Below, piece after piece: positions 1 through 64,000 of a DNA stretch of 64,000 nt; position 1 is the first letter of the stretch; the number at the start of each line of letters is the position of its first letter. Location of the stretch: positions 1,379,001 to 1,443,000 of the forward strand of contig NZ_AP024718.1 of the NCBI RefSeq assembly GCF_030294985.1. The letters run 5' to 3'. Below the pieces are notes generated by a model. The model did no database searches. It had not been told where the DNA came from and worked only from the letters and a program-made list of their open reading frames with translations. Source of the DNA: Methylomarinovum tepidoasis (GTDB taxonomy: Bacteria > Pseudomonadota > Gammaproteobacteria > Methylococcales > Methylothermaceae). The translations under genes were made by a program, and so were the position numbers.

Positions 1-1284
1 GGGGACCCAGTCGCCCGGTTCGCGGGAATAGTCCAGGTACAGCATGGAGGCGACCGCATCGACCCGCAGGCCGTCGATGTGGAATTCCTCCAGCCAGTAC
101 ATGGCGCTGCCGAGGAGGAAGTTGCGCACCTCGTTGCGGCCGTAGTCGTAGATCAGGGTGCCCCAGTCGCGGTGCTCGCCGCGGCGGGGATCGGCGTGCT
201 CGTACAGGGGTTCGCCGTCGAACCAGGCCAGGGCCCAGGCGTCCTTGGGGAAGTGGGCCGGCACCCAGTCGAGAATCACGCCGATGCCGTTCTGGTGGCA
301 GTGGTCCACGAACCAGCGGAAGTCGTCCGGTTTGCCGAAGCGGCTGGTGGGGGCGTAGTAGCCGGTGGTCTGGTAGCCCCAGGAGGCGTCCAGGGGGTGT
401 TCGGTGATCGGCAGCAGCTCGATGTGGGTGAAACCCTGTTCCTTGACGTAGGGCACCAGCTGACGGGCCAGCTCCCGATAGTCCAGGAAGCCGCCGTCCT
501 CGGCCCGGCGCCACGAGCCCAGATGCACCTCGTAGATGGACATCGGCGTGTGTTGCCAGTCCCACTGGCGGCGTTTTTGCAGCCAGTCCCGGTCGCCCCA
601 CGGGTAGCCGCCTTCCTCGACCACGATGGCGGCGGTCTTGGGGCGCAGTTCGAAGAAGCGGCCGTAGGGGTCGGTCTTGACGAACACGTTGCCGGTGCGG
701 CGGTTGCGGATCTCGAATTTGTACAGCTCGCCCGCCCCGATGCCGGGAATGAAGATTTCCCACACCCCGGCGTCGTAACGGCAGCGCATGGGATGGCGGC
801 GGCCGTCCCAGGCGTTGAAGTCGCCGACCACGCTGACCCGCTCGGCGTTGGGGGCCCAGACCGCGAACAGGGTGCCGTCGATGCCGTCCACGGTGCGTCG
901 TTGGGCGCCGAGCACCCGGTAGATGTGCCAGTGCTTGCCGGTACCGAACAGGTACAGGTCGAAGTCCGGGATCTGCGGCATGAAGGTATAGGGATCGACG
1001 TAGCGGTGGGTGTTGCCGGCTTTGTCGTTCCAGATCACGGTGTAATGCAGGGGGAGGTCCCAGTCGCCCACTTCGGCCTGAAACAGGTCGGTGCCTTCGA
1101 TCCGCTGCAGTTCCGGGCCGTTCTCGATGCGGACGCTCTGGGCCCCGGGCAGGAACACGCGGACGATGTCGCGGCCCTGTTCGTGGTGGCGTCCGAGGAC
1201 CGAGAACGGATCGTGATGGCGTGCCTGGACGATCAGTTCCAGAGCGGGCGGCAATGGTTCGGCAGGCGAAAGGGTTGTGTTCAC
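1..1284 (-). CDS. glgB: 1,4-alpha-glucan branching enzyme GlgB, N-terminal 428 residues (cut by window edge)
   Basis: Forms alpha-1,6 branches in glycogen in the cytoplasm. The frame stays open to base 1, so only the first 428 codons are present, of roughly 630-730 usual for the family. It reads from a GTG at 1282-1284, with AGAGAAG about 10 bases upstream on the minus strand. The N-terminal part [11 protein letters not shown] is the usual GlgB start. Near the window edge, [15 protein letters not shown] is the GH13 region that carries the catalytic aspartate. It is divergent from glgC, with 88 bases between them, so the two probably share a control region. The rest lies before the window; identity is firm. 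Confidence 0.93.
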
Positions 1285-1372
1285 TTTGGCGCTTCTCTGA
1301 TAATGGATTGGACGTTTTTATTCTTGTGTGCGAAAAATAGTAACAAATTCTGCCTGGCCAGGGAGATCCAGT

Positions 1373-2638
1373 ATGTCCGCAAACCGTTTCGTCAGCCGCC
1401 TGACCCGTCAAACCGTCGCCATGGTCCTCGCCGGAGGCCGGGGAACCCGCCTGCGCAAGCTCACCGAATGGCGCGCCAAGCCGGCGGTGCACTTCGGCGG
1501 CAAGTACCGTATCATCGACTTCACCCTCTCCAATTGCCTCAATTCCGGCATCCGCCGCATCGGCGTGCTGACCCAGTACAAGGCCGACTCCCTGATCCGC
1601 CACATCCAGAAAGGTTGGGGGTTCCTGCGCGGCGAGCTGGGCGAGTTCATCGACATCCTGCCGGCTCAGCAGCGCCTCCACGACGAGTGGTACAAGGGCA
1701 CCGCCGACGCCATTTACCAGAATCTCGACATCGTCCGCAACTACGGCCCCGAATACGTGCTGGTGCTGGCCGGCGACCACGTGTACAAGATGGACTACGG
1801 CGCCATGCTGGCCTACCACGTGGAAAACGACGCTGATCTCACCATCGCCTGCATCGAGGTGCCGGTCAAGGACGCCAGCGCTTTCGGGGTGATGCAGGTG
1901 GACGAGAACAGCCGCATCGTCGATTTCATCGAAAAACCCGAATCTCCTCCCTGCATTCCCGGCCGGCCCGACATGGCCCTGGCCTCCATGGGGATCTACA
2001 TCTTCAACGCCAGGTTCCTCTACGAACAGCTCATCAAGGACGCCGACGATCCTGGGTCCAGCCACGACTTCGGCAAGGACATCATCCCCAAGGTCATCAA
2101 AAGCCACCGGGTCTTCGCTTTTCCTTTCCTCAACGTCCAGACCGGGGTGCAGAACTACTGGCGTGACGTGGGAACCATCGATTCCTACTGGTCCGCCAAC
2201 ATGGAGCTGATCGGCGTCAATCCGGAACTGAACCTGTACGACCAGGAATGGCCCATCTGGACCTACCAGGAGCAGGTGCCGCCGGCCAAGTTCGTGTTCG
2301 AGGACCGTGAGCACGACCGGGTCGGCCAGGCTTTCGATTCCATGGTCTGCGGCGGCTGCATCATCTCCGGCTCCACCGTGCGCCATTCGATCCTGTCGCC
2401 CAACGTGCGGGTCAACTCCTGGGCCCTGGTGGAACATTCGGTGGTGCTGCCCCAGGTCAACATCGGGCGTCACGCCAAGGTGCGCCGCGCCATCATCGAC
2501 CGCGGCTGCGCAATCCCCGAGGGGATGGAGATCGGCTACGATCTGGAAGCGGACAAGAAACGTTTCGACGTCAGTCCCGGTGGCATCGTCACCGTCACGC
2601 CCGACATGCTGGGACAGAAGATCCACTTCGTGCGCTGA
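1373..2638 (+). CDS. glgC: Glucose-1-phosphate adenylyltransferase
   Basis: Makes ADP-glucose from ATP and glucose-1-phosphate, the committed step of bacterial glycogen synthesis. The 421-residue product has the nucleotide-binding GGRGTRL near residue 21, then [18 protein letters not shown] with the usual allosteric/substrate lysines, and a C-terminal left-handed beta-helix. I chose ATG 1373, which follows AGGGAG by about 7 bases, over an in-frame GTG at 1328. The stop codon overlaps the start of malQ (TGATG at 2636-2640), so the two are translationally coupled. Length and motifs match the family. Confidence 0.96.
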
Positions 2639-4119
2639 TGGCGGTGGAAAACAGCGTCCTGGAGCGGCGCCGGGCCGGGGTGCTGCTCCACATCACTTCT
2701 TTGCCGGGAGAGGGTGAGAACGGCGATCTGGGGGCCCATGCGTTCCGTTTCGTGGAATTTCTCGCCGATCAGGCCCTGAGCGTGTGGCAGACGCTGCCGG
2801 TCAATCCCACGGGCAGCGACGGCTCGCCCTACCAATGCCTGTCGGCCCATGCTGGCAATCCGCTGCTGATCGACCTCGACTGGCTGGCGGAAAAAGGGCT
2901 TTTGGCCGCGGAGCGGATTCCGGGGGCGAAAACAGCCGCCGCAGGTCGGCTGGCGGCGCTACGCGAAGCCCACGAGGCCTTCCGCCAGGACGACCGGGGC
3001 CTAGCGGAGGACTACCGCCATTTCCTCCAGTTTCATCACTACTGGCTGGAGGATTTTGCCCTGTTCATGGTTTTGAAGGCGCGCTTCGACCAGCGCGCCT
3101 GGTGGGACTGGCCCGGGCCTTACCGGGACCGCGATCCCGAAGCCCTGTCCTGGGCCCGCCGGGAGCTGGCGCATGAACTGGACCGGGTGCGTTTCGAGCA
3201 GTTCGTGTTTTTTCAGCAATGGCAGGCGCTGCGCCGTCACGCCCACCGCCACGGGGTGCTGCTGTTCGGCGACATGCCGATCTTCGTCGCCGCCGACAGC
3301 GCCGACGTCTGGGCCAGGTGCCGCTATTTCCAGCTGGACGAAAACGGCCATCCCAGAGTGGTCGCCGGGGTGCCGCCGGATTATTTCTCCGCCACCGGGC
3401 AGCGCTGGGGCAATCCCCACTACGATTGGGAGGCGCTGCAGCGCGACGGCTTCTCCTGGTGGATCGAGCGCATGCACACCCAGCTGGAGCTGTTCGACTG
3501 GATCCGCATCGACCACTTCCGTGGCTTCCAGGCCTACTGGGAAATTCCCGCCGAGGCCGAAACCGCCGCCGCCGGCCGTTGGGTCGAGGCGCCGGGGGAG
3601 GCGTTGCTGGAGGCGATTTTCAATCGTTTCGGCGTCCTGCCGCTGGTGGCTGAGGATCTGGGGATCATCACCCCGGAAGTGGAGGATCTGCGGCGCAAGT
3701 TCGCCATCCCCGGGATGCTGGTGCTGCAGTTCGCCTTCGACGGCGGGCCAGACAACCCCTACCTACCCCACAACCACAGCGCCGACCGGGTGGTCTATAC
3801 CGGCACCCACGACAACGACACCACACTAGGTTGGTTCGAGGCGCTTCCGGATGAACGGAAAGGTCATGTCTACGACTATCTGGGCAATCCCCAGGAAGCG
3901 ATGCCCTGGGCGCTGATGCGCTGCGCCTTCGCCTCGGTGGCCACGGTGGCCGTCGTGCCGATGCAGGATGTGCTCGGACTGGGCCGGGGCCACCGGATGA
4001 ACACCCCCGGCACCACCGAGGGCAACTGGCGCTGGCGTTTTTCCTGGGAACAGCTGCGCCCCGAGCATGGCGACCGTCTGCGCCACTGGTCCCATCTTTA
4101 CGGGCGTGCCGCTGGCTAG
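2638..4119 (+). CDS. malQ: 4-alpha-glucanotransferase (amylomaltase)
   Basis: Transfers alpha-1,4-glucan segments between maltodextrins; beside glgC and glgB it would remodel glycogen-derived chains. The product is 493 residues, GH77. The catalytic set is visible: RIDHF with nucleophile Asp292, VAEDLG with acid/base Glu339, and GTHDNDT with Asp392. The start ATG overlaps the glgC stop by one base. It ends five bases before the DUF72 gene. No anomalies are seen. Confidence 0.96.
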   Translation: MAVENSVLERRRAGVLLHITSLPGEGENGDLGAHAFRFVEFLADQALSVWQTLPVNPTGSDGSPYQCLSAHAGNPLLIDLDWLAEKGLLAAERIPGAKTAAAGRLAALREAHEAFRQDDRGLAEDYRHFLQFHHYWLEDFALFMVLKARFDQRAWWDWPGPYRDRDPEALSWARRELAHELDRVRFEQFVFFQQWQALRRHAHRHGVLLFGDMPIFVAADSADVWARCRYFQLDENGHPRVVAGVPPDYFSATGQRWGNPHYDWEALQRDGFSWWIERMHTQLELFDWIRIDHFRGFQAYWEIPAEAETAAAGRWVEAPGEALLEAIFNRFGVLPLVAEDLGIITPEVEDLRRKFAIPGMLVLQFAFDGGPDNPYLPHNHSADRVVYTGTHDNDTTLGWFEALPDERKGHVYDYLGNPQEAMPWALMRCAFASVATVAVVPMQDVLGLGRGHRMNTPGTTEGNWRWRFSWEQLRPEHGDRLRHWSHLYGRAAG

Positions 4120-4123
4120 CCCT

Positions 4124-4855
4124 ATGGGGGTGCGGGTGGGGACCTGCGGTTTCCCAGAGGTCCGCGCCCGGCTGTTCCGCGATCTCGACGTCGTCGAGGT
4201 GCAGCAGAGCTTCTATCAGCCGCCCCGTGCCGAAACCGTGGCCCGCTGGCGGGCCGAGGCGCCTGCCGATTTCGCCTTCAGCCTCAAGGTTTGGCAGCTG
4301 ATCACCCACCCGCCTTCCAGCCCCACCTACCGCCGCCTGAAACGACCGCTGACCCCGGAGGAAAGGCGGCTGTGCGGTGGGTTCCAGCTCAACGGCCTGA
4401 CCCTGGAAGCGTGGCGGACGATGGTGGAACTGGCCGAGGTCGCCCGCGCCGTGGCCCTGGTGTGCCAGACCCCGGCCAGCTTCCGCCCCGAGGCGGAGAA
4501 TCTGGCCCGGCTGCGGCGTTTTTTCACCCGGGTGCCGCGCGGGGATTGGAAGATCGTGTTCGAGCCCCGGGGCGAGGCCTGGACGCCGGCCATCCTACGC
4601 TCGCTGTTGGCTGAGCTGGATCTGGTCCACGGCGTCGATCCCTTCCTCACCGCGCCTTTGAGCCGGGAGTGGCACTACTTCCGCCTCCACGGCCGTCCTG
4701 CCTACCACTACGACTACCGTTACACCGATGCAGATCTGGCGGCGCTGCGGGACAAGCTGCCGGCGGGGGAGGTGATGGTGATGTTCAACAACGTGCACAT
4801 GGCCGCCGATGCCCGCCGTTTCAAGCGTCTGCTGGCTTCAGGGGAAAACGCCTGA
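4124..4855 (+). CDS. DUF72 family protein
   Basis: A 243-residue TIM-barrel-like DUF72 protein (YecE family); the biochemical role of the family is not settled. Visible landmarks are VGTCGF at the start, YQPPRAETVARWRAEAP, the FSLKVWQLITHP stretch and the C-terminal YYNN-type region MVMFNNVHMAADA. I chose ATG 4124 because MGVRVGTCGF matches the usual N-terminus; an upstream in-frame ATG at 4067 lies inside malQ. It follows malQ by four bases, so it is probably the last gene of the glgC-malQ operon. Its 3' end overlaps the convergent 2H phosphoesterase gene by 35 bases. Confidence 0.88.
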   Translation: MGVRVGTCGFPEVRARLFRDLDVVEVQQSFYQPPRAETVARWRAEAPADFAFSLKVWQLITHPPSSPTYRRLKRPLTPEERRLCGGFQLNGLTLEAWRTMVELAEVARAVALVCQTPASFRPEAENLARLRRFFTRVPRGDWKIVFEPRGEAWTPAILRSLLAELDLVHGVDPFLTAPLSREWHYFRLHGRPAYHYDYRYTDADLAALRDKLPAGEVMVMFNNVHMAADARRFKRLLASGENA

Positions 4856-5348
4856 TTTCCCGGAACACGTCGTCGGGGGGATCGCCGCGACGGATCAGGC
4901 TCAAATGTGCGACGGCGAAGCGCAAGGGTCGCCACTGGTGCTGCCGCTCGGCGATGAACGCAAGCAGGGCGTCGTGGGAGCCGCTGAATTGGCCGATGCT
5001 CAGGTGCGGGGTGTAGCCGTGGGGGAAACGGTCCAGATCGTCGCACTGGGGGAAGGCCGTCACCAGATCGGCGTGCAGGCGCTGGATCGGCGCTGCAGGC
5101 TCTGGCGCCAGCCAGACGGTGTAACGCTGCTGGCGGTGGCGGAACCAGGCGAAACTTGCCAAGGTGAGAGTGAACGCGGGATGCCGGGCGCAGATTGCGG
5201 CCACGATGGGAAGCGCCGCCGCGAACGCCTGTGGCACCAGAAAGGGATACACCATGTTGATGTGGGGCATCCAGCGCCGCACCTGGCGGTCGTAGCGCCG
5301 CCTGAGCGCCTGGATCGGGGGCCAGACCGCCGCTGGCGGGATCACCAC
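4821..5348 (-). CDS. 2H phosphoesterase (2'-5' RNA ligase-like) family protein
   Basis: A 175-residue protein of the 2H phosphoesterase superfamily, whose members act on cyclic or 2'-5' phosphodiesters. The second catalytic motif is canonical (YTPHLSIG, His115-x-Ser117). The first reads PHINMVYPF, His29-x-Asn31, where Thr or Ser is usual. The start is a GTG-GTG pair, and the gene begins 18 bases after the AmmeMemoRadiSam A gene on the same strand, so it looks like the tail of that operon. The true substrate cannot be told from sequence. Confidence 0.75.
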   Translation of the reverse strand: MVIPPAAVWPPIQALRRRYDRQVRRWMPHINMVYPFLVPQAFAAALPIVAAICARHPAFTLTLASFAWFRHRQQRYTVWLAPEPAAPIQRLHADLVTAFPQCDDLDRFPHGYTPHLSIGQFSGSHDALLAFIAERQHQWRPLRFAVAHLSLIRRGDPPDDVFREIRRFPLKPADA

Positions 5349-5367
5349 CAGGGCGGTCTTGTGGGTC

Positions 5368-5940
5368 TTACTCGATGACTTCGGTGGTATAGCGGTAGAC
5401 CTTGAGGGTGTCGGACCAGTAATCCGGCGGCAGGCCCGCCTTCAGTTTCAGATGCCGCAGAAAGTCGCGCTTGTCCGGCAGCTGTTCCCACACCGCCGGC
5501 AGGAAGGTGCCGCGGTAGGGGCCGTCCTCCAGCACCAGGCCGTCGATGCCGGGACGGATCTGGCGCAGCAGGTCCGCCTCGGAGGTGAAGCGCATTTCCT
5601 CCAGCGGGCCGAGGACGGAAATGTGGATGTCGAGCCGGTCCACCTCGTCCTCGTGCACTGGTGGAAAGCGGGGATCGCCGAAGGCGGCGGCGAAGGCGTT
5701 GTGCACCACGTCCTCGGCCAGCGGGCGCCGGGCTTCCAGGGAACCGATGCAGCCGCGCAACCGCCCGTCTTCCTCCAGGGTGACGAAGGTGGCCCTCGGC
5801 ACCTGCAGGGCTGCGGGCAGGGCTTCCAGGTTCACCGCCGGGGGGCGGCCGTGGCGGGCGCCGTAACGGATCGCCTCGCGCGCCAGTTCCAAGAGCAGTC
5901 GGCGTTCCTGTGGTGTCAGCTTGAGATCAGAAGAAGGCAT
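5368..5940 (-). CDS. AmmeMemoRadiSam system protein A (AMMECR1 domain)
   Basis: A 190-residue AMMECR1-domain protein. The landmark RGCIGSLEARRPLAEDV corresponds to the conserved LRGCIG motif of the family. It belongs to a three-part set (AMMECR1, MEMO1-like and radical SAM proteins) found together across bacteria and archaea, whose reaction is not firmly established. I start it at ATG 5940 (MPSSDLKLTPQER), which overlaps the 3' end of the MEMO1-like gene by 14 bases, a tight coupling. A longer in-frame form reaching 6069 would lie entirely within its neighbour and has no family match. Confidence 0.9.
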   Translation of the reverse strand: MPSSDLKLTPQERRLLLELAREAIRYGARHGRPPAVNLEALPAALQVPRATFVTLEEDGRLRGCIGSLEARRPLAEDVVHNAFAAAFGDPRFPPVHEDEVDRLDIHISVLGPLEEMRFTSEADLLRQIRPGIDGLVLEDGPYRGTFLPAVWEQLPDKRDFLRHLKLKAGLPPDYWSDTLKVYRYTTEVIE

Positions 5941-6712
5941 AGGCGCCATACCCCACGACTTGGTCCTTGGGGCCTGCGGTATCCCCGGAGTTGCGCAGAT
6001 CGACGGTTTTGGCCTTGAGGCCGTGCTTGCGTGCCGCCAGCAGCAGGCCGGCCACGGGAATGCGGCCACAGGCCGATTCCGGATGCAGCCGGGTCGGGTC
6101 CAGTTCCTCGATGGCCCGGGAAGTGGCCGAATCCAGGCGGCGGGCGGTTTCGTAATCGTAGTAGTGGCTGAGGTCGGAGCTGACCACGATCAGGGTTTCC
6201 GGCCCGCCCCACAGCCGCTCCAGCACCTGGGCCACCTCCTTCGGGGTGGCGTCGCCGACCACGATGGGCACTACCTTGAAATCCTCCAGCACCTCCTGCA
6301 GGAAGGGAAGGTGGACCTCCAGGCTATGCTCCGGCTCGTGGGGTAGGTCGGAGGCGTGCACGAAGGGCAGATCGGCGATTTTGGCGATCGCCGCCTTGTC
6401 CACCGCCACCGTGCCCAAGGGGGTGATGAAGAAGTCCACGCTCGGCACCGCCAGCCCGCGGAAGGGCACCCGGTGCGCAGGCCCGAGCAGCACCACGCGC
6501 TTGATCACGTCCTTGGCCGGGATCAGCAGGCGATAGACGCTCGCCGCCACCGGACCGGAGTAGATATAGCCGGCATGGGGGGCGACGATCGCCTTCGGCA
6601 CAGGGCCCTCCACGGCGGCGGAGGCCAGAAAGGCGCGGATCATCTCGTCCAGCTCCACAGGGTCTTCGGGATAGAACATCCCGGCGACGGCGGGATAACG
6701 TACGCTGGTCAT
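5927..6712 (-). CDS. AmmeMemoRadiSam system protein B (MEMO1 family)
   Basis: A 261-residue MEMO1-family protein, related to extradiol-dioxygenase-like metal proteins. Visible family blocks are RYPAVAGMFYP at the N-terminus, APHAGYIYSGPVAA, LLGPAHRVPF, EHSLEVHLPFL and SSDLSHYYDY; the conserved histidines in these blocks are the likely metal ligands. I chose ATG 6712, preceded by GGAGA, over a TTG five codons upstream. It heads a minus-strand operon B-A-2H phosphoesterase and is divergent from the radical SAM partner across about 80 bases. Confidence 0.93.
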   Translation of the reverse strand: MTSVRYPAVAGMFYPEDPVELDEMIRAFLASAAVEGPVPKAIVAPHAGYIYSGPVAASVYRLLIPAKDVIKRVVLLGPAHRVPFRGLAVPSVDFFITPLGTVAVDKAAIAKIADLPFVHASDLPHEPEHSLEVHLPFLQEVLEDFKVVPIVVGDATPKEVAQVLERLWGGPETLIVVSSDLSHYYDYETARRLDSATSRAIEELDPTRLHPESACGRIPVAGLLLAARKHGLKAKTVDLRNSGDTAGPKDQVVGYGAYAFF

Positions 6713-6729
6713 GGTCGTTCTCCGCAAGC

Positions 6730-6758
6730 TTGAAATAAGGACTCAAAGCCTATATATG
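6730..6758 (+). promoter_or_regulatory. Sigma70-type promoter for the radical SAM gene
   Basis: TTGAAA at 6730-6735 and TATATG at 6753-6758 are separated by 17 bases. This puts a start site near 6765, about 27 bases before the ATG at 6792, with GGGGAAA as the ribosome site. It is the best-formed promoter in the divergent AmmeMemoRadiSam intergenic region. Read by eye only. Confidence 0.55.
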
Positions 6759-6791
6759 AGCACCAAGACCTGAATTCAATGGGGAAATGCC

Positions 6792-9260
6792 ATGTCCACC
6801 ACAGCCGAAAGCCAGCCCAAAGACAAACACGTGGTGCCGACCAAGTACTGGCACAAGCTGCCGGATGGTCGGGTCCAGTGCGATCTGTGTCCCCGCTTCT
6901 GCAAACTCCACGAAGGCCAGCGGGGCCTGTGCTTCGTGCGTGCCTGCCAGAACGGCCAGATCGTTCTGACCACTTACGGCCGCGCCAGCGGCTTCTGCAT
7001 CGATCCCATCGAGAAGAAGCCGCTGTATCACTTCCTACCGGGAACGCCGGTGCTGTCCTTCGGCACGGCCGGATGCAATCTGGCGTGCAAGTTTTGTTTC
7101 CCTCCGGAGACGCTGGTGGCGACGTCCCAGGGGTTACAGCCGATCGGTCGCCTTTTCGATGCCTGTACCGAACGGGTGGATTATGGTGCGGGGAAGATCG
7201 CCTTCCCCCGCGAGCTTGAGGTCTGGACCCGGACAGGGGGGCGGTCGCGGGTGACCAAGGTGTTCGGCCGGCCTTACCGGGGTGAGATGTTGACAGTCAA
7301 AGCAATGGCAGCCCCCCCGTTGCGCCTGACGCCCAATCATCAAGTGTTTGTTGCCCACCGCGACCATCCGGATCGGCTGTTCAAAATACCCGCGGCGGAA
7401 CTGAGCGCCGACCATTATCTCGTCATACCCAAGCGGCGCTCCGGAAGCAGTGCTGATCTGGACGTCCTGAAGGTTCTGGCAGAGGTGGAACCTGGTTTCC
7501 ATGCCCCAAGAACCCGCCGTGTGGCCTTGGATTCGTTACAGGTGGCTTTTGCCGGGCAGGCGACTTCGGCCGAAATCGCGGCGGAACTGGGATATCATCC
7601 TGCCTACGTTCGTCGGTTACGGGGACAGTGGCAGCGGGGTGAACTGACCGAAATGGCGCCGCGCCCAATCCGGACAAGGGTGGAAAACGGATGGGTCCGT
7701 TTTCTGGGGGAACGGGGGCGCGGGGTGCCCGTCACGATCCCGTGGACGCCGGAATTTGCCTGGTTGCTGGGCTTTTACTGTGCGGAGGGGCATGTCGGCG
7801 TTCATCCCCAGCGGCCGAATTCCCGGTATCTGGTTTTCTCCACTGGCCATCACGAAGCGCATCTGGCGGAAAGAACAGCGCAGCTGCTGGCGAAGTACTT
7901 TGACGTCAGGCCTCGGATCCGTCGGCGGCGTACCACCCTGACGGTGGAGTGCACCAGTACTTCCGTGGCGCATCTCTTCGTCGCGCTGTGCGGACGGGGG
8001 GCCAAGGGCAAACAGGTGCCGCCACCCTTGATCCAGACCTCCGAGCCGGTGATCCGGGGATTCCTGGAAGGCTACCTCGCCGGAGACGGGTATGAGGCCG
8101 AAACCCATCTCGTCGCCACGACGGTTTCCAGTCTGCTGGCATATGGACTCTATGAGTTAGGTTTGCATTTGAATCTGTTGCCGACTTTCTTCGTGCATCA
8201 TCCAGCACCCCGGAAGCGGATCGAAGGGCGTGAGGTTGCCCAGGCCACGACCTACATCGTCAAATTCAAGCGCGATCGTTTCCACTGCGCCGACAGACGC
8301 TGCGAACGTGCTCCGTGGCGGGATGCCGGGGATCATTTTCTGGTGCCCTTGCAGCGGATCGAAAGGGAGGCTTATGACGGTTGGGTTTACAACCTGGAGG
8401 TTGATGATGCCGACCATGCCTATCTGGCGCCGTTCATCGCGGTTTCCAACTGCCAGAACTGGGACATCAGCAAGGCCCGCGAATTCGACATCCTGACGGT
8501 GGAGGCCCCGCCGAACGCCGTCGCCCGCGCCGCCCGCGAACTGGAGTGCAGGAGCGTGGCCTATACCTACAACGACCCGGTGATCTTCCACGAGTACGTC
8601 ATCGACACCGCCAAGGCATGCCGCGAGTACGGCATCAAGAACGTGGCGGTCACCGCCGGTTACGTCACCGAAGAGCCGCGGCGGGAATTCTACCAGTATA
8701 TGGATGCCGCCAACGTCGATCTCAAAGCCTTCACCGAGGATTTCTACCGCAAGATCTGCGGCGGCCATCTGCAGCCGGTGCTCGACACCCTGGAATACAT
8801 CAAGCACGAAACCGACTGCTGGCTGGAGATCACCACCTTGCTGATTCCGGGGGAAAACGATTCCACCGAGGAGATCGACAAGATGACCCGCTGGGTGGTG
8901 GAGAAGCTCGGGCCCGACGTGCCCCATCACTTCACCGCCTTCCATCCCGACTGGAAGATGATGGACCATCCGCCGACCCCGCCGGAAACCCTGCTGCGCG
9001 CCCGCAAGATCGCCATGGAGAACGGCCTGCGCTACGTCTATACCGGAAACATCCATTACCCGGAAGGGGACAGCACCTGGTGCCATCACTGCGGCCAGCT
9101 GCTCATCGGCCGTGACTGGTACGTCCTCACCGACTGGAACCTGACCCCGGATGGACGCTGCTGCCAGTGCGGTACCCCGGTGCCGGGGGTGTTCGAACCC
9201 AAACCGGGGAACTGGGGGGCGAGGCGGTATGTGGTGGATATGGCGCGGTTTGTGGGATAA
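6792..9260 (+). CDS. AmmeMemoRadiSam system radical SAM enzyme, intein-containing precursor
   Basis: An 822-residue precursor. Residues 1-101 and 554-822 are the two parts of a PflA-like radical SAM enzyme; joined they give 370 residues, the usual size of the family. The N-part has CDLCPRFC, then GCNLACKF with cluster ligands Cys95 and Cys99. The C-part restarts with CQNWDIS, whose cysteine completes CxxxCxxC. The C-terminus has a two-CxxC zinc-ribbon-like end (CHHCG and CCQCG). Residues 102-553 are an intein (separate entry). The partners A and B are encoded divergently. Activity requires protein splicing, because the insertion falls inside the Fe-S motif. The joint reaction of the trio is not established. 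Confidence 0.93.
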   Translation: MSTTAESQPKDKHVVPTKYWHKLPDGRVQCDLCPRFCKLHEGQRGLCFVRACQNGQIVLTTYGRASGFCIDPIEKKPLYHFLPGTPVLSFGTAGCNLACKFCFPPETLVATSQGLQPIGRLFDACTERVDYGAGKIAFPRELEVWTRTGGRSRVTKVFGRPYRGEMLTVKAMAAPPLRLTPNHQVFVAHRDHPDRLFKIPAAELSADHYLVIPKRRSGSSADLDVLKVLAEVEPGFHAPRTRRVALDSLQVAFAGQATSAEIAAELGYHPAYVRRLRGQWQRGELTEMAPRPIRTRVENGWVRFLGERGRGVPVTIPWTPEFAWLLGFYCAEGHVGVHPQRPNSRYLVFSTGHHEAHLAERTAQLLAKYFDVRPRIRRRRTTLTVECTSTSVAHLFVALCGRGAKGKQVPPPLIQTSEPVIRGFLEGYLAGDGYEAETHLVATTVSSLLAYGLYELGLHLNLLPTFFVHHPAPRKRIEGREVAQATTYIVKFKRDRFHCADRRCERAPWRDAGDHFLVPLQRIEREAYDGWVYNLEVDDADHAYLAPFIAVSNCQNWDISKAREFDILTVEAPPNAVARAARELECRSVAYTYNDPVIFHEYVIDTAKACREYGIKNVAVTAGYVTEEPRREFYQYMDAANVDLKAFTEDFYRKICGGHLQPVLDTLEYIKHETDCWLEITTLLIPGENDSTEEIDKMTRWVVEKLGPDVPHHFTAFHPDWKMMDHPPTPPETLLRARKIAMENGLRYVYTGNIHYPEGDSTWCHHCGQLLIGRDWYVLTDWNLTPDGRCCQCGTPVPGVFEPKPGNWGARRYVVDMARFVG
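7095..8450 (+). mobile_element. Intein with LAGLIDADG homing endonuclease, in the radical SAM enzyme
   Basis: 452 codons inserted in frame. Splicing blocks are visible: block A starts at Cys1 (CFPPETLVATSQG), block B has LRLTPNHQVFV (intein 76-86, T-x-x-H), block F is VYNLEVDDADHAYL (431-444), block G is PFIAVSN ending in Asn452, with Cys as the +1 residue. The two dodecapeptide motifs of a homing endonuclease are LLGFYCAEG (224-232) and FLEGYLAGDG (323-332). Between B and the first of these, residues about 155-178 look like a helix-turn-helix. The penultimate residue is Ser instead of the usual His. Leucine codons TTA/TTG cluster near 8155-8180, unlike the neighbours, which suggests acquisition. 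Confidence 0.93.
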
Positions 9261-9388
9261 CGCCTCCCAAATACCGCCATCCGGAAAATCCGGAATTGAC
9301 CTGGAGCGGCCGGGGCCAGATGCCGCGCTGGTTGCGGGAGCTGGTGGATGCCGGCCACGACAAGGAAGCGTTCCGCATCCGCGACTGA
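9260..9388 (+). pseudogene. H-NS-like nucleoid protein, C-terminal DNA-binding fragment
   Basis: The frame encodes PPKYRHPENPELTWSGRG followed by MPRWLRELVDAG and then a stop. This is the H-NS C-terminal DNA-binding domain, including its TWSGRGxxPxWL core. No oligomerisation domain precedes it: the fragment begins at the stop codon of the radical SAM gene, and upstream bases in this frame only shadow that gene. I read it as the remnant of a deleted H-NS family gene. An alternative is translation from an in-frame ATG at 9167 giving 73 residues, which would be unusual. Confidence 0.7.
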
Positions 9389-9394
9389 CCACGC

Positions 9395-9556
9395 TCAGTC
9401 ATCCAGCCAGCGCCGGGCCAGGCCCTCGTAGGCGTCGATACGCCGGTCACGCAGATAGGGCCAGATCCGGCGTGTCTTTTCGGTGCGGGCAAGATCCACC
9501 CGGGCCGAAACGAGGGTTTCTTCGGTTTTGGCCCGGGCCAGATATTCCCCCTGAGG
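9395..9556 (-). pseudogene. aguB: N-carbamoylputrescine amidase, C-terminal fragment cut by IS
   Basis: The last about 53 codons of a nitrilase-superfamily gene: PQGEYLARAKTEETLVSARV, then the ending TRRIWPYLRDRRIDAYEGL that is characteristic of AguB (putrescine synthesis from agmatine). Homology stops exactly at the left end of the insertion element at 9557. The missing 5' part is not found on the other side of the element, where neuA lies instead, so the gene was both interrupted and deleted or rearranged. An ATG within the element end (9581-9583) happens to be in frame. Confidence 0.72.
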
Positions 9557-11013
9557 CCACCCTATTACCCACATCTCCTGCAACTCATAGAAATCAATGT
9601 CTTATCCGTTTTTTCTGCGGGAACTTGATCTCGGCCGTCTGGATGGCAGTCACGGCCTCCACGTAGGCGCTCAGTTTGGTCATGCCCTGCCACAAGGCTT
9701 TGGGGCCGGGCGGGGGATCGTTCTTGCGTCCCAGCCAGCCGCCAAAGCCAGCTACGAGACGGACGATCGTGCCCAAATCCGGCGGCTTCGAGGGTGGTGG
9801 GGTGCGATGGTGGATGGCCCAGGCGGTCTGCCATTCTTCGACAGAAAACACCACTTCACAACACCACTCGGGATGTTCCCGCCCGAGCGTCATCAGCATC
9901 AGGATGCGCCAGGCGACGATCAGATACAGCACCAGGGCCCGTTCCAGGCGTTCCCGGGTGCGAAGTTGCAAGGCTTCGATGCGGCAGCCGCTTTTGAGAA
10001 TACGGAAGTAGACTTCGATCCACCAGCGTTTGCGGTACCATTCGATGCGCGCTCTGGCCTGTTCCAGGGTGGTGATTGGCTCATTGGTGATCAGACACCA
10101 TTCGACCGCTTCCCGTCCTTCGGGGGGCGCCTCTTCCCAGGCCAGGATGACGGTGACTTTTGGACCTGGGCCGTTTCGGGTTTTCAGTTCGAGCCGGGCG
10201 ACTCGGAGCGTCTGTGTGACCTGCCGGGCCGGGCGGTTGCCGCTGGCCGGAAGGTCGAAGGCGATCGTCCCCAGCACCGGCTGGGCTTCGACCGCGGCCC
10301 GCAGTTTGCCATCCAGGGGGTCGTTGAGCTTGCGGTCGTGTCGTACCCGGATCAGGTAATCGGCGGCAAAGCCCAGTTGTTCGGCCCGGTCGATCAGGGC
10401 CCGAAGGTCGCCTTCCCGGTCGGCGACATACACCAGCCGGGTCTCAGGCGCCAGGGCGGCCAGCTCGGCCACCCGCTCATAGCCTTCCACCCAACGCAGG
10501 CTCTCGGCCAGGTCCGGCTCCCCCTTGGGAAGACGCGCCCAGTGCCAGCAGTCGGTCACCCCCAGGGCCACCCCCGCCTCACTGATCACCAACGTCGGAT
10601 GCAGGTACAACCCCTGGCGTTTCTCATAGTTCAACCGTCCCAACCCAGCCATTGACGGCCGCCCGGAATAATCCAGCTCGGTGGTATCCTGCAGGCACAG
10701 CACCCGCGACTGCTGCCGGATCCGTTCCAGGGTGGGCACGCTGTGGGCCCGCAACACCTCCCGAAAATCCAGCCTGGGATTGTCCAGCAACCGGTAGGCT
10801 GCCTTGGTCTCCGCCCAACCGCCCCCGCAAACGCTGGGAATGCTCGCCATCGGGTCGCTTGCCATCGCTTCTATCACCTGACACAGCCGCCGGTTCAGGC
10901 GGGCATCGCCCAGCGCCAGGTAAAAAATTCTTGTTCAGCCCAGCTCATGTCAACGCTTATCCAGAAAAATCAACATCTTACTACAGGGGTGGGAGATGTG
11001 GGTAATAGGGTGG
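9557..11013 (-). mobile_element. IS4-family insertion sequence, 1457 bp
   Basis: Bounded by perfect 22-bp terminal inverted repeats: CCACCCTATTACCCACATCT plus CC at 9557-9578, and its complement at 10992-11013. It encodes one IS4-type DDE transposase on the minus strand. No convincing target duplication is seen: the left flank ends CCTGAGG and the right flank starts GGATAAC, which fits later rearrangement. It separates an aguB fragment from the neuA end, lying only 14 bases beyond the neuA stop. Confidence 0.88.
9594..10948 (-). pseudogene. IS4-family transposase, frameshifted near the N-terminus
   Basis: The main frame (9594-10877, 427 residues from its first ATG) has the Tn5-like DNA-binding block WAETKAAYRLLDNP, DDE aspartates in LQDTTELDYS and YVADREGD, and a perfect YREK signature (YRKRWWIEVYFRILK: Tyr, Arg at +3, Glu at +7, Lys at +14). 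The usual N-terminus MSWAEQEF lies in another frame starting at ATG 10948. It joins the main frame (LALGDARLNRRLCQVIEAMA) only if one base is gained, or by a -1 slip, at a run of six T (plus-strand A run 10922-10927). This is either a disabling deletion or programmed/transcriptional slippage. Confidence 0.85.
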
Positions 11014-11027
11014 GATAACGCCGGTCG

Positions 11028-11732
11028 CTATCGATAGTGCTTTTGATAAAGGAATTCGGCGAAATCCAGATCGATGGGATCGTCAATGTTGGCCGTTGGC
11101 GTCTCGATCACGACGCCTGCGCAGTTTCCTTCCACGATGCGCCTTTTGGTCACGATGGTATCCCGCCAGGCGGCATAGCACGCGCCGGTGCGGTAATAAT
11201 ACCGCGGTGCCTGCTGGCGGTTGGACAGGCTCTTGTCCAGATAAGGGCGGACACAGCCACTTTCATCCAGACGCAATATTTTTTCCGGTACGAAATGGCC
11301 GGGAACCGGCGCGATGGTGGTGGCGGCCTCGAAGTTGCCTGCCGACAGTGCCTCGACGGTTTTTTCGATATGCTCGGGACGCCGCAAAGGCGTGGTCGGT
11401 TGGAGATAGACGGCGAGATCGAACTGCCGTCTCCAGTGTGCTTCCGCCGCCAGCCAGGCATGGCGCCAGACATCGATCCCCAAAGCGGTATCGGTCGCAA
11501 GCTCGGGCGGGCGCAGAAAGGGAACCGCCAGGCCGGAACGGCGTCCTTCCTCGGCCAGGGCAGGATCGTCGGTGCTGAGAAGCGCCTGGTCAATCCAGGG
11601 GATCTGGTCGATCAGCCAACCGGTCCACCCGATCAGGGAGCGCCCGCCCACTTCGCGTAAGTTCTTGCCAGGAATGCCCTTGCTGCCGCCGCGGGCGGGG
11701 ACGACGGCGAGAACGCTATGGCCTTTCCACAT
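11028..11732 (-). CDS. neuA: CMP-sialic-acid-type cytidylyltransferase (NeuA homologue)
   Basis: Activates a nonulosonic acid (Neu5Ac, or possibly legionaminic acid) with CTP. The 234-residue protein opens with VLAVVPARGGSKGIPGKNL, the nucleotide-binding signature of this family, and has LQPTTPLR and the C-terminal NIDDPIDLDFAE. The start ATG 11732 overlaps the upstream gene by 17 bases. Together with neuB and neuC homologues in the same operon it completes a three-step path. The exact sugar cannot be fixed from sequence; pseudaminic or Kdo activation is less likely given the NeuC partner. Confidence 0.85.
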   Translation of the reverse strand: MWKGHSVLAVVPARGGSKGIPGKNLREVGGRSLIGWTGWLIDQIPWIDQALLSTDDPALAEEGRRSGLAVPFLRPPELATDTALGIDVWRHAWLAAEAHWRRQFDLAVYLQPTTPLRRPEHIEKTVEALSAGNFEAATTIAPVPGHFVPEKILRLDESGCVRPYLDKSLSNRQQAPRYYYRTGACYAAWRDTIVTKRRIVEGNCAGVVIETPTANIDDPIDLDFAEFLYQKHYR

Positions 11733-13059
11733 GACGGATGCAGTAGTAGTTGGTGTCCAACGCAACCGCCTCGATGCCGTCGAAGCGGTTCAGCAACCGG
11801 GCATAGGCGACGATACGCTGGTTGATTTCCGCGACCGGCGTCGGTGGGAACACGTCCCTGAGCGGTGTCTCGGTTTCCCCGAGCAGGCGGCGCTGGATCT
11901 GTTTGCGAACGCCCCGCCAGCGGCTGCGAAGCCGTTTCATCCGGGAGATCTGCGGAAAGGGTACCGTTTCCAGGACATCGGCAATGCGTTCGCTGGCCAG
12001 AGGGCCGTCCAGTGCTGCCACATGTTTTCCCAGGAGCGCTTCTTGTTGGGGTTTCAGGCGGTAGGTTTTCTGCTCCAAGGCCGAGGTTAGCGCCTGCCGT
12101 AGGGTGTCAGGATCTTCGGCCTGCAGGCTCAGCTGGATGGGCAGGTGGGGATCCATGGACGCTTCGCGGTAAGGGCGATAGCAGAGCACGGGTTTGCCGA
12201 GGATGGTCGCCTCCACCGCCGTGGTGCAGCTGTGGTGCAAAACCGCCTCGCTGCCCAGGATCCAGGGGGTGACCTCCCCTTCGTGCAGCACGGTGCAGTT
12301 GGGCAGATGGGCGGTGGCTTCCTGCCAGGGTCCCGGGTTTTCCGCCGGATGCGGGCGAATGATGAAATGCAGCTGTGGCAGGGACCGGGCCAGTCGGGGC
12401 AGCGCCTCCAGGTAAGCGCGGAACAGGCGAATGCGATAACGGGCCAGATCGGGATTGTAGAAAGCCGGCACGGGAAAGCGGCCGGCGGCGACGTCGTCCG
12501 GGTCCGGCAGGCGGGTTGCCGCCGCATCTCGGGTGTTGACCCAGTGGAAGTTGCTGTTGAACAGCACGTAGCGGCCGAACCGGGCCTGGTAGGCGGCGGC
12601 GCGCTGGCGGTAGATCTCCCGCAAGGGGGTGCGCAGCAGATCGAAGCGGGGGTTGCCAGTGATGTGGATCCGTGACGCGTCGCCCAGTTCCTCACGCCAG
12701 ATGGCGGCATTGGCCGGGCCCCAGGCGAACAGGGCCTGGGGGATGCGGATGGTGTCCCGGCCGATTCTGCGGGTGCGGTAGATTTCCGGGGAATAGATCA
12801 CCAGCCCCTCCTCGTCCAGTGCCGTGATGCAGTGCCCCATGTCACGCAGCCAGCGATAGCGCTTTCCCACCGATTGGGTGATCGTGCGTCCCAGATAGAC
12901 CAGGGGCGGCAGGGTGTGGGCGGTCCGTTTGGAATGTTTATGATTGCCGAGCCAGACCTGGTGTCCCCGTTCTGCGAGGAGGCAGGCGAGGAGGATGGTG
13001 GCGTCCAGTTCTCTGGCCTTGATTTCGATCGGGAGGAAAAAGGAACGATGTGCAGTCAT
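11716..13059 (-). CDS. Surface carbohydrate biosynthesis protein (glycerophosphotransferase/capsule-like)
   Basis: A 447-residue protein with GT-B-like features: an N-terminal ATILLACLLAERGH segment, and in the second half HFIIRPHPAENPG, then HHSCTTAVEATILGKPVL. These resemble CDP-glycerol glycerophosphotransferase or capsule-synthesis proteins that move sugars onto surface glycans. Sitting between neuC and neuA, it is a candidate transferase for the sugar they make. It overlaps neuA by 17 bases and the NeuC gene by 4. I see no membrane segment. The family placement is reasonable, but the transferred group is inference. Confidence 0.6.
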   Translation of the reverse strand: MTAHRSFFLPIEIKARELDATILLACLLAERGHQVWLGNHKHSKRTAHTLPPLVYLGRTITQSVGKRYRWLRDMGHCITALDEEGLVIYSPEIYRTRRIGRDTIRIPQALFAWGPANAAIWREELGDASRIHITGNPRFDLLRTPLREIYRQRAAAYQARFGRYVLFNSNFHWVNTRDAAATRLPDPDDVAAGRFPVPAFYNPDLARYRIRLFRAYLEALPRLARSLPQLHFIIRPHPAENPGPWQEATAHLPNCTVLHEGEVTPWILGSEAVLHHSCTTAVEATILGKPVLCYRPYREASMDPHLPIQLSLQAEDPDTLRQALTSALEQKTYRLKPQQEALLGKHVAALDGPLASERIADVLETVPFPQISRMKRLRSRWRGVRKQIQRRLLGETETPLRDVFPPTPVAEINQRIVAYARLLNRFDGIEAVALDTNYYCIRHVERP

Positions 13060-14201
13060 TTTTCGTAATGCAAAGGTTCGGTGGCGAGCAGGTCGGCGAT
13101 GCGCTCACCGGCACGGCCGTCACCGTACAGGTGGCTCGGCTGGGGGCGTGGTTGTCGTTTGACCGTTTCGATCGCAGCGAGGATTTGGCGGCGGTCGTGG
13201 TCGATGTCGATGACGTTGGGAGCCCGGTCGCGGTTCTGCTGGCGTTTGCCGATGTTGACGGCAGGGACGCCGAGGAAGGCACACTCGCGGATGCCGACGC
13301 TGGAGTTGCCCACGATCGCCAGGGAATGGTACACCAGCCGCAGAAAATCGTCGGGCGGCAGATTCTTGAAGAAATGGATGTTCTGCGGCCGGTAACGTTC
13401 CCGAAAGGCGCGGATGGCGTGGGAGGTAGCGTCGGAGCCGGCATCGATGTTGGGCCAGAACCAGAAGGTGGGGATGCCGCTTTGGTGGACGGCGTGCAGC
13501 GTTTCCTCCGCCTGAAAGCCGGCGGCTTCCGGTTCGGTGGTGACCGGGTGCTGGAGCACGACCAAATAGGGCTGATGCCAGTCGAAAGTGGGGCCGACGC
13601 CCTTGTAGGCGGCGAACAGATCGACCTTGATTTCCGGATCGCGAAGGATGCGGGCGGCCAGATCGATGGAAGGGCAGCCGGTGACGTGAACGGTGGCGGG
13701 TTCTTCTCCCATGGCGATCACCCGCCGGCGTGCCGGTTCGGATGCCACCAGGTGGAGGTCGGCCAGTTTGGTGATGGCGTGGCGCACCTTGTTGTCGATG
13801 TTGCCGGTGATCTCCCCGCCCTGGATGTGCACCAGCGGAATGTTCATGTAGGCGGCGGCCACGGCGGTGGACAGGGTTTCGAAGCGGTCGGCGATGGTTA
13901 CCACCGCATCCGGCGCCAGCGCCTGGAACGCCGAAGTCAGCTCGATGATGCCCAGACCGGTGGATTTCGCGGCGGTGACCAGATTGCCGCCTTCGAGCAT
14001 GGTGTGGAGCTTGTAATCGATGCTGAAACCTTCGGCCTCGATCACCCGGTCGGGAAAACCGAAACGCTCCAGGATGGCGGAAGCGGCGGTGATCACCTGA
14101 AGTTCCAGCTTTGGATGTTCCCGGATCGCTTCCATGGCGGTGCGGATGCGGGCGTAGCTGGGACGGGCGGTGATGACGACGCAAATCTTGCGGCGGTGCA
14201 T
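13056..14201 (-). CDS. neuC: Hydrolysing UDP-GlcNAc 2-epimerase (NeuC/LegG homologue)
   Basis: Would convert a UDP-N-acetylhexosamine to N-acetylmannosamine (or its 6-deoxy-diamino analogue) plus UDP, feeding NeuB. The 381-residue protein starts ICVVITARPSYARIRTAMEA, has DRFETLSTAVAAAY and HIQGGEITGNIDNKVRHA, and later the GNSSVGIRECAFLGVPAVN motif of the epimerase fold. The start ATG at 14201 shares a base with the NeuB stop (TAATG); a longer upstream extension is a shadow of NeuB. The hydrolysing type is inferred from the operon. Confidence 0.87.
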   Translation of the reverse strand: MHRRKICVVITARPSYARIRTAMEAIREHPKLELQVITAASAILERFGFPDRVIEAEGFSIDYKLHTMLEGGNLVTAAKSTGLGIIELTSAFQALAPDAVVTIADRFETLSTAVAAAYMNIPLVHIQGGEITGNIDNKVRHAITKLADLHLVASEPARRRVIAMGEEPATVHVTGCPSIDLAARILRDPEIKVDLFAAYKGVGPTFDWHQPYLVVLQHPVTTEPEAAGFQAEETLHAVHQSGIPTFWFWPNIDAGSDATSHAIRAFRERYRPQNIHFFKNLPPDDFLRLVYHSLAIVGNSSVGIRECAFLGVPAVNIGKRQQNRDRAPNVIDIDHDRRQILAAIETVKRQPRPQPSHLYGDGRAGERIADLLATEPLHYEK

Positions 14202-15241
14202 TAGTCCTCCAGATCCTCCGGCGTCAGGATGTGGTTTTCCGGTACGCTGTTGCGCAGGCGTCTGCCTATGAGGCGGTCGAAATCCCACGCCGGAATGCCG
14301 GTTCCCGGTTTCTTGGTGGTCAGGTGTCCGGCCTCGAGGCGGGTTCCGGCCGGGAGCGCCTGGCGGGTTACCACGCTCTTCATGAAGATGGGGCGCAAGG
14401 CTTCGACCGTCTCCGGCATCCGGTCCTTGTCCTGGGGGTGGGCCAGCATGGTTTCGATGAAGCGGATGCCTTCCACCAGCCGGGTCAGTTCCTCTATCGT
14501 CAGCGATGCGGGTACGTCAGGGCCGAACATGTGGCGGCTGAGGGTGACGTGGACCTCGACGACCTGGGCGCCCAGCACCGCCGCGGCCAGTCCCGGATAA
14601 ATCGTGCCGGAATGATCCGAGAGACCGGCGGCGCCATAGCGTTCCCGGAACAGGACGACGTTGTTGATGCCGATGTGCTCAGGGCCGCAGGGGTATTCGG
14701 ACGTGCATTGCAGCACCGCCAGGGGCGAGGAAAAGCCTCGCAGCCATGCCACGGTGCGGTCGATCTCCGCCAGCGGGCTCATCCCCGTGGACAGCAGCAT
14801 GGGCAGCCCGGTGCGGGCCATGCGTTCGAGCAGGGGCTTGTTGGTGATCTCTCCGGAGGCGACTTTCCAGGCGGCCACGCCGATGCGGTCCAGGAGCTCG
14901 AAAGCCGGTTCCGAAAACGGGGAGCTGAGAAACAGCAGGCCCTTTTCCTCACAGTGGCGCTTGAGCCCGGCCCATTGCTCGGGGGTGAATTCCATCCGCT
15001 TCCAATAATCGTAACGGGTTTCGTCTTGAGGGCTGAAGCGGACCCGCCAAGGCTCGCCCGGCGTGCTTTCCGCCGCGGCGATGTGGGTCTGGAATTTCAC
15101 CGCGTCGGCGCCGGTGGTGGCGATGGCGTCGATGAAGGCGTGGGCCATCCCCAGACTGCCGTCGTGGGCCTGGGCGACCTCGGCAATGACGGTACAGGCC
15201 GCCTTCTCAGAAGGCGTATGCAACCAGGTAGGTGGGATCAT
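14201..15241 (-). CDS. neuB: N-acetylneuraminate (or legionaminate) synthase, NeuB homologue
   Basis: Condenses phosphoenolpyruvate with an N-acetylmannosamine-type sugar. The 346-residue protein has the NeuB TIM-barrel (IAEVAQAHDGSLG, then ADAVKFQTH, WKVASGEITNKPLL, LLSTGMSPLAEI, GLSDHSGTIYPG) and a C-terminal antifreeze-like SAF domain (from about residue 285). The start ATG 15241 overlaps the stop of the upstream membrane-protein gene by ATGA. With NeuC and NeuA homologues downstream it defines a sialic-acid-type pathway for a surface glycan or lipopolysaccharide. Confidence 0.9.
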   Translation of the reverse strand: MIPPTWLHTPSEKAACTVIAEVAQAHDGSLGMAHAFIDAIATTGADAVKFQTHIAAAESTPGEPWRVRFSPQDETRYDYWKRMEFTPEQWAGLKRHCEEKGLLFLSSPFSEPAFELLDRIGVAAWKVASGEITNKPLLERMARTGLPMLLSTGMSPLAEIDRTVAWLRGFSSPLAVLQCTSEYPCGPEHIGINNVVLFRERYGAAGLSDHSGTIYPGLAAAVLGAQVVEVHVTLSRHMFGPDVPASLTIEELTRLVEGIRFIETMLAHPQDKDRMPETVEALRPIFMKSVVTRQALPAGTRLEAGHLTTKKPGTGIPAWDFDRLIGRRLRNSVPENHILTPEDLED

Positions 15242-16434
15242 TTTGCAGAAGGTGGTGATTGTCGCAGAATCAGTTCGTCCCCGAGGGCGATGCCGAGGGG
15301 GAACCAGAAAACCGTCAGTACTTCTTTGACTTTGAAGCCGGGGTAAAACAGCTCCCATTCATTGGCCTGCATGGCCAGAAAAGCGAACGCCAGCAGCGGG
15401 ACGGCCAGGCCGTCAAGCTGCATTTTCCGCCAGCCCCGATAACTGTAGCCAAGAGCGGTGCCGATCACAGCGACAATGGCCAGGACACCGGCGATTCCCA
15501 ACGCACGGAAATGTCCCAGGAGCAGATTGTGGGCATCGCCGTAGTGGAAAGGGTGGCCGTCGATGGTGACGTTCCCGCCGGGATCGGAAAGCAGGCCGGA
15601 ACCCAGAAAGGGATGTTGCAACGCTTGCAGGAAACTTGCCTGCCAGATGTAAGGACGGTAGGGAACGGAGCGGAAGATTTCACTTGCCCAGGCAGGTTCG
15701 GCCAGGTAAAGGATGCACAGAGAAACCAACAGGATGCCCAAGATGGCGGCCAGGCGGAGAACAAGAGACTTTGGATCGACGCCGGCCAATATCGCCGTGA
15801 CGGGCAGGCAAACCAAGCAGGCGATCAGAATGCTGCGGCTCTGGGAGAGGGCCAGATACAAAAGCAGGGGTATTTGAAGCGCTAGATAGCGGTTTTGTCC
15901 AGTTGTCAGAAAAAGGTGGAAAGCCATGATTTGCGCCGCGGCGATGATGGCGGTGGAACGTATAGGGCTGTCTATCTGGCCGATGCCTTCCAGCCTCGAC
16001 AAGGGAAAGGGATGGTCATGATACCAGACGCCCATATCGATTGCCGCCGCCAGGCTTGCGGCGATGACCAGGCTCGTTGCCAAGCTTGGGAAATCAGGCG
16101 TAAACCGCTGGCGGAAATAGGCGGTCGCAATCGTAAAATGAAGGATGAGGACGGTGTTTGAAATCAACTTGAAAACTATGTGCTCGTCAGAGGCCGTTGG
16201 AACGTGCGACCAGGCGATGCTGGCGAGCGCCAGGACCGTATAGAGGGAAATGAGGCGGAACAGCCGGCTGGCGGTAAGGGTGCGGAACCAGCCCTCTTGG
16301 ACCATGATCCAGGTCAGGATTGGCAAAACGGTCAAGGCATAGAAGAATTCCATCCATTTGCTGCCGGGGAGAACGACGGCAAGCGGGATCAAGGTGAGGT
16401 AGGCTCGGTACCCCAACAGAGCGGGTCTGTGCAT
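15238..16434 (-). CDS. O-antigen ligase/polymerase-type membrane protein (Wzy/WaaL-like)
   Basis: A 398-residue integral membrane protein with about ten hydrophobic segments. A large loop between later segments contains RPYIWQASFLQALQHPFLGSG and then GDAHNLLLGHFRALG, matching the Wzy_C/O-antigen ligase pattern (R-x-x-x-W ... HP-x-x-G-x-G ... H-N). It either polymerises or ligates O-units. I chose ATG 16434; a TTG 15 codons upstream (16479) is possible, and neither has a strong ribosome site. It heads the operon leading into neuB. Ligase versus polymerase cannot be decided here. Confidence 0.8.
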   Translation of the reverse strand: MHRPALLGYRAYLTLIPLAVVLPGSKWMEFFYALTVLPILTWIMVQEGWFRTLTASRLFRLISLYTVLALASIAWSHVPTASDEHIVFKLISNTVLILHFTIATAYFRQRFTPDFPSLATSLVIAASLAAAIDMGVWYHDHPFPLSRLEGIGQIDSPIRSTAIIAAAQIMAFHLFLTTGQNRYLALQIPLLLYLALSQSRSILIACLVCLPVTAILAGVDPKSLVLRLAAILGILLVSLCILYLAEPAWASEIFRSVPYRPYIWQASFLQALQHPFLGSGLLSDPGGNVTIDGHPFHYGDAHNLLLGHFRALGIAGVLAIVAVIGTALGYSYRGWRKMQLDGLAVPLLAFAFLAMQANEWELFYPGFKVKEVLTVFWFPLGIALGDELILRQSPPSAK

Positions 16435-16483
16435 GCAAATGATGTCGTGCGGATGCCGGCATGGGCCGAAAAAATACAAACGG

Positions 16484-17044
16484 TTATTTTTGCCGCTGAT
16501 ACGTCCCGATCAACACCGCCTCCTCCAGAACATGCCCCTTCATCGCCTTCTCCAGCTTTTTCTTGGTCGGCGTGTCGAGATCCGGAAGCACGGTGTCGAG
16601 CGCATACAGCTTGAAGAAATAGCGGTGCCGTCCCCGGGGCGGACAGGGGCCGCCGTAGCCGGTGCGTTTCCAGTCGTTCAGCCCTTCTCTGGTGCCGGGG
16701 GGCAGCTGTTCGGAGGTGACGCCCTCCGGCAGTCCGGTCGCCGTGGGCGGGATATCGTACAGGATCCAGTGCACCCAGGTCATGATCGGGAAACGGGGAT
16801 CGGGGGCGTCCGGATCGTCGACGATGAGGGCCAGGCTCTTGGCCTCGTCGGGAATACCGGACCACGTCAGAGGTGGGGAGATGTCTTCACCGTCACAGGT
16901 ATACTTGACCGGGATCTCGCCGTTGTGGGAGAAGGCGGGGGATTTCAGGACCATGGTCACAGATTGCCTCCTGTCCGCGAGGACGTTGTGGGTGACCAGA
17001 AACAGCAGCAGGCAGCTGCAGAGGAAGCGGGCAAGTGCGTTCAT
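16484..17044 (-). CDS. YbhB/YbcL family (PEBP, Raf-kinase-inhibitor-like) protein, exported
   Basis: A 186-residue PEBP-fold protein. A signal peptide is visible at residues 1-23 (hydrophobic FLCSCLLLFLVTHNVLA, cut before DRRQ). The ligand-pocket motifs are YTCDGEDISPPLTW, DDPDAPDPRFPIMTWVHW and GYGGPCPPRGRHRYFF. Bacterial members are small soluble proteins of uncertain role. It ends 50 bases before the start of the membrane-protein gene and may be transcribed with the sugar operon, though nothing shows a functional link. Confidence 0.9.
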   Translation of the reverse strand: MNALARFLCSCLLLFLVTHNVLADRRQSVTMVLKSPAFSHNGEIPVKYTCDGEDISPPLTWSGIPDEAKSLALIVDDPDAPDPRFPIMTWVHWILYDIPPTATGLPEGVTSEQLPPGTREGLNDWKRTGYGGPCPPRGRHRYFFKLYALDTVLPDLDTPTKKKLEKAMKGHVLEEAVLIGTYQRQK

Positions 17045-17083
17045 GCGGAACGATGTTAATTTCCCTGCAGGGATGAATCAACC

Positions 17084-17962
17084 ATGAACCGGACTTTTTT
17101 CGGTGAAATCGTGCGCCGGGTCGATCCCGGCTTCAGGCTTGCTGCTTACGCGCCGGTCACGGGGGGCTGCATCCACGAGGCCTGGCAGGTGACAGGTGGA
17201 AGCCGGCGTTATTTCGTCAAAACCGCCGAAGCCGCCCGTCTGCCGATGTTCGCCGCCGAGGCCGAAGGCCTGCGCGCTTTGGCTGAAACCAAAGCGGTGC
17301 GGGTGCCGGCGGTGCGCGATTGGGGGTGTCTGGACGGAAAAGCCTTCCTGATTCTCGAATGGTTGCCTTTGACCTGCCGGGATGGCGATGCCGATGCCCG
17401 CCTGGGTGAACGTCTGGCGCGGCTGCATCAGGTTCCGCAGCCGCGATACGGTTGGCCTTGCGATAACTTCATCGGCGCGACGCCGCAGCCCAACGGTTTT
17501 GCCGACGACTGGATCGCGTTCTGGCGCCGGCGCCGCCTGGGTTACCAGCTGGCGCTGGCGGCCAGGCGGGGATACGGCGGGAAAATTCAGGAACTCGGCG
17601 AGTGCTTGCTGGTCAATCTGGACGCCCTGTTCTCCGGCCACCGGCTGGTTCCCTCGCTGTTGCACGGGGACCTGTGGTCGGGGAACGCTGCGGCGCTTCC
17701 GGAGGGAGATCCGGTAGTCTATGACCCGGCCTGTTACTGGGGAGATCGGGAGGCCGATGTGGCCATGACCGAATTGTTCGGCGGTTTCGATGCGCGTTTT
17801 CACGCCGCCTACCGGGCGGCCTGGCCGCTGGATCCCGGCTACCCCGTCAGGCGGGATCTCTACAACCTCTATCATGTCCTCAACCATCTGAATCTCTTCG
17901 GAGACAGTTACCGCCGTCAGGCCGAAGTCCTGTTGGCGCGTCTGGTGGCGGAAATCCGTTGA
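17084..17962 (+). CDS. Fructosamine/ketosamine-3-kinase family protein
   Basis: A 292-residue kinase that would phosphorylate sugar adducts on protein amines, allowing deglycation. The choline-kinase-like fold is shown by GGCIHEAWQV, the ATP lysine in RYFVKTAEAA, the catalytic HGDLWSGNAA and the Mg-binding YDPACYWGDREADVAM. Length is typical. It is divergent from the PEBP gene across 39 bases and followed 22 bases later by a small protein gene. Confidence 0.9.
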   Translation: MNRTFFGEIVRRVDPGFRLAAYAPVTGGCIHEAWQVTGGSRRYFVKTAEAARLPMFAAEAEGLRALAETKAVRVPAVRDWGCLDGKAFLILEWLPLTCRDGDADARLGERLARLHQVPQPRYGWPCDNFIGATPQPNGFADDWIAFWRRRRLGYQLALAARRGYGGKIQELGECLLVNLDALFSGHRLVPSLLHGDLWSGNAAALPEGDPVVYDPACYWGDREADVAMTELFGGFDARFHAAYRAAWPLDPGYPVRRDLYNLYHVLNHLNLFGDSYRRQAEVLLARLVAEIR

Positions 17963-17984
17963 CCGGCTGAAGGAGGTGACGACG

Positions 17985-18170
17985 ATGGAGATGTCCGAAC
18001 GGTTGCAAACCGACGACCACGACAACATCGACCAGGAAGTGGAGGCGCTGTTTTCCCAGTGGCGCGAGGACCGGAAGAAACTGGCGGCCCGCCGTCAGGT
18101 GGAACAATATCTGGAAATGAAGCGCCTCCGCGAACAGATCGGCGACGTGTTCGATCTGGAGGATTTCTGA
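17985..18170 (+). CDS. Small charged protein (resembles PA3496 family)
   Basis: A 61-residue acidic/basic helical protein ending ARRQVEQYLEMKRLREQIGD plus an acidic tail. The A-R-R-x-x-E-x-Y-x-E-x-K-R-L pattern recalls the small PA3496-type proteins of gammaproteobacteria, named putative envelope-integrity proteins; the link is by eye and tentative. Start ATG 17985 has AGGAGG at 17971-17976, eight bases upstream; a GTG overlaps that site at 17976. A strong terminator follows directly, supporting a real gene. Confidence 0.7.
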   Translation: MEMSERLQTDDHDNIDQEVEALFSQWREDRKKLAARRQVEQYLEMKRLREQIGDVFDLEDF

Positions 18171-18172
18171 TC

Positions 18173-18196
18173 GGCCGGCTGTACGCCGGCCTTTTC
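18173..18196 (+). terminator. Rho-independent terminator
   Basis: GGCCGGC (18173-18179), loop TGTAC, GCCGGCC (18185-18191), then TTTTC. A perfect 7-bp GC stem with a short T run, just after the small-protein stop. It separates the fructosamine kinase unit from the convergent rne gene. Confidence 0.8.
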
Positions 18197-18255
18197 AATG
18201 CATTGCCGAATTCCCTGGTCGGAGAGGGGATAACCGGGCTGACCGCCCCGATGGG

Positions 18256-20361
18256 TCAGTCCGGTTCGTCGTTTCGATCCGTTGGCGGTTTTTCCGGCGT
18301 TTCCGTGGTTCTGGGCGCTGGCAGAATGTTGGTGGCCGGTGGGGGGGTGAGCGTAGCCTTGTCTGTCTCAGGCGCAGGTGTGTTTTCCGCCGTCGTTTCA
18401 GCGTTGTCCGGCCGGGATGGAACGGCAGGGTTGCCACCGGCGCGGCGTCCCCGCCGCCGCCGGCCACCGCGGCGGCTGCTGCGGCGGCGTGAGGGCGCCG
18501 GGGTGGGTTCTTCTTCCGCAGGCGGATTTTCCGCTGTCGTGGTTTCTACCGGCGTCGGGGTCGTCGGTGCGGCGCTGCGGTTCGCGGTGCCGCGACGTCG
18601 TCGCGGGCGTCGCGGCCTCGGCGGCTGGGTTTCCGTGGTTTCGGTAGCCTGGGATTCGTCGGGGCGGTCCTGCGGTTCTGCGGTGCGGGCGCCGCCGACC
18701 AGCTTCTGCCAGAAGCGTTTGATGAGCTCGGTGGAGGAGGTCTTGCTGCGGATCGGTGCCGGCGTCGAGGGCAGGAAATCCTTGACTGCCGGTTCTTCCA
18801 CCTTGCGGCCTTCGGCGGTGGCGTATTCCGGCAATTCGCGTTCTTCCTCCTCGATGCGTTCGTAACTGACGGCTTCCTCTTCTCCCTCGCTGGCCTTGAT
18901 GCGCTGGATTTCGTACGCAGGGGTCTCCAGATGGCGCGCCGGGATGATGACGATGCCGACCTGGTGGCGTTTTTCGATCTGCCCGAGCACCTCGCGTTTC
19001 TCGTTGAGCAGGTAGGTGGCCGGCTCGACGGGTAGTTGCACCACGATCTTGCCGGTCTGGGGCTTGAGCGCTTCTTCCTCGATGATGCGCAGGATCGACA
19101 GCGCCAGGGATTCGGTGCTGCGGATGGTGCCCTGTCCCTGGCAACGGGGACAGGGCACCAGGCTGGATTCCCCCAGGGAAGGACGCAAGCGCTGGCGGGA
19201 CATTTCCAGCAGACCGAAGCGGGAGATGCGGCCGATCTGGATCCGGGCCCGGTCGCTTTTGACCGCCTCGCGCAGTTTGGTTTCCACCGCCCGCTGGTGG
19301 CGCATGGCGGTCATGTCGATGAAGTCGATGACGAACAACCCCCCCAGGTCGCGCAACCGCAGTTGGCGGGCGATTTCCTCGGCCGCCTCCAGATTGGTGT
19401 TGAAGGCGGTTTCTTCGATGTCGCCGCCTTTGGTGGCCCGGGCCGAGTTGATGTCGATGGTGGTCAGGGCCTCGGTGTGGTCGATGACGATGGCTCCGCC
19501 GGAAGGCAATGGCACCTCGCGCCGGTAGGCCAGCTCGATCTGACTTTCGATCTGGAAACGGCTGAACAGGGGAACGGAATCTTCGTACAGCTTGGCCTTG
19601 TTAATGAAATGCGGCATCACCTGCTGGAGGAAGTTGCGCACCATGCGGTAGGTGGCCGGGTTGTCGATGAGGATCTCATCGATGTCGGCGCGCAGGTGGT
19701 CGCGCAGGGCGCGGATGATGACGTTGCTTTCCTGGAAGATCAGAAACGGGGCTTTGCGCTGGGCGGCGGAGCGTTCGATGGCCTCCCACAACTGGAGCAG
19801 GTAGTTGAGATCCCACTGCAGTTCCTCGGCGCTTTTGCCACCGGCGGCGGTACGGACGATCAGCCCCATACCTTCCGGAATGTCGAGGGAAGCGAGAATT
19901 TCCTTCAGATCGCCCCGGGCCTCGCCCTCGATGCGGCGGGAGATGCCGCCGGCACGGGGATTGTTGGGCATCAGCACCAGATAGCTGCCGGCCAGGGCGA
20001 TGTAGGTGGTCAGAGCCGCACCTTTGGTGCCGCGCTCTTCCTTCTCGATCTGGACCACGACCTCCTGGCCCTCCCGGATCAGGTCCTTGATGTCGGAGCG
20101 GCTCTGCTGTGGTCCAAGGGGCTGAGAGAAATAGGTCGGGGCGATCTCCTTGAACGGCAGAAAGCCGTGGCGCTCGGCACCATAGTTGACGAAGGCGGCT
20201 TCCAGGCTGGGTTCGATGCGGGTGATGATGCCCTTGTAGATGTTGGACTTTTTCTGTTCTCGGGAGGGAACCTCAATGTCAAAGTCGTAAAGTTTCTGCC
20301 CTTCCACCAGGGCGACCCGCAGCTCTTCCGGCTGCGTGGCGTTGATGAGCATTCTTTTCAT
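18256..20361 (-). CDS. rne: Ribonuclease E
   Basis: The main endoribonuclease of mRNA decay and rRNA/tRNA processing. The 701-residue protein starts [20 protein letters not shown] and carries an S1 domain (about 35-125), the catalytic [19 protein letters not shown] region and the Zn-link CPRCQGQG. The C-terminal 190 residues are low complexity, with two arginine-rich blocks ([11 protein letters not shown] and [19 protein letters not shown]), likely RNA-binding. It is much shorter than the E. coli enzyme (1061 residues), so the degradosome scaffold is reduced. ATG 20361 follows AAGGA by about 10 bases. It is divergent from rluC, as in E. coli. Confidence 0.95.
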
Positions 20362-20708
20362 TGCGAGGGTCCTTTTGGCATGGGGCGAATGCGCACACGG
20401 CGGGACCGGACCGGAACACGACGTCGGTCTCAAGGATAGCGCTCTCCGGAAAGCGGGAGCTGCGTTCCTGCTGCGGCAGGGGACGATCCCGGTTAATGGG
20501 TTGCTGCATTCGCATCCTGTGATTTAAACCAGTTGATTTACAATGGGTCTTCTATGGAAGATTTTGTTTCTTCTAAGACTCCGTGGCCGGCGCTTGGTTC
20601 GGGGAAGGCGCGGGAGGCGGTCTTCCGGCCGGCGTGTCCCCGGCTGGATGCCTGTCAGGCAAAGGAGGGGAGCAAACATCGGACAAAGCATTATAAACAG
20701 GCCATGCC
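20362..20708. promoter_or_regulatory. Divergent rne-rluC intergenic region
   Basis: 347 bases with no convincing gene. An AT-rich patch at 20521-20550 (containing TTTAAA and, on the plus strand, TACAAT at 20539-20544) is the likely divergent promoter zone; this leaves long leaders of about 160 bases on each side. A long rne leader is expected where RNase E autoregulates, but I cannot show its fold. A 64-codon arginine-rich frame at 20543-20737 overlaps rluC and is not supported. Confidence 0.4.
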
Positions 20709-21677
20709 ATGAAATCCATGAAAGGACAAGTTTCTGATTCGGCGCGAAAAACGCCAGTGCGCCAGGTCGAGATCGACGCCGACGAAGCCGGTCAGCGCAT
20801 CGACAATTTTCTCCTCGCCCGTCTCAAGGGAGTGCCCAAGAGCCGTATCTACCGGATGCTGCGTACGGGCGAGGTGCGGGTCAACAAGGGGCGGGTCAAG
20901 GCCCCTTACCGCCTACAGGCCGGGGACGTGGTCCGCCTGCCGCCGGTCCAGGTCACAGCAGTCTGTTCCCCGGTGGCGCCGGGAGACTGGGGGCGGCGTC
21001 TGGAAGCGCGGATCGTGTACGAAGACGAAGACCTGCTGGTGCTCGACAAGCCGGCGGGGATGGCGGTCCACGGCGGCAGCGGATTGGCGGGCGGGGTGAT
21101 CGAGGCGCTGCGGGCGATCCGTCCCCAGGCCCGCTTCCTGGAGCTGGTGCATCGTCTCGACCGCGACACCTCCGGCTGTCTGCTGATCGCCAAGCGCCGT
21201 TCCGTGCTGCGGGCGTTGCACGAGCAATTGCGTTCCGGTCGGGTGGAAAAGCGCTATCTGGCCCTCTTGGAAGGCGGGTGGCGCCGTCGATTCCAGCGGG
21301 TGGACGTACCGCTGCGCAAATTCGTGCTGCAGGGCGGGGAACGGTTAGTGAAGGCGGCCGAAGACGGCAAACCGTCGCAGACGCTGTTCCGCCGCATCGA
21401 GGCTTTCCCCCATGCCACGCTGGTGGAGGCCGAACTGCTGACCGGCCGCACCCATCAGATCCGGGTCCACGCCGCCTGGCTGGGACACCCCCTCGCCGGG
21501 GACGAGCGCTACGGCGACAAGACGGCGAACCGCCGCTGGCGCCGCCTGGGGCTCAAACGCTTGTTTCTGCACGCCTGGCAGGTGGCGTTCCATCATCCGC
21601 GCCGGGACGTTATGATACGTCTCGAAGCCCCGCTGGATGGGGAGCTGGAGGCCCTTCTCGATCATTTAAGGCAGTGA
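20709..21677 (+). CDS. rluC: 23S rRNA pseudouridine synthase RluC
   Basis: Makes pseudouridines in the 23S rRNA (955/2504/2580 in E. coli). The 322-residue protein has an N-terminal S4 RNA-binding domain (RIDNFLLARLKGVPKSRIYR, about 32-51) and the catalytic HRLDRDTSGCLLIAKR with the essential Asp. The C-terminal LLTGRTHQIRVHAAWLGHPL is the family's motif III. ATG 20709 starts MKSMKG; a second ATG 3 codons on is possible. Opposite orientation to rne supports RluC rather than RluD or RluA. Confidence 0.93.
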   Translation: MKSMKGQVSDSARKTPVRQVEIDADEAGQRIDNFLLARLKGVPKSRIYRMLRTGEVRVNKGRVKAPYRLQAGDVVRLPPVQVTAVCSPVAPGDWGRRLEARIVYEDEDLLVLDKPAGMAVHGGSGLAGGVIEALRAIRPQARFLELVHRLDRDTSGCLLIAKRRSVLRALHEQLRSGRVEKRYLALLEGGWRRRFQRVDVPLRKFVLQGGERLVKAAEDGKPSQTLFRRIEAFPHATLVEAELLTGRTHQIRVHAAWLGHPLAGDERYGDKTANRRWRRLGLKRLFLHAWQVAFHHPRRDVMIRLEAPLDGELEALLDHLRQ

Positions 21678-21746
21678 TGAGTCTCCGGGACTCTGCCGAT
21701 GTTCCCGGTTTTGCCGCCGATCACCTGATCCGGATGCAAGATGAGA

Positions 21747-22709
21747 TCACTTTTTCTTCTTTCTTCCCCGGATCGCCCACAGCTGGACAGTGCCGTCTGA
21801 TGTGGCGCTGAGCAGTCGTTTCCCCGCCTTGACGAAACGCAGCGCCAGCACCGGCGCCGAGGTGGGTTTGAGAATGCCGGTCTGACGCGGTAGAAACTCA
21901 CGCAACAGCTTGCCACGTTTGAGGCTCCAGAGCTTGATGCCCCGGGAAGGGTGGCCGGTGGCCAGCAGCCCCTCCGAAGGGGTGAAGGCGGCGCGGGTGA
22001 CGGTGACGTATCGAGGCCCGAGTTGCCGTTTCAATTTGCCGTTGGCGGTCTTCCAGACCTGGATCGGGCCGAGGAGGGGGTTGGTCAGGGCGTAGGTGCC
22101 ACGGCCAGAGAGGGCGACGGCGGCCAGTTTGCCCCGTTGTTTCCAGGTGCGGCGCAGCTTGCCGCTTTGCAGATCCCACAGTTTGGCGGTGGCATCGTCA
22201 CTGCCGGTGAGGGCGAAACGGCCCTGGCGATCCAGGGCCACGGTCTTGACCGCGCGGTCGTGGGGGAAGGCGAAACGGGTCTTGCCGTGGCGCAGGGAGA
22301 AATAGACCGCCCGGTCCCCGAGACCGATCAGCGCCCACTGGCCATCGGCCGACAGCGCCAGGCTGTGGATGCCTTCCAAGGTCCAGGACGCCAGCGGCCG
22401 CCCGCTTCGGGTGTCCCACCAGGCCAGGCCGTTGCGGTCGGCGGTGACCGCGAAACGGCCGTCGGCGGTGACGGCGACGGCGATCATCTCCTGTTTTGCC
22501 TGGCTGTGCCGGAAGGTATGAAGCAGCTTTTTCGGTTTCAGTCGCCACCACTGGGCCCCCTGGTCGATGCTGGCCAGCAGGGCGTAATTGTCGGCCACCG
22601 CGGCGGCGGTGATGCCACCGGGGACCAGTTTCCAGGTCTTCAGGGGCGGATTGGCGTCGCCACAGGCGCCCAGAAGCAGGGTCAACAACAGGGGCAGGAG
22701 CGTTTTCAT
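21747..22709 (-). CDS. WD40-repeat lipoprotein
   Basis: A 320-residue lipoprotein: signal KTLLPLLLTLLLGAC with lipobox LGAC (Cys16). It contains several WD-like repeats, for example LTGSDDATAKLWDLQSGKLR, TNPLLGPIQVWKTANGKL, ATGHPSRGIKLWSLKRGKLL and SATSDGTVQLWAIRG, forming a probable beta-propeller. No catalytic site is seen; such proteins act as binding scaffolds in the envelope. Its start overlaps the cysG stop (ATGA), so it is co-transcribed with cysG, though no functional link is evident. Confidence 0.82.
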   Translation of the reverse strand: MKTLLPLLLTLLLGACGDANPPLKTWKLVPGGITAAAVADNYALLASIDQGAQWWRLKPKKLLHTFRHSQAKQEMIAVAVTADGRFAVTADRNGLAWWDTRSGRPLASWTLEGIHSLALSADGQWALIGLGDRAVYFSLRHGKTRFAFPHDRAVKTVALDRQGRFALTGSDDATAKLWDLQSGKLRRTWKQRGKLAAVALSGRGTYALTNPLLGPIQVWKTANGKLKRQLGPRYVTVTRAAFTPSEGLLATGHPSRGIKLWSLKRGKLLREFLPRQTGILKPTSAPVLALRFVKAGKRLLSATSDGTVQLWAIRGRKKKK

Positions 22710-24097
22710 CGATGGTTTCCTTGGAACCAGGCCAGTTTGTCATGCAGGCGCACCACTTCGCCCACGATCACCAGAGTGGGCGGGGACACGCCGGTCTGCC
22801 GGGCCCTGTCGGCCAGCGTCGCCACGGTGGTCACCACCACCTGCTGCTGCGGGGTGGTGCCGGCCTGAATCAGGGCCGCGGGCATGGCCGGATCCATACC
22901 GTGGGCGACCAGAGCCTGACAGATTTCCTCTAAGCCTAGCAGACCCATGTAGATCACCAAGGTCTGACGGGGGGCGATGAGCCGGTTCCAGTCCAGGTTG
23001 GGGCGGTCGTCGCGGCGGTGGCCGGTGACGAACAGGCAGGACTGGGCATAGTCGCGGTGGGTCAGGGGAATGCCGGCGTAACTGGCGCAGCCGGAGGCGG
23101 CGGTGATGCCGGGGACCACGATGAAGGGCACGCCTTCGTCCGCCAGGGTCGCGATTTCCTCGCCGCCGCGGCCGAAGATGAAAGGATCGCCGCCCTTGAG
23201 GCGCACCACCCGCTTGCCCTGTTTCGCCAGCCGTACCAGCAGCGTATTGATGGCCTCCTGGGGAAGGGCATGGTCGGCGCGGGCCTTGCCGGCGTAGATC
23301 TTTTCCGCATCGCGGCGGACCAGCTCCAGAATCGGTTGCGACACCAGGCGGTCGTAGACCACCACGTCGGCCTCCTGGAGGAGGCGCAGGGCGCGCAGGG
23401 TGAGCAGTTCCGGATCGCCGGGGCCGGCCCCCACCAACGCCACGTAGCCGGGGAGGGGACGGTCCGTTTCCGCCGCCGTCAGGGCCTGTTCCAGTGCCTG
23501 GGCGGCGGCCTGTTCCTGACCGGCGTGCACCAACTGGCCGGGAGCGCCGTCGAAGACCTGCTCCCAGAAACGCCGCCGCCGCGGGGGCGGGAGGCGGCGC
23601 TTGACCGTTTCCCGGAAGCGGCCGGCCAGGTGCGCCAGCCGTCCCAGTCCGGCCGGTAGCAGGGTTTCCAGCCTGGCCTTCACCTGCCGGGTCAGGACTG
23701 GGGCCCGGCCGCCGCTGGAGACGGCGACTACGACGGGGGAGCGATCGACGATGGCCGGCAGGATGAAATCGCAGTCGTCCGGCTGATCGACGGCATTGAT
23801 CCAGATGCCGCGCCGGCGTGCCTCGGTCGCGATGCGGTGGTTGAGGGCGCCGTCGTCGGTGGCGGCGATGACCAGCACGGCGCCGTCCAGGGCAGCGGGG
23901 GTGTAATCCTGACGCCGCAGCCGGATTTCGCCCCGACGGGCGAGGGCTTCCAATTGCGGGTGGAACCGGGGGGCGATGACGCCGACTTCGGCGCCTGCCC
24001 GGCGCAGCATTTCAGCTTTCCGCAGGGCCACAGCACCACCGCCGACCACGAGACAGAGGCGGCCGGTGAGCTTCAGAAAGACCGGCAGGTAGTCCAT
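22706..24097 (-). CDS. cysG: Siroheme synthase CysG (fused)
   Basis: Trifunctional: precorrin-2 dehydrogenase/ferrochelatase (residues about 1-200, with GGGAVALRKAEMLRRAGA as the NAD site) joined to uroporphyrinogen-III C-methyltransferase (from VALVGAGPGDPELLTLRALR onward, with YDRLVS and LKGGDPFIFGRGGEE). The 463-residue length matches the family. ATG 24097 (MDYLPVFLKLTGR) fits the usual start; an in-frame TTG at 24133 is less likely. It supplies siroheme for sulfite/nitrite reduction. It is divergent from a TusA-like sulfur carrier gene. Confidence 0.95.
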   Translation of the reverse strand: MDYLPVFLKLTGRLCLVVGGGAVALRKAEMLRRAGAEVGVIAPRFHPQLEALARRGEIRLRRQDYTPAALDGAVLVIAATDDGALNHRIATEARRRGIWINAVDQPDDCDFILPAIVDRSPVVVAVSSGGRAPVLTRQVKARLETLLPAGLGRLAHLAGRFRETVKRRLPPPRRRRFWEQVFDGAPGQLVHAGQEQAAAQALEQALTAAETDRPLPGYVALVGAGPGDPELLTLRALRLLQEADVVVYDRLVSQPILELVRRDAEKIYAGKARADHALPQEAINTLLVRLAKQGKRVVRLKGGDPFIFGRGGEEIATLADEGVPFIVVPGITAASGCASYAGIPLTHRDYAQSCLFVTGHRRDDRPNLDWNRLIAPRQTLVIYMGLLGLEEICQALVAHGMDPAMPAALIQAGTTPQQQVVVTTVATLADRARQTGVSPPTLVIVGEVVRLHDKLAWFQGNHR

Positions 24098-24153
24098 CGG
24101 CGGCAGACGGGTTTTGCTATCATTTACCTTCAATCGGAAGACTTCGACGTGTC

Positions 24154-24381
24154 ATGGAATTCGATCGCGAACTGGACACCAGCGGGTTGCACTGCCCGCT
24201 GCCGCTGCTCAAACTGAAGAAAGTCCTCAACGAGATGGCCCCGGGCCAGATCGTCCACGTCATCGCCACCGACCCGGCGTCGGAGCTGGATTTCGGCGTC
24301 TTTTCCGAGCAGAGCGGCAACGAGATCCTGCAACGCCGTCGCGAAGACGGGATACTCCATTACTGGATCCGCAAGGCCTGA
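24154..24381 (+). CDS. tusA: TusA/SirA-like sulfur carrier protein
   Basis: A 75-residue TusA-family protein with the CPxP motif in [13 protein letters not shown] (active Cys14). It relays persulfide sulfur, classically for tRNA 2-thiouridine or sulfur oxidation. It is divergent from cysG by 56 bases, and its 3' end overlaps the convergent HAD phosphatase gene by 22 bases. Which paralogue it is (tRNA thiolation or dissimilatory sulfur transfer) cannot be told. Confidence 0.85.
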
Positions 24382-25094
24382 GACGCCTCCAGTTTCACCG
24401 GTTCCGTGCCCTGGCGCAGGCTGAGGATGGGCCAGCCGCGCTTTTCCGCTTGCGCCGCCAGGGTCGGGTCGGGATCGATGGCGACCGGGTGGCCGACCTG
24501 TTCCAGCAGCGGCAGGTCGTTGTGGGAATCGCTGTAGAAGGTCGCCTGGCGCAGATCGAAATCGTGGTGCTGCAGCCACTGGCGCAGCCGTACGACCTTG
24601 CCTTCCTGGAAACAGGGGGTGCCGACGAAATCCCCGGTGTAGCGGCCATCCTTGAATTCCGGCTCGGTGGCGATCAGGTCGTCGATGCCGAAGCGGGCGG
24701 CGATGGGGGCGGTGACGAAAGCGTTGGTGGCGGTGATGACCACCAGCCGGTCGCCGCGGCGGCGATGGCATTCCACCAGCTTTTGCGCCGCCGGGAGCAG
24801 GATCGGTTCGATCTTCTCGGCGAGGAACTGTCGCCGCCAGGTCTCGAGCCGGGCGGGATCGTGTTCGGTCAGCGGTTTCAGAGCGAAACGCAAAAAGGCG
24901 CGGATGTCGAGACGGCCGCGGCGGTAGTCTTCGTAGAAGCGCCGGTTGGCGGCCTCGTAGCGGTCGCGGTCCACAAGGCCCCGCTCGACCAGGAACTGGC
25001 CCCAGAGATAATCGCTGTCACCGCCGAGGAGGGTGTTGTCGAGATCGAAGAGCGCCAGGGCAGGCGCGCGCTGAGGGTCAGATTCGGGAATCAC
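24360..25094 (-). CDS. HAD-IB family phosphatase (phosphoserine-phosphatase-like)
   Basis: A 244-residue HAD hydrolase. Motif I is [18 protein letters not shown] (nucleophile Asp in DLDNT), motif [11 protein letters not shown], and motif [13 protein letters not shown]. The pattern matches subfamily IB enzymes annotated as SerB-like or histidinol-phosphatase-like; several are histidinol-phosphate or phosphoserine phosphatases, but the substrate here is unknown. It overlaps the TusA-like gene tail to tail. It is divergent from rppH across 87 bases. Confidence 0.87.
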
Positions 25095-25181
25095 GAAAGT
25101 TGCCTGTGGTACCGGGTGGGTGTAGTTTATGGAAAATGAAAGTCAAAATTCTATCACCGAAAGTGACTCGTCGGCTTGGAC

Positions 25182-25697
25182 ATGATTGACGCCGATGGAT
25201 TCCGTCCCAATGTAGGGATCGTGCTCTGCAACGACGCCGGCCATGTGTTCTGGGCCCGGCGGGTGGGAATGCGGTCGTGGCAGTTCCCCCAGGGCGGCAT
25301 CAAGCGCCGCGAGGATCCCGAGGCGGCGATGTACCGGGAGCTGTATGAGGAGACGGGGCTGGCTGCGGACGATGTCGAACTGATCGGCCGGACCCGCGAG
25401 TGGCTGCGCTACCGCCTGCCGGCGCGCTACATTCGGCGTCATTCCCTGCCGCTGTGCATCGGCCAGAAGCAATTGTGGTTCTTGTTGCGCCTACGGGCCG
25501 ACGAAACCCGGATCTGCCTTGACCGTTGCGGTAAACCGGAGTTCGACGCCTGGCGCTGGGTGGAATACTGGCACCCGTTGCGTGAAGTCGTCTATTTTAA
25601 GAAAGAAGTCTATCGCCGGGCGTTGACCGAACTGGGGCGTCTGTTGGTTTCGGATTCGGTGCCGATCGATCCCCGAGGGTTTCTGGCGGCGGACTAG
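25182..25697 (+). CDS. rppH: RNA pyrophosphohydrolase RppH
   Basis: Removes 5' pyrophosphate from mRNA, which triggers RNase E decay. The 171-residue Nudix protein starts [15 protein letters not shown], the typical RppH N-terminus, and has the Nudix box [16 protein letters not shown] continuing LYEETG. ATG 25182 is preferred to TTG 25176 because of this match. With rne in the window, both arms of mRNA decay are represented, though unlinked. Confidence 0.93.
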
Positions 25698-25745
25698 GGC
25701 GACTCCCGCAACTTGCGCTTGGTATCCCGAGTGACTGGAGGAAGT

Positions 25746-26195
25746 TTGTTCGTTTTTGGAGGCGTTTGGCGCATTGCCGTTTTCCTGCTGATGGGCCTGG
25801 TGTTGTCGGTGGGGGAGGGAGGCGAGGACCCGGTGCAGGACGTCGTCGTCGCCGTCCATCCCGGTGTTTCCGTCACCCGCCTTGCCCGCAACGAGCTGCG
25901 CGCCATCTTCGCCATGCGCCGGCGTGCCTGGCCTGACGGCACGCCGATCCGGGTTTACGTGCTTCCGGATGACCACCCCCTGCATCGGACCTTTTGCAAA
26001 CGCATCCTTCACGTCTATCCCCATCAACTGCGCCGGATCTGGGACCGCAACGTCTATTCGGGAACCGGCCAGGCGCCGGTCGAGGTCGACGACGTGAAAA
26101 CCCTGCACGCGCGCATCGCTGCCAACCCGGGGGCGATCGGTTATCTCCCCCCCGAATGGATCGACGAACAGGTAAAGTCGGTCGAGGTTCGGTGA
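25746..26195 (+). CDS. Small periplasmic phosphate-binding-like (PBP-type) protein
   Basis: About 149 residues. After a hydrophobic signal-like stretch (VWRIAVFLLMGLVLSVGEGG), the body VVVAVHPGVSVTRLARNELR with FAMRRRAWPDGTPI matches short PstS-like periplasmic domains. I took TTG 25746 because GGAGG lies four bases upstream; an upstream TTG at 25713 and an ATG at 25791 are alternatives, so the N-terminus is uncertain. It sits 24 bases before an outer-membrane barrel gene; this pairing occurs elsewhere and hints at a joint uptake or sensing role. Confidence 0.65.
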   Translation: MFVFGGVWRIAVFLLMGLVLSVGEGGEDPVQDVVVAVHPGVSVTRLARNELRAIFAMRRRAWPDGTPIRVYVLPDDHPLHRTFCKRILHVYPHQLRRIWDRNVYSGTGQAPVEVDDVKTLHARIAANPGAIGYLPPEWIDEQVKSVEVR

Positions 26196-26219
26196 GGGGA
26201 TGGATACTATACTCGAAGC

Positions 26220-27410
26220 ATGAAATTCGTACGCAAGTGGCTACTGATTCTGATTGTCACCTGGGGGACGGTGCCGGCTCCCGCCTGGGAGGTGCCGGGT
26301 GCTGACGGCTTTCAGGTGCACGGTTTCCTCAGCCAGGGCTTCACCTGGACTTCCGGCAATCGCTGGTACGGCAGGAGCGAGGACGGCAGCCTGGATTTTC
26401 TGGAAGCCGGGGTCAATGTTTCCTACCGTCCCACTGCAAACCTGATGCTGGCGGCTCAGGGACTCTACCGCCGGGCCGGCCGGGTGGATCCCAATCAGTT
26501 GCGCCTCGACTACGCCCTGGCCGACTGGACCTTCTGGTCCCGGTCCGCCGGCCGGGCCGGGCTGCTGCTGGGGCGGGTCAAGAATCCCTTCGGCCTGTAT
26601 AACGAAACCCGCGACGTCGCCTTCACCCGCCCTACCATCTTTCTGCCCCAGAGCATCTATTTCGACCGTACCCGCAATCTCGGGCTCGCCAGCGACGGCG
26701 TGCAGTTCTACGGCGAACGTTACGGCGACTGGGGCGATTGGTTCCTGCGCCTGGGACTGGGATGGCCCAACGGGGTCGGAGACAAGGAATTCGAGCGGCT
26801 GAATCTGGGCGGGGACCGGCCGGGGGATTTCGAGTCCCGCCTGTCCTACATCGGCCGTCTCAGCTACGAATACCAAGGGGGGCTGGTGCGGCTGGCCGTG
26901 ACCGGCGCCGTCGTCGATACTCATTACCAGCCGGGGCGGAACGATTTTTTCCAAGCGGGGGAGTCGCCTCTGAAACCGCTGATCTTCTCCGCCCAGTACA
27001 ACGGCGAGCGCCTGTCGCTGACCGGCGAATACGCTCTGCGCTTCATCGACATTCACGGTTTCGGTCGTTACCTGCCCGATACCGAAATGACCGGGGAGAG
27101 CTATTACCTGCAGGGCAGCTATCGGGTGCTTCCCAAGCTGGAAGCGGTGCTGCGCTACGATGTCTATTTCGCCGACCGTGACGACACCAGCGGCCGCCGT
27201 TACGCCCGCCTCACCGGCAATCCTCGCCATGCCCGCTTCGCCCGCGACTGGACCGTGGGGCTGCGTTGGGACGTCACGCCCTGGTGGATGCTGCGGGCCG
27301 AGTGGCACAAAGTGGACGGCACCGGCTGGCTCGCCGCTTCCGAGAACGACATGCAGGGACGCCAGCGGCGCTGGCACCTGTTCGCGCTGCTGACCTCGTT
27401 CCGTTTCTAA
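26220..27410 (+). CDS. Outer-membrane beta-barrel protein (porin-like)
   Basis: 396 residues with a signal peptide (residues 1-22, ending VPAPAWE) and many alternating amphipathic strands, such as LMLAAQGLYRRAGRV, FLRLGLGWPNG and AVLRYDVYFADRD, ending in a C-terminal Phe, as expected of BAM substrates. The FLSQGFTWTSGN opening resembles porin-like proteins often encoded beside small PstS-like proteins, as here. Ion or substrate is unknown. Its 3' end overlaps the convergent cpdA by four bases. Confidence 0.75.
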   Translation: MKFVRKWLLILIVTWGTVPAPAWEVPGADGFQVHGFLSQGFTWTSGNRWYGRSEDGSLDFLEAGVNVSYRPTANLMLAAQGLYRRAGRVDPNQLRLDYALADWTFWSRSAGRAGLLLGRVKNPFGLYNETRDVAFTRPTIFLPQSIYFDRTRNLGLASDGVQFYGERYGDWGDWFLRLGLGWPNGVGDKEFERLNLGGDRPGDFESRLSYIGRLSYEYQGGLVRLAVTGAVVDTHYQPGRNDFFQAGESPLKPLIFSAQYNGERLSLTGEYALRFIDIHGFGRYLPDTEMTGESYYLQGSYRVLPKLEAVLRYDVYFADRDDTSGRRYARLTGNPRHARFARDWTVGLRWDVTPWWMLRAEWHKVDGTGWLAASENDMQGRQRRWHLFALLTSFRF

Positions 27411-28234
27411 TAGCCTCTGGTGTCGAAGTCCAGCCCGCCGGGGAGATCGGCCAGGCGTTCCACCCAGGTGCGGAGACGGCCGTGGGATGACAGTTCGAGC
27501 CAACGCCAGCCGGGGGGCAGGGCGTCGACAGCGAAGTCGTCGCTGCCGGGTTTGAACTGGAAGCAGGTGGAGGGCGCACTCCACAGGGGGATGTCCCGGC
27601 AGCGGCCGCTGAATACCTGGTGGACGTGGCCGAAGACGATGCCCTTGACCTGAGGGTATCCTTCCAGCTGCCGCCAGAAGGTTTCGGCGTTCTGCAGTTG
27701 CATGGTGTCCATCCAGCGGCTGCCGACGGCGACCGGCGGGTGGTGGAGGGCGATCAACGCCGGTAGCCGGCAGCGCCCGAGACAATTCCCGAGCCAGTCC
27801 AGCTGGGAAGGGGCGAGCCGGCCGGCGTGGGAGCCGGGCAGGTGGCTGTCGAGGGCGATCAGCTGCCATGCGTCGCCCAGAATGACCTGACCGGCACAAT
27901 GATGGCGCTCTCTGCAGAGAATCTGCGCCAGCAGCCGGGGATCGTCGTGGTTGCCTGGAAGCGCCAGCCAGGGACAGGGGAGCGAGGCCAGGTAGCGGTG
28001 CAGGCGCCGATAGGGGGCGGCCAGGGGTTCCTGGACCAGATCGCCGGTGAGCAGAAGGAGGTCCGGCGGCCATTGGGGGTGGCGTTGCAGGGCTTCGAGG
28101 ACGGCTTGAAAGCGCTTTTCGGTGTCGACGCCTATCAGGGTGTCCCCCGGTTGGGGGAGAAAATGGCAGTCGGACAGTTGCAGCAGGCGCAACGGGAAAC
28201 GATCGGCCGGCAGCCGCCAGGTGGTCAGAGACAT
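27407..28234 (-). CDS. cpdA: 3',5'-cyclic-AMP phosphodiesterase CpdA
   Basis: A class III metallophosphoesterase that hydrolyses cAMP. The 275-residue protein shows the full metal set: LSDCHF, LLTGDLVQ, LPGNHDD, ALHHPPV and FGHVHQ. It matches CpdA/Icc in length and order. It begins ten bases inside the argA 3' end on the same strand, so the two are coupled. CpdA is one of several similar phosphodiesterases; cAMP specificity is by family. Confidence 0.87.
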   Translation of the reverse strand: MSLTTWRLPADRFPLRLLQLSDCHFLPQPGDTLIGVDTEKRFQAVLEALQRHPQWPPDLLLLTGDLVQEPLAAPYRRLHRYLASLPCPWLALPGNHDDPRLLAQILCRERHHCAGQVILGDAWQLIALDSHLPGSHAGRLAPSQLDWLGNCLGRCRLPALIALHHPPVAVGSRWMDTMQLQNAETFWRQLEGYPQVKGIVFGHVHQVFSGRCRDIPLWSAPSTCFQFKPGSDDFAVDALPPGWRWLELSSHGRLRTWVERLADLPGGLDFDTRGY

Positions 28235-29532
28235 TTGATCAGCACTTTGGAATTGCGCTGGGCATTGTAGCAGCGCTGGCGCTGGACCGGCAGATCGGTG
28301 AAGGCGGCCGGCCGGAAGCCGCGCTCTCGGAACCAGTGCAGGGTGCGGGTGGTGAGGACGAACAACCGTTCCAAACCCTGGCGGTGGGCCTGGGCTTCGA
28401 TGTGTTCCAGCAGCCGCCGGCCGCGGTTTTCCCCCCGGTAGTCGGGATGCAGGGCCAGGCAGGCCAGTTCCCCCATCTTCACTTCCGGGAAGGCGTGCAG
28501 GGCGGCGCAGCCGATCACCAGGCCGTCGCGTTCGATGACGCAGTAGTCGGCCAGGTCCATCTCCAGTTTCTCCCGGGAGCGTTTGACCAGGACCCCTTCC
28601 CGCTCCAGGGGTGCGATGAGCTCCAGGATGCCCGGGATGTCGTCGAGACGGGCCGGGCGCAGGGATTCGAAGGGCTGGCGGGAGATCAGGGTGCCGGCGC
28701 CGTCGCGGGTGAACAGTTCCAGCAGCAGGGCGCCATCGAGATGGCGGTCGAGCAGGTGGACGCGTTCGACGCCGCCTTCCGCGGCGGTCACGGCCGCCTC
28801 CACGTGGGGGGCGACCGGTGCCGGGAAACGCGCCTGGTTCAGGTGGGTTCTGGCCTCGCTGCTGGTCAGCTGGGCCACCGGCTCCTCATCCAGGTAGCAA
28901 GGCCGTTCCATCAGGATCAGGAATTTGTCGGCCTTGAGGGCGGTGGCGACGGCGGTGGCCACGGTCTCGGCGCGGAGGTTGAAGACCTCGCCGGTGGGGG
29001 AGTAACCGAGCGGGGGGATCAGCACCAGGCGTTCCTGGGCCAGCAGCGCCTGGATGCCGGCAGCGTCGACCCGGCGCACCTCGCCGGTGTACTGGAAGTC
29101 GATGCCGTCGATGACGCCCAGGGGTTTGGCGGTGATGAAGTTGCCGGAAATCACCGGCAGGCGCATCCCGGCCATGGGGGAGTCGGCCACCCCCAGCGAC
29201 AGCCGGGCCTCGATTTCCACCCTAACCTGGCCGGCGGCTTCCTTGACGCATTCCAGGGCGGTCGCGTCGGTGATCCGCTGTCCCCGGTGGTAGCGGCAGG
29301 CGATGCCGCGTCGCTGCAGGCGGGTTTCGATCTGGGGGCGGATGCCGGGGACCAGCACCAGGCGGATGCCGAGGCCGTGGAGCAGGGCGATATCGTGGAC
29401 CAGGCTGGCGAAGCGGGGTTCGTCGGCCACCGCCTCGCCGCCGAAATGAATCACGAAGGTCCGCCCGCGGTGCGCATGGATGTAGGGCAGGGCGCCCCGG
29501 AACCAGCGGACGAAGGCGGCAGGGTCGATCAT
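28225..29532 (-). CDS. argA: N-acetylglutamate synthase ArgA
   Basis: First step of arginine synthesis. The 435-residue protein has an N-terminal amino-acid-kinase domain (TFVIHFGGEAVAD, then LVLVPGIRPQIETRLQRRG) and a C-terminal GNAT domain (GCAALHAFPEVKMGELACLALHPDYRG continuing into the acetyl-CoA loop). This is the classic feedback-regulated ArgA fold. It lies near argF and argD in the same orientation but with ilvD and an SH3 gene between, so regulation is probably separate. Confidence 0.94.
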   Translation of the reverse strand: MIDPAAFVRWFRGALPYIHAHRGRTFVIHFGGEAVADEPRFASLVHDIALLHGLGIRLVLVPGIRPQIETRLQRRGIACRYHRGQRITDATALECVKEAAGQVRVEIEARLSLGVADSPMAGMRLPVISGNFITAKPLGVIDGIDFQYTGEVRRVDAAGIQALLAQERLVLIPPLGYSPTGEVFNLRAETVATAVATALKADKFLILMERPCYLDEEPVAQLTSSEARTHLNQARFPAPVAPHVEAAVTAAEGGVERVHLLDRHLDGALLLELFTRDGAGTLISRQPFESLRPARLDDIPGILELIAPLEREGVLVKRSREKLEMDLADYCVIERDGLVIGCAALHAFPEVKMGELACLALHPDYRGENRGRRLLEHIEAQAHRQGLERLFVLTTRTLHWFRERGFRPAAFTDLPVQRQRCYNAQRNSKVLIKCL

Positions 29533-29547
29533 GGGTGGCGTGTCAGT

Positions 29548-29644
29548 TGGCGGGTGTGGGGTTGCCGGGACGCCGTGAACCCTTCCCTGGGGGCTCGGAC
29601 CCGGCCGTCCAGGCCGGGTACGCCCGGCAACCCCACACCCGCCA
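29548..29644 (+). repeat. Structured intergenic repeat, copy 1
   Basis: Perfect 22-bp outer arms (29548-29569 and 29623-29644, GCGGGTGTGGGGTTGCC-type) enclose two hairpins. The first is CCC-TTCCCT-GGG; the second has an 8-bp stem ACCCGGCC/GGCCGGGT with loop GTCCA. The conserved core starts GACGCCGTGAA. It lies just upstream of argA and may act on transcript ends or as a mobile REP-like unit. Other copies are at 29690, 48476 and 50252. Confidence 0.82.
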
Positions 29645-29689
29645 CCAGGGAAGCACCAGCCTCAATCATGGGGTACCGAGCGGTTGGAT

Positions 29690-29791
29690 GGCCTCGGGGA
29701 ATGGTCTTGCGGGACGCCGTGAATCCATCCCTGGAGGCTCGATAACCGGCCGTCCAGGCCGGTTACGCCCTTCAGACCATTCCCCGAGGCC
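29690..29791 (+). repeat. Structured intergenic repeat, copy 2
   Basis: Outer arms of 18 perfect base pairs (29690-29707 and 29774-29791, GGCCTCGGGGAATGGTCT) bear no sequence likeness to copy 1. The core (GACGCCGTGAATCCATCCCT onward) is near-identical: hairpin TCC-ATCCCT-GGA, then a 9-bp stem TAACCGGCC/GGCCGGTTA with loop GTCCA. It lies between copy 1 and the ilvD 3' end. Confidence 0.82.
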
Positions 29792-29821
29792 GCCGGTGCC
29801 TGTGTGGTTCCTGCCCACGGA

Positions 29822-31519
29822 TTAGAGCTTGTCGGCGAGATCCTTGTCGGTGACCGCGCCTTCCGAGGCGGAGCTGACCAGCGCCGCGTACTTGGCAAGG
29901 ATACCACGGGTGTAACGGGGGGCGGGTTTGCGCCAGCGGGCCAGGCGGGCCTGGATTTCCTCGTCGCTCAGGTGCAGGCGCAGCTCCCGGGTTTCGGCGT
30001 CGATGGTGAGGGTGTCGCCGTCCTCGACGATGGCCAGGGGGCCACCGACATAGGCCTCCGGGGTGATGTGGCCGACCACGAAGCCGTGGGTGCCGCCGGA
30101 GAAGCGGCCGTCGGTGATGAGGGCCACGTCCTTGCCCAGCCCCTTGCCCATCACCGCCGAGGTGGGTGACAGCATCTCGCGCATGCCGGGGCCGCCCTTG
30201 GGGCCTTCGTAGCGGATGACGATGACGTCGCCCTTCTGCACCGTGCCGTCGAGAATGCGCTGCAGGGCTTCCTCCTCGCACTCGAACACCCGGGCGCTGC
30301 CGGTAAAACGCAGACCTTCCTTGCCGCTGATCTTGGCCACCGCCCCTTCGGGAGCCAGGTTGCCCTTGAGGATGACCAGGTGGCTGTCCTTCTTGATCGG
30401 GTTGTCGAGGGGACGGATGATGTCCTGGCCTTCCGGATAGGGGGCGACGTCGGCCAGATTCTCCGCCAGGGTCCTGCCGGTGACGGTGAGGCAGTCGCCG
30501 TGCAGCAGGCCGGCGTCGAGCAGCGTTTTCATCAGCGGTTGGATGCCGCCGATCTCGATCAGGTCGGCCATGTGGTAGCGGCCGCTGGGTTTGAGGTCTG
30601 CCAGCACCGGCACCTGCTTGCCGATGCGGGTGAAGTCGTCCAGGCTCAGCGGCACGTCGCAGGCGTCCGCCATCGCCAGCAGGTGGAGGACCGCGTTGGT
30701 GGAGCCGCCCAGGGCGATGACCACGGTGATGGCGTTCTCGAAAGCCTCGCGGGTCATGATGTCGCGGGGCTTGAGATCCAGCTCCAGCAGCCTGAGCACC
30801 GCCTCGCCGGCGCGTTCGCAGTCCTGCTGCTTCTCCGGGGAAACGGCGGCCTGGGCCGAGGAGCCGGGCAGACTCATCCCCAGCGCCTCGATGGCCGAGG
30901 CCATGGTGTTGGCGGTGTACATGCCGCCGCAGGAGCCGGGGCCGGGGATGGCCTTGGATTCGATCTCGTGCAGGGCGGCATCGTCGATCTGGTCGTTGGC
31001 GCGGGCGCCGACAGCTTCGAACACCGAGACGATGTCCATTTTCCTGCCGCCGCAGCTGCCGGGCAGGATGGTGCCGCCGTAGACGAACACCGCCGGGCGG
31101 TTGAGACGCGCCATGGCGATCAGGCAGCCGGGCATGTTCTTGTCGCAGCCGCCGATGGCCACCAGGCCGTCGTAGCCCTGGCAGCCCATCACGGTTTCGA
31201 TGGAATCGGCGATCACTTCGCGGGATACCAGGGAGTACTTCATCCCCTCGGTGCCCATGGAGATGCCGTCGGAAATGGTGATGGTGTGGAACAGGATGCC
31301 CTTGCCGCCGTTCTCCTCGATGCCGCGGATGGCGTACTGGGCCAGCTGATTGATGTGCATGTTGCACGGGGTCACCATGTTCCAGGTGGAGGCGACGCCG
31401 ATCTGGGGTTTCTGGAAGTCCTCGTCCTTGAAGCCCAAGGGGTGGAGCATCGCCCGGCTGGGGGCGCGCTCGTAACCATCGACGATCTTGGAGGAGTGGG
31501 GGCGTTTCTTGTCGGTCAT
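29822..31519 (-). CDS. ilvD: Dihydroxy-acid dehydratase
   Basis: Dehydrates dihydroxy-isovalerate and -methylvalerate in branched-chain amino acid synthesis, using an Fe-S cluster. The 565-residue protein has [25 protein letters not shown] and [13 protein letters not shown], holding the three conserved Cys ligands, and the [14 protein letters not shown]-terminal block. Full length. Its 5' neighbour on the same strand is the SH3 protein gene, 28 bases away. Confidence 0.97.
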
Positions 31520-31547
31520 GATCGGATGGATCTCCGTTGCGAATCGG

Positions 31548-32219
31548 TTAGAGAGAGGATAGGGAATCCCAGCCGCGCTTGCGGCGCCAGCCCAACCGCG
31601 GCAGGATCAGCCCCAGCAGAATGCCGCCACCGAGAACCCCGGCGCCGATGAGGAACCAGCGCTGCGAGTTCTCCCGGCTCAAAGCCTGGTTTTCCAGCTG
31701 CAGTTGCTTCAGCTGCCGCTCCAGATCGGCGACCCGTTCGCGCAGACGGTTGCGTTCGTCCTGGATTTCCAGGGCGTGGGCGGCGGCGTTGCGGATGCGC
31801 TGCAATTCCGCTTCCAGCTGGGCGCTGCGCTGGGCCAGCTGGGCGCGTTCGCTGCTCAGACTGCCCTGCTGCGACTTCAGTTCGGCCAATTCCTTTTTCA
31901 GTGCGGCGTTTTCCTGGCGCAGGCGCTCCAGGGCCGCCTGGACCTGGGCCAATTGCTGACGGGCGCTGGGTTGATCGGACAAATAGCGGGTCAAGATCCA
32001 GCCCTCGGTGCCGTCGCGGAGGCGGATGCGGGAATAGCCGCTGTTGCGATCGCGCTCCAGCACCGTGACCGGATAGCCGCTGGGGAGGCGGCGCAGGATC
32101 TTGTACTGGGTGCCTTTGCCGGTCCGCACCAGCACCTCGACCCGGTCGGTGACGTAGGCAGTCTCGGCCGCCAGAACGATCGCCGGCAACCAGGCCAGAA
32201 GAAATATCAGAACTTTCAC
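31548..32219 (-). CDS. SH3-domain membrane-anchored protein (YgiM/TIGR04211 type)
   Basis: 223 residues: signal peptide ([15 protein letters not shown]), a bacterial SH3 domain (about 24-85, [20 protein letters not shown]), a long coiled coil (about 90-185, repeating [18 protein letters not shown]), and a C-terminal membrane helix ([19 protein letters not shown]) with a basic tail. This order is the YgiM pattern. The role in E. coli is unclear; envelope scaffolding is inferred. Confidence 0.87.
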
Positions 32220-32295
32220 GGCAGCTTCCTGGACCCGTGGTGAAAAACAGGCATTGTAAATCCTCCAGGGACAATGCCAAAGAGACGGTGCGGGT

Positions 32296-33189
32296 TTACC
32301 CCGCCAGGAATTCCATCAATGCCTTCTGCGCGTGGAGGCGGTTTTCCGCCTCGTCCCAGACCACGCTTTGCGGGCCTTCCAGCACCTCGGCGGCGACCTC
32401 CTCGCCACGATGGGCCGGCAGGCAGTGCATGAACAGGGCATCCGGCTTGGCCAGGGCCATCAGCGCGGCGGTGACCTGGAAATCCCGGAAGGCGGCGATG
32501 CGTTGCTGCTGTTCTTCCTCCTGTCCCATGCTGGCCCAGACGTCGGTGACCACCAGATCGGCATCGCGGGCGGCCGCCTTGGGATCGTGGCCGAGGGTGA
32601 CGTGGTCGCCGGCCTCGGCCACCAGTTGCACCTCGGGCTCGTAGCCGGGGGGGCAGGCGATGTGGAGATGGAAATCGAACAACACCGCGGCGTTGATGTA
32701 GGACTGGCACATGTTGTTGCCGTCGCCGATCCAGGCCACCTTGCGACCGCGGATGTCGCCGCGGTGCTCGACGTAGGTCTGTATGTCCGCGAGCAGCTGG
32801 CAGGGATGGAAGCGGTCGGTGAGGCCGTTGATGACCGGCGCCGATGAATGGGCGGCGAAACGTTCCACGGTGTCGTGACGGTGGGTGCGCAGGACGATCA
32901 GGTCCACCATCCGCGACATCACCCGGGCGGTGTCCTCCAGCGGTTCGCCGCGGCCGAGCTGGGAGTCGCGCGGCGACAGGAACACCGCCGCCCCGCCCAG
33001 CTGGACGATGCCGGCTTCGAAGGACACCCGGGTGCGGGTGGAGGCCTTTTCGAAGATCATCCCCAAAAGCTTGTTGCGGAGGGGCTCGTAGGGCGCCTTG
33101 AGGGCCTTGAGGGCGATGGCGCGGTCGATGAGGTGATGCAGTTCCTGCGGGCTCAGGTCGCGCAGGGTGAGAAAGTGGCGTGGTTTCAC
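32296..33189 (-). CDS. argF: Ornithine carbamoyltransferase
   Basis: Makes citrulline from ornithine and carbamoyl phosphate. The 297-residue protein has STRTRVSFE (carbamoyl-phosphate binding), [12 protein letters not shown] and the [10 protein letters not shown] catalytic motif. It starts with GTG 33189, overlapping the argD stop by four bases (GTGA). The open frame continues upstream through argD in another reading, which is not real. The length is slightly short of, but within, the family. Confidence 0.95.
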
Positions 33190-34361
33190 GGTTTGTCCAG
33201 GGTTTGAATGATGAGGGTTGAAAGGGTGTCGAGCAGCTGCCTCGCCTGGTCGTCGTCGAGGATCAGGGGCGGCAGCAGCCGGACCACGGAGGTGGCGGTG
33301 ACGTTGATCAAAAGTCCCGCCTCCAGCGCCTGCGATACCAGCGTGCCGCAGGGACGGTCGAGCTCGATACCGAGCATGAGGCCCCGGTAGCGGATGTCCC
33401 GGACCCCGGGGAGAGCGCCGAGACGCTCCCGGAAGCCGGCGGCCAGCTGCCGGCCCAGGGTCTGGGCCCGGGAGAGAAGATTTTCCGCTTCGAGGACGCG
33501 GAGCACTTCCAGCGCCACCCGGCAGGCGAGGAAGTTGCCGCCGAAGGTGGAACCGTGCATCCCCGCCTGCAGCACCTCGGCCGCTTCCCCCCGGGCGAGG
33601 CAGGCACCGATGGGAAAGCCGTTGCCCAGGGCCTTGGCCAGGGTCATGACGTCGGGAACGATTCCGGCATCCTGATGGGCGAACCAGTGGCCGCAGCGGC
33701 CGATGCCGGTTTGCACTTCGTCGAGCATCAGCAGCCAGCCGTGACTGTCGCAGAGCCGGCGCAGCCGGGCCAGGTAATCCGGCGGCGGCACCCGCACCCC
33801 GCCCTCGCCCTGGACCGGTTCCACCAGGACGGCGACGATGTCGGGATCGTCCGCCAGGGCCGCGACCGCCTCCGCCTGCCCGAAGGGGCAGTGGACGAAA
33901 CCCGCCGCCAGGGGCTCGAAACCCTGCTGGATCCTGGGATTGCCCGTGGCGCTGAGGGTCGCCAGGGTGCGGCCGTGGAAGCTGCCTTCCATCACGACGA
34001 TCTTCGGCGTTTCGATGCCGCGGCGGTGGCCGTAAGCGCGGGCCAGCTTGATGGCGGCCTCGTTGGCCTCGGCGCCGGAGTTGCAGAAGAAAGCGTTGTC
34101 CATCGCCGCTAGCCGCGTCAGTTCGGCCGCCAGCCGCTCCTGGGGCTCGATGCGGTAGAGGTTGGAGGTGTGCCACAGATTGCCGGCCTGGTCGCACAGG
34201 GCTTGGGCCAGACGCGGATGGGCGTGCCCCAGATTGCACACGGCGATACCGGCCAAGGCGTCCAGATAACGCCGGCCTTCCGTGTCCCACAGCCAGGCGC
34301 CTTCGCCGCGGACGAAGGCCACCGGCAGGCGGGCGTAGGTGGGCATGACGGCGGAGGTCAT
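33186..34361 (-). CDS. argD: Acetylornithine aminotransferase
   Basis: A PLP enzyme of arginine (and often lysine) synthesis. The 391-residue protein has [45 protein letters not shown] and the PLP lysine in [15 protein letters not shown] chose ATG 34361 with GAGGGAAG about 7 bases upstream over a TTG five codons earlier. It is followed by argF with a GTGA overlap, forming an argDF operon. A terminator-like hairpin lies in its leader (separate entry). Confidence 0.95.
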
Positions 34362-34386
34362 GAGCGCTTCCCTCAAGTTCGGTGGA

Positions 34387-34414
34387 AAACAAAAAGGCAG
34401 CCGCGTGACTGCCT
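34387..34414 (-). terminator. Terminator-like hairpin in the argD leader
   Basis: On the minus strand: AGGCAG, an 8-base loop, CTGCCT, then TTTTTGTTTT. It ends about 25 bases before the argD ATG (34361) and starts only a few bases after the likely transcription start near 34418. It is either an attenuator or a terminator left from an upstream element. Confidence 0.65.
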
Positions 34415-34424
34415 GAAATGGGCA

Positions 34425-34454
34425 ATTCTAACGGAATGGGTCGGCAGGGAACAA
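34425..34454 (-). promoter_or_regulatory. Sigma70-type promoter for argD
   Basis: Minus strand: TTGTTC at 34454-34449, 18 bases, then TAGAAT at 34430-34425. It gives a start near 34418, about 57 bases before the argD ATG. Read by eye. Confidence 0.5.
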
Positions 34455-34565
34455 GCTGCGACAGGGCAATCGCATGAACGCTGCGCTCATCCAGGCCGGG
34501 GTGTCGAGGTGGTGGATATCCTTCCACCGGGCTTGCTTCGACAGCTCAATCACCGTATCGTGCAT
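34428..34565 (-). pseudogene. Possible transposase N-terminal fragment
   Basis: A short frame encodes [20 protein letters not shown], then [10 protein letters not shown]. The pattern of K/W-D-x-x-H-L-x-T-x-A-W-M is typical near the N-terminus of some DDE transposases. The likeness ends after about 35 codons, at the argD promoter. I call it a remnant with low confidence; it could also be chance. Confidence 0.28.
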
Positions 34566-34770
34566 CTTTGCGGGGTATCGTTCATGGCGCCTCATCATCC
34601 GACGAGTCTCGAACCATGAGGAGCCTACGACACCCCCGCTCACTCGGCGAGTTTTGTCAGGCAGTCAAGTCGGCGGCCTGTATTGTCTGTGATATCGGGG
34701 AAGGCAGCTGTAAGGATTTTCCCTGCAGGCCACTTAATTTGTTGATTCAATCGTCAAGGAGTCGTTCGTG

Positions 34771-35196
34771 ATGAGCAAGTACCAGTTTTCCCGGGGTGCG
34801 GTCTTGGCGACGGCGGCCGCGGCCATCTTCAGCGCTGGCTGTACCTCGCAGAATCAGGCTGAACAGGAAGGCAAGGCGGCTGCCGCCCAGCCGCAGGCGC
34901 TCCGGCCCGGTCAGGCGCCGATGCAGCAGCAGGGTCAAGAGGCCATGCAGGGCATGGAAGGCAAGGCCAAGGGCATGATGGAAGGCATGAAACAGCGGAT
35001 GCAGGGGGCCGTGGATCAGGCGACCGAAGTCAAGGTGGCCTGTTTCGGCATCAACGCCTGCAAGGGCCAGTCCGAATGCGCCACTCCCAACAACGCCTGC
35101 AAGGGCATGAACGCCTGCAAGGGCCAGGGATTCCTGTACGTCAGCCTCAAGGAATGCGAGGCCAAGGGCGGCAAGGTCATCACCCCCAGCATGTGA
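34771..35196 (+). CDS. bufA: Bufferin precursor (BufA2-type copper-binding RiPP)
   Basis: A 141-residue precursor: an N-terminal signal (residues 1-24) ending IFSAGC, which could be a lipobox with Cys24; a Gln/Met-rich linker (about 25-88); and a C-terminal core with six cysteines (C91, C97, C103, C110, C116, C129) in [16 protein letters not shown] and [15 protein letters not shown]. The repeated N-A-C-K-G units match bufferins, whose middle cysteines are changed to thiooxazoles by BufB/BufC to bind copper in the periplasm. The next two genes encode those partners. A GTG at 34768 is an alternative start. Role by family and context. Confidence 0.88.
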
Positions 35197-35233
35197 ACCG
35201 GCGGCCCGCCGTCAGGCAGGCCGTTCAGATACC

Positions 35234-36070
35234 ATGACGCCCCGTCCCTTTCCCGGCTTCGGCCTCGGCCTGCGCAAGGAGCACTACGAAGCCGTGTTGA
35301 CGCAAAAGCCGGCGCTCGGCTGGTTCGAGATTCTCACCGAGAACTATCTGGTCGATGGCGGCAAGCCGCTGCACTATCTCGACCGCATCCGCGCCGACTA
35401 CCCGCTGGCCATGCACGGGGTCTCCCTCTCCATCGGCAGCACCGATCCCCTGAACCGGGATTACCTCGCCCGCCTCAAGACCCTGGTCGATCGGGTCGAG
35501 CCGCTGTGGGTGTCCGACCACCTGTGCTGGACCGGGGTGGACGGCCTCAACCTCCACGACCTGCTGCCGCTGCCCTACACCGAAGAGGCGCTCGGCCACG
35601 TGGTCGCCCGGATCGGGCAGGTGCAGGACTTCCTGGGGCGGCGGATTCTGCTGGAGAACGTCTCCAGCTATCTCAGCTATCCCGAATCGGAGATGGCCGA
35701 GTGGGAATTTCTGTCTCAGGTGGCCGAACGGGCCGACTGCCTGATCCTGCTCGACATCAACAACATCTACGTCAGCGCCCGCAATCACGGCTTCGATCCC
35801 GACGCCTATCTGGCAGCGATCCCGCCCGGGCGGGTGTGGCAGTTCCACCTGGCCGGTCACACCGACCTGGGGGAGGTGGTCATCGATACCCACGATCACC
35901 CCGTCCGGCGGGAGGTGTGGGACCTGTTCGCCCGGGCCGCGGCCCGCTTCGGGCCGGTGGCCACCATGATCGAGCGCGACGACCGCATTCCGCCGCTGGA
36001 AACCTTGCTTCAGGAGCTGGACCAGGCCCGTCGCATCGCCGAGCCCCTGTGGACCCATGAAGCTGCGTGA
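35234..36070 (+). CDS. bufB: Bufferin maturase BufB (DUF692, multinuclear non-heme iron oxygenase)
   Basis: A 278-residue TIM-barrel MNIO enzyme that installs heterocycles on precursor cysteines. Candidate iron ligands are visible: [10 protein letters not shown] (His61), WVSDHLCW (Asp95/His96), LLENVSSY (Glu141), LDINNIYV (Asp174), FHLAGH (His205, His209) and IDTHDH (Asp218, His220, His222). It follows bufA after 37 bases and overlaps bufC by 14, so the three form one operon. Family membership is firm; the exact modification is by analogy to characterised bufferins. Confidence 0.93.
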
Positions 36071-36785
36071 GCGCCAGCGGCAGCTGCAGCAGGAGATCGT
36101 CACAGGCCGGAGGTTGGACTGGCCGGGGCTGGCGATCTACCAGAACGCCTACCGCCTGCGCCTGACCGAGGCCCTGGCGGTGGATTATCCGCTGCTGCGG
36201 CGCTGGCTGGGGGAGGCGGCTTTCACTCGCCTGGCTCGGGATTATCTTGCCGCCTACCCGTCGCGTCATTTTTCCATCCGCCGGATCGGCCGCCGGCTGC
36301 CCGAATTCCTCGCTCGGCAGGGGGAAGCGGCGCTGGCGGATTTCGCCGCCTTCGAATGGGCCCTGGGGCTGGCCTTCGACTGCGCCGACGCCCGGGCCTT
36401 GAGGCCCGCCGATCTGGCTGCGGTGCCTCCGCAGGACTGGCCGGGGCTGCGCTTTCGTTTCCATCCCAGCGTGCAGCTCCTCTGGCAGCGTCACGCCATT
36501 CTGCCCCTCTGGCGCGCCCTGCAGGCAGGCGATCCTCCGCCCGCCTGCCCGCCCTTGGAGACGCCGGTGCCGGTGTTGATCTGGCGGCGGGAACTGCGAC
36601 AGTTCTTCCGCTCTCTGACGCCGGAGGAGGCCGGCGCTTTGGAGCGTCTGCGGCAGGGGGAGGATTTCGCCGCCTGCTGCGAATGGCTGGCGCGACGACC
36701 TGCCGTGGATGATGCCGCCCACCGGATCGCTTCCTGGCTGCAATGTTGGCTGCGGGAAGGTTTGATCGTCGGATTTCGTGTTTGA
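36057..36785 (+). CDS. bufC: BufC, DUF2063 partner of the MNIO enzyme
   Basis: A 242-residue DUF2063 protein: [20 protein letters not shown] with [20 protein letters not shown] at the start, the family hallmark (despite the name putative DNA-binding domain). In bufferin and related systems it recognises the precursor and delivers it to the MNIO enzyme. The start overlaps the bufB end by 14 bases. The C-terminal half, as often, is divergent. It converges on an outer-membrane protein gene 9 bases away. Confidence 0.9.
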
Positions 36786-36793
36786 CAGACGAC

Positions 36794-38071
36794 CTAAAAC
36801 ATTCCCGAGACCCACACCGTCACCTGATTCCCATACCCCGTCCGGCCCCGCTTGAGGCCGAAATTGTGGGCGTAGTCCACCACCAGCAGCAGTCCACCCG
36901 GCAGCCCACTGCTCAGGCGCACGCCGGCGAAGGGCATCAGGGTGTTGTGGCGCTGGCGTTTGCCGTGGCGGTATCGGATGGGATCCAGGTGAGCGGTGCC
37001 GCCGTAGAGGTGGACGAAGCTGAAGAAGGTGGGGGCGAAGCGGTATTCACCATAGCCGATGGCGTAGTGGCGGGGGAAGAATTCCAGATAGGCGGCCCCC
37101 GGGATAACGGGAAAACCGGTGGTGTGGAAGTCCATTCCCAGGGGATTGATGCCGCCGCCGAGGCGGCGGGTGACGCTGCGGTTGAAGCGGTCGGGGTGGT
37201 GGGTGATGCCTGCGTTGACGGCGGCGATCAGGCGGTGGCGGCCGCCGGCGAAGGGGACGGGCAGGGCGGCCAGGGCGTAGCCGCTGCCGGTCAGGTAATG
37301 GCGGTGGCCGTTTTCCCGCCGGTCGACGCCCCAGTCGCGCCAGTTCGCCCGCCAGCCCCAGACGCCGTCGGCGCCGAAGGCCAGTCCTCGGTCCGGCAGG
37401 CTGAGCAGGTTGCGGCGCAGCCCGTCCCAACGCAGTTGCAGCCGCGAGCGCAGCTCGAAGGTGTCACCGGGCGAGCGGAAGCGTTGGGCGTGGTCGCCGA
37501 AGTAGAGCAGGCCGGGTTCCACGATTAGATCGGCGGCGGCCATGTTGTCCACCGCCGGCCCCACCTGGCGGCGGTAGCCAAGGCCGATGCCGGGGCGCAC
37601 GTAGCCCCATTCGGTTTCACCGTCCTCGTCGTTGCGGCCTTCGATCAGCTCCCCCTGCTGCAGTTTGGGAAGCGTGTAGTTCTCGAAGGTGGTGACCCAT
37701 TCGAAGGGCGAGCCGTCGCGGAAGCTGCGGGCGTGGAACAGATGGTTGTAGACCAGGGCGATGTCGCCGTAGAGCAGGTGGTTTTCGTCGGGCCGGCGCC
37801 ACAGGTAGAGCGATCCGGCCGGATCCACCGGGCGGTCGCCGGGGGTGGGGAAGTTGAAGGTGAGTCCCAGGGTCCAGGCGTCGAGACGGCGGCGGTCGAA
37901 GCCGGGGAAGCGGATCTCGCGGCCGAGGAAACGGGTGTGGAAGGGCTCGCCCAGGGCGGGGGGATCGTCCGCCAGTGCCGCCGCCGGCGTGAGGCCGCCG
38001 GTGGGTTGCGCCGCCAGCGCCGCACTGCACAAAGCCGCTGCGATGCCGTGAAACCAACGCCTTTTCGCCAT
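36794..38071 (-). CDS. Predicted outer-membrane beta-barrel protein
   Basis: A 425-residue exported protein: signal [20 protein letters not shown], then strands rich in aromatic ends ([44 protein letters not shown]) and a terminal Phe in WVSGMF. I do not recognise the family with certainty. I chose ATG 38071 to give a clean signal peptide; an in-frame ATG/GTG at 38104 adds 11 residues. It stands alone, convergent with bufC and divergent from alaC. A link to the bufferin operon is not shown. Confidence 0.6.
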
Positions 38072-38143
38072 CGTCTCAACTCCTGTTTGACAGTTGGAAA
38101 CCACCCAAGTAACTTTAACCCATTTATCTCACCGACTGAACGG

Positions 38144-39328
38144 ATGGAAGAATTCCAACGCATCAAGCGCCTGCCTCCCTACGTCTTCAACATCGTCAAT
38201 CAGCTCAAGGCCAGGCAGCGGGCCGCCGGCGAGGACATCATCGACTTCGGCATGGGCAACCCGGACCAGCCGCCCCCGCGCCATATCATCGACAAGCTGG
38301 TGGAAGCGGCCCAGCGCGACAACACCCACCGCTATTCCCTGTCGAAGGGGATTCCGCGCTTGCGCAAGGCCATCTGCGACTGGTACGCGCGCAAGTACGA
38401 CGTCCAGCTCGACCCGGAAACCCAGGCCATCGTCACCATCGGCTCCAAGGAGGGGCTGGCCCATCTGGCCTTGGCGACCCTGGGGCCGGGGGACGTGGTG
38501 CTGGTGCCCAACCCCGCCTATCCGATCCACCCTTACGGCTGCGTCATCGCCGGGGCCGACATCCGTCACGTGCCGCTGACCTCGGGGCGGGATTTCTTCG
38601 AGGAGCTGGAGCAGGCCATCGCCGATCTGTGGCCCAAGCCCAAGATGCTGATCCTCAACTTCCCCGCCAACCCTACCACCCAGTGCGTGGATCTGGCGTT
38701 CTTCGAACGCGTGGTAGCCATCGCACGCGAACACCGCATCTGGCTGGTGCACGACATCGCCTATGCCGAGATCGTCTTCGACGGTTACCAGGCGCCGTCC
38801 ATCCTCCAGGTGCCGGGGGCGATGGATCTGGCGGTGGAGTTCTACTCCCTGTCCAAGACCTACAACATGCCCGGCTGGCGGGTCGGTTTCATGTGCGGCA
38901 ACCGCGAGCTGGTGGCGGCCCTGGGGCGGCTCAAGTCCTATCTTGACTACGGCATGTTCACGCCGATCCAGATCGCCGCCATCACCGCCTTGGAGGGCAC
39001 CCAGGACTGCGTGGACGAGATCCGCGCCATGTACAAGCGCCGCCGCGACGTGCTGTGCGAAGGCTTGAACCAGCTCGGCTGGGAGGTGGAGAAACCCAAG
39101 GCCACCATGTTCGTGTGGGTGCCGATTCCTGAAAGCTACCGGGCCATGGGATCGCTGGAATTTTCCAAGAAGCTGCTGCTGGAGGCCAAGGTGGCGGTCT
39201 CCCCCGGCGTCGGCTTCGGCCAGTATGGAGAGGGTTTCGTGCGCTTCGGCCTGATCGAGAACGAACACCGCACCCGCCAGGCGATCCGCGGCATTCGCCA
39301 TATGATGCGGCGGGACGGGACGTTATAA
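38144..39328 (+). CDS. alaC: Alanine/aspartate-type aminotransferase AlaC
   Basis: A class I/II PLP aminotransferase of 394 residues. Key motifs: [41 protein letters not shown], and the PLP lysine in [15 protein letters not shown]. The whole matches AlaC (glutamate-pyruvate aminotransferase). The stop overlaps an ATG at 39328. It precedes hom and thrC, suggesting an amino acid operon. The exact acceptor is by family. Confidence 0.88.
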
Positions 39329-39363
39329 TGCCGTCAGTCATCCCTGAACGAGGAGTGAGGACA

Positions 39364-40674
39364 TTGGAACCGGTCAAAGTCGGCCTTCTGGGGCTGGGAA
39401 CCGTCGGCGGGGGCACGGTCAACGTGCTGGCCCGCAACGGCGAGGAGATCGCCCGCCGCGCCGGCCGGGCGCTGGTGATCGCAAAAGCCTTCACCCGCAG
39501 TCCGGACAAGCCGCGCATCTGCGACCTATCCGGGATCGAGCAGGTTACCGATCCCTGGCAGGTGGTGAACGATCCGCAGATCGCCATCGTCGCCGAACTG
39601 ATCGGCGGCACCGACATCGCCCGCGAGTTGGTGTTGGGTGCCATCGAGCGGGGCAAGCACGTGGTCACCGCCAACAAGGCGTTGATCGCCCTCCATGGCA
39701 ACGAGATCTTCGCCAGGGCCTCGGAAAAGGGGGTGATGGTGGCCTTCGAGGCGGCGGTGGCCGGCGGCATCCCCATCATCAAGGTGCTGCGCGAGGGGCT
39801 GGCGGGCAACCGCATCGAATGGCTCGCCGGCATCATCAACGGCACCGGCAACTTCATCCTCACCGCCATGCGCGACCAGGGGCGCGACTTCGACGACGTC
39901 CTTGCCGAAGCCCAGCGTCTCGGTTACGCCGAGGCCGATCCCACCTTCGACGTGGAGGGCATCGACGCCGCCCACAAGCTCACCATCCTCGCCGCCATCG
40001 CCTTCGGTATCCCGCTCCAGTTCGACAAGGTCTATACCGAGGGCATCACCCGTATCACCCAGGAGGACGTCCGCTACGCCGAGGAACTGGGCTACCGCAT
40101 CAAGCACCTGGGGATCGCCCGCCGCCGTGAGAACGGCGTGGAACTTCGGGTCCATCCCTGCCTGGTGCCGGCCCGGCGCCTCCTGGCCAACGTGGACGGG
40201 GTGATGAACGCGGTGGTGGTGAAAGGGGACGCCGTCGGCCCGACGCTCTACTACGGTCCCGGCGCCGGGGCCGAGCCGACCGCCTCGGCCGTGGTGGCCG
40301 ATCTGGTGGACGTGGTCCGCACCATGACCGCCGATCCGGAAAACCGCGTCCCCCATCTGGCCTTCCAGCCTGACGCCCTCTCGGACCTGCCGCCCCTGCC
40401 CATGGCGGCGGTGGAGACCGCCTATTACCTGCGCCTGCGAGTGGCCGACCGTCCTGGGGTGCTGGCTGACGTGGCCCGTATCCTCGCCGACGAAAACATC
40501 AGCATCGAAGCGGTGATTCAGAAGGAGCCCCAGCCGGGCCAGACCGACGTGCCGCTGATCTTCCTCACCCACCGGGTGCGGGAGCAGGCTTTCGACGCCG
40601 CCCTGGCGCGCATCACCGCTCTCGACAGCGTCAAGGCCCCGCCATACCGTATCCGCCTGGAAACTTTGGAGTGA
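39364..40674 (+). CDS. hom: Homoserine dehydrogenase
   Basis: Reduces aspartate semialdehyde to homoserine. The 436-residue monofunctional enzyme has the NAD(P) motif [45 protein letters not shown], and a C-terminal ACT domain (about 350-430, [21 protein letters not shown]) for threonine feedback. The start is uncertain: TTG 39364 has GAGGA upstream and fits the usual length, while ATG 39328 overlaps the alaC stop and would add 12 residues. thrC follows after four bases. Confidence 0.94.
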
Positions 40675-40678
40675 ATCC

Positions 40679-41749
40679 GTGACCCGTTACACCGGCCTCA
40701 TCGACCGTTACCGCGACCGCCTGCCCCTGCAGCCCGGCACCGTCCCCGTCTCCCTGTGCGAGGGGGACACGCCCCTGATCCGGCTGGAGAACATCCCCAA
40801 GCTGATCGGCCGCGAGGTGGCGCTGTACGTCAAGTTTGAGGGACTCAATCCCACCGGCTCCTTCAAGGACCGCGGCATGACCGTGGCGGTGACCCGGGCG
40901 GTGCGCGAGGAGGGCAGCCGGGCGATCATCTGCGCCTCCACCGGCAACACTTCCGCCTCGGCGGCGGCCTATGCGGCCCGCTGCGGTATCAAGTGCTTCG
41001 TGCTGATTCCGGAAGGCAAGATCGCCCTCGGCAAGCTGGCCCAGGCGCTGATGCACGGGGCCGAGGTGATCCAGATCCAGGGCAACTTCGACGACGGCAT
41101 GCGCATCGTCAAGGAGATCGCCGACCACGCCCCGGTGTCCATCGTCAACTCCATCAATCCCTACCGCATCGAGGGCCAGAAGACCGCCGCCTTCGAGATC
41201 GTCGATGCCCTGGGGGACGCCCCTGACTATCATTGCCTGCCGGTGGGCAACGCCGGCAACATCACCGCCTACTGGAAGGGATACAAGGAATACCACGGCG
41301 ACGGCGCAGCCTCGAAGCGGCCGGTGATGTGCGGCTACCAGGCCGAGGGGGCCGCGCCCTTCATCAAGGGCGCGCCGGTGGAGAACCCGGAAACCGTCGC
41401 CACCGCCATCCGTATCGGCAATCCTCAGTCGTGGGAGGGCGCCGTGGGCGCCCAGCGCGAATCCGGCGGCTGGTTCGAGGCTTTCTCCGACGAGGACATC
41501 CTCAAGGCCCAGAAGCTGCTGGCCGACCGTGAAGGCATCTTCTGCGAGCCGGCCTCGGCTACTTCCGTCGCCGGCGCCATGCACGATCTGAAGACCGGCA
41601 GGATCCCCGAGGGCAGCACCGTGGTCTGTACCCTCACCGGCAACGGCCTCAAGGACCCGGACACCGCCATCCGCCAGTGTCAGGTAGCCCCGGCCGCGGT
41701 TCCGGCGGATCTGGAAGCGGTGAAACGGGCGATTTTGGACCGGCTGTAA
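40679..41749 (+). CDS. thrC: Threonine synthase
   Basis: Converts O-phosphohomoserine to threonine. The 356-residue PLP enzyme of the shorter class has [13 protein letters not shown], the PLP lysine in [28 protein letters not shown] and [20 protein letters not shown] start at 40679, four bases after hom. The length matches the short (Bacillus-type) class rather than the E. coli enzyme of about 428 residues. Confidence 0.95.
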
Positions 41750-41752
41750 GCG

Positions 41753-43456
41753 GTGCGGCGCAGGAAGCTCGTTCCCCGGCCGCTTCCGAAGGACGGCGGC
41801 GACCTGCCGCCCCGCCTCCATCCTGTCCTTGCCCGCATCTACCTGGCCCGCGGGATCCGCCGGGCCGAGGAACTCGATTACACCTTGAAGCGCCTGCCGC
41901 CGCCCGGTGCCCTCAGCGGCATCGAGGCGATGACCGAGCGCCTGGCGGCGGCCATCGAGCGGGATGAGGCCATCCTGGTGGTGGCCGATTACGACGCCGA
42001 CGGGGCGACCGCCTGTGCCCTGGCGGTGTCGGGGCTGCGGGCCCTGGGCGCCCGGCGGGTGGATTTCATCGTCCCGGACCGCTTCAGGCTCGGTTACGGT
42101 CTGACGCCCGGTCTGGTGCGGGAGGCGCTGGCCCGCCGCCCCGACGTGCTGCTGACGGTGGACAACGGCATCGCCAGCCTTCAGGGGGTGGCGGCGGCCA
42201 AGGAAGCCGGGCTGGACGTGCTGATCACCGACCATCATCTCCCCGGCGAGGCGCTGCCTGAGGCCGACGCCATCGTCAATCCCAACCTTCCTGAAGACGC
42301 CTTCCCCAGCAAGGCCCTGGCCGGGGTGGGGGTGATGTTCTACGTCCTCATCGCCCTGCGGGCGAAATTGCGGGCACGGGGGCGGGCGGCGGAGGTCAAT
42401 CTGGCCGACTGGCTCGATCTGGTGGCGCTGGGCACGGTGGCCGACGTGGTGCCCCTGGACGCGGTCAACCGCATTCTGGTCCACCAGGGGCTGGAACGGA
42501 TGCGGCGGGGGCGGTTGCGGCCTGGCATCCGGGCGTTGCTGGAGGCGGCCGGCCGCAGCCTCGCCGATCTGGTGGCCAGCGATTTGGCTTTCGCTGCCGG
42601 CCCCCGCCTCAACGCTGCCGGCCGCCTCGACGACATGACCGCCGGCATCCGCTGTCTCCTCAGTGACGATCTCCGTGAGGCCCGCACCCTGGCGGCCCGG
42701 CTCGACGCCCTCAACCGCGAGCGCCGCGACATCGAGGCCCAGATGCAGGCCGAGGCCCTGCGGATTCTGGACAGCCGCGACTGGGAGGACGGCAGCGCCG
42801 CCATCTGTCTTTACGACCCCGGCTGGCACGAGGGGGTGGTCGGAATTCTGGCCTCGCGGATCAAGGACCGCACCGGCAGGCCGGTGATCGCCTTCGCCCC
42901 GGGGGAAGACGGCCTGCTCAAAGGTTCGGCGCGCTCGGTTCCGGGGCTCCACATCCGCGACGTGCTCGCCGCCATCGATGCGGCCCGGCCGGAGCTGATC
43001 GCCCGCTACGGCGGTCATGCGATGGCGGCGGGTTTAAGCCTGGCGCCGGAGAATCTGGACCGTTTCGCCGCCGCCTTCGAGGCTCAGGTGGCCGCCGCCG
43101 GAATCGCCGCCGACGAGGTCCTGGTCACCGACGGTACCCTCGAACCGCCGCAGTTTTCCCTGAATCTGGCCGAAACCCTGCGCCGGGCCGGTCCCTGGGG
43201 ACAGGCGTTTCCGGAGCCCCTGTTCCACGGCGACTTCAGCGTGCGCCAGGCCCGCATCGTTGGCGAGCGCCATCTGAAACTGACCGTGGTCCCGCCCGGC
43301 GGCCCGGCTCTGGACGCCATCGCCTTCAATCTGGACGACCCGGCCGCTTGGCTGGATTGCGCCCAGCTGCGCCTGGCCTATCAGCTCGACGTCAACGAAT
43401 TCCGCGGCCGCCGCAGCGTCCAACTGAAAGTGGATTATTTGGAGCCTTTGCAATGA
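41753..43456 (+). CDS. recJ: Single-stranded-DNA exonuclease RecJ
   Basis: A 5'-3' ssDNA exonuclease of recombination and mismatch repair. The 567-residue protein has the DHH family motifs VVADYDADGATACAL, VDNGI, ITDHHLPG and the C-terminal YGGHAMAAGLSL of the DHHA1 domain. GTG start at 41753, three bases after thrC; the stop overlaps nadC by ATGA. It is likely part of a long operon alaC-hom-thrC-recJ-nadC. Confidence 0.95.
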   Translation: MRRRKLVPRPLPKDGGDLPPRLHPVLARIYLARGIRRAEELDYTLKRLPPPGALSGIEAMTERLAAAIERDEAILVVADYDADGATACALAVSGLRALGARRVDFIVPDRFRLGYGLTPGLVREALARRPDVLLTVDNGIASLQGVAAAKEAGLDVLITDHHLPGEALPEADAIVNPNLPEDAFPSKALAGVGVMFYVLIALRAKLRARGRAAEVNLADWLDLVALGTVADVVPLDAVNRILVHQGLERMRRGRLRPGIRALLEAAGRSLADLVASDLAFAAGPRLNAAGRLDDMTAGIRCLLSDDLREARTLAARLDALNRERRDIEAQMQAEALRILDSRDWEDGSAAICLYDPGWHEGVVGILASRIKDRTGRPVIAFAPGEDGLLKGSARSVPGLHIRDVLAAIDAARPELIARYGGHAMAAGLSLAPENLDRFAAAFEAQVAAAGIAADEVLVTDGTLEPPQFSLNLAETLRRAGPWGQAFPEPLFHGDFSVRQARIVGERHLKLTVVPPGGPALDAIAFNLDDPAAWLDCAQLRLAYQLDVNEFRGRRSVQLKVDYLEPLQ

Positions 43457-44280
43457 TCGTCGATCGTGAGCAGATCCGGGCCTGGCTGGCCGAGGACGTG
43501 GGCAGCGGCGACCTCACCGCCGCCATCATCCCACCGGATCGGCAAGCGGGCGGGGAGGTGATCACTCGCGAGTCCATGGTGCTGTGCGGCCGCGACGGGT
43601 TCGAGGCGGTCTTCGCCGAGGTCGATCCCGCCTGCCGCATCCACTGGGAGGCGGCCGAGGGGGAGGCGGTGGCCGCCGATACCGTCCTGTGCCGGCTCGA
43701 AGGCCCGGCCCGGGCGCTCCTGACCGCCGAGCGCACCGCCCTCAACTTCCTCCAGACCGTGTCCGCCACCGCCACCGTCACCCGCCGTTACGCCGAGGCC
43801 GTCGCCGGCACCGGCGCGGTGGTGCTCGACACCCGCAAGACCCTTCCGGGGCTCAGGCGCTGGCAGAAGTACGCGGTCGAGGTGGGGGGCGGGGTCAACC
43901 ACCGCATGGGGCTGTACGACGGCATCCTCATCAAGGAGAACCACATCGCCGCCGCCGGTTCCATCGCCGCCGCGGTGCGGCAGGCCCGGGCCCTGGAAAC
44001 CGGGCTGCCGGTGCAAGTGGAGGTGGAGTCGCTGGCGGAGCTGGAAGAAGCCTTGGCAGCCGGCGCCGACATGATCCTGCTCGACAACTTTTCCCTGGAA
44101 GACCTGCGGGCGGCGGTGCGCCTGAACGCCGGGCGGGCGCTGCTGGAGGCCTCCGGCAACATCGGCCTCGACGACATCCGCGAGGTAGCCCTGACGGGGG
44201 TCGACCGGATCTCCGTCGGCGCCCTGACCAAGCACGTGCGGGCGGTGGATCTGTCGCTGCGCCTCACCCTGGAGGAATGA
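43453..44280 (+). CDS. nadC: Nicotinate-nucleotide pyrophosphorylase (quinolinate phosphoribosyltransferase)
   Basis: Forms nicotinate mononucleotide from quinolinate and PRPP. The 275-residue protein has EDVGSGDLTAAIIP, AERTALNFLQTVSATAT, DTRKTLPGLRRWQKYAV, KENHIAAAGS and ASGNIGLDDIREVALTGVD. ATG 43453 overlaps the recJ stop (ATGA). The length is typical. Confidence 0.96.
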   Translation: MIVDREQIRAWLAEDVGSGDLTAAIIPPDRQAGGEVITRESMVLCGRDGFEAVFAEVDPACRIHWEAAEGEAVAADTVLCRLEGPARALLTAERTALNFLQTVSATATVTRRYAEAVAGTGAVVLDTRKTLPGLRRWQKYAVEVGGGVNHRMGLYDGILIKENHIAAAGSIAAAVRQARALETGLPVQVEVESLAELEEALAAGADMILLDNFSLEDLRAAVRLNAGRALLEASGNIGLDDIREVALTGVDRISVGALTKHVRAVDLSLRLTLEE

Positions 44281-44282
44281 GC

Positions 44283-44819
44283 ATGTCGCGCTGGGGCCAG
44301 AATTTCGTCTTCCCCCTGTTCACCGTCACGGCGGCGATTCTGGCGGTGGTTTTCTGGCTGTGGCCGCCGCTGCTGGTGGGGCTGAAGCAGTACTGGCTCT
44401 GGGTGCTGTCCGTGGGCGTGGTGGCCCTGGTGCTGGTGTTGCTGTTGGCGTGGCGTGGGTTGCTGTCCCCGGCGCGGCGTTACGATCTGCTACTGTGGGC
44501 CTCGCTGTGGCTGTGGCTGGGCGGTTGGCTCAACGTGTTCTTTCCCGAAGCGCCGCTGTTCAAGATCTACCCGGTCTATTTCGTGCTTCTGGACGTGTTC
44601 GTCGGCCGCTTCCGCTTCGCCGCCGAGATCGGCTTCGCCGACCCCAGGGAGCGGGAACTGGTGGAGACGCTGCTGCGCCAGTGGTGGTTCAGCGCCCCGC
44701 TGTGGGCCGGCATCGTGCTGCTGACCCTGCTGTTTCCCCAGCGCTATCTGGCCTATCCGCTGGCGGTGAGCGTGCTGACCCTGCGTTTGTCCTTGGGGTG
44801 GGTGCTGGGGGAAGATTAA
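44283..44819 (+). CDS. Small Trp-rich integral membrane protein
   Basis: A 178-residue protein with about five hydrophobic helices (FVFPLFTVTAAILAVVFWLW, YWLWVLSVGVVALVLVLLLA, LLLWASLWLWLGGWLNVFF and two at the C-terminus). I do not recognise the family. ATG 44283 has GGAGG at 44271-44275, seven bases upstream; an ATG at 44277 overlaps the nadC stop but is too close to that site. It ends converging on yraN with a four-base overlap. Confidence 0.7.
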   Translation: MSRWGQNFVFPLFTVTAAILAVVFWLWPPLLVGLKQYWLWVLSVGVVALVLVLLLAWRGLLSPARRYDLLLWASLWLWLGGWLNVFFPEAPLFKIYPVYFVLLDVFVGRFRFAAEIGFADPRERELVETLLRQWWFSAPLWAGIVLLTLLFPQRYLAYPLAVSVLTLRLSLGWVLGED

Positions 44820-45181
44820 CCTTCACCCTCGATGGCGTTGCGGATCCACTCGATCCGGTAGCCATTCCGGTCGGGGGTGAGGGCGACCACGTCGAAACGC
44901 GCCGGACAGTCTCCGTGGCGGGCAAGGAACAGCGCGGCGCCCTGCCGCAGCCGCCTCTGTTTGCACCGGTCGATGGAGGCGGCGCCGTCGGCGAAGGCGT
45001 TGGGACGGCGGCAGCGCACCTCCACGAACACCAGCCATTCCCCCTCGCGCAGGATCAGGTCGATCTCCCCGCCGCGCCAGCGCCAGTTGCGGGCGACCAG
45101 CGTCAGGCCCCGGCGCTGCAGCCAAGCCAGGGCCGCGTCCTCCGCCGCCCTGCCGATGTCACTGGGGGTGCGGCGCGGCAT
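44816..45181 (-). CDS. yraN: YraN family (UPF0102) endonuclease-fold protein
   Basis: A 121-residue Holliday-junction-resolvase-like fold protein of unknown function. GEIDLILREGEWLVFVEVR shows the PD-(D/E)xK nuclease core. It sits directly after lpoA on the same strand, overlapping by 23 bases, the arrangement seen in gammaproteobacteria. Confidence 0.93.
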   Translation of the reverse strand: MPRRTPSDIGRAAEDAALAWLQRRGLTLVARNWRWRGGEIDLILREGEWLVFVEVRCRRPNAFADGAASIDRCKQRRLRQGAALFLARHGDCPARFDVVALTPDRNGYRIEWIRNAIEGEG

Positions 45182-47006
45182 CGGTGAGCGCTTCCGGGGC
45201 CAGGCCGTACACTTCCGGCACGCCGTGGCGGAATTCGGCGCAGGTCAGGCGGCGGCGGACCCGCCCTTCCGGACCCAGGCTCAGCAGGCCGGTCGCCCCC
45301 TGGACCGGTTGCTGTTCCACCAGCAGGGTGAAGGGCAGCTGCCAGCCGTCCATCCCCAGGGCCGCTAGGCGCAGCCAGCCGCCCGGATGCAGCCCGTACT
45401 CGGCCTCGAAGGCGTCCACGGTGGGGAGGTTGCCGACATCGCCGCCCAGCAGCCAGGGGATGTCGCAGAAGCGGATGCCGTCCAGGTCCTGGTCCCGCTG
45501 CGGGTCAGGATGGCCTTGGTAGATGTCGCGGGTGGCGTAGACCGGAATGTGCTCGGCGCGGTGGAACAGCAGCTGCGGGCGGATCAGCCGCCCCTGGCGT
45601 GGATCGGCCTGGAGGAAGAGGAAATCCGCGTCGCGCCGCACCCGGGGCTGGAATTTCACCTCCCACACGACTTTGCGCAGACGCCGGTAGCGGCGCTTGC
45701 TTTCGTCGATGTTGAGCACCTTTTCGATCGCGGCGGTGTGATCGGCCTGGGCAGGATCGTAGCGGGCCGTTTCCAGCAGGCGGCCGCCCAGATTCTCCCA
45801 GGTGGCGGCGAAATGGCCGCCGATGCGTTCCCCCGTTGGCGTATCCGGCAACAGGGCCAGAGCGCGGCGATGATCGTGCATCCAGGCGCTGGCGGCGACC
45901 TGTTCGACGCTTTCTTCGGGAGACAGCGCCAATTGATAGAGCCCGGGGCGGGCCGTCTGCGCGAGCCGGTTGAGGGCCAGCACGGGGGGATCGAAGCCGG
46001 GCAGCGCCGCCAGGCGTTCCAGCCTGGGCTTCAGCAGCGGGCCAAGGACCATCTGCGCGCCCTCGTCCGCCGCCTGACGGTAAAGCGCCACGGGATCGCC
46101 GGATTCGCTGTCGTAAAGCGCGAAGTCGGCCTCCCAGGCCGTCGGCTGGCGGCGCAGGGCTTCGATACCGGCCAGCACCGCCTCGCCGGCCTGCCGGTAG
46201 GGGCCGGAGGTCGGCAGCAGCGCGGCGATCTTTTGCGGCCGTTGCAGCGGCGGGGCCAGGGTGGTCAGATAACGTTTGAGAAAGCGATGGCGGTCGGCCG
46301 GATGATAGGGATGACGGCTGCGCCATTCGGCGACGGCCGCATCCAGGGCCGGTGAGCGGTTGGGATAGCGGCGCAGGATCCGGGCCAGCTCGACCCAGCC
46401 GGCCAGTTCCCGGTCGCCGCTTTGGGCCAGGGTCTGCAGCGATTCCTGCGGCAGATGCAGCAGCGCTTCGAGGATGGCGGCGTTGTTGTCGCTGACCGAG
46501 CGCGGGTCACGCAGGAAACGGGCCAGGGCGATGCGTTCGCGCACCTGGGCGGCCAGGTCGCCGGTCAGGGCGTAGGCGCGGGCCTTGAGTTCATGCAGTT
46601 GCCGCTGACGGATGGGCGGCAGCCGGCGCGGGTCGATGCACTCCAGATGGCGCAGCGCCAGCTCCGGCCGTTCCGCCGCCAGCGCCAGGCGGGCGCTGAG
46701 GAAGGCGTAATCGAGCTGTTCCTCCGCCGGCAGGAGGGCGGGGTCGATCGCCGCCAGCAGCCGGCGGGCGTGGGCGGTTTCCCCGGCCCGGTACCAGGCT
46801 TCGGCGGCGTAAAGGCGCGCCCGCAGGCTTTCTGCATGTGGCAGGTTCCCGGCCTGGCTTTCGTAGAGCGAAGCGGCTTGGCGATACTGGCCGGCCTGAT
46901 ACAGGTTTTCCGCTTGGCGCAGGGGCGACGGGGGGGCGGGGCGGTGGGGGACGGCGCAGGCGCTCAGCAGTAACGCCCCCAGGCCGGAAAACAGCAGGCG
47001 GCGCAT
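45159..47006 (-). CDS. lpoA: Penicillin-binding protein activator LpoA-like lipoprotein
   Basis: 615 residues. Signal with lipobox LLSAC (Cys16). An N-terminal TPR-like helical half (about 25-250) is followed by a periplasmic-binding-like C-terminal half (KIAALLPTSGPYRQAGEAVL onward), the LpoA plan. LpoA activates PBP1a in peptidoglycan synthesis. It is shorter than the 678-residue E. coli protein. Position next to yraN supports the call; rsmI, usually opposite, is not here: gltA is. Confidence 0.9.
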   Translation of the reverse strand: MRRLLFSGLGALLLSACAVPHRPAPPSPLRQAENLYQAGQYRQAASLYESQAGNLPHAESLRARLYAAEAWYRAGETAHARRLLAAIDPALLPAEEQLDYAFLSARLALAAERPELALRHLECIDPRRLPPIRQRQLHELKARAYALTGDLAAQVRERIALARFLRDPRSVSDNNAAILEALLHLPQESLQTLAQSGDRELAGWVELARILRRYPNRSPALDAAVAEWRSRHPYHPADRHRFLKRYLTTLAPPLQRPQKIAALLPTSGPYRQAGEAVLAGIEALRRQPTAWEADFALYDSESGDPVALYRQAADEGAQMVLGPLLKPRLERLAALPGFDPPVLALNRLAQTARPGLYQLALSPEESVEQVAASAWMHDHRRALALLPDTPTGERIGGHFAATWENLGGRLLETARYDPAQADHTAAIEKVLNIDESKRRYRRLRKVVWEVKFQPRVRRDADFLFLQADPRQGRLIRPQLLFHRAEHIPVYATRDIYQGHPDPQRDQDLDGIRFCDIPWLLGGDVGNLPTVDAFEAEYGLHPGGWLRLAALGMDGWQLPFTLLVEQQPVQGATGLLSLGPEGRVRRRLTCAEFRHGVPEVYGLAPEALTDAAPHPQ

Positions 47007-47009
47007 CGG

Positions 47010-48374
47010 CTACTTTTCCCCACCGCCCCAGAACCGGCTCCAGGTGCGTTGTCCCGGTGTGGGGCGCTTTTCCATCGGCACGAAGGGACGCTGGGGGGCG
47101 CCGACGTAGAGCTGGCGTGGGCGGCCGATCTTGGACTCGGGATCGGAGATCATCTCCTTCCAGTGGGCTACCCAGCCGACGGTACGCCCGATGGCGAACA
47201 GCACCGTGAACATCCGGGTCGGAAAACCCATGGCGCGCAGGACGATGCCGGTGTAGAAGTCCACGTTGGGATAGAGCTTGCGTTCGATGAAGTATTCGTC
47301 CTGGAGGGCGATCTTCTCCAGCGCCATCGCCAGCTCCAGCAGCGGGTCGTCCTCGTGTCCCAGGGCTTCCAGAACCTCGTGGCAGGTCTCGCGCATGATC
47401 GCCGCGCGCGGGTCGTAGTTCTTGTAAACCCGGTGGCCGAAACCCATGAGCCGGAAGGGGTCGTTCTTGTCCTTGGCGCGGGCGATGTATTCGGGGATGC
47501 GGCGTTTGTCGCCGATCTCCATCAGCATCTTCAGCACCGCCTCGTTGGCGCCGCCGTGGGCCGGTCCCCACAGGGAGGCGATGCCGGCGGAGATGCAGGC
47601 GAAGGGATTGGCGCCGGAGGAACCGGCCAGCCGTACCGTGGAGGTGGAGGCGTTCTGCTCGTGGTCGGCGTGGAGGATGAGGATGCGGTCCAGCGCCTTG
47701 ACCAGCACCGGATCGGGGCGGTATTCCTCCGACGGCACCGAAAAGGTCATGTAGAGCAGGTTTTCGGCGTAGCTGAAGTCGTTGCGGGGATAGACGAAGG
47801 GGCGGCCGATGGTGTAGCGGTAGGCGTAGGCGCCGATGGTGGGCATCTTGGCGATGATGCGGTAGGCGGCCAGCATGCACTGCTCGGGATCGTAGATGTC
47901 GGTGTCCTCGTGGTAGAAGGCCGACAGCGCTCCCACCACCCCGACCATGATCGCCATCGGATGGGCGGCGCGGGTGAAGCCGCGGAAGAAGTGCATCAAC
48001 TGGTCGTGGAGCAGGGTGTGGCGTTTGATGTCGTTGACGAATTCCGCCTTCTCCTCCGTCGAGGGCAGTTCGCCGTAGAGCAGCAGGTAGCAGACCTCCA
48101 TGTAATCGCTTTGGGTAGCCAGCTCCTGGATCGGGTAGCCGCGATAGAGAAGGACGCCTTGCTCACCGTCGATGAAGGTGATCGCCGATTTGCACGAGGC
48201 GGTGGAGGTGAAGCCGGGGTCGTAGGTCAACACCCCGGCCTCGCCGTAGAAATTGCGGATGTCGATGGCCGACGGTCCCAGGGTGCCGTGGAGCAGGGGG
48301 CGCCGGTAGCGTTTGCCATCGCGTTCGTCGATCAGGGAAAAGTGGTCGTTCGTCCGGGTCTGGTTCTCCGCCAT
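47010..48374 (-). CDS. gltA: Citrate synthase
   Basis: Condenses acetyl-CoA and oxaloacetate. The 454-residue protein has [15 protein letters not shown] (catalytic His), [15 protein letters not shown] (substrate His/Arg) and the N-terminal NADH-sensitive-type [18 protein letters not shown]. The length is slightly above the usual ~430, owing to a short C-terminal tail ([12 protein letters not shown]). It ends three bases before lpoA. Upstream lies a structured repeat and the divergent prfC. Confidence 0.95.
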
Positions 48375-48475
48375 GACGAAAACCCTCGTAGTCGCTGATA
48401 TGGCTTAAGGTTATCACGAATCCTGGCAGGGAACAGGATCACGTCAGTTCAAACACGTGATGGATTGATCGAGGA

Positions 48476-48571
48476 GGCAGGTGGTCCGATTCGAAAGCCT
48501 CGCCGGCAGGGAGGCCGGCGTGGAGCCTACAGGGAGGTATTGACGGCATCTTTCGAAGCGGACCACCTGCC
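48476..48571 (-). repeat. Structured intergenic repeat, copy 3
   Basis: Outer arms of 22 bases with one mismatch (48476-48497 and 48550-48571, GGCAGGTGGTCCG-type) surround two hairpins read on the minus strand: TAC-CTCCCT-GTA and CGCCGGC-CTCCCT-GCCGGCG. Same architecture as copies 1, 2 and 4, with different arm sequence. It lies between the gltA start and the prfC promoter. Confidence 0.8.
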
Positions 48572-48631
48572 TCGAGTGCCACGAGCCCGGCGGCAGGGAA
48601 TGAAAGGCGGCGTCGCCGGTCCAACAGCCGG

Positions 48632-48637
48632 TATAAT
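48632..48637 (+). promoter_or_regulatory. -10 element for prfC
   Basis: TATAAT at 48632-48637, about 30 bases before the prfC ATG. No clear -35 at the right spacing, so this is weak. Confidence 0.4.
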
Positions 48638-48666
48638 CGAACGCTTTTTTCAGACCACCACCATCC

Positions 48667-50247
<1,581 letters not shown>

Positions 50248-50251
50248 AGGA

Positions 50252-50345
50252 GGGGGCTGGAAAGGGGTTGCCGGCGGCCAGGGACGGCCGCTCCGGGCCT
50301 AAATTCAGGGAAGAATTTCGGTCTGGCAACCCCTTCCCAGCCCCC
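50252..50345 (-). repeat. Structured intergenic repeat, copy 4
   Basis: Starts 5 bases after the prfC stop. Outer arms of 21 bases with one mismatch (50252-50272 and 50325-50345, GGGGGCTGGAAAGGGGTTGCC-type, here 20 shown less one). Inner hairpins on the minus strand: AAATTC-TTCCCT-GAATTT and GCGGCC-GTCCCT-GGCCGC. The most symmetrical of the four copies. It has no T run but could still serve as a 3' end. Confidence 0.8.
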
Positions 50346-50410
50346 GGAAGTGCAAATCGATAGGTGTTAGGCTGTGAAAAATTCCCGCCGGAGGCAGCGC
50401 CGGGCTTTGC

Positions 50411-50416
50411 TATAAT
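50411..50416 (+). promoter_or_regulatory. -10 element for the cytochrome c gene
   Basis: TATAAT at 50411-50416, giving a start near 50424 and a leader of about 105 bases before the ATG at 50529. The -35 is unclear. Weak, by eye. Confidence 0.4.
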
Positions 50417-50438
50417 TCTTTGCTTGTGTACCCGTTTC

Positions 50439-50492
50439 AGGATGGCGGTCCCAAGGGGGTTCAGTGAGGATTCAGAAGATGACCGCTATCCT
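50439..50492 (+). promoter_or_regulatory. Long-range hairpin in the cytochrome c leader
   Basis: AGGATGGCGGTC (50439-50450) pairs with GACCGCTATCCT (50481-50492), with one G-T wobble, around a 30-base loop. It lies between the likely start site and the ribosome site (AAAGGAGG at 50512-50519). It could be a structured leader element; no known riboswitch is recognised. Confidence 0.4.
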
Positions 50493-50528
50493 GTCACTAC
50501 CGACAATCCGCAAAGGAGGACCTGACTG

Positions 50529-50966
50529 ATGAAACTGCGTAAACTGATCATGGGTGTGGCGATGGCAGCCGGCATGGGCCTGACTTCCCAGGCGTTCGCC
50601 GTCGAGTTCACCCAGGACGAAATGCTGTGGCTGGGAATGAAGATCTACGAGCGCGCCGCCGGCCGCGGCTGCGGCACCTGCCACGACGTGCGTCCGTTCC
50701 CGGACCTGACCGAAAGCATCAAGAAGCTGAGCAAAGAAGAATTCCTCAAGGTGGTCAAGGAAGGCCGTCCAGGCACCATCATGACGCCGATGGCACCGCA
50801 GATCATGAAAATCGGCCTGGTGGAAAAGGCCTGCATGACCGAAGATCAGGCCCTCGACGCCCTGTACGCCTATCTGAAGGCTTTGTCCGAGGGCAAGATC
50901 AAGGGCAAGGTCAAAAAGCCCAAGACCCTGAAGGACAAGATGAAGGCCTGCAAGGCCGGCGGCTGA
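50529..50966 (+). CDS. Periplasmic monoheme c-type cytochrome
   Basis: 145 residues. Signal peptide residues 1-24 (MAAGMGLTSQAFA, cut before VEFT). One heme motif CGTCH in AGRGCGTCHDVRPFPDL; the distal Met is likely within TIMTPMAPQIM. The C-terminal 30 residues are lysine-rich (GKIKGKVKKPKTLKDKMKAC), with an extra Cys. It looks like a soluble electron carrier; the partner is unknown. It is a lone gene with a long leader, a strong ribosome site and its own terminator, suggesting high expression. Confidence 0.87.
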   Translation: MKLRKLIMGVAMAAGMGLTSQAFAVEFTQDEMLWLGMKIYERAAGRGCGTCHDVRPFPDLTESIKKLSKEEFLKVVKEGRPGTIMTPMAPQIMKIGLVEKACMTEDQALDALYAYLKALSEGKIKGKVKKPKTLKDKMKACKAGG

Positions 50967-50988
50967 GCCGTCACGGCATCACGAGGAA

Positions 50989-51017
50989 ACGGCCCGGTCA
51001 TGACCGGGCCGTTTTCG
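50989..51017 (+). terminator. Rho-independent terminator of the cytochrome c gene
   Basis: A palindrome ACGGCCCGGTCA/TGACCGGGCCGT (50989-51012), giving a 10-bp stem and a 4-base loop, then TTTTCGTT. It lies 22 bases after the stop. Confidence 0.88.
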
Positions 51018-51057
51018 TTGGCGGTACGGCGGCATGGGTCCCCTGTCCCAATTGGAT

Positions 51058-51063
51058 TACAAT
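51058..51063 (+). promoter_or_regulatory. -10 element of a possibly leaderless pip transcript
   Basis: TACAAT at 51058-51063 lies only 7 bases before the ATG at 51070, and no Shine-Dalgarno is present. The start of transcription could fall at the start codon itself. The -35 is not clear. Confidence 0.3.
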
Positions 51064-51069
51064 ATCCCC

Positions 51070-52017
51070 ATGAAAACCCTGTATCCGCCCATCGAACCCT
51101 ACGCCACCCACTGGCTCGAGGCCGACGGCCACCGCATCTACTACGAGGAATGCGGCAATCCGGATGGGCTGCCGGTGCTGTTTCTCCACGGCGGACCCGG
51201 TTCCGGTTGCCGGCCGGATCACCGCCGTTTCTTCGATCCGGCCCGCTGGCGCATCGTCCTTCTCGACCAGCGCGGCAGCGGCCGCAGCGAGCCCCAGGGG
51301 GAACTTCGCGACAACGACACCGGCAAGCTGCTGGAAGACCTGGAGGCGATCCGCACCCGCCTCGGCATCTCCCGTTGGGCGGTGTCCGGAGGCTCCTGGG
51401 GGGCGGCTCTCGCCCTGCTGTACGCCCAGAAACACCCCGAGCGGGTGCTGGGGTTGATCCTCAGGGGCGTGTTCCTGGCCCGGCCTTACGATCTCGACTG
51501 GTTCATCCGCGACGGGGTCAAGCGTATCTATCCGGACCACTGGCATCAGCTGGTCAGCAGCCTGCCGGTTTCAGGCTGGAACGACCTGATCCAGGGTATG
51601 TACAAAGCGGTCACCGGCGGCAACGAGGCCCTGCAGCACCGGGTCGTCGAAGCCTGGGCCCGCTGGAGCAACGCGGTGACCCTGGGACGCGACTTTGACC
51701 CCGACAAGCTCCCCGATCCCGAGTCCGCCCTGCCCAAGGTCAAGATCGAGCTCCACTACGCCGCCCACCGTTATTTCCTCGACGACAACCGTATCCTGCA
51801 CGACTGCCGCTACATCCGCCACATTCCCGCCACCATCGTCCACGGCCGCTGGGATCTGGTCTGTCCGCTGGAGGCCGCCTTCGTCCTCAAGCGCCAGCTG
51901 CCGGGGGCGGAACTTAGGGTGCTGGAGAACGCCGGGCACATCGCCGCCGGCGAGGAGATGATCGACGCCCTGGTGGATGCCGCAGACCGCTTGGCCGAGC
52001 GCCTGAGCGCCCCATGA
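51070..52017 (+). CDS. pip: Proline iminopeptidase
   Basis: Cleaves N-terminal proline from peptides. The 315-residue alpha/beta-hydrolase has LFLHGGPGSGCRPDHRRFFD, the nucleophile in VSGGSWGAALALLYAQ, IVHGRWDLVCP (Asp) and ENAGHIAAGE (His). It matches the S33 family in length. I chose ATG 51070 (MKTLYPPIEPYATHWLEAD). The stop overlaps ubiX by ATGA. Confidence 0.93.
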   Translation: MKTLYPPIEPYATHWLEADGHRIYYEECGNPDGLPVLFLHGGPGSGCRPDHRRFFDPARWRIVLLDQRGSGRSEPQGELRDNDTGKLLEDLEAIRTRLGISRWAVSGGSWGAALALLYAQKHPERVLGLILRGVFLARPYDLDWFIRDGVKRIYPDHWHQLVSSLPVSGWNDLIQGMYKAVTGGNEALQHRVVEAWARWSNAVTLGRDFDPDKLPDPESALPKVKIELHYAAHRYFLDDNRILHDCRYIRHIPATIVHGRWDLVCPLEAAFVLKRQLPGAELRVLENAGHIAAGEEMIDALVDAADRLAERLSAP

Positions 52018-52583
52018 AAAAGCGCCTCGTCGTCGCCCTCACCGGCGCTACCGGTGCCGTCTACGGCGTCCGCATTCTCGAGCTGCTGCGGCCGCTGCCG
52101 GCGTGGGAGACCCATCTCATCGTCTCCCGCGCGGGCGTGATGAACCTGCATCACGAGCTGGGAATGAAGAAACCTCAAGTGCAGGCACTGGCGGACGTCC
52201 ACTACGACATCGACGACATCGCCGCCGCCATCGCCAGCGGCGCCTTCCGGGTCGCGGGCATGGTGGTGGCGCCCTGTTCCATGAAGACGCTGGCGGCCAT
52301 CGCCCACGGTTTCGGCGACAACCTCATCAGCCGCGCCGCCGACGTCACCCTCAAGGAGCGCCGCCCTCTGGTGCTGGTGCCCCGCGAAACCCCCCTGAAT
52401 CTGGCCCACCTGCGCAACATGACCGCGGTGACGGAAATGGGCGGCATCGTCTTTCCCCCGCTGCCGGCCTTCTACGGCCGCGACAAGACCCTGGCGGAGA
52501 TGATCGACGAGAGCGTCGGCCGTATTCTCGGCTTCTTCGGCATCGAAATCGACGGGCTGGTAGAATCCTGGGAAGGTCTGTAG
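52014..52583 (+). CDS. ubiX: Flavin prenyltransferase UbiX
   Basis: Prenylates FMN to make the cofactor for UbiD in ubiquinone synthesis. The 189-residue protein shows VALTGATGAVYGVRILELL, VVAPCSMKTLAAIAHGFGDN and LVLVPRETPLNLAHLRNM, the standard blocks. It is coupled to pip by ATGA. No ubiD is in the window. Confidence 0.95.
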   Translation: MKKRLVVALTGATGAVYGVRILELLRPLPAWETHLIVSRAGVMNLHHELGMKKPQVQALADVHYDIDDIAAAIASGAFRVAGMVVAPCSMKTLAAIAHGFGDNLISRAADVTLKERRPLVLVPRETPLNLAHLRNMTAVTEMGGIVFPPLPAFYGRDKTLAEMIDESVGRILGFFGIEIDGLVESWEGL

Positions 52584-52596
52584 CGGAGGAAAACCC

Positions 52597-53154
52597 ATGG
52601 GCCAAACCGCCAAGCGCCACGCCACCTACGAGGACATCCTCAACCTGCCGGAGAACCTGGTCGGCGAGATCATCGGCGGCGCGCTCTACACCCAGCCGCG
52701 GCCGGCGCCGAAACACGCCGTCGCCCATTCGGTACTCGGCTTCAGTATCGGCGGGCCGTTCCACGGCGGCACAGGCGGCCCTGGCGGCTGGTGGATCATC
52801 GACGAGCCGGAGCTGCACATCGGCGGCGACATCCTGGTGCCCGACCTGGCCGGCTGGCGGCGCGAGCGGATGCCAGCGCTGCCGGAGACCGCCTGGTTCG
52901 AGCTGCCGCCCGACTGGGTCTGCGAGGTGCTGTCGCCTTCCACCGCCCGCATCGACCGCAGCCTGAAGATGCCGCGCTACGCCCGCTGGGGCGTGCCCTA
53001 TCTGTGGATGGTGGACCCGTCGCTGCGGACGCTGGAGGTTTACGCCCTGGAGCAGGGCCGCTGGTGTGTGCTGACGACCCTCAAGGACGACGACCCGGTG
53101 CGTCAGCCGCCCTTCGAGGCGGTCGAATTTCCCCTCGACCGGCTCTGGGCCTGA
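52597..53154 (+). CDS. Uma2 family (DUF820) endonuclease-fold protein
   Basis: A 185-residue protein with the restriction-endonuclease-like Uma2 fold: [31 protein letters not shown] (Asp) and [18 protein letters not shown] (Glu, Lys). The role in the cell is unknown; such genes are common and mobile in some lineages. It follows ubiX after 13 bases and overlaps the convergent bioA by 52 bases, an unusually deep overlap. Confidence 0.87.
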
Positions 53155-54428
53155 GCCAGCACCCGGCAGATGCCTTCGGTCAACGCCGCCAGGTCCGCAT
53201 CGCCCATCACGTAGGCCGGCATGGTATAGATCAGCCTGCCGAAAGGCCGCAGCCAGATCCCGGCTTCGACGAACTTCGGGGTGATCTGCGCCAGATCCAC
53301 CGGTTCGGTCGTCTCCACCACCCCGATCGCCCCCAGGACGCGCACGTCCGCCACCCCCGGAAGCGCCCGGCAGGGCGCCAGCCCGGCGCGCAGGCCGGCC
53401 TCGATCCGCGCCACCCGGGTCTGCCAGTCGGATTCCAGCAGCAGGTCGATACTGGCCGCCGCCACCGCGCAGGCGAGGGGATTGGCCATGAAGGTGGGGC
53501 CGTGCATCAGGCAGCCGGCCTCGCTGCAGCGCAAGGTGTCGGCCACGTTTGCAGTGGTCAGGGTGGCGGCCAGGGTCAGGTAGCCGCCGGTCAGGGCCTT
53601 GCCGAGGCAGAGGATGTCCGGGGCGATGCCGGCGTGCTCGCAGGCGAACAGCCGCCCCGTGCGACCGAAGCCGGTGGCGATCTCGTCGGCGATCAGCAGC
53701 ACACCGTGTTCGTCGCACAACCGCCGCGCCCCGCGCAGATATTCGGGATGATAGAACCACATCCCTCCGGCGCCCTGGACCACAGGTTCCAGGATCAGCC
53801 CCGCCAGTTCGCCGCCGTGGTGCGCCAGCAGGGCGGCCAGGGGCTCCAGGTCCGCCGGATTCCAGGAGGCGTGGAAGCGGCAGGCCGGACGCGGGGCGAA
53901 CCGCTGCTGCGCCAGCAAGCCGGAGAACAGGGTGTGCATGCCGGTGACCGGGTCGCACACCGACATGGCGCCGAAGGTGTCGCCGTGGTAGCCGCCGCGC
54001 AGGGCCAGAAAGCGGCGCTTCTCCGGCCGGCCGCGGGCCTGCCAGTACTGCAGCGCCATCTTCAGGGCCACCTCCACCGCCACCGAGCCGGAATCGCTGA
54101 AGAACACCTTCTCCAGCGGCGCCGGGGTCAGATCCACCAGCCGTCGGCCCAGTTCCACGGCCGGGGCGTGGGTCAGGCCGCCGAACATGACGTGGGCCAT
54201 CTGCGCCAGCTGGTCCCGGGCGGCGGCGTTGAGGCGCGGGTGGTTGTAGCCGTGGATCACGCACCACCACGAGGCCATGCCGTCGATCAGCGCCCGGCCG
54301 TCCGCCAGGTGCAGGCGCACCCCCTTGGCGCGCGCCACCGGCCACACCGGATAGTGGGGCGGCAGGGTGCTGTAGGGATGCCACAGGTGCGCGCGGTCGA
54401 AGGCGAGGGCGGCGTTCCAGTCGTTCAC
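53103..54428 (-). CDS. bioA: Adenosylmethionine-8-amino-7-oxononanoate aminotransferase
   Basis: The DAPA step of biotin synthesis. The 441-residue PLP enzyme has [12 protein letters not shown] at the start, [76 protein letters not shown] and the PLP Lys in [16 protein letters not shown] start overlaps the ppx stop. No other bio genes are near. Confidence 0.94.
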
Positions 54429-55951
54429 AGCTCAATGTCGATGGGATGTCCCAAGGCCTTTTCGGCGATATCCTTCTGCCGCAGGGCGGCCCAGCGTTCC
54501 AGCAGCAGGTCGCCCTTGCCGAGGCAACGGATCTCGATGCGCTTGCCGTCGAAGTGGCAATGGATTTCCGCCACCCCACCGCAGCGTTCCTTGTCGAAGG
54601 CGATGGCCAGCCGCAGCAGCGCGACCAGTTTGAGCCAGCGTTCCCGCGCCTTCTTGTCCAGCGGGGCCAGCAGCGGGTCGTCCCCGTCCGGCAGTTTCTT
54701 GCGCTGGCAGCGCACCACCAGGGCCAAAAGTCGCTGCTCGGCGTCGCTGATGCCCAGCATCGGCATGGCGCTGAGCAGATAGTGGGCGTGGCGGTGGTGG
54801 CCGTCGGGGCGGACGAAGATGCCGATCTCGTGCAACAGCGCCGCCAGTTCCAGCAGCAGGCGGTCGCGGGCCGGCAGGCCGTGGACGGGGGTGAGCTGGT
54901 CGAACAGCTGCAGGGCCAGGTGGCGCACCTGGTCGGCGTGTTCCCGGTCCACGCGGTACTTGCGTGCCACCGAGGCGGCCCAGGCCAGGGCGTCCTGATG
55001 GGCGTTGCCGCGGCGGCGCTGGAGCAGGTCCAGCAGCGCCCCCTCCGCCAGCCCCACGCCGGGGATCAACAGATCTGGTTTGCCCACCAGTTTGAGCACC
55101 TGCCGCAGCACGTGGCTGGCGGGGATGATGACGTCGGCCCGGTCCGGGCGCAGTTTGAGTTGCTCCAGCCGCTCCTCGTAGCTCAGCGCGTCCAGACGCT
55201 TGCACAAGGCCTTGAGCTGGCCGTACTTGAGGCGCTTGGGCGAACCTGTGTCCAGCAGCTGCCGCCCCAGCTGTCCCAAGGCCTCGATGTTGCCGCCGGT
55301 GCCAACGGCGATGTCGATGGGGGTGCCGTCCACCAGTTCGCGGATCTTGCCGGCGTTGGCGTCGAAGAACTCGTCCAGCAGACGGACGAAGCGTTTCTGG
55401 TCCTCGCCGCCGAAGCGCGACAGCAGCCGCACCGTGCCCATCTTCAGGCTTTCCAGGGCCGTCACTTGCCCCCGCTCCAGCACCACGAACTCGACGCTGC
55501 CGCCGCCGATGTCGATGTGGAAGGCGTTGCGCTTCTCCAGCTCCGGGAGCGCGTGGCGCACCGCCAGGGAAATCAGCCGCGCCTCTTCGGTGCCGGAGAT
55601 GACCTCGATGACGATGCCGGTTTCCGCCTTTACCTGCTCGATCAGCGCCTGACGGTTCTCCGCCTCGCGCATGGCGCTGGTGGCGATGGCGCGTACCTGG
55701 GTCAGGGGGACATGCTTGCGCTCCAGAAGATGGCGGAAATCACGGAAGGTCTCCAGGGCGCGGGCGATGGTGTCCTCGCCGAGGCGTCCCCGGCCGAAGG
55801 CGTCCTGTCCTAGCCGTACCGGGGCGCGGATGGCTTCGATGATGTCGAGGCGGCCGCCGTGTCCCAGTGCGCCCACCCGCAGGCGGACGGCGTTGGAGCC
55901 GATGTCGATGACGGCGTGAAGCGGAGAGGATTCGGGCACGCGAAACTCCAT
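54425..55951 (-). CDS. ppx: Exopolyphosphatase (Ppx/GppA family)
   Basis: Hydrolyses polyphosphate or (p)ppGpp's guanosine pentaphosphate. The 508-residue protein has [47 protein letters not shown] and a C-terminal HD-like domain with LLHEIGIF. Length (513 for E. coli Ppx, 494 for GppA) leans to Ppx but does not decide. I chose ATG 55951; an in-frame ATG at 55966 adds five residues. It is coupled to bioA and divergent from the amidase gene. Confidence 0.9.
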
Positions 55952-56056
55952 TGGCAAAGCGGGCATCCAAGTATAGCGAATTTGCCACCTGCGGGCCGCA
56001 CCTGGCGCAATTGACGATATAATCGAAATATCGAGCGCGAGATTGCGGAGGGCGCC

Positions 56057-57355
56057 ATGGGATATCGGGTCTGGCTGGGCTTGCTGCTGGGATTGCTGAT
56101 GCAGGCCGGATGGGCGCTGGAGGTTTACGGAGTGCGGTATTGGAACGCGCCCGACCACGTGCGCCTGGTCCTGGATGTTTCCAAGCCCTTCAAGCCGAAA
56201 GTGTTCGGGTTGGAGAATCCCAGACGCCTGGTACTGGACCTGCCGCAAGGCCGCCTCAAGGCCGCCCTGCCGCGGATCGACGCCAGCGTCCCTTATGTGC
56301 GGCGGATTCGCAGCGGCCATCCGAAGAAAGGGGTGCTGCGGCTGGTTCTGGATCTGAAGACGGCGGTACGTCCTAAGGTGTTCACCCTGCCGCCCAGCCA
56401 TCGCTACGGTCACCGGCTGGTGGTGGATCTCTACGGCACCAAGGGGGGGGCGCGGTCCCGGCCGGCGCCGAAGCCTCCCCGGCCGCCACAGGCGCTTCGG
56501 GATGTGGTGGTCGCCATCGATCCGGGACACGGCGGGGAGGATCCCGGCGCCATCGGCCGCCGCGGCACCCGGGAAAAGGACGTGGTGCTGGCCATCGCCC
56601 GCAAGCTGGCCAAGCTCATCGACGACACCCCGGGAATGCGGGCGGTGCTGATCCGCAAGGGCGACTATTACGTTCCCCTGCGGCGGCGGATCGCCCTGGC
56701 GCGCCAGGCCAAGGCGGACCTGTTCGTTTCCATCCATGCCGATTCCTTCAAGAACCCCCGGGTCAGCGGTGCGGGGGTTTACGTTCTGTCCGAGCGCGGC
56801 GCTTCCAGCGAGGCGGCCCGCTGGCTGGCGGCGCGGGAGAACGCCTCCGATCTCGTCGGTGGCGTCAGTCTCGACGACAAGGACGAGACCCTCGCCAAGG
56901 TGCTGCTCGATCTGTCTCTGACCGGCACCCGCGAGTACAGTCAGCGCCTCGCCCGCGAGGTACTGGAAGAACTGAAGCGCATCGGCCGCATTCACCACAG
57001 CGGCGTGCAGCAGGCCGGTTTCGTGGTGCTGAAATCCCCCGATATTCCCTCGATTCTGGTGGAGACAGCGTTCATCTCCAACCCGGACGAGGAGCGGCGG
57101 CTGCGCAGCGGCAAGTACCAGTGGTACTGGGCCAGGGCACTGCACCGCGGCATCCGCGATTACTTTAGGCGCCATGCCCCACCGGGGACCTATCTGGCTG
57201 CGCGGGCGCGGCGGCACGTGATCGCCCGCGGCGAGACCCTGTCGGAAATCGCCCAGCAGTACGGTGTCAGCCTACAGGCGCTGAAGGCGTACAACGCTCT
57301 GGAGGGCAGCCGGGTGCGGGCTGGGCAGGTGCTCAGGATTCCGGTGGGCGGATGA
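56057..57355 (+). CDS. N-acetylmuramoyl-L-alanine amidase, AMIN-Amidase_3-LysM
   Basis: Cleaves septal peptidoglycan. The 432-residue protein has a signal (residues 1-20, WLGLLLGLLMQAGWA), an AMIN domain (about 21-130), the Zn amidase domain (about 150-370: AIDPGHGGEDPGA, SIHADSF, VETAFISNPDEE) and a C-terminal LysM (RRHVIARGETLSEIAQQYGV). This is the AmiB/AmiC plan with an added LysM. Often tsaE lies just before it; here ppx does, divergently. It overlaps mutL by ATGA. Confidence 0.93.
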   Translation: MGYRVWLGLLLGLLMQAGWALEVYGVRYWNAPDHVRLVLDVSKPFKPKVFGLENPRRLVLDLPQGRLKAALPRIDASVPYVRRIRSGHPKKGVLRLVLDLKTAVRPKVFTLPPSHRYGHRLVVDLYGTKGGARSRPAPKPPRPPQALRDVVVAIDPGHGGEDPGAIGRRGTREKDVVLAIARKLAKLIDDTPGMRAVLIRKGDYYVPLRRRIALARQAKADLFVSIHADSFKNPRVSGAGVYVLSERGASSEAARWLAARENASDLVGGVSLDDKDETLAKVLLDLSLTGTREYSQRLAREVLEELKRIGRIHHSGVQQAGFVVLKSPDIPSILVETAFISNPDEERRLRSGKYQWYWARALHRGIRDYFRRHAPPGTYLAARARRHVIARGETLSEIAQQYGVSLQALKAYNALEGSRVRAGQVLRIPVGG

Positions 57356-59112
57356 CCCGGATTCGCTTGCTGCCGCCCCAGCTAGTGGGGCAGATCGCCG
57401 CCGGCGAGGTGGTGGAACGGCCTGCTTCGGTGGTCAAGGAGCTGGTGGAGAACAGTCTCGACGCGGGGGCGCGCCGGGTGGACGTACAGGTGGAGGCCGG
57501 CGGGGTCGGTCTCGTCCGGGTGCGGGATGATGGGGTCGGCATTGCCCGCGAGGATCTGCCGCTGGCGCTGGCGCGTCACGCCACCAGCAAGATCGCCACG
57601 ACGGAAGATCTGCTCCAGGTGCGTACCTTAGGGTTTCGCGGCGAGGCGCTGGCGAGCATCGCCGCCGTCTCGCGTCTGGAGCTGATTTCCCGCACCGCCG
57701 ACGATCCCTGCGGCTGGCGCGTGGCGCTGGCGGGGGGGGGCGAAATACCGGAGCCGGTGCCGGTGGCCCATCCCCGTGGCACCACCGTGACCGTGGCCGA
57801 CCTGTTCCACAGCGTGCCGGCGCGGCGCAAGTTCCTGCGCAGCGAGCGCACCGAGTTCTCCCACATCCAGCATTTTCTCGAACGTCTGGCGCTGAGCCGC
57901 TTCGACGTCGGGTTCTCTTTGCGCCACAACCAGCGCGAGGCTTGGAGATTGCCGCCGGCGCCGCGGGAAGACCAGTGGCCGCGACGGGTGGCGGCGGTGT
58001 GGGGAAAGGAATTCGTCGAACAGGCGCTGCTGATCGAGTGGACCCACGGGCCGCTGCGGCTGTGGGGTTGGCTGGGGCTGCCGGCGGTGGCGCGGCGTCA
58101 GGGGGACCGGCAGTGGTGGTACGTCAACGGCCGGCCGGTGCGCGACAAGCTGCTCTTGCACGCGCTGCGTCACGGTTATCGCGACGTGCTCGGCGGCGAC
58201 CGCCAGCCGGCGGCATTGCTGTATCTGGAGCTGGATCCGGCCCTGGTGGACGTCAACGCCCATCCCGCCAAGCTTGAGGTGCGCTTCCGGGAACCGCGTC
58301 AGGTGCGCGATTTCATCGCCCAGTCGTTGTACCGTTCCCTGGGGCAGGCCCGTCCCGGTCCCCGCCCGCCACCGAAGCCGCCCGCACCGGCTTCTCCCGG
58401 TTCCGCTTCGTATCCGCCACCCGCCGCCCGGCCGCAGCCTCAGGTCAACGAGGCCCTGGCCTTCTACGAGGCCCTGCATTCACCGCCTGCTCCCGCCGCG
58501 CCGGCGGAAAATACCGAAGCGGAGGCTGCGCCGCCTTTGGGTTACGCGCTGGCCCATCTGCACGGCATCTACATCCTGGCGGAAGCCGAAGGCGGGCTGG
58601 TGATCGTCGATGCCCACGCCGCCCACGAGCGCATCGTCTACGAGAAGTTCAAGCGCCAGCTGGAGCGCGGTGAGGTGGTGCGCCAGCCGCTGTTGCTGCC
58701 GGTGAAACTGCAGGTCGGACGCGGGGAAGCCGAACTGGCCCAGCAGCATCAGGATCTGTTGCTGAGCCTCGGCCTGGAGGTGGACCGCCTGGGGCCGGAA
58801 ACCCTGGTGGTGCGGTCGCTGCCGGCCCTTCTGGGGCAGGCGGACGCGGCGGAGCTGGTGGGCGGGGTGCTGGCGGAACTGGGCCGGTTCGAGGCGGTCA
58901 CCGGGGTCGAGACGGCCATCCGCGAGCGCCTGGCCACCTGCGCCTGTCACCGGGCGGTGCGGGCCGGCCAGCGCCTGACCCGGGAGGAGATGAACGCTCT
59001 GCTGCGGGAGCTGGAGCGGACCGAGCGCGGCGGCCAGTGCAACCACGGCCGTCCCACCTGGGTCAAGCTCGATTTTAAGACCCTGGACCGGTTTTTCCAT
59101 CGCGGCCGCTGA
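57352..59112 (+). CDS. mutL: DNA mismatch repair protein MutL (endonuclease type)
   Basis: 586 residues. The N-terminal ATPase has [37 protein letters not shown] and [16 protein letters not shown]. The C-terminal domain carries [12 protein letters not shown], a version of the DQHA-x2-E-x4-E nuclease motif, together with ACHRAVRAG and QCNHGRPT metal motifs. This indicates a nicking MutL, of the sort in bacteria without MutH. It is coupled to the amidase and to miaA (TGATG). Confidence 0.95.
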
Positions 59113-60032
59113 TGTCCCGTCCGAAGATTTTGCTGCTCATGGGGCCGACGGCGGCCGGCAAGAGCGACTTGGCCATCGAGTTGGCCCGGAGGGTCGGGGG
59201 CGAGATCGTCAGCGTCGATTCCAGTCTGGTCTACCGTGGTATGGACATCGGCACCGCCAAGCCGCCGCCGGCGCTGCGGGCCGAGATTCCCCACCATCTC
59301 GTCGATATCCTCGATCCTGCGGAAAGCTATTCCGCCGGCCGTTTCCGCCGCGACGCCCTGGCGGCGGTAGAAGCGATCCTGGCCCGCGGCCGCCGCCCGA
59401 TCCTGGTGGGAGGGACGATGCTGTACTTCAACGCCCTGCTGCGCGGCATCGCCCCGCTGCCGCCGGGGGATGCGGCCGTGCGGGCCGCCATCGACCGCGA
59501 GGCGGCCCAGGTCGGCTGGGCGGAACTACACCGCCGGCTGGCCGCCCTCGATCCGGAGGCGGCCGCCCGCATCCATCCCAACGATCCCCAGCGGATCCAG
59601 CGGGCCCTGGAAGTCTGGCGTCTTACCGGCAGGCCCCTGAGCGGGTGGTGGCGGCAGGCGGGACAGGAAACACTGCCTTTCCGGCCGCTGAAGGTGGTGG
59701 TCGCCCCCCGTGACCGCCAGGTGCTGCACCACCGTATCGAAGCCCGCTTCCACGCCATGCTGGAGGCGGGGCTGGTGGAAGAGGTCGAACGCCTCTACCG
59801 CCGCGGTGATCTCCATCCCGGCCTGCCGTCGATGCGCAGTGTCGGCTATCGCCAAGTGTGGGCCTATCTGGCCGGGGAATACGATTACGCCGCCATGATC
59901 GACAAGGCGGTCATCGCCACCCGCCAGCTGGCCAAACGCCAGTTCACCTGGCTTAGGCGCGAGCGTGACGCCCTATGGCTCGATCCGGTGGAATCAGGCG
60001 TCGAGCGGATTCTGGCAGCGTTGTCAGATTGA
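59112..60032 (+). CDS. miaA: tRNA dimethylallyltransferase MiaA
   Basis: Adds the isopentenyl group to A37 of tRNAs. The 306-residue protein has the P-loop [44 protein letters not shown] and [13 protein letters not shown]. It shares a base with the mutL stop. Downstream, hfq is usual, but here gap follows after 150 bases. Confidence 0.96.
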
Positions 60033-60182
60033 TGGATATTCTGCCAGGTCCAGGTTCCTGCAACTGGACGCGTTTCCCATCCCTTTGATATAGTTCCCCG
60101 AATCAGGATGGAAAATCACGTCGTATCGCCTTGGCGGTACACGGTCTTCAACTTTATTTAACGCATTGGGGAGAAGCGCTCT
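60033..60182 (+). promoter_or_regulatory. gap promoter/leader region
   Basis: A possible promoter TGGACG, 18 bases, TATAGT near 60090, then a hairpin GTATCGCCTTGGCGGTAC, then GGGGAGAAG before the ATG at 60183. Each part is weak alone. No gene here. Confidence 0.35.
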
Positions 60183-61196
60183 ATGGCAATCAAGATAGCG
60201 ATCAATGGTTATGGCCGGATCGGCCGCAACGTGCTGCGGGCCTTGTTCGAATCCGGACGCACCGACGAATTCGAGATCGTTGCTATCAACGACCTGGGGG
60301 ATGCCAATAGCAACGCCCACCTGACCCGTCACGACACCGTTCACGGCCATTTTCCCTTCGAGGTGGCCGTGGACGGCGATTATCTGGTGGTCGATGGTCA
60401 CAAGATCCGGGTCCTGGCCGAGCGTGATCCCGCCAAGCTGCCCTGGGGCGAGATGGGAGTGGACGTGGTGATGGAATGCACCGGCCTGTTCACTTCCAAA
60501 GAGAAGGCTTCGGCCCACCTGCAGGGGGGCGCCAAGAAGGTGCTGATCTCCGCCCCCGGCGGCAAGGACGTGGACGCCACCGTGGTCTACGGGGTCAATC
60601 ATACCGTGCTCAAGGCCTCCGACACCGTGGTTTCCAACGCCTCCTGCACCACCAACTGTCTGGCGCCGCTGGTCAAGCCGCTCAACGATAAACTCGGTGT
60701 CGTCAACGGGCTGATGACCACCATCCACTCCTACACCAACGACCAGCGTCTGATCGACGTCTTCCACAAAGACCTGCGCCGGGCCCGTGCCGCCGCCCAC
60801 AACATGATTCCCACCAAGACCGGCGCCGCCGCCGCCGTCGGTCTGGTGCTGCCGGAGCTGGCCGGCAAGCTCGATGGTTTCGCCGTGCGCGTGCCCACCA
60901 TCAACGTCTCTCTGGTGGACCTGACCTTCCAGGCTGCCCGCGCCACCACCAAGGAGGAGATCGACAGCATCCTCAAGGAGGCGGCGGAAGGCGCGCTCAA
61001 GGGCATCCTGGCCTACAACGACGAGCCGCTGGTGTCGATGGACTTCAATCACAATCCCCATTCTTCGATCTACGAGTCCACCCTGACCAAGGTCATCGAC
61101 GGCACTCTGGTGAAGGTGCTGTCCTGGTACGACAACGAGTGGGGTTTCTCCAACCGCATGCTCGACACCGCCAAGGCCATGATGGAGGCCCGCTGA
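60183..61196 (+). CDS. gap: Glyceraldehyde-3-phosphate dehydrogenase
   Basis: Interconverts glyceraldehyde-3-phosphate and 1,3-bisphosphoglycerate. The 337-residue protein has [17 protein letters not shown], the catalytic [13 protein letters not shown], and [14 protein letters not shown]. It starts a sugar-phosphate cluster gap-pyk-fbp-tkt. pgk and fba, often next to these, are not in the window. pyk follows after three bases. Confidence 0.97.
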
Positions 61197-61199
61197 TCC

Positions 61200-62672
61200 A
61201 TGGCTGAAATCTACGTGCCGAGACGCACCAAGATCGTCGCCACCCTGGGACCGGCCAGCGACAGCCCGGAGGTGCTGGAGCGGTTGATCGATGCCGGTGT
61301 CGATGTCTTCCGCCTCAATTTCTCCCACGGCACCGCCGACGACCATCGCCGGCGGGCCCGGCTGGTGCGGGAGATCTCCGAGAGCAAGCAGCATTACGTC
61401 GGCATCCTCGCCGATCTGCAGGGGCCCAAGATCCGCATCGGGCGTTTCAAGGAAGGCAAGGTCTTTCTCGAGAAAGGGGCCCGTTTCGCCCTCGATGCCG
61501 ACTATCCCCTGGATCAGGGGGACGAGACCCAGGTCGGTCTGGTCTACCGCGATCTGCCCAAGGACGTCCGGCCCGGGGACGTGCTCCTGCTCGACGACGG
61601 CCGGGTGGAGCTCAAGGTCGACAAGATCGTCGGCGACCGGGTCGAGTGCATCGTCGTGGTCGGTGGTGTCCTGTCGGACAACAAGGGCATCAACAAACAG
61701 GGCGGCGGCCTGTCGGCTCCGGCCCTGACCGAAAAGGACAAGGAAGACATCCGCACCGCGGTGGAAATCGAGGCCGATTATCTGGCCGTCTCCTTCCCCC
61801 GCAGCGCCGCCGACATCCACCTGGCGCGGCGCCTGCTGCGTGAAGCCGGCGGCGAGGCCGGCATCGTCGCCAAGATCGAGCGCGCCGAGGCGGTCCAGCC
61901 CGGCGTGATGGAGGAGATTATTGAGGCCTCCGACGTCATCATGGTGGCCCGCGGCGACCTGGGAGTGGAAATCGGCGACGCCCGTCTGCCCCAGGTGCAG
62001 AAGGACCTGATCTCCAAGGCCCGCGACATGGACCGGGTGGTCATCACCGCCACCCAGATGATGGAGTCCATGATCGAAAGCCCGCTGCCGACCCGTGCCG
62101 AGGTGCTCGACGTGGCCAACGCCGTGTTCGACGGCACCGACGCGGTGATGTTGTCGGCGGAGACCGCCTCCGGCAAGTATCCGGTGGAAGCGGTCAAGGC
62201 CATGCACCGGGTGTGCGTCGAGGCGGAGAAGAGTCCGCGCGTGCGGCGCTCTTCCCACCGCATGGACCGCCGGTTCAAGCGTACCGATGAGGCCATCGCC
62301 ATGGCTTCCATGTACGTGGCCAACCATTTTCCGGTCCGTGCCATCGCCGCTCTGACCGAAAGCGGGGCGACCCCGCTGTGGATGTCGCGCATCCGCTCCG
62401 GCATCCCGATCTACGCCCTGACCCGGCATCTGAAGACCTGCCGCAAGGTGACGCTGTACCGCGGTGTCTATCCCATCCTGTTCCAGTGCGACACCACCGA
62501 CCACGCAGTGCAGAACAAGGCCGCGCTGGAAGAGCTGCTGCACTACCGCGCGGTGACCGAGGAGGACCGGGTGCTCATCACCAAGGGGGATCTGACTGGC
62601 GTCAGTGGTGGAACCAACACCCTGAAAATCGTCAAGGTCAAGGACGCTCTGGCTTTGACGACGGCGGCCTGA
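61200..62672 (+). CDS. pyk: Pyruvate kinase
   Basis: Makes pyruvate and ATP. The 490-residue protein has TKIVATLGPASDSPEVLERL, FRLNFSHGTADDH, LADLQGPKIRIGRF, the active KIERAEAVQPGV and MVARGDLGVEIGDARLPQVQ, and ITATQMMESMIESPLPTRAE. Full length with the C-terminal regulatory domain. Close to gap; fbp follows after 28 bases. Confidence 0.97.
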   Translation: MAEIYVPRRTKIVATLGPASDSPEVLERLIDAGVDVFRLNFSHGTADDHRRRARLVREISESKQHYVGILADLQGPKIRIGRFKEGKVFLEKGARFALDADYPLDQGDETQVGLVYRDLPKDVRPGDVLLLDDGRVELKVDKIVGDRVECIVVVGGVLSDNKGINKQGGGLSAPALTEKDKEDIRTAVEIEADYLAVSFPRSAADIHLARRLLREAGGEAGIVAKIERAEAVQPGVMEEIIEASDVIMVARGDLGVEIGDARLPQVQKDLISKARDMDRVVITATQMMESMIESPLPTRAEVLDVANAVFDGTDAVMLSAETASGKYPVEAVKAMHRVCVEAEKSPRVRRSSHRMDRRFKRTDEAIAMASMYVANHFPVRAIAALTESGATPLWMSRIRSGIPIYALTRHLKTCRKVTLYRGVYPILFQCDTTDHAVQNKAALEELLHYRAVTEEDRVLITKGDLTGVSGGTNTLKIVKVKDALALTTAA

Positions 62673-62700
62673 AGCCGCCCATAACGAAGAGGAGGATGCT

Positions 62701-63732
62701 ATGCAAGGTCAAGGGATTTCCTTAACCGAATTTCTGATTCAACAGCAGCGCAAAGCAGCCGGCGCCACCGGCGAACTGACGTTGTTGATCAGCGACATCG
62801 CCCGCGCCTGCAAGGCGATCGCCCGCGAGGTGCGCTACGGTGCGCTGGTGGGCAATCTGGGCCAGGTGGGCGAGGAAAACGTCCAGGGAGAGGTGCAGCA
62901 GAAGCTGGACGTGCTCTCCAACGACATCATGATCGCCATTCTCAGCCGCAGCGGTCACGTGGCGGCGATGGCCTCGGAGGAGAACGAAGACATCATCGTC
63001 GTTCCCAAGGCCAACCGGGGCAAGTACCTGGTTTGCTTCGACCCGCTGGACGGCTCCTCGAACATTAACATCAACATGTGCATCGGCACCATCTTCTCGA
63101 TCCTGCGCTGCCCCGAAGGCGTGGACGAGCCGACCGAGGAGCACTTCCTGCAGCCGGGAACCGAGCAGGTGGCCTCCGGTTTCTGTGTCTACGGCCCATC
63201 GGTCACCCTGGTGCTGACCACCGGCGACGGCGCTTACGGTTTCACCCTGGATCAGGGTGTGGGGGAATTCTTCCTGACCCATCCTGACATCCGCATCGCC
63301 GAGGAAGCCAAGGAATTCGCCATCAACATGTCCAATTGGCGCTTCTGGGAGCCGCCGGTGCGGCGTTACATCGAAGAATGCCTGCAGGGCAAGGAAGGCC
63401 CCCTGGGACGCGATTACAACATGCGCTGGATCGCCTCGTTCGTCGCCGAAGCCTACCGCATCCTCCAGCGCGGCGGTTTCTGGACCTATCCGCTGGACGA
63501 GAAGCTCAAGAAAAAGGGCCAGGCCGGACGCCTGCGCCTGATGTACGAGGCCAATCCCATCGGCTTCATCATCGAGCAGGCCGGCGGGGTCGTCTCCACC
63601 GGGCGTGAACGCGTCCTGACGCTGCAGCCGACCCACATCCATCAGCGCGTTCCGCTGTTCATCGGTGCCAGGAAGGACATCGAGACCATCGAAGCCTATC
63701 ACCGGGAGTGGGACGCCCAGCAGCAATCCTGA
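62701..63732 (+). CDS. fbp: Fructose-1,6-bisphosphatase, class I
   Basis: Removes the 1-phosphate in gluconeogenesis, the Calvin cycle or ribulose-monophosphate variants. The 343-residue protein has MASEENEDIIVVPKANRGKY, the metal-binding CFDPLDGSSNININMCIGTI, and YEANPIGFIIEQAGGVVSTG. GAGGAGG precedes the ATG. Position between pyk and tkt suggests regulation with them. Confidence 0.97.
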   Translation: MQGQGISLTEFLIQQQRKAAGATGELTLLISDIARACKAIAREVRYGALVGNLGQVGEENVQGEVQQKLDVLSNDIMIAILSRSGHVAAMASEENEDIIVVPKANRGKYLVCFDPLDGSSNININMCIGTIFSILRCPEGVDEPTEEHFLQPGTEQVASGFCVYGPSVTLVLTTGDGAYGFTLDQGVGEFFLTHPDIRIAEEAKEFAINMSNWRFWEPPVRRYIEECLQGKEGPLGRDYNMRWIASFVAEAYRILQRGGFWTYPLDEKLKKKGQAGRLRLMYEANPIGFIIEQAGGVVSTGRERVLTLQPTHIHQRVPLFIGARKDIETIEAYHREWDAQQQS

Positions 63733-63819
63733 AATTGCGCCGATACGCAAGCCGTTTTAAGATTCGGTTCCAAGCGGTTTCAAGAACAACAGTCAAACGA
63801 TAACTTGGGAGAGACAACC

Positions 63820-64000
63820 ATGCCTTCACGCCGAGAACTTGCAAACGCCATTCGTGTCCTGGCCATGGATGCGGTCCAAAAGGCCAAATCCGGCCATCCC
63901 GGCGCCCCCATGGGGATGGCGGACATCGCCGAGGTGCTGTGGAACGACTACATGCGCCACAACCCCAACAATCCCAAATGGGCCAACCGAGACCGTTTCG
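63820..64000 (+). CDS. tkt: Transketolase, N-terminal 60 residues (cut by window edge)
   Basis: Starts [20 protein letters not shown], then [20 protein letters not shown], the classic transketolase N-terminus with the thiamine-site SGHPGAP. The frame stays open to base 64000. GGGAGAG lies about 8 bases upstream. It belongs to the gap-pyk-fbp-tkt cluster. Confidence 0.95.

Follow-up and report, generated by a model that had tools for sequence, protein, structure and literature searches.

The window (the whole 64-kb stretch of DNA that we analyzed) contains a gene for an AmmeMemoRadiSam system radical SAM enzyme that is split by an intein. The precursor is a single open reading frame: the translation of 6792-9260 gives 822 codons in one frame with no internal stops. 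Its score against TIGR04337 (from NCBIfam) is 622.5 bits, versus a cut-off of 220, and the match comes in two pieces with the intein between them. Along with this score, the enzyme has the CxxxCxxC motif of the family, and the genes for AmmeMemoRadiSam proteins A and B are nearby. The features of the locus are as follows.

5368 to 6069, minus strand: AmmeMemoRadiSam protein A (AMMECR1 family; TIGR04335, E = 4.9e-63)
5927 to 6727, minus strand: AmmeMemoRadiSam protein B (MEMO1 family), a divergent neighbor (TIGR04336, E = 4.4e-82)
6792 to 9260, plus strand: precursor of 822 amino acids, AmmeMemoRadiSam system radical SAM enzyme plus intein (TIGR04337, E = 1.6e-187)
6792 to 7094, plus strand: N-extein, residues 1-101, ending in G-C95-N-L-A-C99-K-F (homologues L002-L020 run on ungapped)
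7074 to 7076, plus strand: codon for C95, the first cluster ligand, at position -7 (aligns with the CxxxCxxC of pyruvate formate-lyase activating enzyme, 3c8f)
7086 to 7088, plus strand: codon for C99, the second cluster ligand, at position -3 (by precedent, the partner in a MoaA-type redox trap)
7095 to 8450, plus strand: class-1-like intein with a LAGLIDADG endonuclease, 452 amino acids, residues 102-553 (from NCBIfam, Pfam, the homologue alignment, and the predicted fold)
7095 to 7097, plus strand: codon for the catalytic Cys1 (C102), the stand-in for the third ligand within the precursor (invariant in homologue alignment A1)
7329 to 7340, plus strand: block B, TPNH (TxxH), residues 180-183 (T and H invariant in alignments A1 and A2)
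7527 to 7634, plus strand: three-helix segment, residues 246-281, containing TSAEIAAELGYHPAYVRRLRG (AF2 secondary structure)
7764 to 7790, plus strand: LAGLIDADG motif 1, LLGFYCAEG, with the catalytic E (intein E231; invariant in A1)
8061 to 8090, plus strand: LAGLIDADG motif 2, FLEGYLAGDG, with the catalytic D (intein D331; intact here)
8385 to 8426, plus strand: block F, VYNLEVDDADHAYL, with Asn in place of Asp and with His present (N and H invariant in A1)
8445 to 8450, plus strand: block G, terminal S-N, with Ser at the penultimate position, where His is usual (terminal Asn invariant in the homologues)
8451 to 9257, plus strand: C-extein, residues 554-822 (TIGR04337 match to 550-816)
8451 to 8453, plus strand: codon for C554, the +1 nucleophile and, once spliced, the third cluster ligand (3c8f alignment)

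A short distance downstream of the enzyme's gene, on the minus strand (9594-10877), there is an open reading frame of 427 amino acids that by eye is similar to IS4-type transposases.

The borders of the intein are well defined. Among the NCBIfam models, intein_Nterm (TIGR01445) begins exactly at residue 102 and intein_Cterm (TIGR01443) finishes at C554 (E = 0.004), while in Pfam, LAGLIDADG_3 scored above its cut-off and Intein_splicing scored below its cut-off. The junctions are G-C95-N-L-A-C99-K-F before C102 and A-V-S-N553 before C554-Q-N-W. The gene is uninterrupted across residue 102/554 in all 44 of the gene-bearing relatives in a sample of 61 genomes (nine from the same genus included), and the pattern at the N-junction is found a single time in the 64-kb window, with 0.00 occurrences expected, so chance is excluded.

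The sequence-only reading had placed an intein at 7095-8450, in a radical SAM enzyme, between C95-N-L-A-C99-K-F and C-Q-N-W. This is correct to the base (the translation and the NCBIfam borders agree on residues 102-553), and both TIGR04337 and the junctions themselves bear out the host and the site. That reading also had the +1 cysteine serving as both the splicing nucleophile and the third cluster ligand. A sequence alignment pairs C95, C99, and C554 with the three cysteines of CxxxCxxC in 3c8f, and C554 aligns with the third of these; therefore, the third ligand of the spliced enzyme is predicted to be the +1 nucleophile, as had been claimed. The precursor does contain CxxxCxxC, which had been pointed out as well, but any intein with Cys1 that lies before a cysteine copies that cysteine, so the retained motif is automatic and adds no information.

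After translation, the intein would be excised by the Cys1/Asn/Cys+1 pathway, which would restore CxxxCxxC, and the enzyme could then load its cluster. The core residues of a class 1 intein are present (C102, TPNH at 180-183, N553, and C554) and are invariant among the homologues. Class 1 inteins usually, but not universally, have an Asp in block F and a penultimate His. Both are absent here: block F has Asn, as it does family-wide, and the penultimate residue is Ser. These departures would fit a dead intein that does not splice, in which case the gene would be a non-functional remnant. We consider this very unlikely: the block F Asn is common to all of the homologues, and the penultimate Ser is also found in several (across homologues, this residue is S, G, H, A, or C). 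Also, Cys1, TxxH, the terminal Asn, and the +1 Cys are all present, the frame is open over 822 codons, and the dN/dS of the host gene is about 0.10 when compared to the closest relative (G003). We infer that the intein splices, and we predict that the ligated junction would yield the tryptic peptide FCQNWDISK, versus FCFPPETLVATSQGLQPIGR and EAYDGWVYNLEVDDADHAYLAPFIAVSNCQNWDISK for the unspliced precursor.

The endonuclease also appears to be intact. Both catalytic acids (E231 and D331) are present, and the fold that AF2 predicts matches 2cw7, 7qsu, and 1dq3, as for a LAGLIDADG homing intein. In the homologue from Woesearchaeota (L030), the equivalent of D331 is N. Our AF2 model of the whole precursor (from an 8-sequence alignment; pLDDT 79, pTM 0.58) matched structures of inteins and homing endonucleases and, separately, 3c8f. 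Residues 246-281 could be the DNA-binding helix-turn-helix of the endonuclease region. For the middle part of the intein, which contains the endonuclease, dN/dS was below 1 in every computable pair (0.37-0.55 in close pairs of metagenome-assembled genomes, or MAGs, and 0.08-0.12 in more distant pairs). The endonuclease would probably cut the empty allele, and the intein would be copied into the break.

The distribution of the intein is that of a homing element. In the closest relative (G003), the site is empty, and the 48 nt across the insertion point are identical to those of the intein-bearing gene (for the host gene as a whole, dN = 0.018 and dS = 0.177). Just 1 of 201 genomes from the order carries the intein. 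More broadly, we sampled 399 Pseudomonadota, of which about 101 have the gene at a score over the family cut-off, and the intein split was seen in one genome only.

In the host tree, the window's gene lies beside that of G003 and within a set of empty genes; in the intein tree, the window's intein groups with other gammaproteobacterial inteins (100/98) and then with an intein from a Thermoleophilaceae MAG (100/100). The Thermoleophilaceae carrier belongs to a different radical SAM family, and its identity to the window's protein is 28% for the host portion versus 49% for the intein, meaning that the intein has moved from one radical SAM family to another. In three MAGs of soil gammaproteobacteria, synonymous divergence was lower for the inteins (dS of 0.063-0.073) than for the hosts (dS of 0.135-0.274; bootstrap 0 to 2 of 200), i.e., the inteins were two to four times less diverged.

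From parsimony and composition, we infer that the window's intein was probably gained recently, although it is possible that it was lost from G003 instead. The GC content at third codon positions (GC3) is 0.684 for the intein versus 0.846 for the host, which is only mild support for a recent arrival because intein GC3 is lower than host GC3 in every carrier that we examined. We did not find the immediate donor (the nearest intein is 57% identical). As for co-conversion, there was no divergent tract at the site between the window and G003, and no donor exon DNA was seen; in the flanks of the three soil MAGs, divergence was low upstream and higher downstream. We also considered viruses, phages, and plasmids as sources. 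A search with the intein alone found no viral relative, and the viral relatives found with profile A1 were all distant (24-30%); where we inspected the borders, these inteins sat in other proteins. Phage and plasmid records gave distant matches only (18.7-31.8% identity at the best places).

Why would an intein be found at this cysteine? Splicing requires C, S, or T at the +1 position, and homing requires DNA that is conserved across hosts. We ranked the 49 candidate C/S/T codons in the gene by the conservation of the 36 bp around each, across 32 hosts. The real insertion point ranks first of 49, and the codon for the second cluster cysteine is next. The third cluster cysteine would thus be the place in the gene that best satisfies both constraints. 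Because homing and splicing chemistry predict the insertion place, no regulatory role is needed; placement at a ligand is what target conservation predicts, and it is not by itself evidence for a sensor.

The sequence-only reading had also suggested a search for other inteins at this site, and we found homologues there in Gammaproteobacteria, in a Thermoleophilaceae MAG, and in DPANN archaea. Specifically, we looked in 84,980 species genomes for the start of an intein after GCNxxCx[FY]C. This gave 10 matches, and in all 10 the intein starts at the position of the third cluster cysteine. Eight of the 10 are homologous to the window's intein: four from gammaproteobacteria, the Thermoleophilaceae MAG, and three from archaea, of which two are titled Woesearchaeota and Micrarchaeota. 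(A ninth, L024, was left out because it is a fragment whose match stops after 62 intein columns.) The remaining match, L029, is distinct: its host is a SPASM-type, PapB-like radical SAM enzyme, and the insert is a separate mini-intein. Profile searches identified five more inteins that share this site, all from the phylum of the Micrarchaeota carrier (L033), and one more in an HpnJ-like B12 radical SAM protein (L056). On two virus contigs (L034 and L035), other inteins lie at the third cysteine of QueE-like and CXXX-repeat maturase-like enzymes. As a control, we searched viral contigs for insertions at the second cysteine; the one match was a 22-residue frame and not an intein. The third cluster cysteine of radical SAM proteins looks like a recurrent landing place for unrelated or distant inteins.

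The closest relatives of the window's intein are from Peristeroidobacter soli and the soil gammaproteobacterial MAGs (L031, L025, L028, and L032). They share the AmmeMemoRadiSam host, the site, and the AVSN/CQNW end (the slash marks the junction), and the inteins are 56-57% identical. Their carriers differ in that they lie outside of the window's order, as sampled, and we found these inteins in these unannotated genomes only. The host gene of L028 has about 45 fewer residues than its sisters after CQNWDMSKSREME, which may be a real deletion or an assembly error. A further comparable system is described by the NCBIfam model NF045703, for intein-containing tetraether lipid synthase (Tes). Its host is a radical SAM protein too, albeit of another family, and its intein is of about equal length. 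Residues 92-621 of the precursor align to 146-678 of the profile, with the pieces at the N- and C-junctions matching separately, and the model matches all eight members of homologue alignment A2. Going by profile coordinates rather than an alignment of the junctions, the Tes intein is very likely at the same site.

Taken together, we think it quite probable that the window contains a mobile homing intein, from a family that specializes in the radical SAM cluster motif, and that any redox sensitivity is an incidental side property. This single family lands on an iron-sulfur signature in both bacteria and archaea, and its hosts come from at least three families of radical SAM proteins. Inteins in radical SAM enzymes are already known (MoaA and the intein-containing Tes of NCBIfam), but the intein family at this site is little-noticed: our literature search, which most subscription papers were beyond the reach of, found no paper on AmmeMemoRadiSam inteins.

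The sequence-only reading had gone further and proposed that oxidation, or the loading of metal or a cluster, could hold back splicing and act as a switch. The redox half of this proposal has a precedent. According to two reviews, oxidation of the Pyrococcus abyssi MoaA intein forms a disulfide between Cys-3 and Cys1, which blocks the first step of splicing until it is reduced (PMC10663303, PMC3922620). That intein (Callahan et al. 2011) resembles ours in its radical SAM host and in having Cys1 with an N-extein cysteine at -3, which here are C102 and C99. It differs in that the host is MoaA, the organism is a hyperthermophilic archaeon, and the redox trap was shown by experiment there, whereas here it is a proposal. 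Since the motif of the host forces a cysteine at -3, the precursor has the Cys-3/Cys1 pair, and oxidation may slow splicing. Given MoaA's same geometry, oxidation-sensitive splicing is plausible as a property in the test tube, and we would give it roughly an even chance. The inteins at this site also provide a natural series of Cys-3/Cys1 precursors, so the generality of the lone published redox trap, in MoaA, can be tested.

Whether such a property would be adaptive is another matter. In a redox switch maintained by selection, oxidation would form the C99-Cys1 disulfide, the precursor would wait, and active enzyme would be released only in a reducing state that its oxygen-labile cluster can tolerate. 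Besides the MoaA geometry, with which oxidation blocks splicing, disulfides of the catalytic cysteine control the DnaBi1 intein of M. smegmatis: it is a sensor of oxidative stress that is locked under H2O2, with control in vivo (PMC6195587). The lock proposed here would also be on the catalytic cysteine, but DnaBi1 is a class 3 intein in a DnaB host, and the partner cysteine is inside the intein (PMC6195587). The organism is also likely to use, or be exposed to, oxygen, because two copies of a gene for a PF02461 (AMO/pmoA-family) protein are present in its genome. However, the cysteine at -3 is imposed by the host's motif, so its conservation is uninformative about selection on the intein, and nine genus-mates have the same enzyme without an intein. 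Furthermore, the endonuclease acids are intact, the distribution is sporadic, the intein moves between hosts, and it occupies the most conserved DNA in the gene. An evolved switch is thus unsupported, and we view it as quite unlikely.

The iron half of the proposal lacks support from either the sequence or the literature that we searched. It would have a [4Fe-4S] cluster or a metal bind to C95, C99, and Cys1 of the precursor and delay splicing until the metal state shifts. The precursor does have three cysteines at CxxxCxxC spacing, and the neighboring gene B belongs to the MEMO1 family. But any Cys1 intein that precedes a cysteine would produce that spacing, Cys1 is part of the Hint active site, and the barrel of the host is interrupted. 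In the AF2 model, pLDDT falls below 50 in the junction loops at 91-98 (cluster) and 555-570 (C-junction), so the model is silent about a preformed metal site and gives no sign of a formed one. We consider this kind of switch to be very improbable.

A broader version of the redox idea is that inteins at the third cysteine of radical SAM proteins are a recurrent redox gate, which couples the maturation of oxygen-labile enzymes to a reducing cytosol. If so, the gate would be common to separate types of inteins in radical SAM families from bacteria, archaea, and viruses, and it would help hosts to tolerate mobile inteins at the third cysteine. We consider this unlikely as well.

We also noticed inteins in other proteins. 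In the phylum of the Woesearchaeota carrier (L030), inteins with related endonucleases are found in IscU/NifU-type iron-sulfur scaffold proteins (L058, L059, L060, and L063), directly before the first cluster-site cysteine (GN[PV]x/CGDVMW), and another intein (L062) is at TFGC/CASAIAS. In the phylum of the Micrarchaeota carrier (L033), the beta subunit of a 2-oxoacid:ferredoxin oxidoreductase has an intein within its CPG/C motif (L074), again with cysteines at -3 and +1. SufB inteins are present in a gammaproteobacterial MAG and in an archaeon from L033's phylum (L051 and L076). Finally, the replicative helicase DnaB from the same genome as the window (G000:C1:1077164-1079368) has two inteins (L021 and L022), at GRPSMGK/CVVAG... 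and SDLRE/CVTGD....

Follow-up and report, generated by a model that had tools for sequence, protein, structure and literature searches.

Short palindromic repeats in the genome of Methylomarinovum tepidoasis have arms that differ from copy to copy and yet remain complementary to each other within each copy. The arms probably arrive with a mobile element, drift thereafter and stay paired through strand-switch copying of one arm onto the other. The window, the stretch of 64,000 nucleotides analysed here, belongs to a 2.44-Mb genome labelled G000; the genome of a sister species is labelled G001, the outgroup genomes include G005, G006, G007 and G009, and L-numbers are locus labels. These repeats make the upkeep of a palindrome countable, as a conserved core, fast arms and a visible orientation would record strand-switch events site by site.

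Repeat copies in the window

Two copies lie on the plus strand between two minus-strand genes, at 28225–29532 and 29822–31519, which we take from their translations to be argA-like and ilvD-like, respectively. In copy 1, the 22-nt left arm (29548–29569), which takes in the GGG of the core, is a perfect inverted repeat of the right arm (29623–29644). Its YPAL-like core of 59 nt, GGGACGCC...ACGCCC (29567–29625), folds into an inner hairpin with a stem of 8 bp and a loop of 5 nt (29599–29619). Copy 2, at a spacing of 45 nt, has 18-nt arms (29690–29707 and 29774–29791) that are likewise 100% complementary, and core comparison placed its 60-nt core at 29711–29770, with an inner hairpin of 9-bp stem and 5-nt loop (29743–29765). 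The original prediction saw near-identical cores joined to unrelated arms in these two copies, and this was borne out: the cores are 91% identical over 32 nt and 96% over 25 nt, and the perfect arms differ in sequence. Both copies fold as an arm stem bearing two small inner hairpins, with DNA folding energies 7.2 to 8.6 s.d. below those of dinucleotide shuffles on either strand (0/200 shuffles equally stable). A third, diverged copy on the minus strand (48475–48572) has a second-subfamily core (48495–48552), ending in ...GGCTCCACGCCGGCCTCCCTGCCGGCGAGGC, between arms at about 48553–48572 and 48475–48494 that pair with each other at 19/20 positions. An Rfam scan of the window (4227 families, gathering scores) gave 0 matches.

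Arms probably belong to the element

A first search of G000 located copies at 29 places and a second, with more sequence, at 39. We measured 40 G000 copies; the diverged third window copy lies outside those 40. Under the same sliding procedure, 17.05 of 20 arm positions paired within a G000 copy compared with 10.32 between copies, and the values for 36 G001 copies were 16.83 and 10.10. Pairing within copies is well above pairing between copies, which shows that arm complementarity is not due to chance.

The claim that arms share nothing holds for copies 1 and 2 but not across the 40 copies. Pairwise identity of the left arms was 0.396, compared with 0.297 in a shifted control (reached 0/2000), and that of their outer part, from −8 to −22, was 0.399 compared with 0.344 (reached 0/2000). 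The register in the left arm is weak, with G at −14 in 36/40 copies and G at −15 in 31/40. We also found arms common to different loci, at L016 and L020 and, in two other species, at L052, L053 and L057. The two other species contain many places that match copy 2 on into its arms, and Stenotrophomonas has the same arms in most copies among the matches listed. The arms that certain copies have in common at separate loci, and the weak register across the 40, indicate that arms belong to the element.

A YPAL-like family

A core model built from the copies in G000 also matched the published 168-nt Yersinia repeat RU-2, or YPAL (E = 1.8e-9). The RU-2 sequence, given in part of PMC2759123, is 99.4% identical over 168 nt to a copy in Y. 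similis (L345). On sequence comparison, the window repeat is a YPAL/RU-2-like small mobile hairpin element: in both, a common core and two inner hairpins lie inside a large palindrome, and both are intergenic and vary in presence at orthologous sites. RU-2, however, is 168 nt long with arms common to the Yersinia copies compared, whereas here the arms differ copy by copy, and the host here appears, from matches in Methylothermaceae MAGs, to be another family of Gammaproteobacteria. Among the 40 own-genome copies, we found no conserved element ends, only the weak arm register. As these copies do not form a unit of about 168 nt with conserved arms or ends, we file the repeat as YPAL-like and not as YPAL. 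Passages of PMC2229807 give YPAL target duplications of 3–26 bp and targets that span or adjoin dyad symmetry. In the present set, direct repeats of 5 nt surround the whole unit at two unpolarised sites, AGTGG at L015 and ACTGA at L023, and no hairpin was seen at most comparable empty sites, few of which are clean.

An exact-pattern scan of named genomes found the core in at least 118 stretches, and the matches listed came from Stenotrophomonas, Yersinia, Marinobacter, Idiomarina, methanotrophs, Thioalkalivibrio and others, including one Desulfobulbaceae MAG. A copy was present in 5 of 5426 E. coli genomes, and the three that we examined adjoin the same gene; at L363–L365, the neighbour of the E. 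coli copy is a gene for an iron-containing alcohol dehydrogenase. When plasmids were searched, a Yersinia copy matched enterobacterial plasmids and a Stenotrophomonas copy matched none; the window core had no blastn match in plasmids and phages. The near-identical plasmid matches to the Yersinia copy came from several enterobacteria, many of them from waste water, and an Enterobacter plasmid copy was represented by a single record. YPAL is counted across Yersinia in part of PMC2847712 and merely listed in parts of PMC2267715 and PMC3733652. Our partial survey of the literature found no account of the core outside enterobacteria, nor of core flipping, and a text search of papers for core sequence words gave no match. 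The parts of those papers that bear on it describe the family from Yersinia and Erwinia; the present matches extend it to a far broader range of Gammaproteobacteria.

Both this family and REP/RAYT systems comprise short palindromic intergenic repeats, but G001 has 36 copies and yet no match to a Y1 transposase. This transposase (PF01797) is present in 6/10 genomes of the genus, and we rejected it as the resident mover because of its absence from G001. IS1272, according to PMC5678879, is likewise mobile DNA with inverted repeats as boundaries; it targets inverted-repeat structures and leaves no TSD, whereas the comparable empty sites here mostly lack an inverted repeat.

Arms drift and change together

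To estimate drift rates, we used the 16 orthologous pairs that are filled in G000 and G001 with the core in the same orientation. The core had changed at 50 of 1009 positions (5.0%), compared with 56 of 352 in the left arm (15.9%), 47 of 351 in the right arm (13.4%) and 128 of 951 in the flanks (13.5%). The arms therefore change at about three times the rate of the core, which is the pace of flanking DNA, and are still paired. The cores of 30 copies have diverged by 0.20 on average, so that, with arms changing faster, the arms of old copies are expected to be nearly unrecognisable.

Arm pairs were counted at 24 sites, comprising these 16 and 8 with a flipped core. Both rows of L035, where the G001 copy is chimeric, were excluded, as was L024, which has lost its left arm in G000 by deletion. 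A pairing of the L027 minus copy with G001:937960 (rank 25 of 36) was rejected because it joined two neighbouring copies, and another pairing was used for L027. The 74 changed pairs consisted of 46 compensated on both sides, 11 G–T pairs and 17 broken pairs, which indicates that the upkeep of pairing is loose. Independent change of the arms would give about 5.2 double changes, compared with the 46 observed. Compensated changes were also clustered by site (0/20000 permutations as clustered), with at least three at 4/16 same-orientation sites and 4/8 flipped sites. Broken pairs were fewer among the changed pairs of flipped sites (3/37) than among those of same-orientation sites (14/37; Fisher p = 0.005, although pairs at one site are not independent of each other). 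At L005 and L200, the outer arms have been replaced on both sides, and the core and inner arm have been retained. Ordinary stepwise compensation also happens in Pantoea, where the arms at L368, L372 and L373 appear to have changed via a G–T pair.

Cores invert between their arms

At 8 of the 26 sites filled in both genomes, the core has opposite orientations relative to the flanks (L018, L022, L025, L030, L031, L034, L202 and the second copy of L005). Identity of the flipped cores ranges from 0.88 to 1.00, with L018 100% identical, and at 6/8 sites the flipped core is the best match among the 36 G001 cores. At the exceptions, L022 (rank 2) and the second copy of L005 (rank 4), this ranking would allow for a separate insertion of an oppositely oriented element. 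At L030, the state in G000 is shared by a third species (G007, L062), which indicates that this flip took place in G001. Asymmetric inner-arm bases at L030 flipped along with the core, and the outer G-run arm is unchanged. A similar case was found in Pantoea, in which the core at L380 is flipped relative to L371 between homologous arms (identity 0.94 turned, 0.46 as is).

A further reading is that the roughly 40 cores of the genome are invertible and flip in place, as at the 8/26 differing sites, with flipping and arm rewriting being one process and orientation perhaps serving as a slow switch on flanking transcripts. As a whole, this seems unlikely.

Empty and filled sites

We compared G000 and G001 copies reciprocally, examining the G001 contig whole. 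L011 and L033 (no match), L029 and L204 (partial) and the G000 copy at 80977 were left out of the comparison, and of the 12 sites filled only in G001, 2 could not be placed in G000. At fifteen sites, a family element is present in just one of the two genomes. Seven of these have neither arm where the element is absent (L015, L023, L063, L206, L207, L210 and L212), and four have the right arm only (L009, L017, L205 and a diverged L021). The site without the core at L209 is a short hairpin containing the core end ACGCCC, and the remaining three are replaced or uninformative (L019, L203 and L213). L213 in G000 and G001:C1:2125759 are one site; the elements there belong to separate core families, and each has arms of its own.

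At the window locus, the two genes abut with no arm between them in G005, G006, G007 and G009, and lie about 1 kb apart in four other outgroups. G001 has a single mixed copy there, whose left arm is that of copy 1 and whose right arm is that of copy 2, an arrangement expected of core-by-core recombination.

At L017, the same four outgroups (G005, G006, G007 and G009) keep the start-codon context of the filled genome, which the empty genome has lost, so its single-arm state is a deletion. This deletion in G001 (in L067, at about 8.23 kb) took the start codon of a gene and fused arm DNA to it, apparently providing a new start for the gene.

Among 221 matching Pantoea plasmid records, we examined 17 loci: 11 have the element in one orientation, one has it inverted (L380), one is a remnant (L377) and four are empty without any arm. 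L377 is a deletion remnant in a full-element haplotype that has kept the outer right arm. The empty sites have no hairpin at the insertion place, and the terminator before fumA is intact in all. In the plasmid of Pantoea agglomerans CFBP13593 (L370), the element's inner hairpin carries a different hairpin repeat in its loop.

Origin and upkeep of the arms

The original prediction held that either the core inserts into existing hairpins or insertion itself duplicates one flank in inverted form, and it looked to empty sites for an intact hairpin or a single arm. The armless sites described above (7/15 between G000 and G001, 4/17 in Pantoea and four outgroups at the window locus) argue against both. 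It is quite improbable that a bare core is installed together with a fold-back copy of its flank, so that the right arm would be pre-existing target DNA and the left arm a new copy. L009, L017, L021 and L205 do have only the right arm where the core is absent, the same side each time, and L009 joins at a shared GCAG; but L017 and Pantoea L377 are deletions, the latter likewise retaining its right arm, and we withdrew single-arm sites as proof of flank copying after the L017 outgroups and L377 were compared. A single-arm 'empty' site can thus be a deletion scar and not a pre-insertion state. The whole arm–core–arm units between direct repeats at L015 and L023 and the arms common to some copies across loci also speak against flank copying, the remaining support for which comes from L009, L021 and L205, because these are unpolarised and would fit insertion with flank copying too. 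One-sided loss affected the left side in 7/7 cases (L009, L017, L021, L205, L209, L024 and Pantoea L377), which counts against deletion, as deletion does not predict a side bias. Insertion of the core into ready-made hairpins such as terminators is highly improbable. The arms of L013 are followed by a T run, L209 is a short hairpin where the core is absent, L022 and L213 are each a single site at which the G000 and G001 elements differ in arms or cores, L370 has a hairpin within a hairpin, and YPAL targets are associated with dyad symmetry (passages of PMC2229807). However, the L209 hairpin can be read as a deletion product from its core end, inspection by eye of the remaining comparable empty sites showed no ready-made hairpin, with the exception of a short stem at the replaced, uninformative L203, and the Pantoea empty sites have none at the place, with the fumA terminator unbroken.

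Selection could also keep arms paired. That the arms belong to the element and are paired only by selection for terminator function or RNA stability, through point mutation and compensation, with flips due to arm recombination, is possible but doubtful. The G–T intermediates in Pantoea and the 11 G–T pairs among the 74 changed pairs are consistent with it, but the clustering of compensated changes in a few sites is not, and the 14/37 broken pairs at same-orientation sites indicate that selection for pairing is weak there. Recombination of one 20-nt arm with the other would also flip cores, as would a site-specific invertase. Arm homogenisation and spacer inversion are the published products of template switching between inverted-repeat arms (passages of PMC8604942), and for this reason we propose template switching here; the same process is argued in part of PMC8794818 to make and keep RNA hairpins. 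It would be the best single account of arm homogenisation and core inversion together, and we infer that it is the agent, with neither a recombinase nor selection alone responsible. As in quasi-palindrome template switching, both arms are rewritten together in blocks and the spacer is inverted between them, but the yeast inversions in those passages of PMC8604942 alter 2–5 bp, compared with a conserved core of about 60 nt at 8/26 sites in two species here.

Under template switching, a YPAL-like mobile hairpin element would bring its own palindromic arms on arrival, after which the arm sequence would drift almost freely and the core would be conserved. A polymerase stalled at the hairpin may then switch strands and copy one arm onto the other, which would rewrite both arms at once, and a switch spanning the loop would leave the core inverted between the same arms. 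Microhomology deletions and core-by-core recombination would produce the single-arm and mixed-arm copies. The earlier idea that one arm is copied from the other survives in kind, in the coordinated rewriting and the inversion of cores between arms, but these changes come after insertion and are not a step of it.

Related modules

Stenotrophomonas contains composite modules of two inverted copies about 250–300 nt apart (L255, L261, L264, L295 and L317), and some orthologous sites of these modules agree in their arms and differ in their inner core stems. Near 2473.4 kb of G001:C1 and at L211, a palindromic element adjoins a family copy; it has another core and the same plan of two hairpins and long arms.

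Follow-up and report, generated by a model that had tools for sequence, protein, structure and literature searches.

The window, by which we mean the whole stretch of 64,000 nucleotides of the Methylomarinovum tepidoasis genome under analysis, contains three genes in the order bufA-bufB-bufC (Table 1), the last two of which overlap by 14 nt. The start of bufA was placed at the ATG at 34771, a GTG lying in frame at 34768, and its stop codon ends at 35196. The precursor BufA scores 78.3 bits against the NCBIfam profile NF050166 Cu_RiPP_BufA2 (cut-off 60) and BufB 398.4 bits against NF050167 MNIO_BufB (cut-off 310), in addition to 382.8 bits against Pfam PF05114 and to relatives in the PDB (3bww, and MbnB 7fc0/7tcr). 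BufC passes the Pfam profile PF09836 DUF2063 (72 bits, cut-off 27.2) and matches NCBIfam HvfC along its full length, but with 36.5 bits, under the cut-off of 142. Since the scores of BufA and BufB exceed their cut-offs, the operon match is well above chance, and the region 34771-36785 is, judging from its sequence, a BufA2-type (Buf2) bufferin operon, as BufA and BufB agree with curated profiles and BufC is identified by its Pfam domain and its position. The preliminary description of this DNA, which had seen in bufABC a bufferin RiPP operon, was thus correct in its coordinates as well as in its assignment. Within the genome, bufB is the sole MNIO gene detected (a single match each in the protein search and in the profile search) and bufC the sole DUF2063 gene detected (a single match). 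The published Buf2 systems share with bufABC the six-cysteine core, the gene order, the Sec-type signal and the pairing of an MNIO with a DUF2063 partner (PMC12452194). Methanobactin was considered and rejected, as BufB reaches only 79 bits against MbnB TIGR04159 (cut-off 325) versus the 398.4 bits obtained with the BufB profile.

Table 1. Features of the bufABC operon and of related loci in the host genome; positions refer to the window unless a contig (G000:C1) or locus (L067) is named.
Feature	Position	Strand	Description
Junction remnant pgsA-bufA	34668..34762	+	Phosphatidyltransferase 3' end and intergenic DNA; local DNA alignment with sister species G001
bufA	34771..35196	+	Precursor of a BufA2/Buf2 bufferin; 141 aa, including seven Cys
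Signal motif	34783..34830	+	Common to Buf2 precursors with either cleavage type; possible BufB-BufC leader
Lipobox S-A-G-C	34831..34842	+	Cys24 codon 34840-34842, predicted lipidation site; Thr at +2
Linker	34843..35034	+	64 residues, no Cys, seven Met
Bufferin core	35035..35193	+	Six Cys (residues 91, 97, 103, 110, 116, 129), three NACKG units
bufB	35234..36070	+	MNIO (DUF692) maturase, 278 aa
bufC	36057..36785	+	DUF2063 partner protein, 242 aa
CDP-alcohol phosphatidyltransferase gene, intact	G000:C1:54135-54578		Main contig; end changed
AMO/pmoA-family genes	G000:C1:578611-579324; G000:C1:2353028-2353741		Identical profile scores
merA and MerC-Buf2	L067:6313-8664 (G000:C1 about 2149312-2151663)		MerA mercury(II) reductase, 563.6 bits
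MerC-Buf2 fusion	L067:7972-8664		Starts 12 nt after merA

Six cysteines and repeated NACKG units had initially been noted in the core; this count holds, and in the precursor as a whole the lipobox cysteine is the seventh. In an alignment of 74 Buf2 sequences, five of the six core cysteine columns are invariant and the sixth is conserved in at least 90%, and the ten genomes of the genus encode a core of 53 residues with six cysteines, which is the published norm, found in 90% of Buf2 (PMC12452194). EGKCG repeats, the mark of the oxazolin/HvfA family, are absent from the BufA core, which has NACKG units. In respect to modification, MNIO/PME1 pairs broadly install 5-thiooxazole (PMC13097082) and in Buf1 the outer cysteine pair forms a disulphide (PMC12452194); by analogy with Buf1, residues 91 and 129 of BufA may be engaged in a disulphide and the inner four cysteines modified. 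The likeness to Buf1 (DUF2282, Caulobacter) lies in the operon logic and, by analogy, in the thiooxazole chemistry, whereas Buf1 has a different core with four conserved cysteines, and its founding member has no reported lipobox. The AlphaFold2 model of the BufA precursor (mean pLDDT 64, pTM 0.35) does not have the quality that a fold search or an assignment of cysteine pairs would require.

The signal of BufA ends in AIFSAGC and its N-terminus agrees with the lipoprotein pattern, having a basic n-region, an uncharged h-region and a lipobox with Cys at +1, as called by a pattern and a hydrophobicity filter, not by SignalP. The residue at -3 is serine, other residues being commoner at this position of lipoboxes. 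Each of the ten genomes of the genus has a bufA orthologue, the closest relatives being Methylothermaceae MAGs, and without exception [IL]F[ST][AS]GC is kept at the end of the signal, with an invariant cysteine. Pairwise identity among the ten BufA sequences averages 67% for the signal, 25% for the linker and 84% for the core. Because this cysteine is fixed beside a rapidly diverging linker, lipidation is the best explanation for it, a reading supported by the comparison of sequences; the earlier suggestion that IFSAGC may be a lipobox is therefore favoured, and remains a prediction. The residue after the lipobox cysteine (+2) usually governs sorting between inner and outer membrane, aspartate being the relevant residue. 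As it is Thr, Ser or Ala and never Asp in the ten genus members, and LolA is encoded in the genome, the outer membrane appears to be the likelier destination of BufA.

The idea of a lipidated Buf2 is already published, and BufA is a well-formed further case. Lipoprotein signals such as that of BufA were predicted for a subset of Buf2 precursors (∼16%; PMC12452194), a later preprint again reports them in a subset of bufferins and oxazolins (PMC12636315), and for the oxazolin NedA of Neisseria dentiae tri-acylation plus modification were shown (PMC12636315). NedA resembles BufA in being an MNIO-modified peptide of the copper type on the lipoprotein pathway, but it carries EGKCG repeats and is established experimentally, whereas BufA has a Buf2 core and a lipidation predicted from sequence. 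No word beginning with 'Methylo' occurs in the main texts of PMC12452194 and PMC12636315.

Lipobox and core are separated by a linker, of which residues 57-80 are modelled as a helix by AlphaFold2 with low confidence. Across the ten genomes of the genus the linker measures 40-64 residues and is devoid of cysteine, and the distance from the lipobox cysteine to the first core cysteine is 42-66 residues, versus 13-24 in 19 of the 20 other lipidated Buf2; the one exception outside the genus, with a distance of 75, probably represents a multi-domain protein of which the last domain alone was matched. Within the Buf2 sample, the long tether is, by these distances, a trait of the genus. A Met-rich linker acting as a conserved second copper site was considered and rejected, since the linker methionines number from 0 to 8 across the genus. 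In two sister MAGs (L003:811-1392 and L002:1-513), a gene for a 193-aa Met-rich predicted lipoprotein overlaps the start of bufA by 4 nt; this protein displays MEGMKQGMQ repeats, 16 Met and no Cys except that of its lipobox, and the same type of repeat is also found within the linker of the BufA encoded at 34771-35196.

Buf2 precursors with type I and with type II sites have the same N-terminal motif, approximately K-x-[TS]-G-x-A-L-A-x-A-A-A-A-[LM]-F, in which one alanine is 99% conserved. Using a matrix of 115 Buf2 N-termini, made without the MerC-Buf2 fusions, BufA scores 30.7, against 16.1 for the best of 1468 unrelated ORFs; in all the MerC-Buf2 fusions examined, the motif precedes the first core cysteine by exactly 20 residues, with scores of 16.7-21.3. 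Within the genus, the last 16 signal columns of BufA are 82% identical, and the identity of the signal versus the rest of the protein is 28% versus 67% for LolA and 41% versus 69% for BamD, while for BufA it is the above 67% versus 84% for the core. Being conserved nearly like the core and kept in the fusions, the signal fits preliminary findings which the authors of the Buf1 study cite and according to which it is part of BufB-BufC recognition (PMC12452194), and it is possible that it doubles as a leader for these two proteins. Shared ancestry and the requirement for a membrane helix could account for part of this conservation. The shared motif provides a concrete site for how BufB-BufC grip the precursor prior to export.

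We thus consider with good confidence that bufABC makes a lipidated Buf2 bufferin, which would be modified by BufBC, exported, anchored to the membrane and engaged in Cu(I) buffering. In the cytoplasm, the iron oxidase BufB together with BufC would turn some of the six core cysteines into 5-thiooxazoles, the conserved signal sequence probably serving them as leader. Sec export would be followed by diacylation of Cys24 by Lgt and cleavage by signal peptidase II (LspA), and the lipidated BufA would probably be sorted to the outer membrane, with a tether of ∼65 residues presenting its Cu(I)-binding core to the periplasm. The function in copper stress is carried over from the family by analogy, and no copper gene adjoining the operon was seen in the neighbourhood. 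If BufA is lipidated, a copper-binding peptide would be held at one envelope site instead of diffusing, and such a fixed location would alter how copper is stored or withheld from other proteins. A methanotroph lends itself to this question, because copper is there both a key nutrient and a poison.

The same anatomy could serve another role. The host is a methanotroph belonging to the Methylothermaceae and its genome of 2.44 Mb contains, as expected, two AMO/pmoA-family genes of equal profile score, probably corresponding to duplicated pmo operons. The tethered core might then be a Cu(I) store or relay for the particulate methane monooxygenase and not a detoxification buffer, and the Met-rich linker might offer another site: besides the two pmoA genes, this reading is favoured by the seven methionines of the linker, part of which is modelled as a helix, and by the two sister genomes that couple a separate Met-rich lipoprotein gene to bufA. 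However, the variable number of linker methionines in the genus leaves no conserved site, the operon has no gene link to pmo, and the published bufferin data deal with copper stress, so that we regard such a role as unlikely.

A further alternative concerns the fate of Cys24. Our survey comprised 115 stand-alone Buf2 precursors, a non-random sample that is gammaproteobacterial for the most part; a lipobox is predicted in 20 of the 105 from outside the genus (19%, near the published figure of ∼16%), spread over many families, and the remaining 85 have type I sites. BufA might likewise be a soluble periplasmic bufferin, cut by signal peptidase I at SAG|C or later and leaving Cys24 unlipidated, as SAG|C is compatible with the -3/-1 rule of this enzyme. 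Against this, every one of the ten genus members has Cys24, in contrast to the freely varying sequence downstream, the linker has no other cysteine, and the AxA-type site which soluble relatives have slightly further on is missing from the genus precursors; a soluble BufA is thus improbable, and the lipidated form is the one that we retain. On the core tree, the type I/II label undergoes 11 changes, of which the starred branches force only 3 in a tree of few columns; repeated switching between the two cleavage types is nevertheless likely from these sequences. In the gammaproteobacterial set, the tandem bufA loci (L004, L055, L056, L093, L130, L156 and L163) combine one soluble and one lipidated precursor in seven of seven cases. 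This pairing was rejected as a general rule, as it occurs in none of four tandem loci in a fresh set from outside the Gammaproteobacteria (L173-L176, two lineages), where both copies are soluble in every case.

Besides BufA, the genome encodes another Buf2 domain, which forms a fusion with MerC and whose gene lies directly downstream of merA (Table 1); MerC-Buf2 fusions are already known (PMC12452194). Like BufA, the fusion is predicted to present a Buf2 core bound to the membrane, but it would be anchored by the MerC helices and has no MNIO gene of its own, so that one MNIO enzyme faces two Buf2 domains, both predicted to be membrane-bound. Unlike in the published Buf2 systems, no stand-alone soluble Buf2 was found in the host genome. 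The MerC-Buf2 protein is either matured in trans by BufBC or unmodified. That bufABC itself serves another metal or stress, such as the mercury suggested for the fusion, whose gene sits behind merA, is highly improbable, as no mer gene lies near bufABC and BufA matches the copper bufferin profile NF050166. A broader proposal, to which we assign little probability, is that all Buf2 of the genus are membrane-bound, as a long-tether outer-membrane lipoprotein and, in several species, as MerC fusion, that one BufBC matures both by way of the signal-derived motif (an internal helix in the fusion), and that the role of the tethered bufferin extends beyond detoxification to the copper management of methane oxidation.

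In respect to the genomic context, bufA is preceded in most genus members by a CDP-alcohol phosphatidyltransferase gene. As ∼95 bp of the former junction persist before bufA and pgsA now lies elsewhere in the host genome, bufABC and pgsA were probably separated by a rearrangement that postdates the divergence from the sister species. Upstream of bufA, no clear promoter or regulator block is shared across the ten genomes, and neither a sigma-70 nor a terminator site there was informative. Convergent to bufC, on the opposite strand, lies a gene (36797-38104) for a 436-aa protein without Pfam match, which is possibly an outer-membrane barrel.
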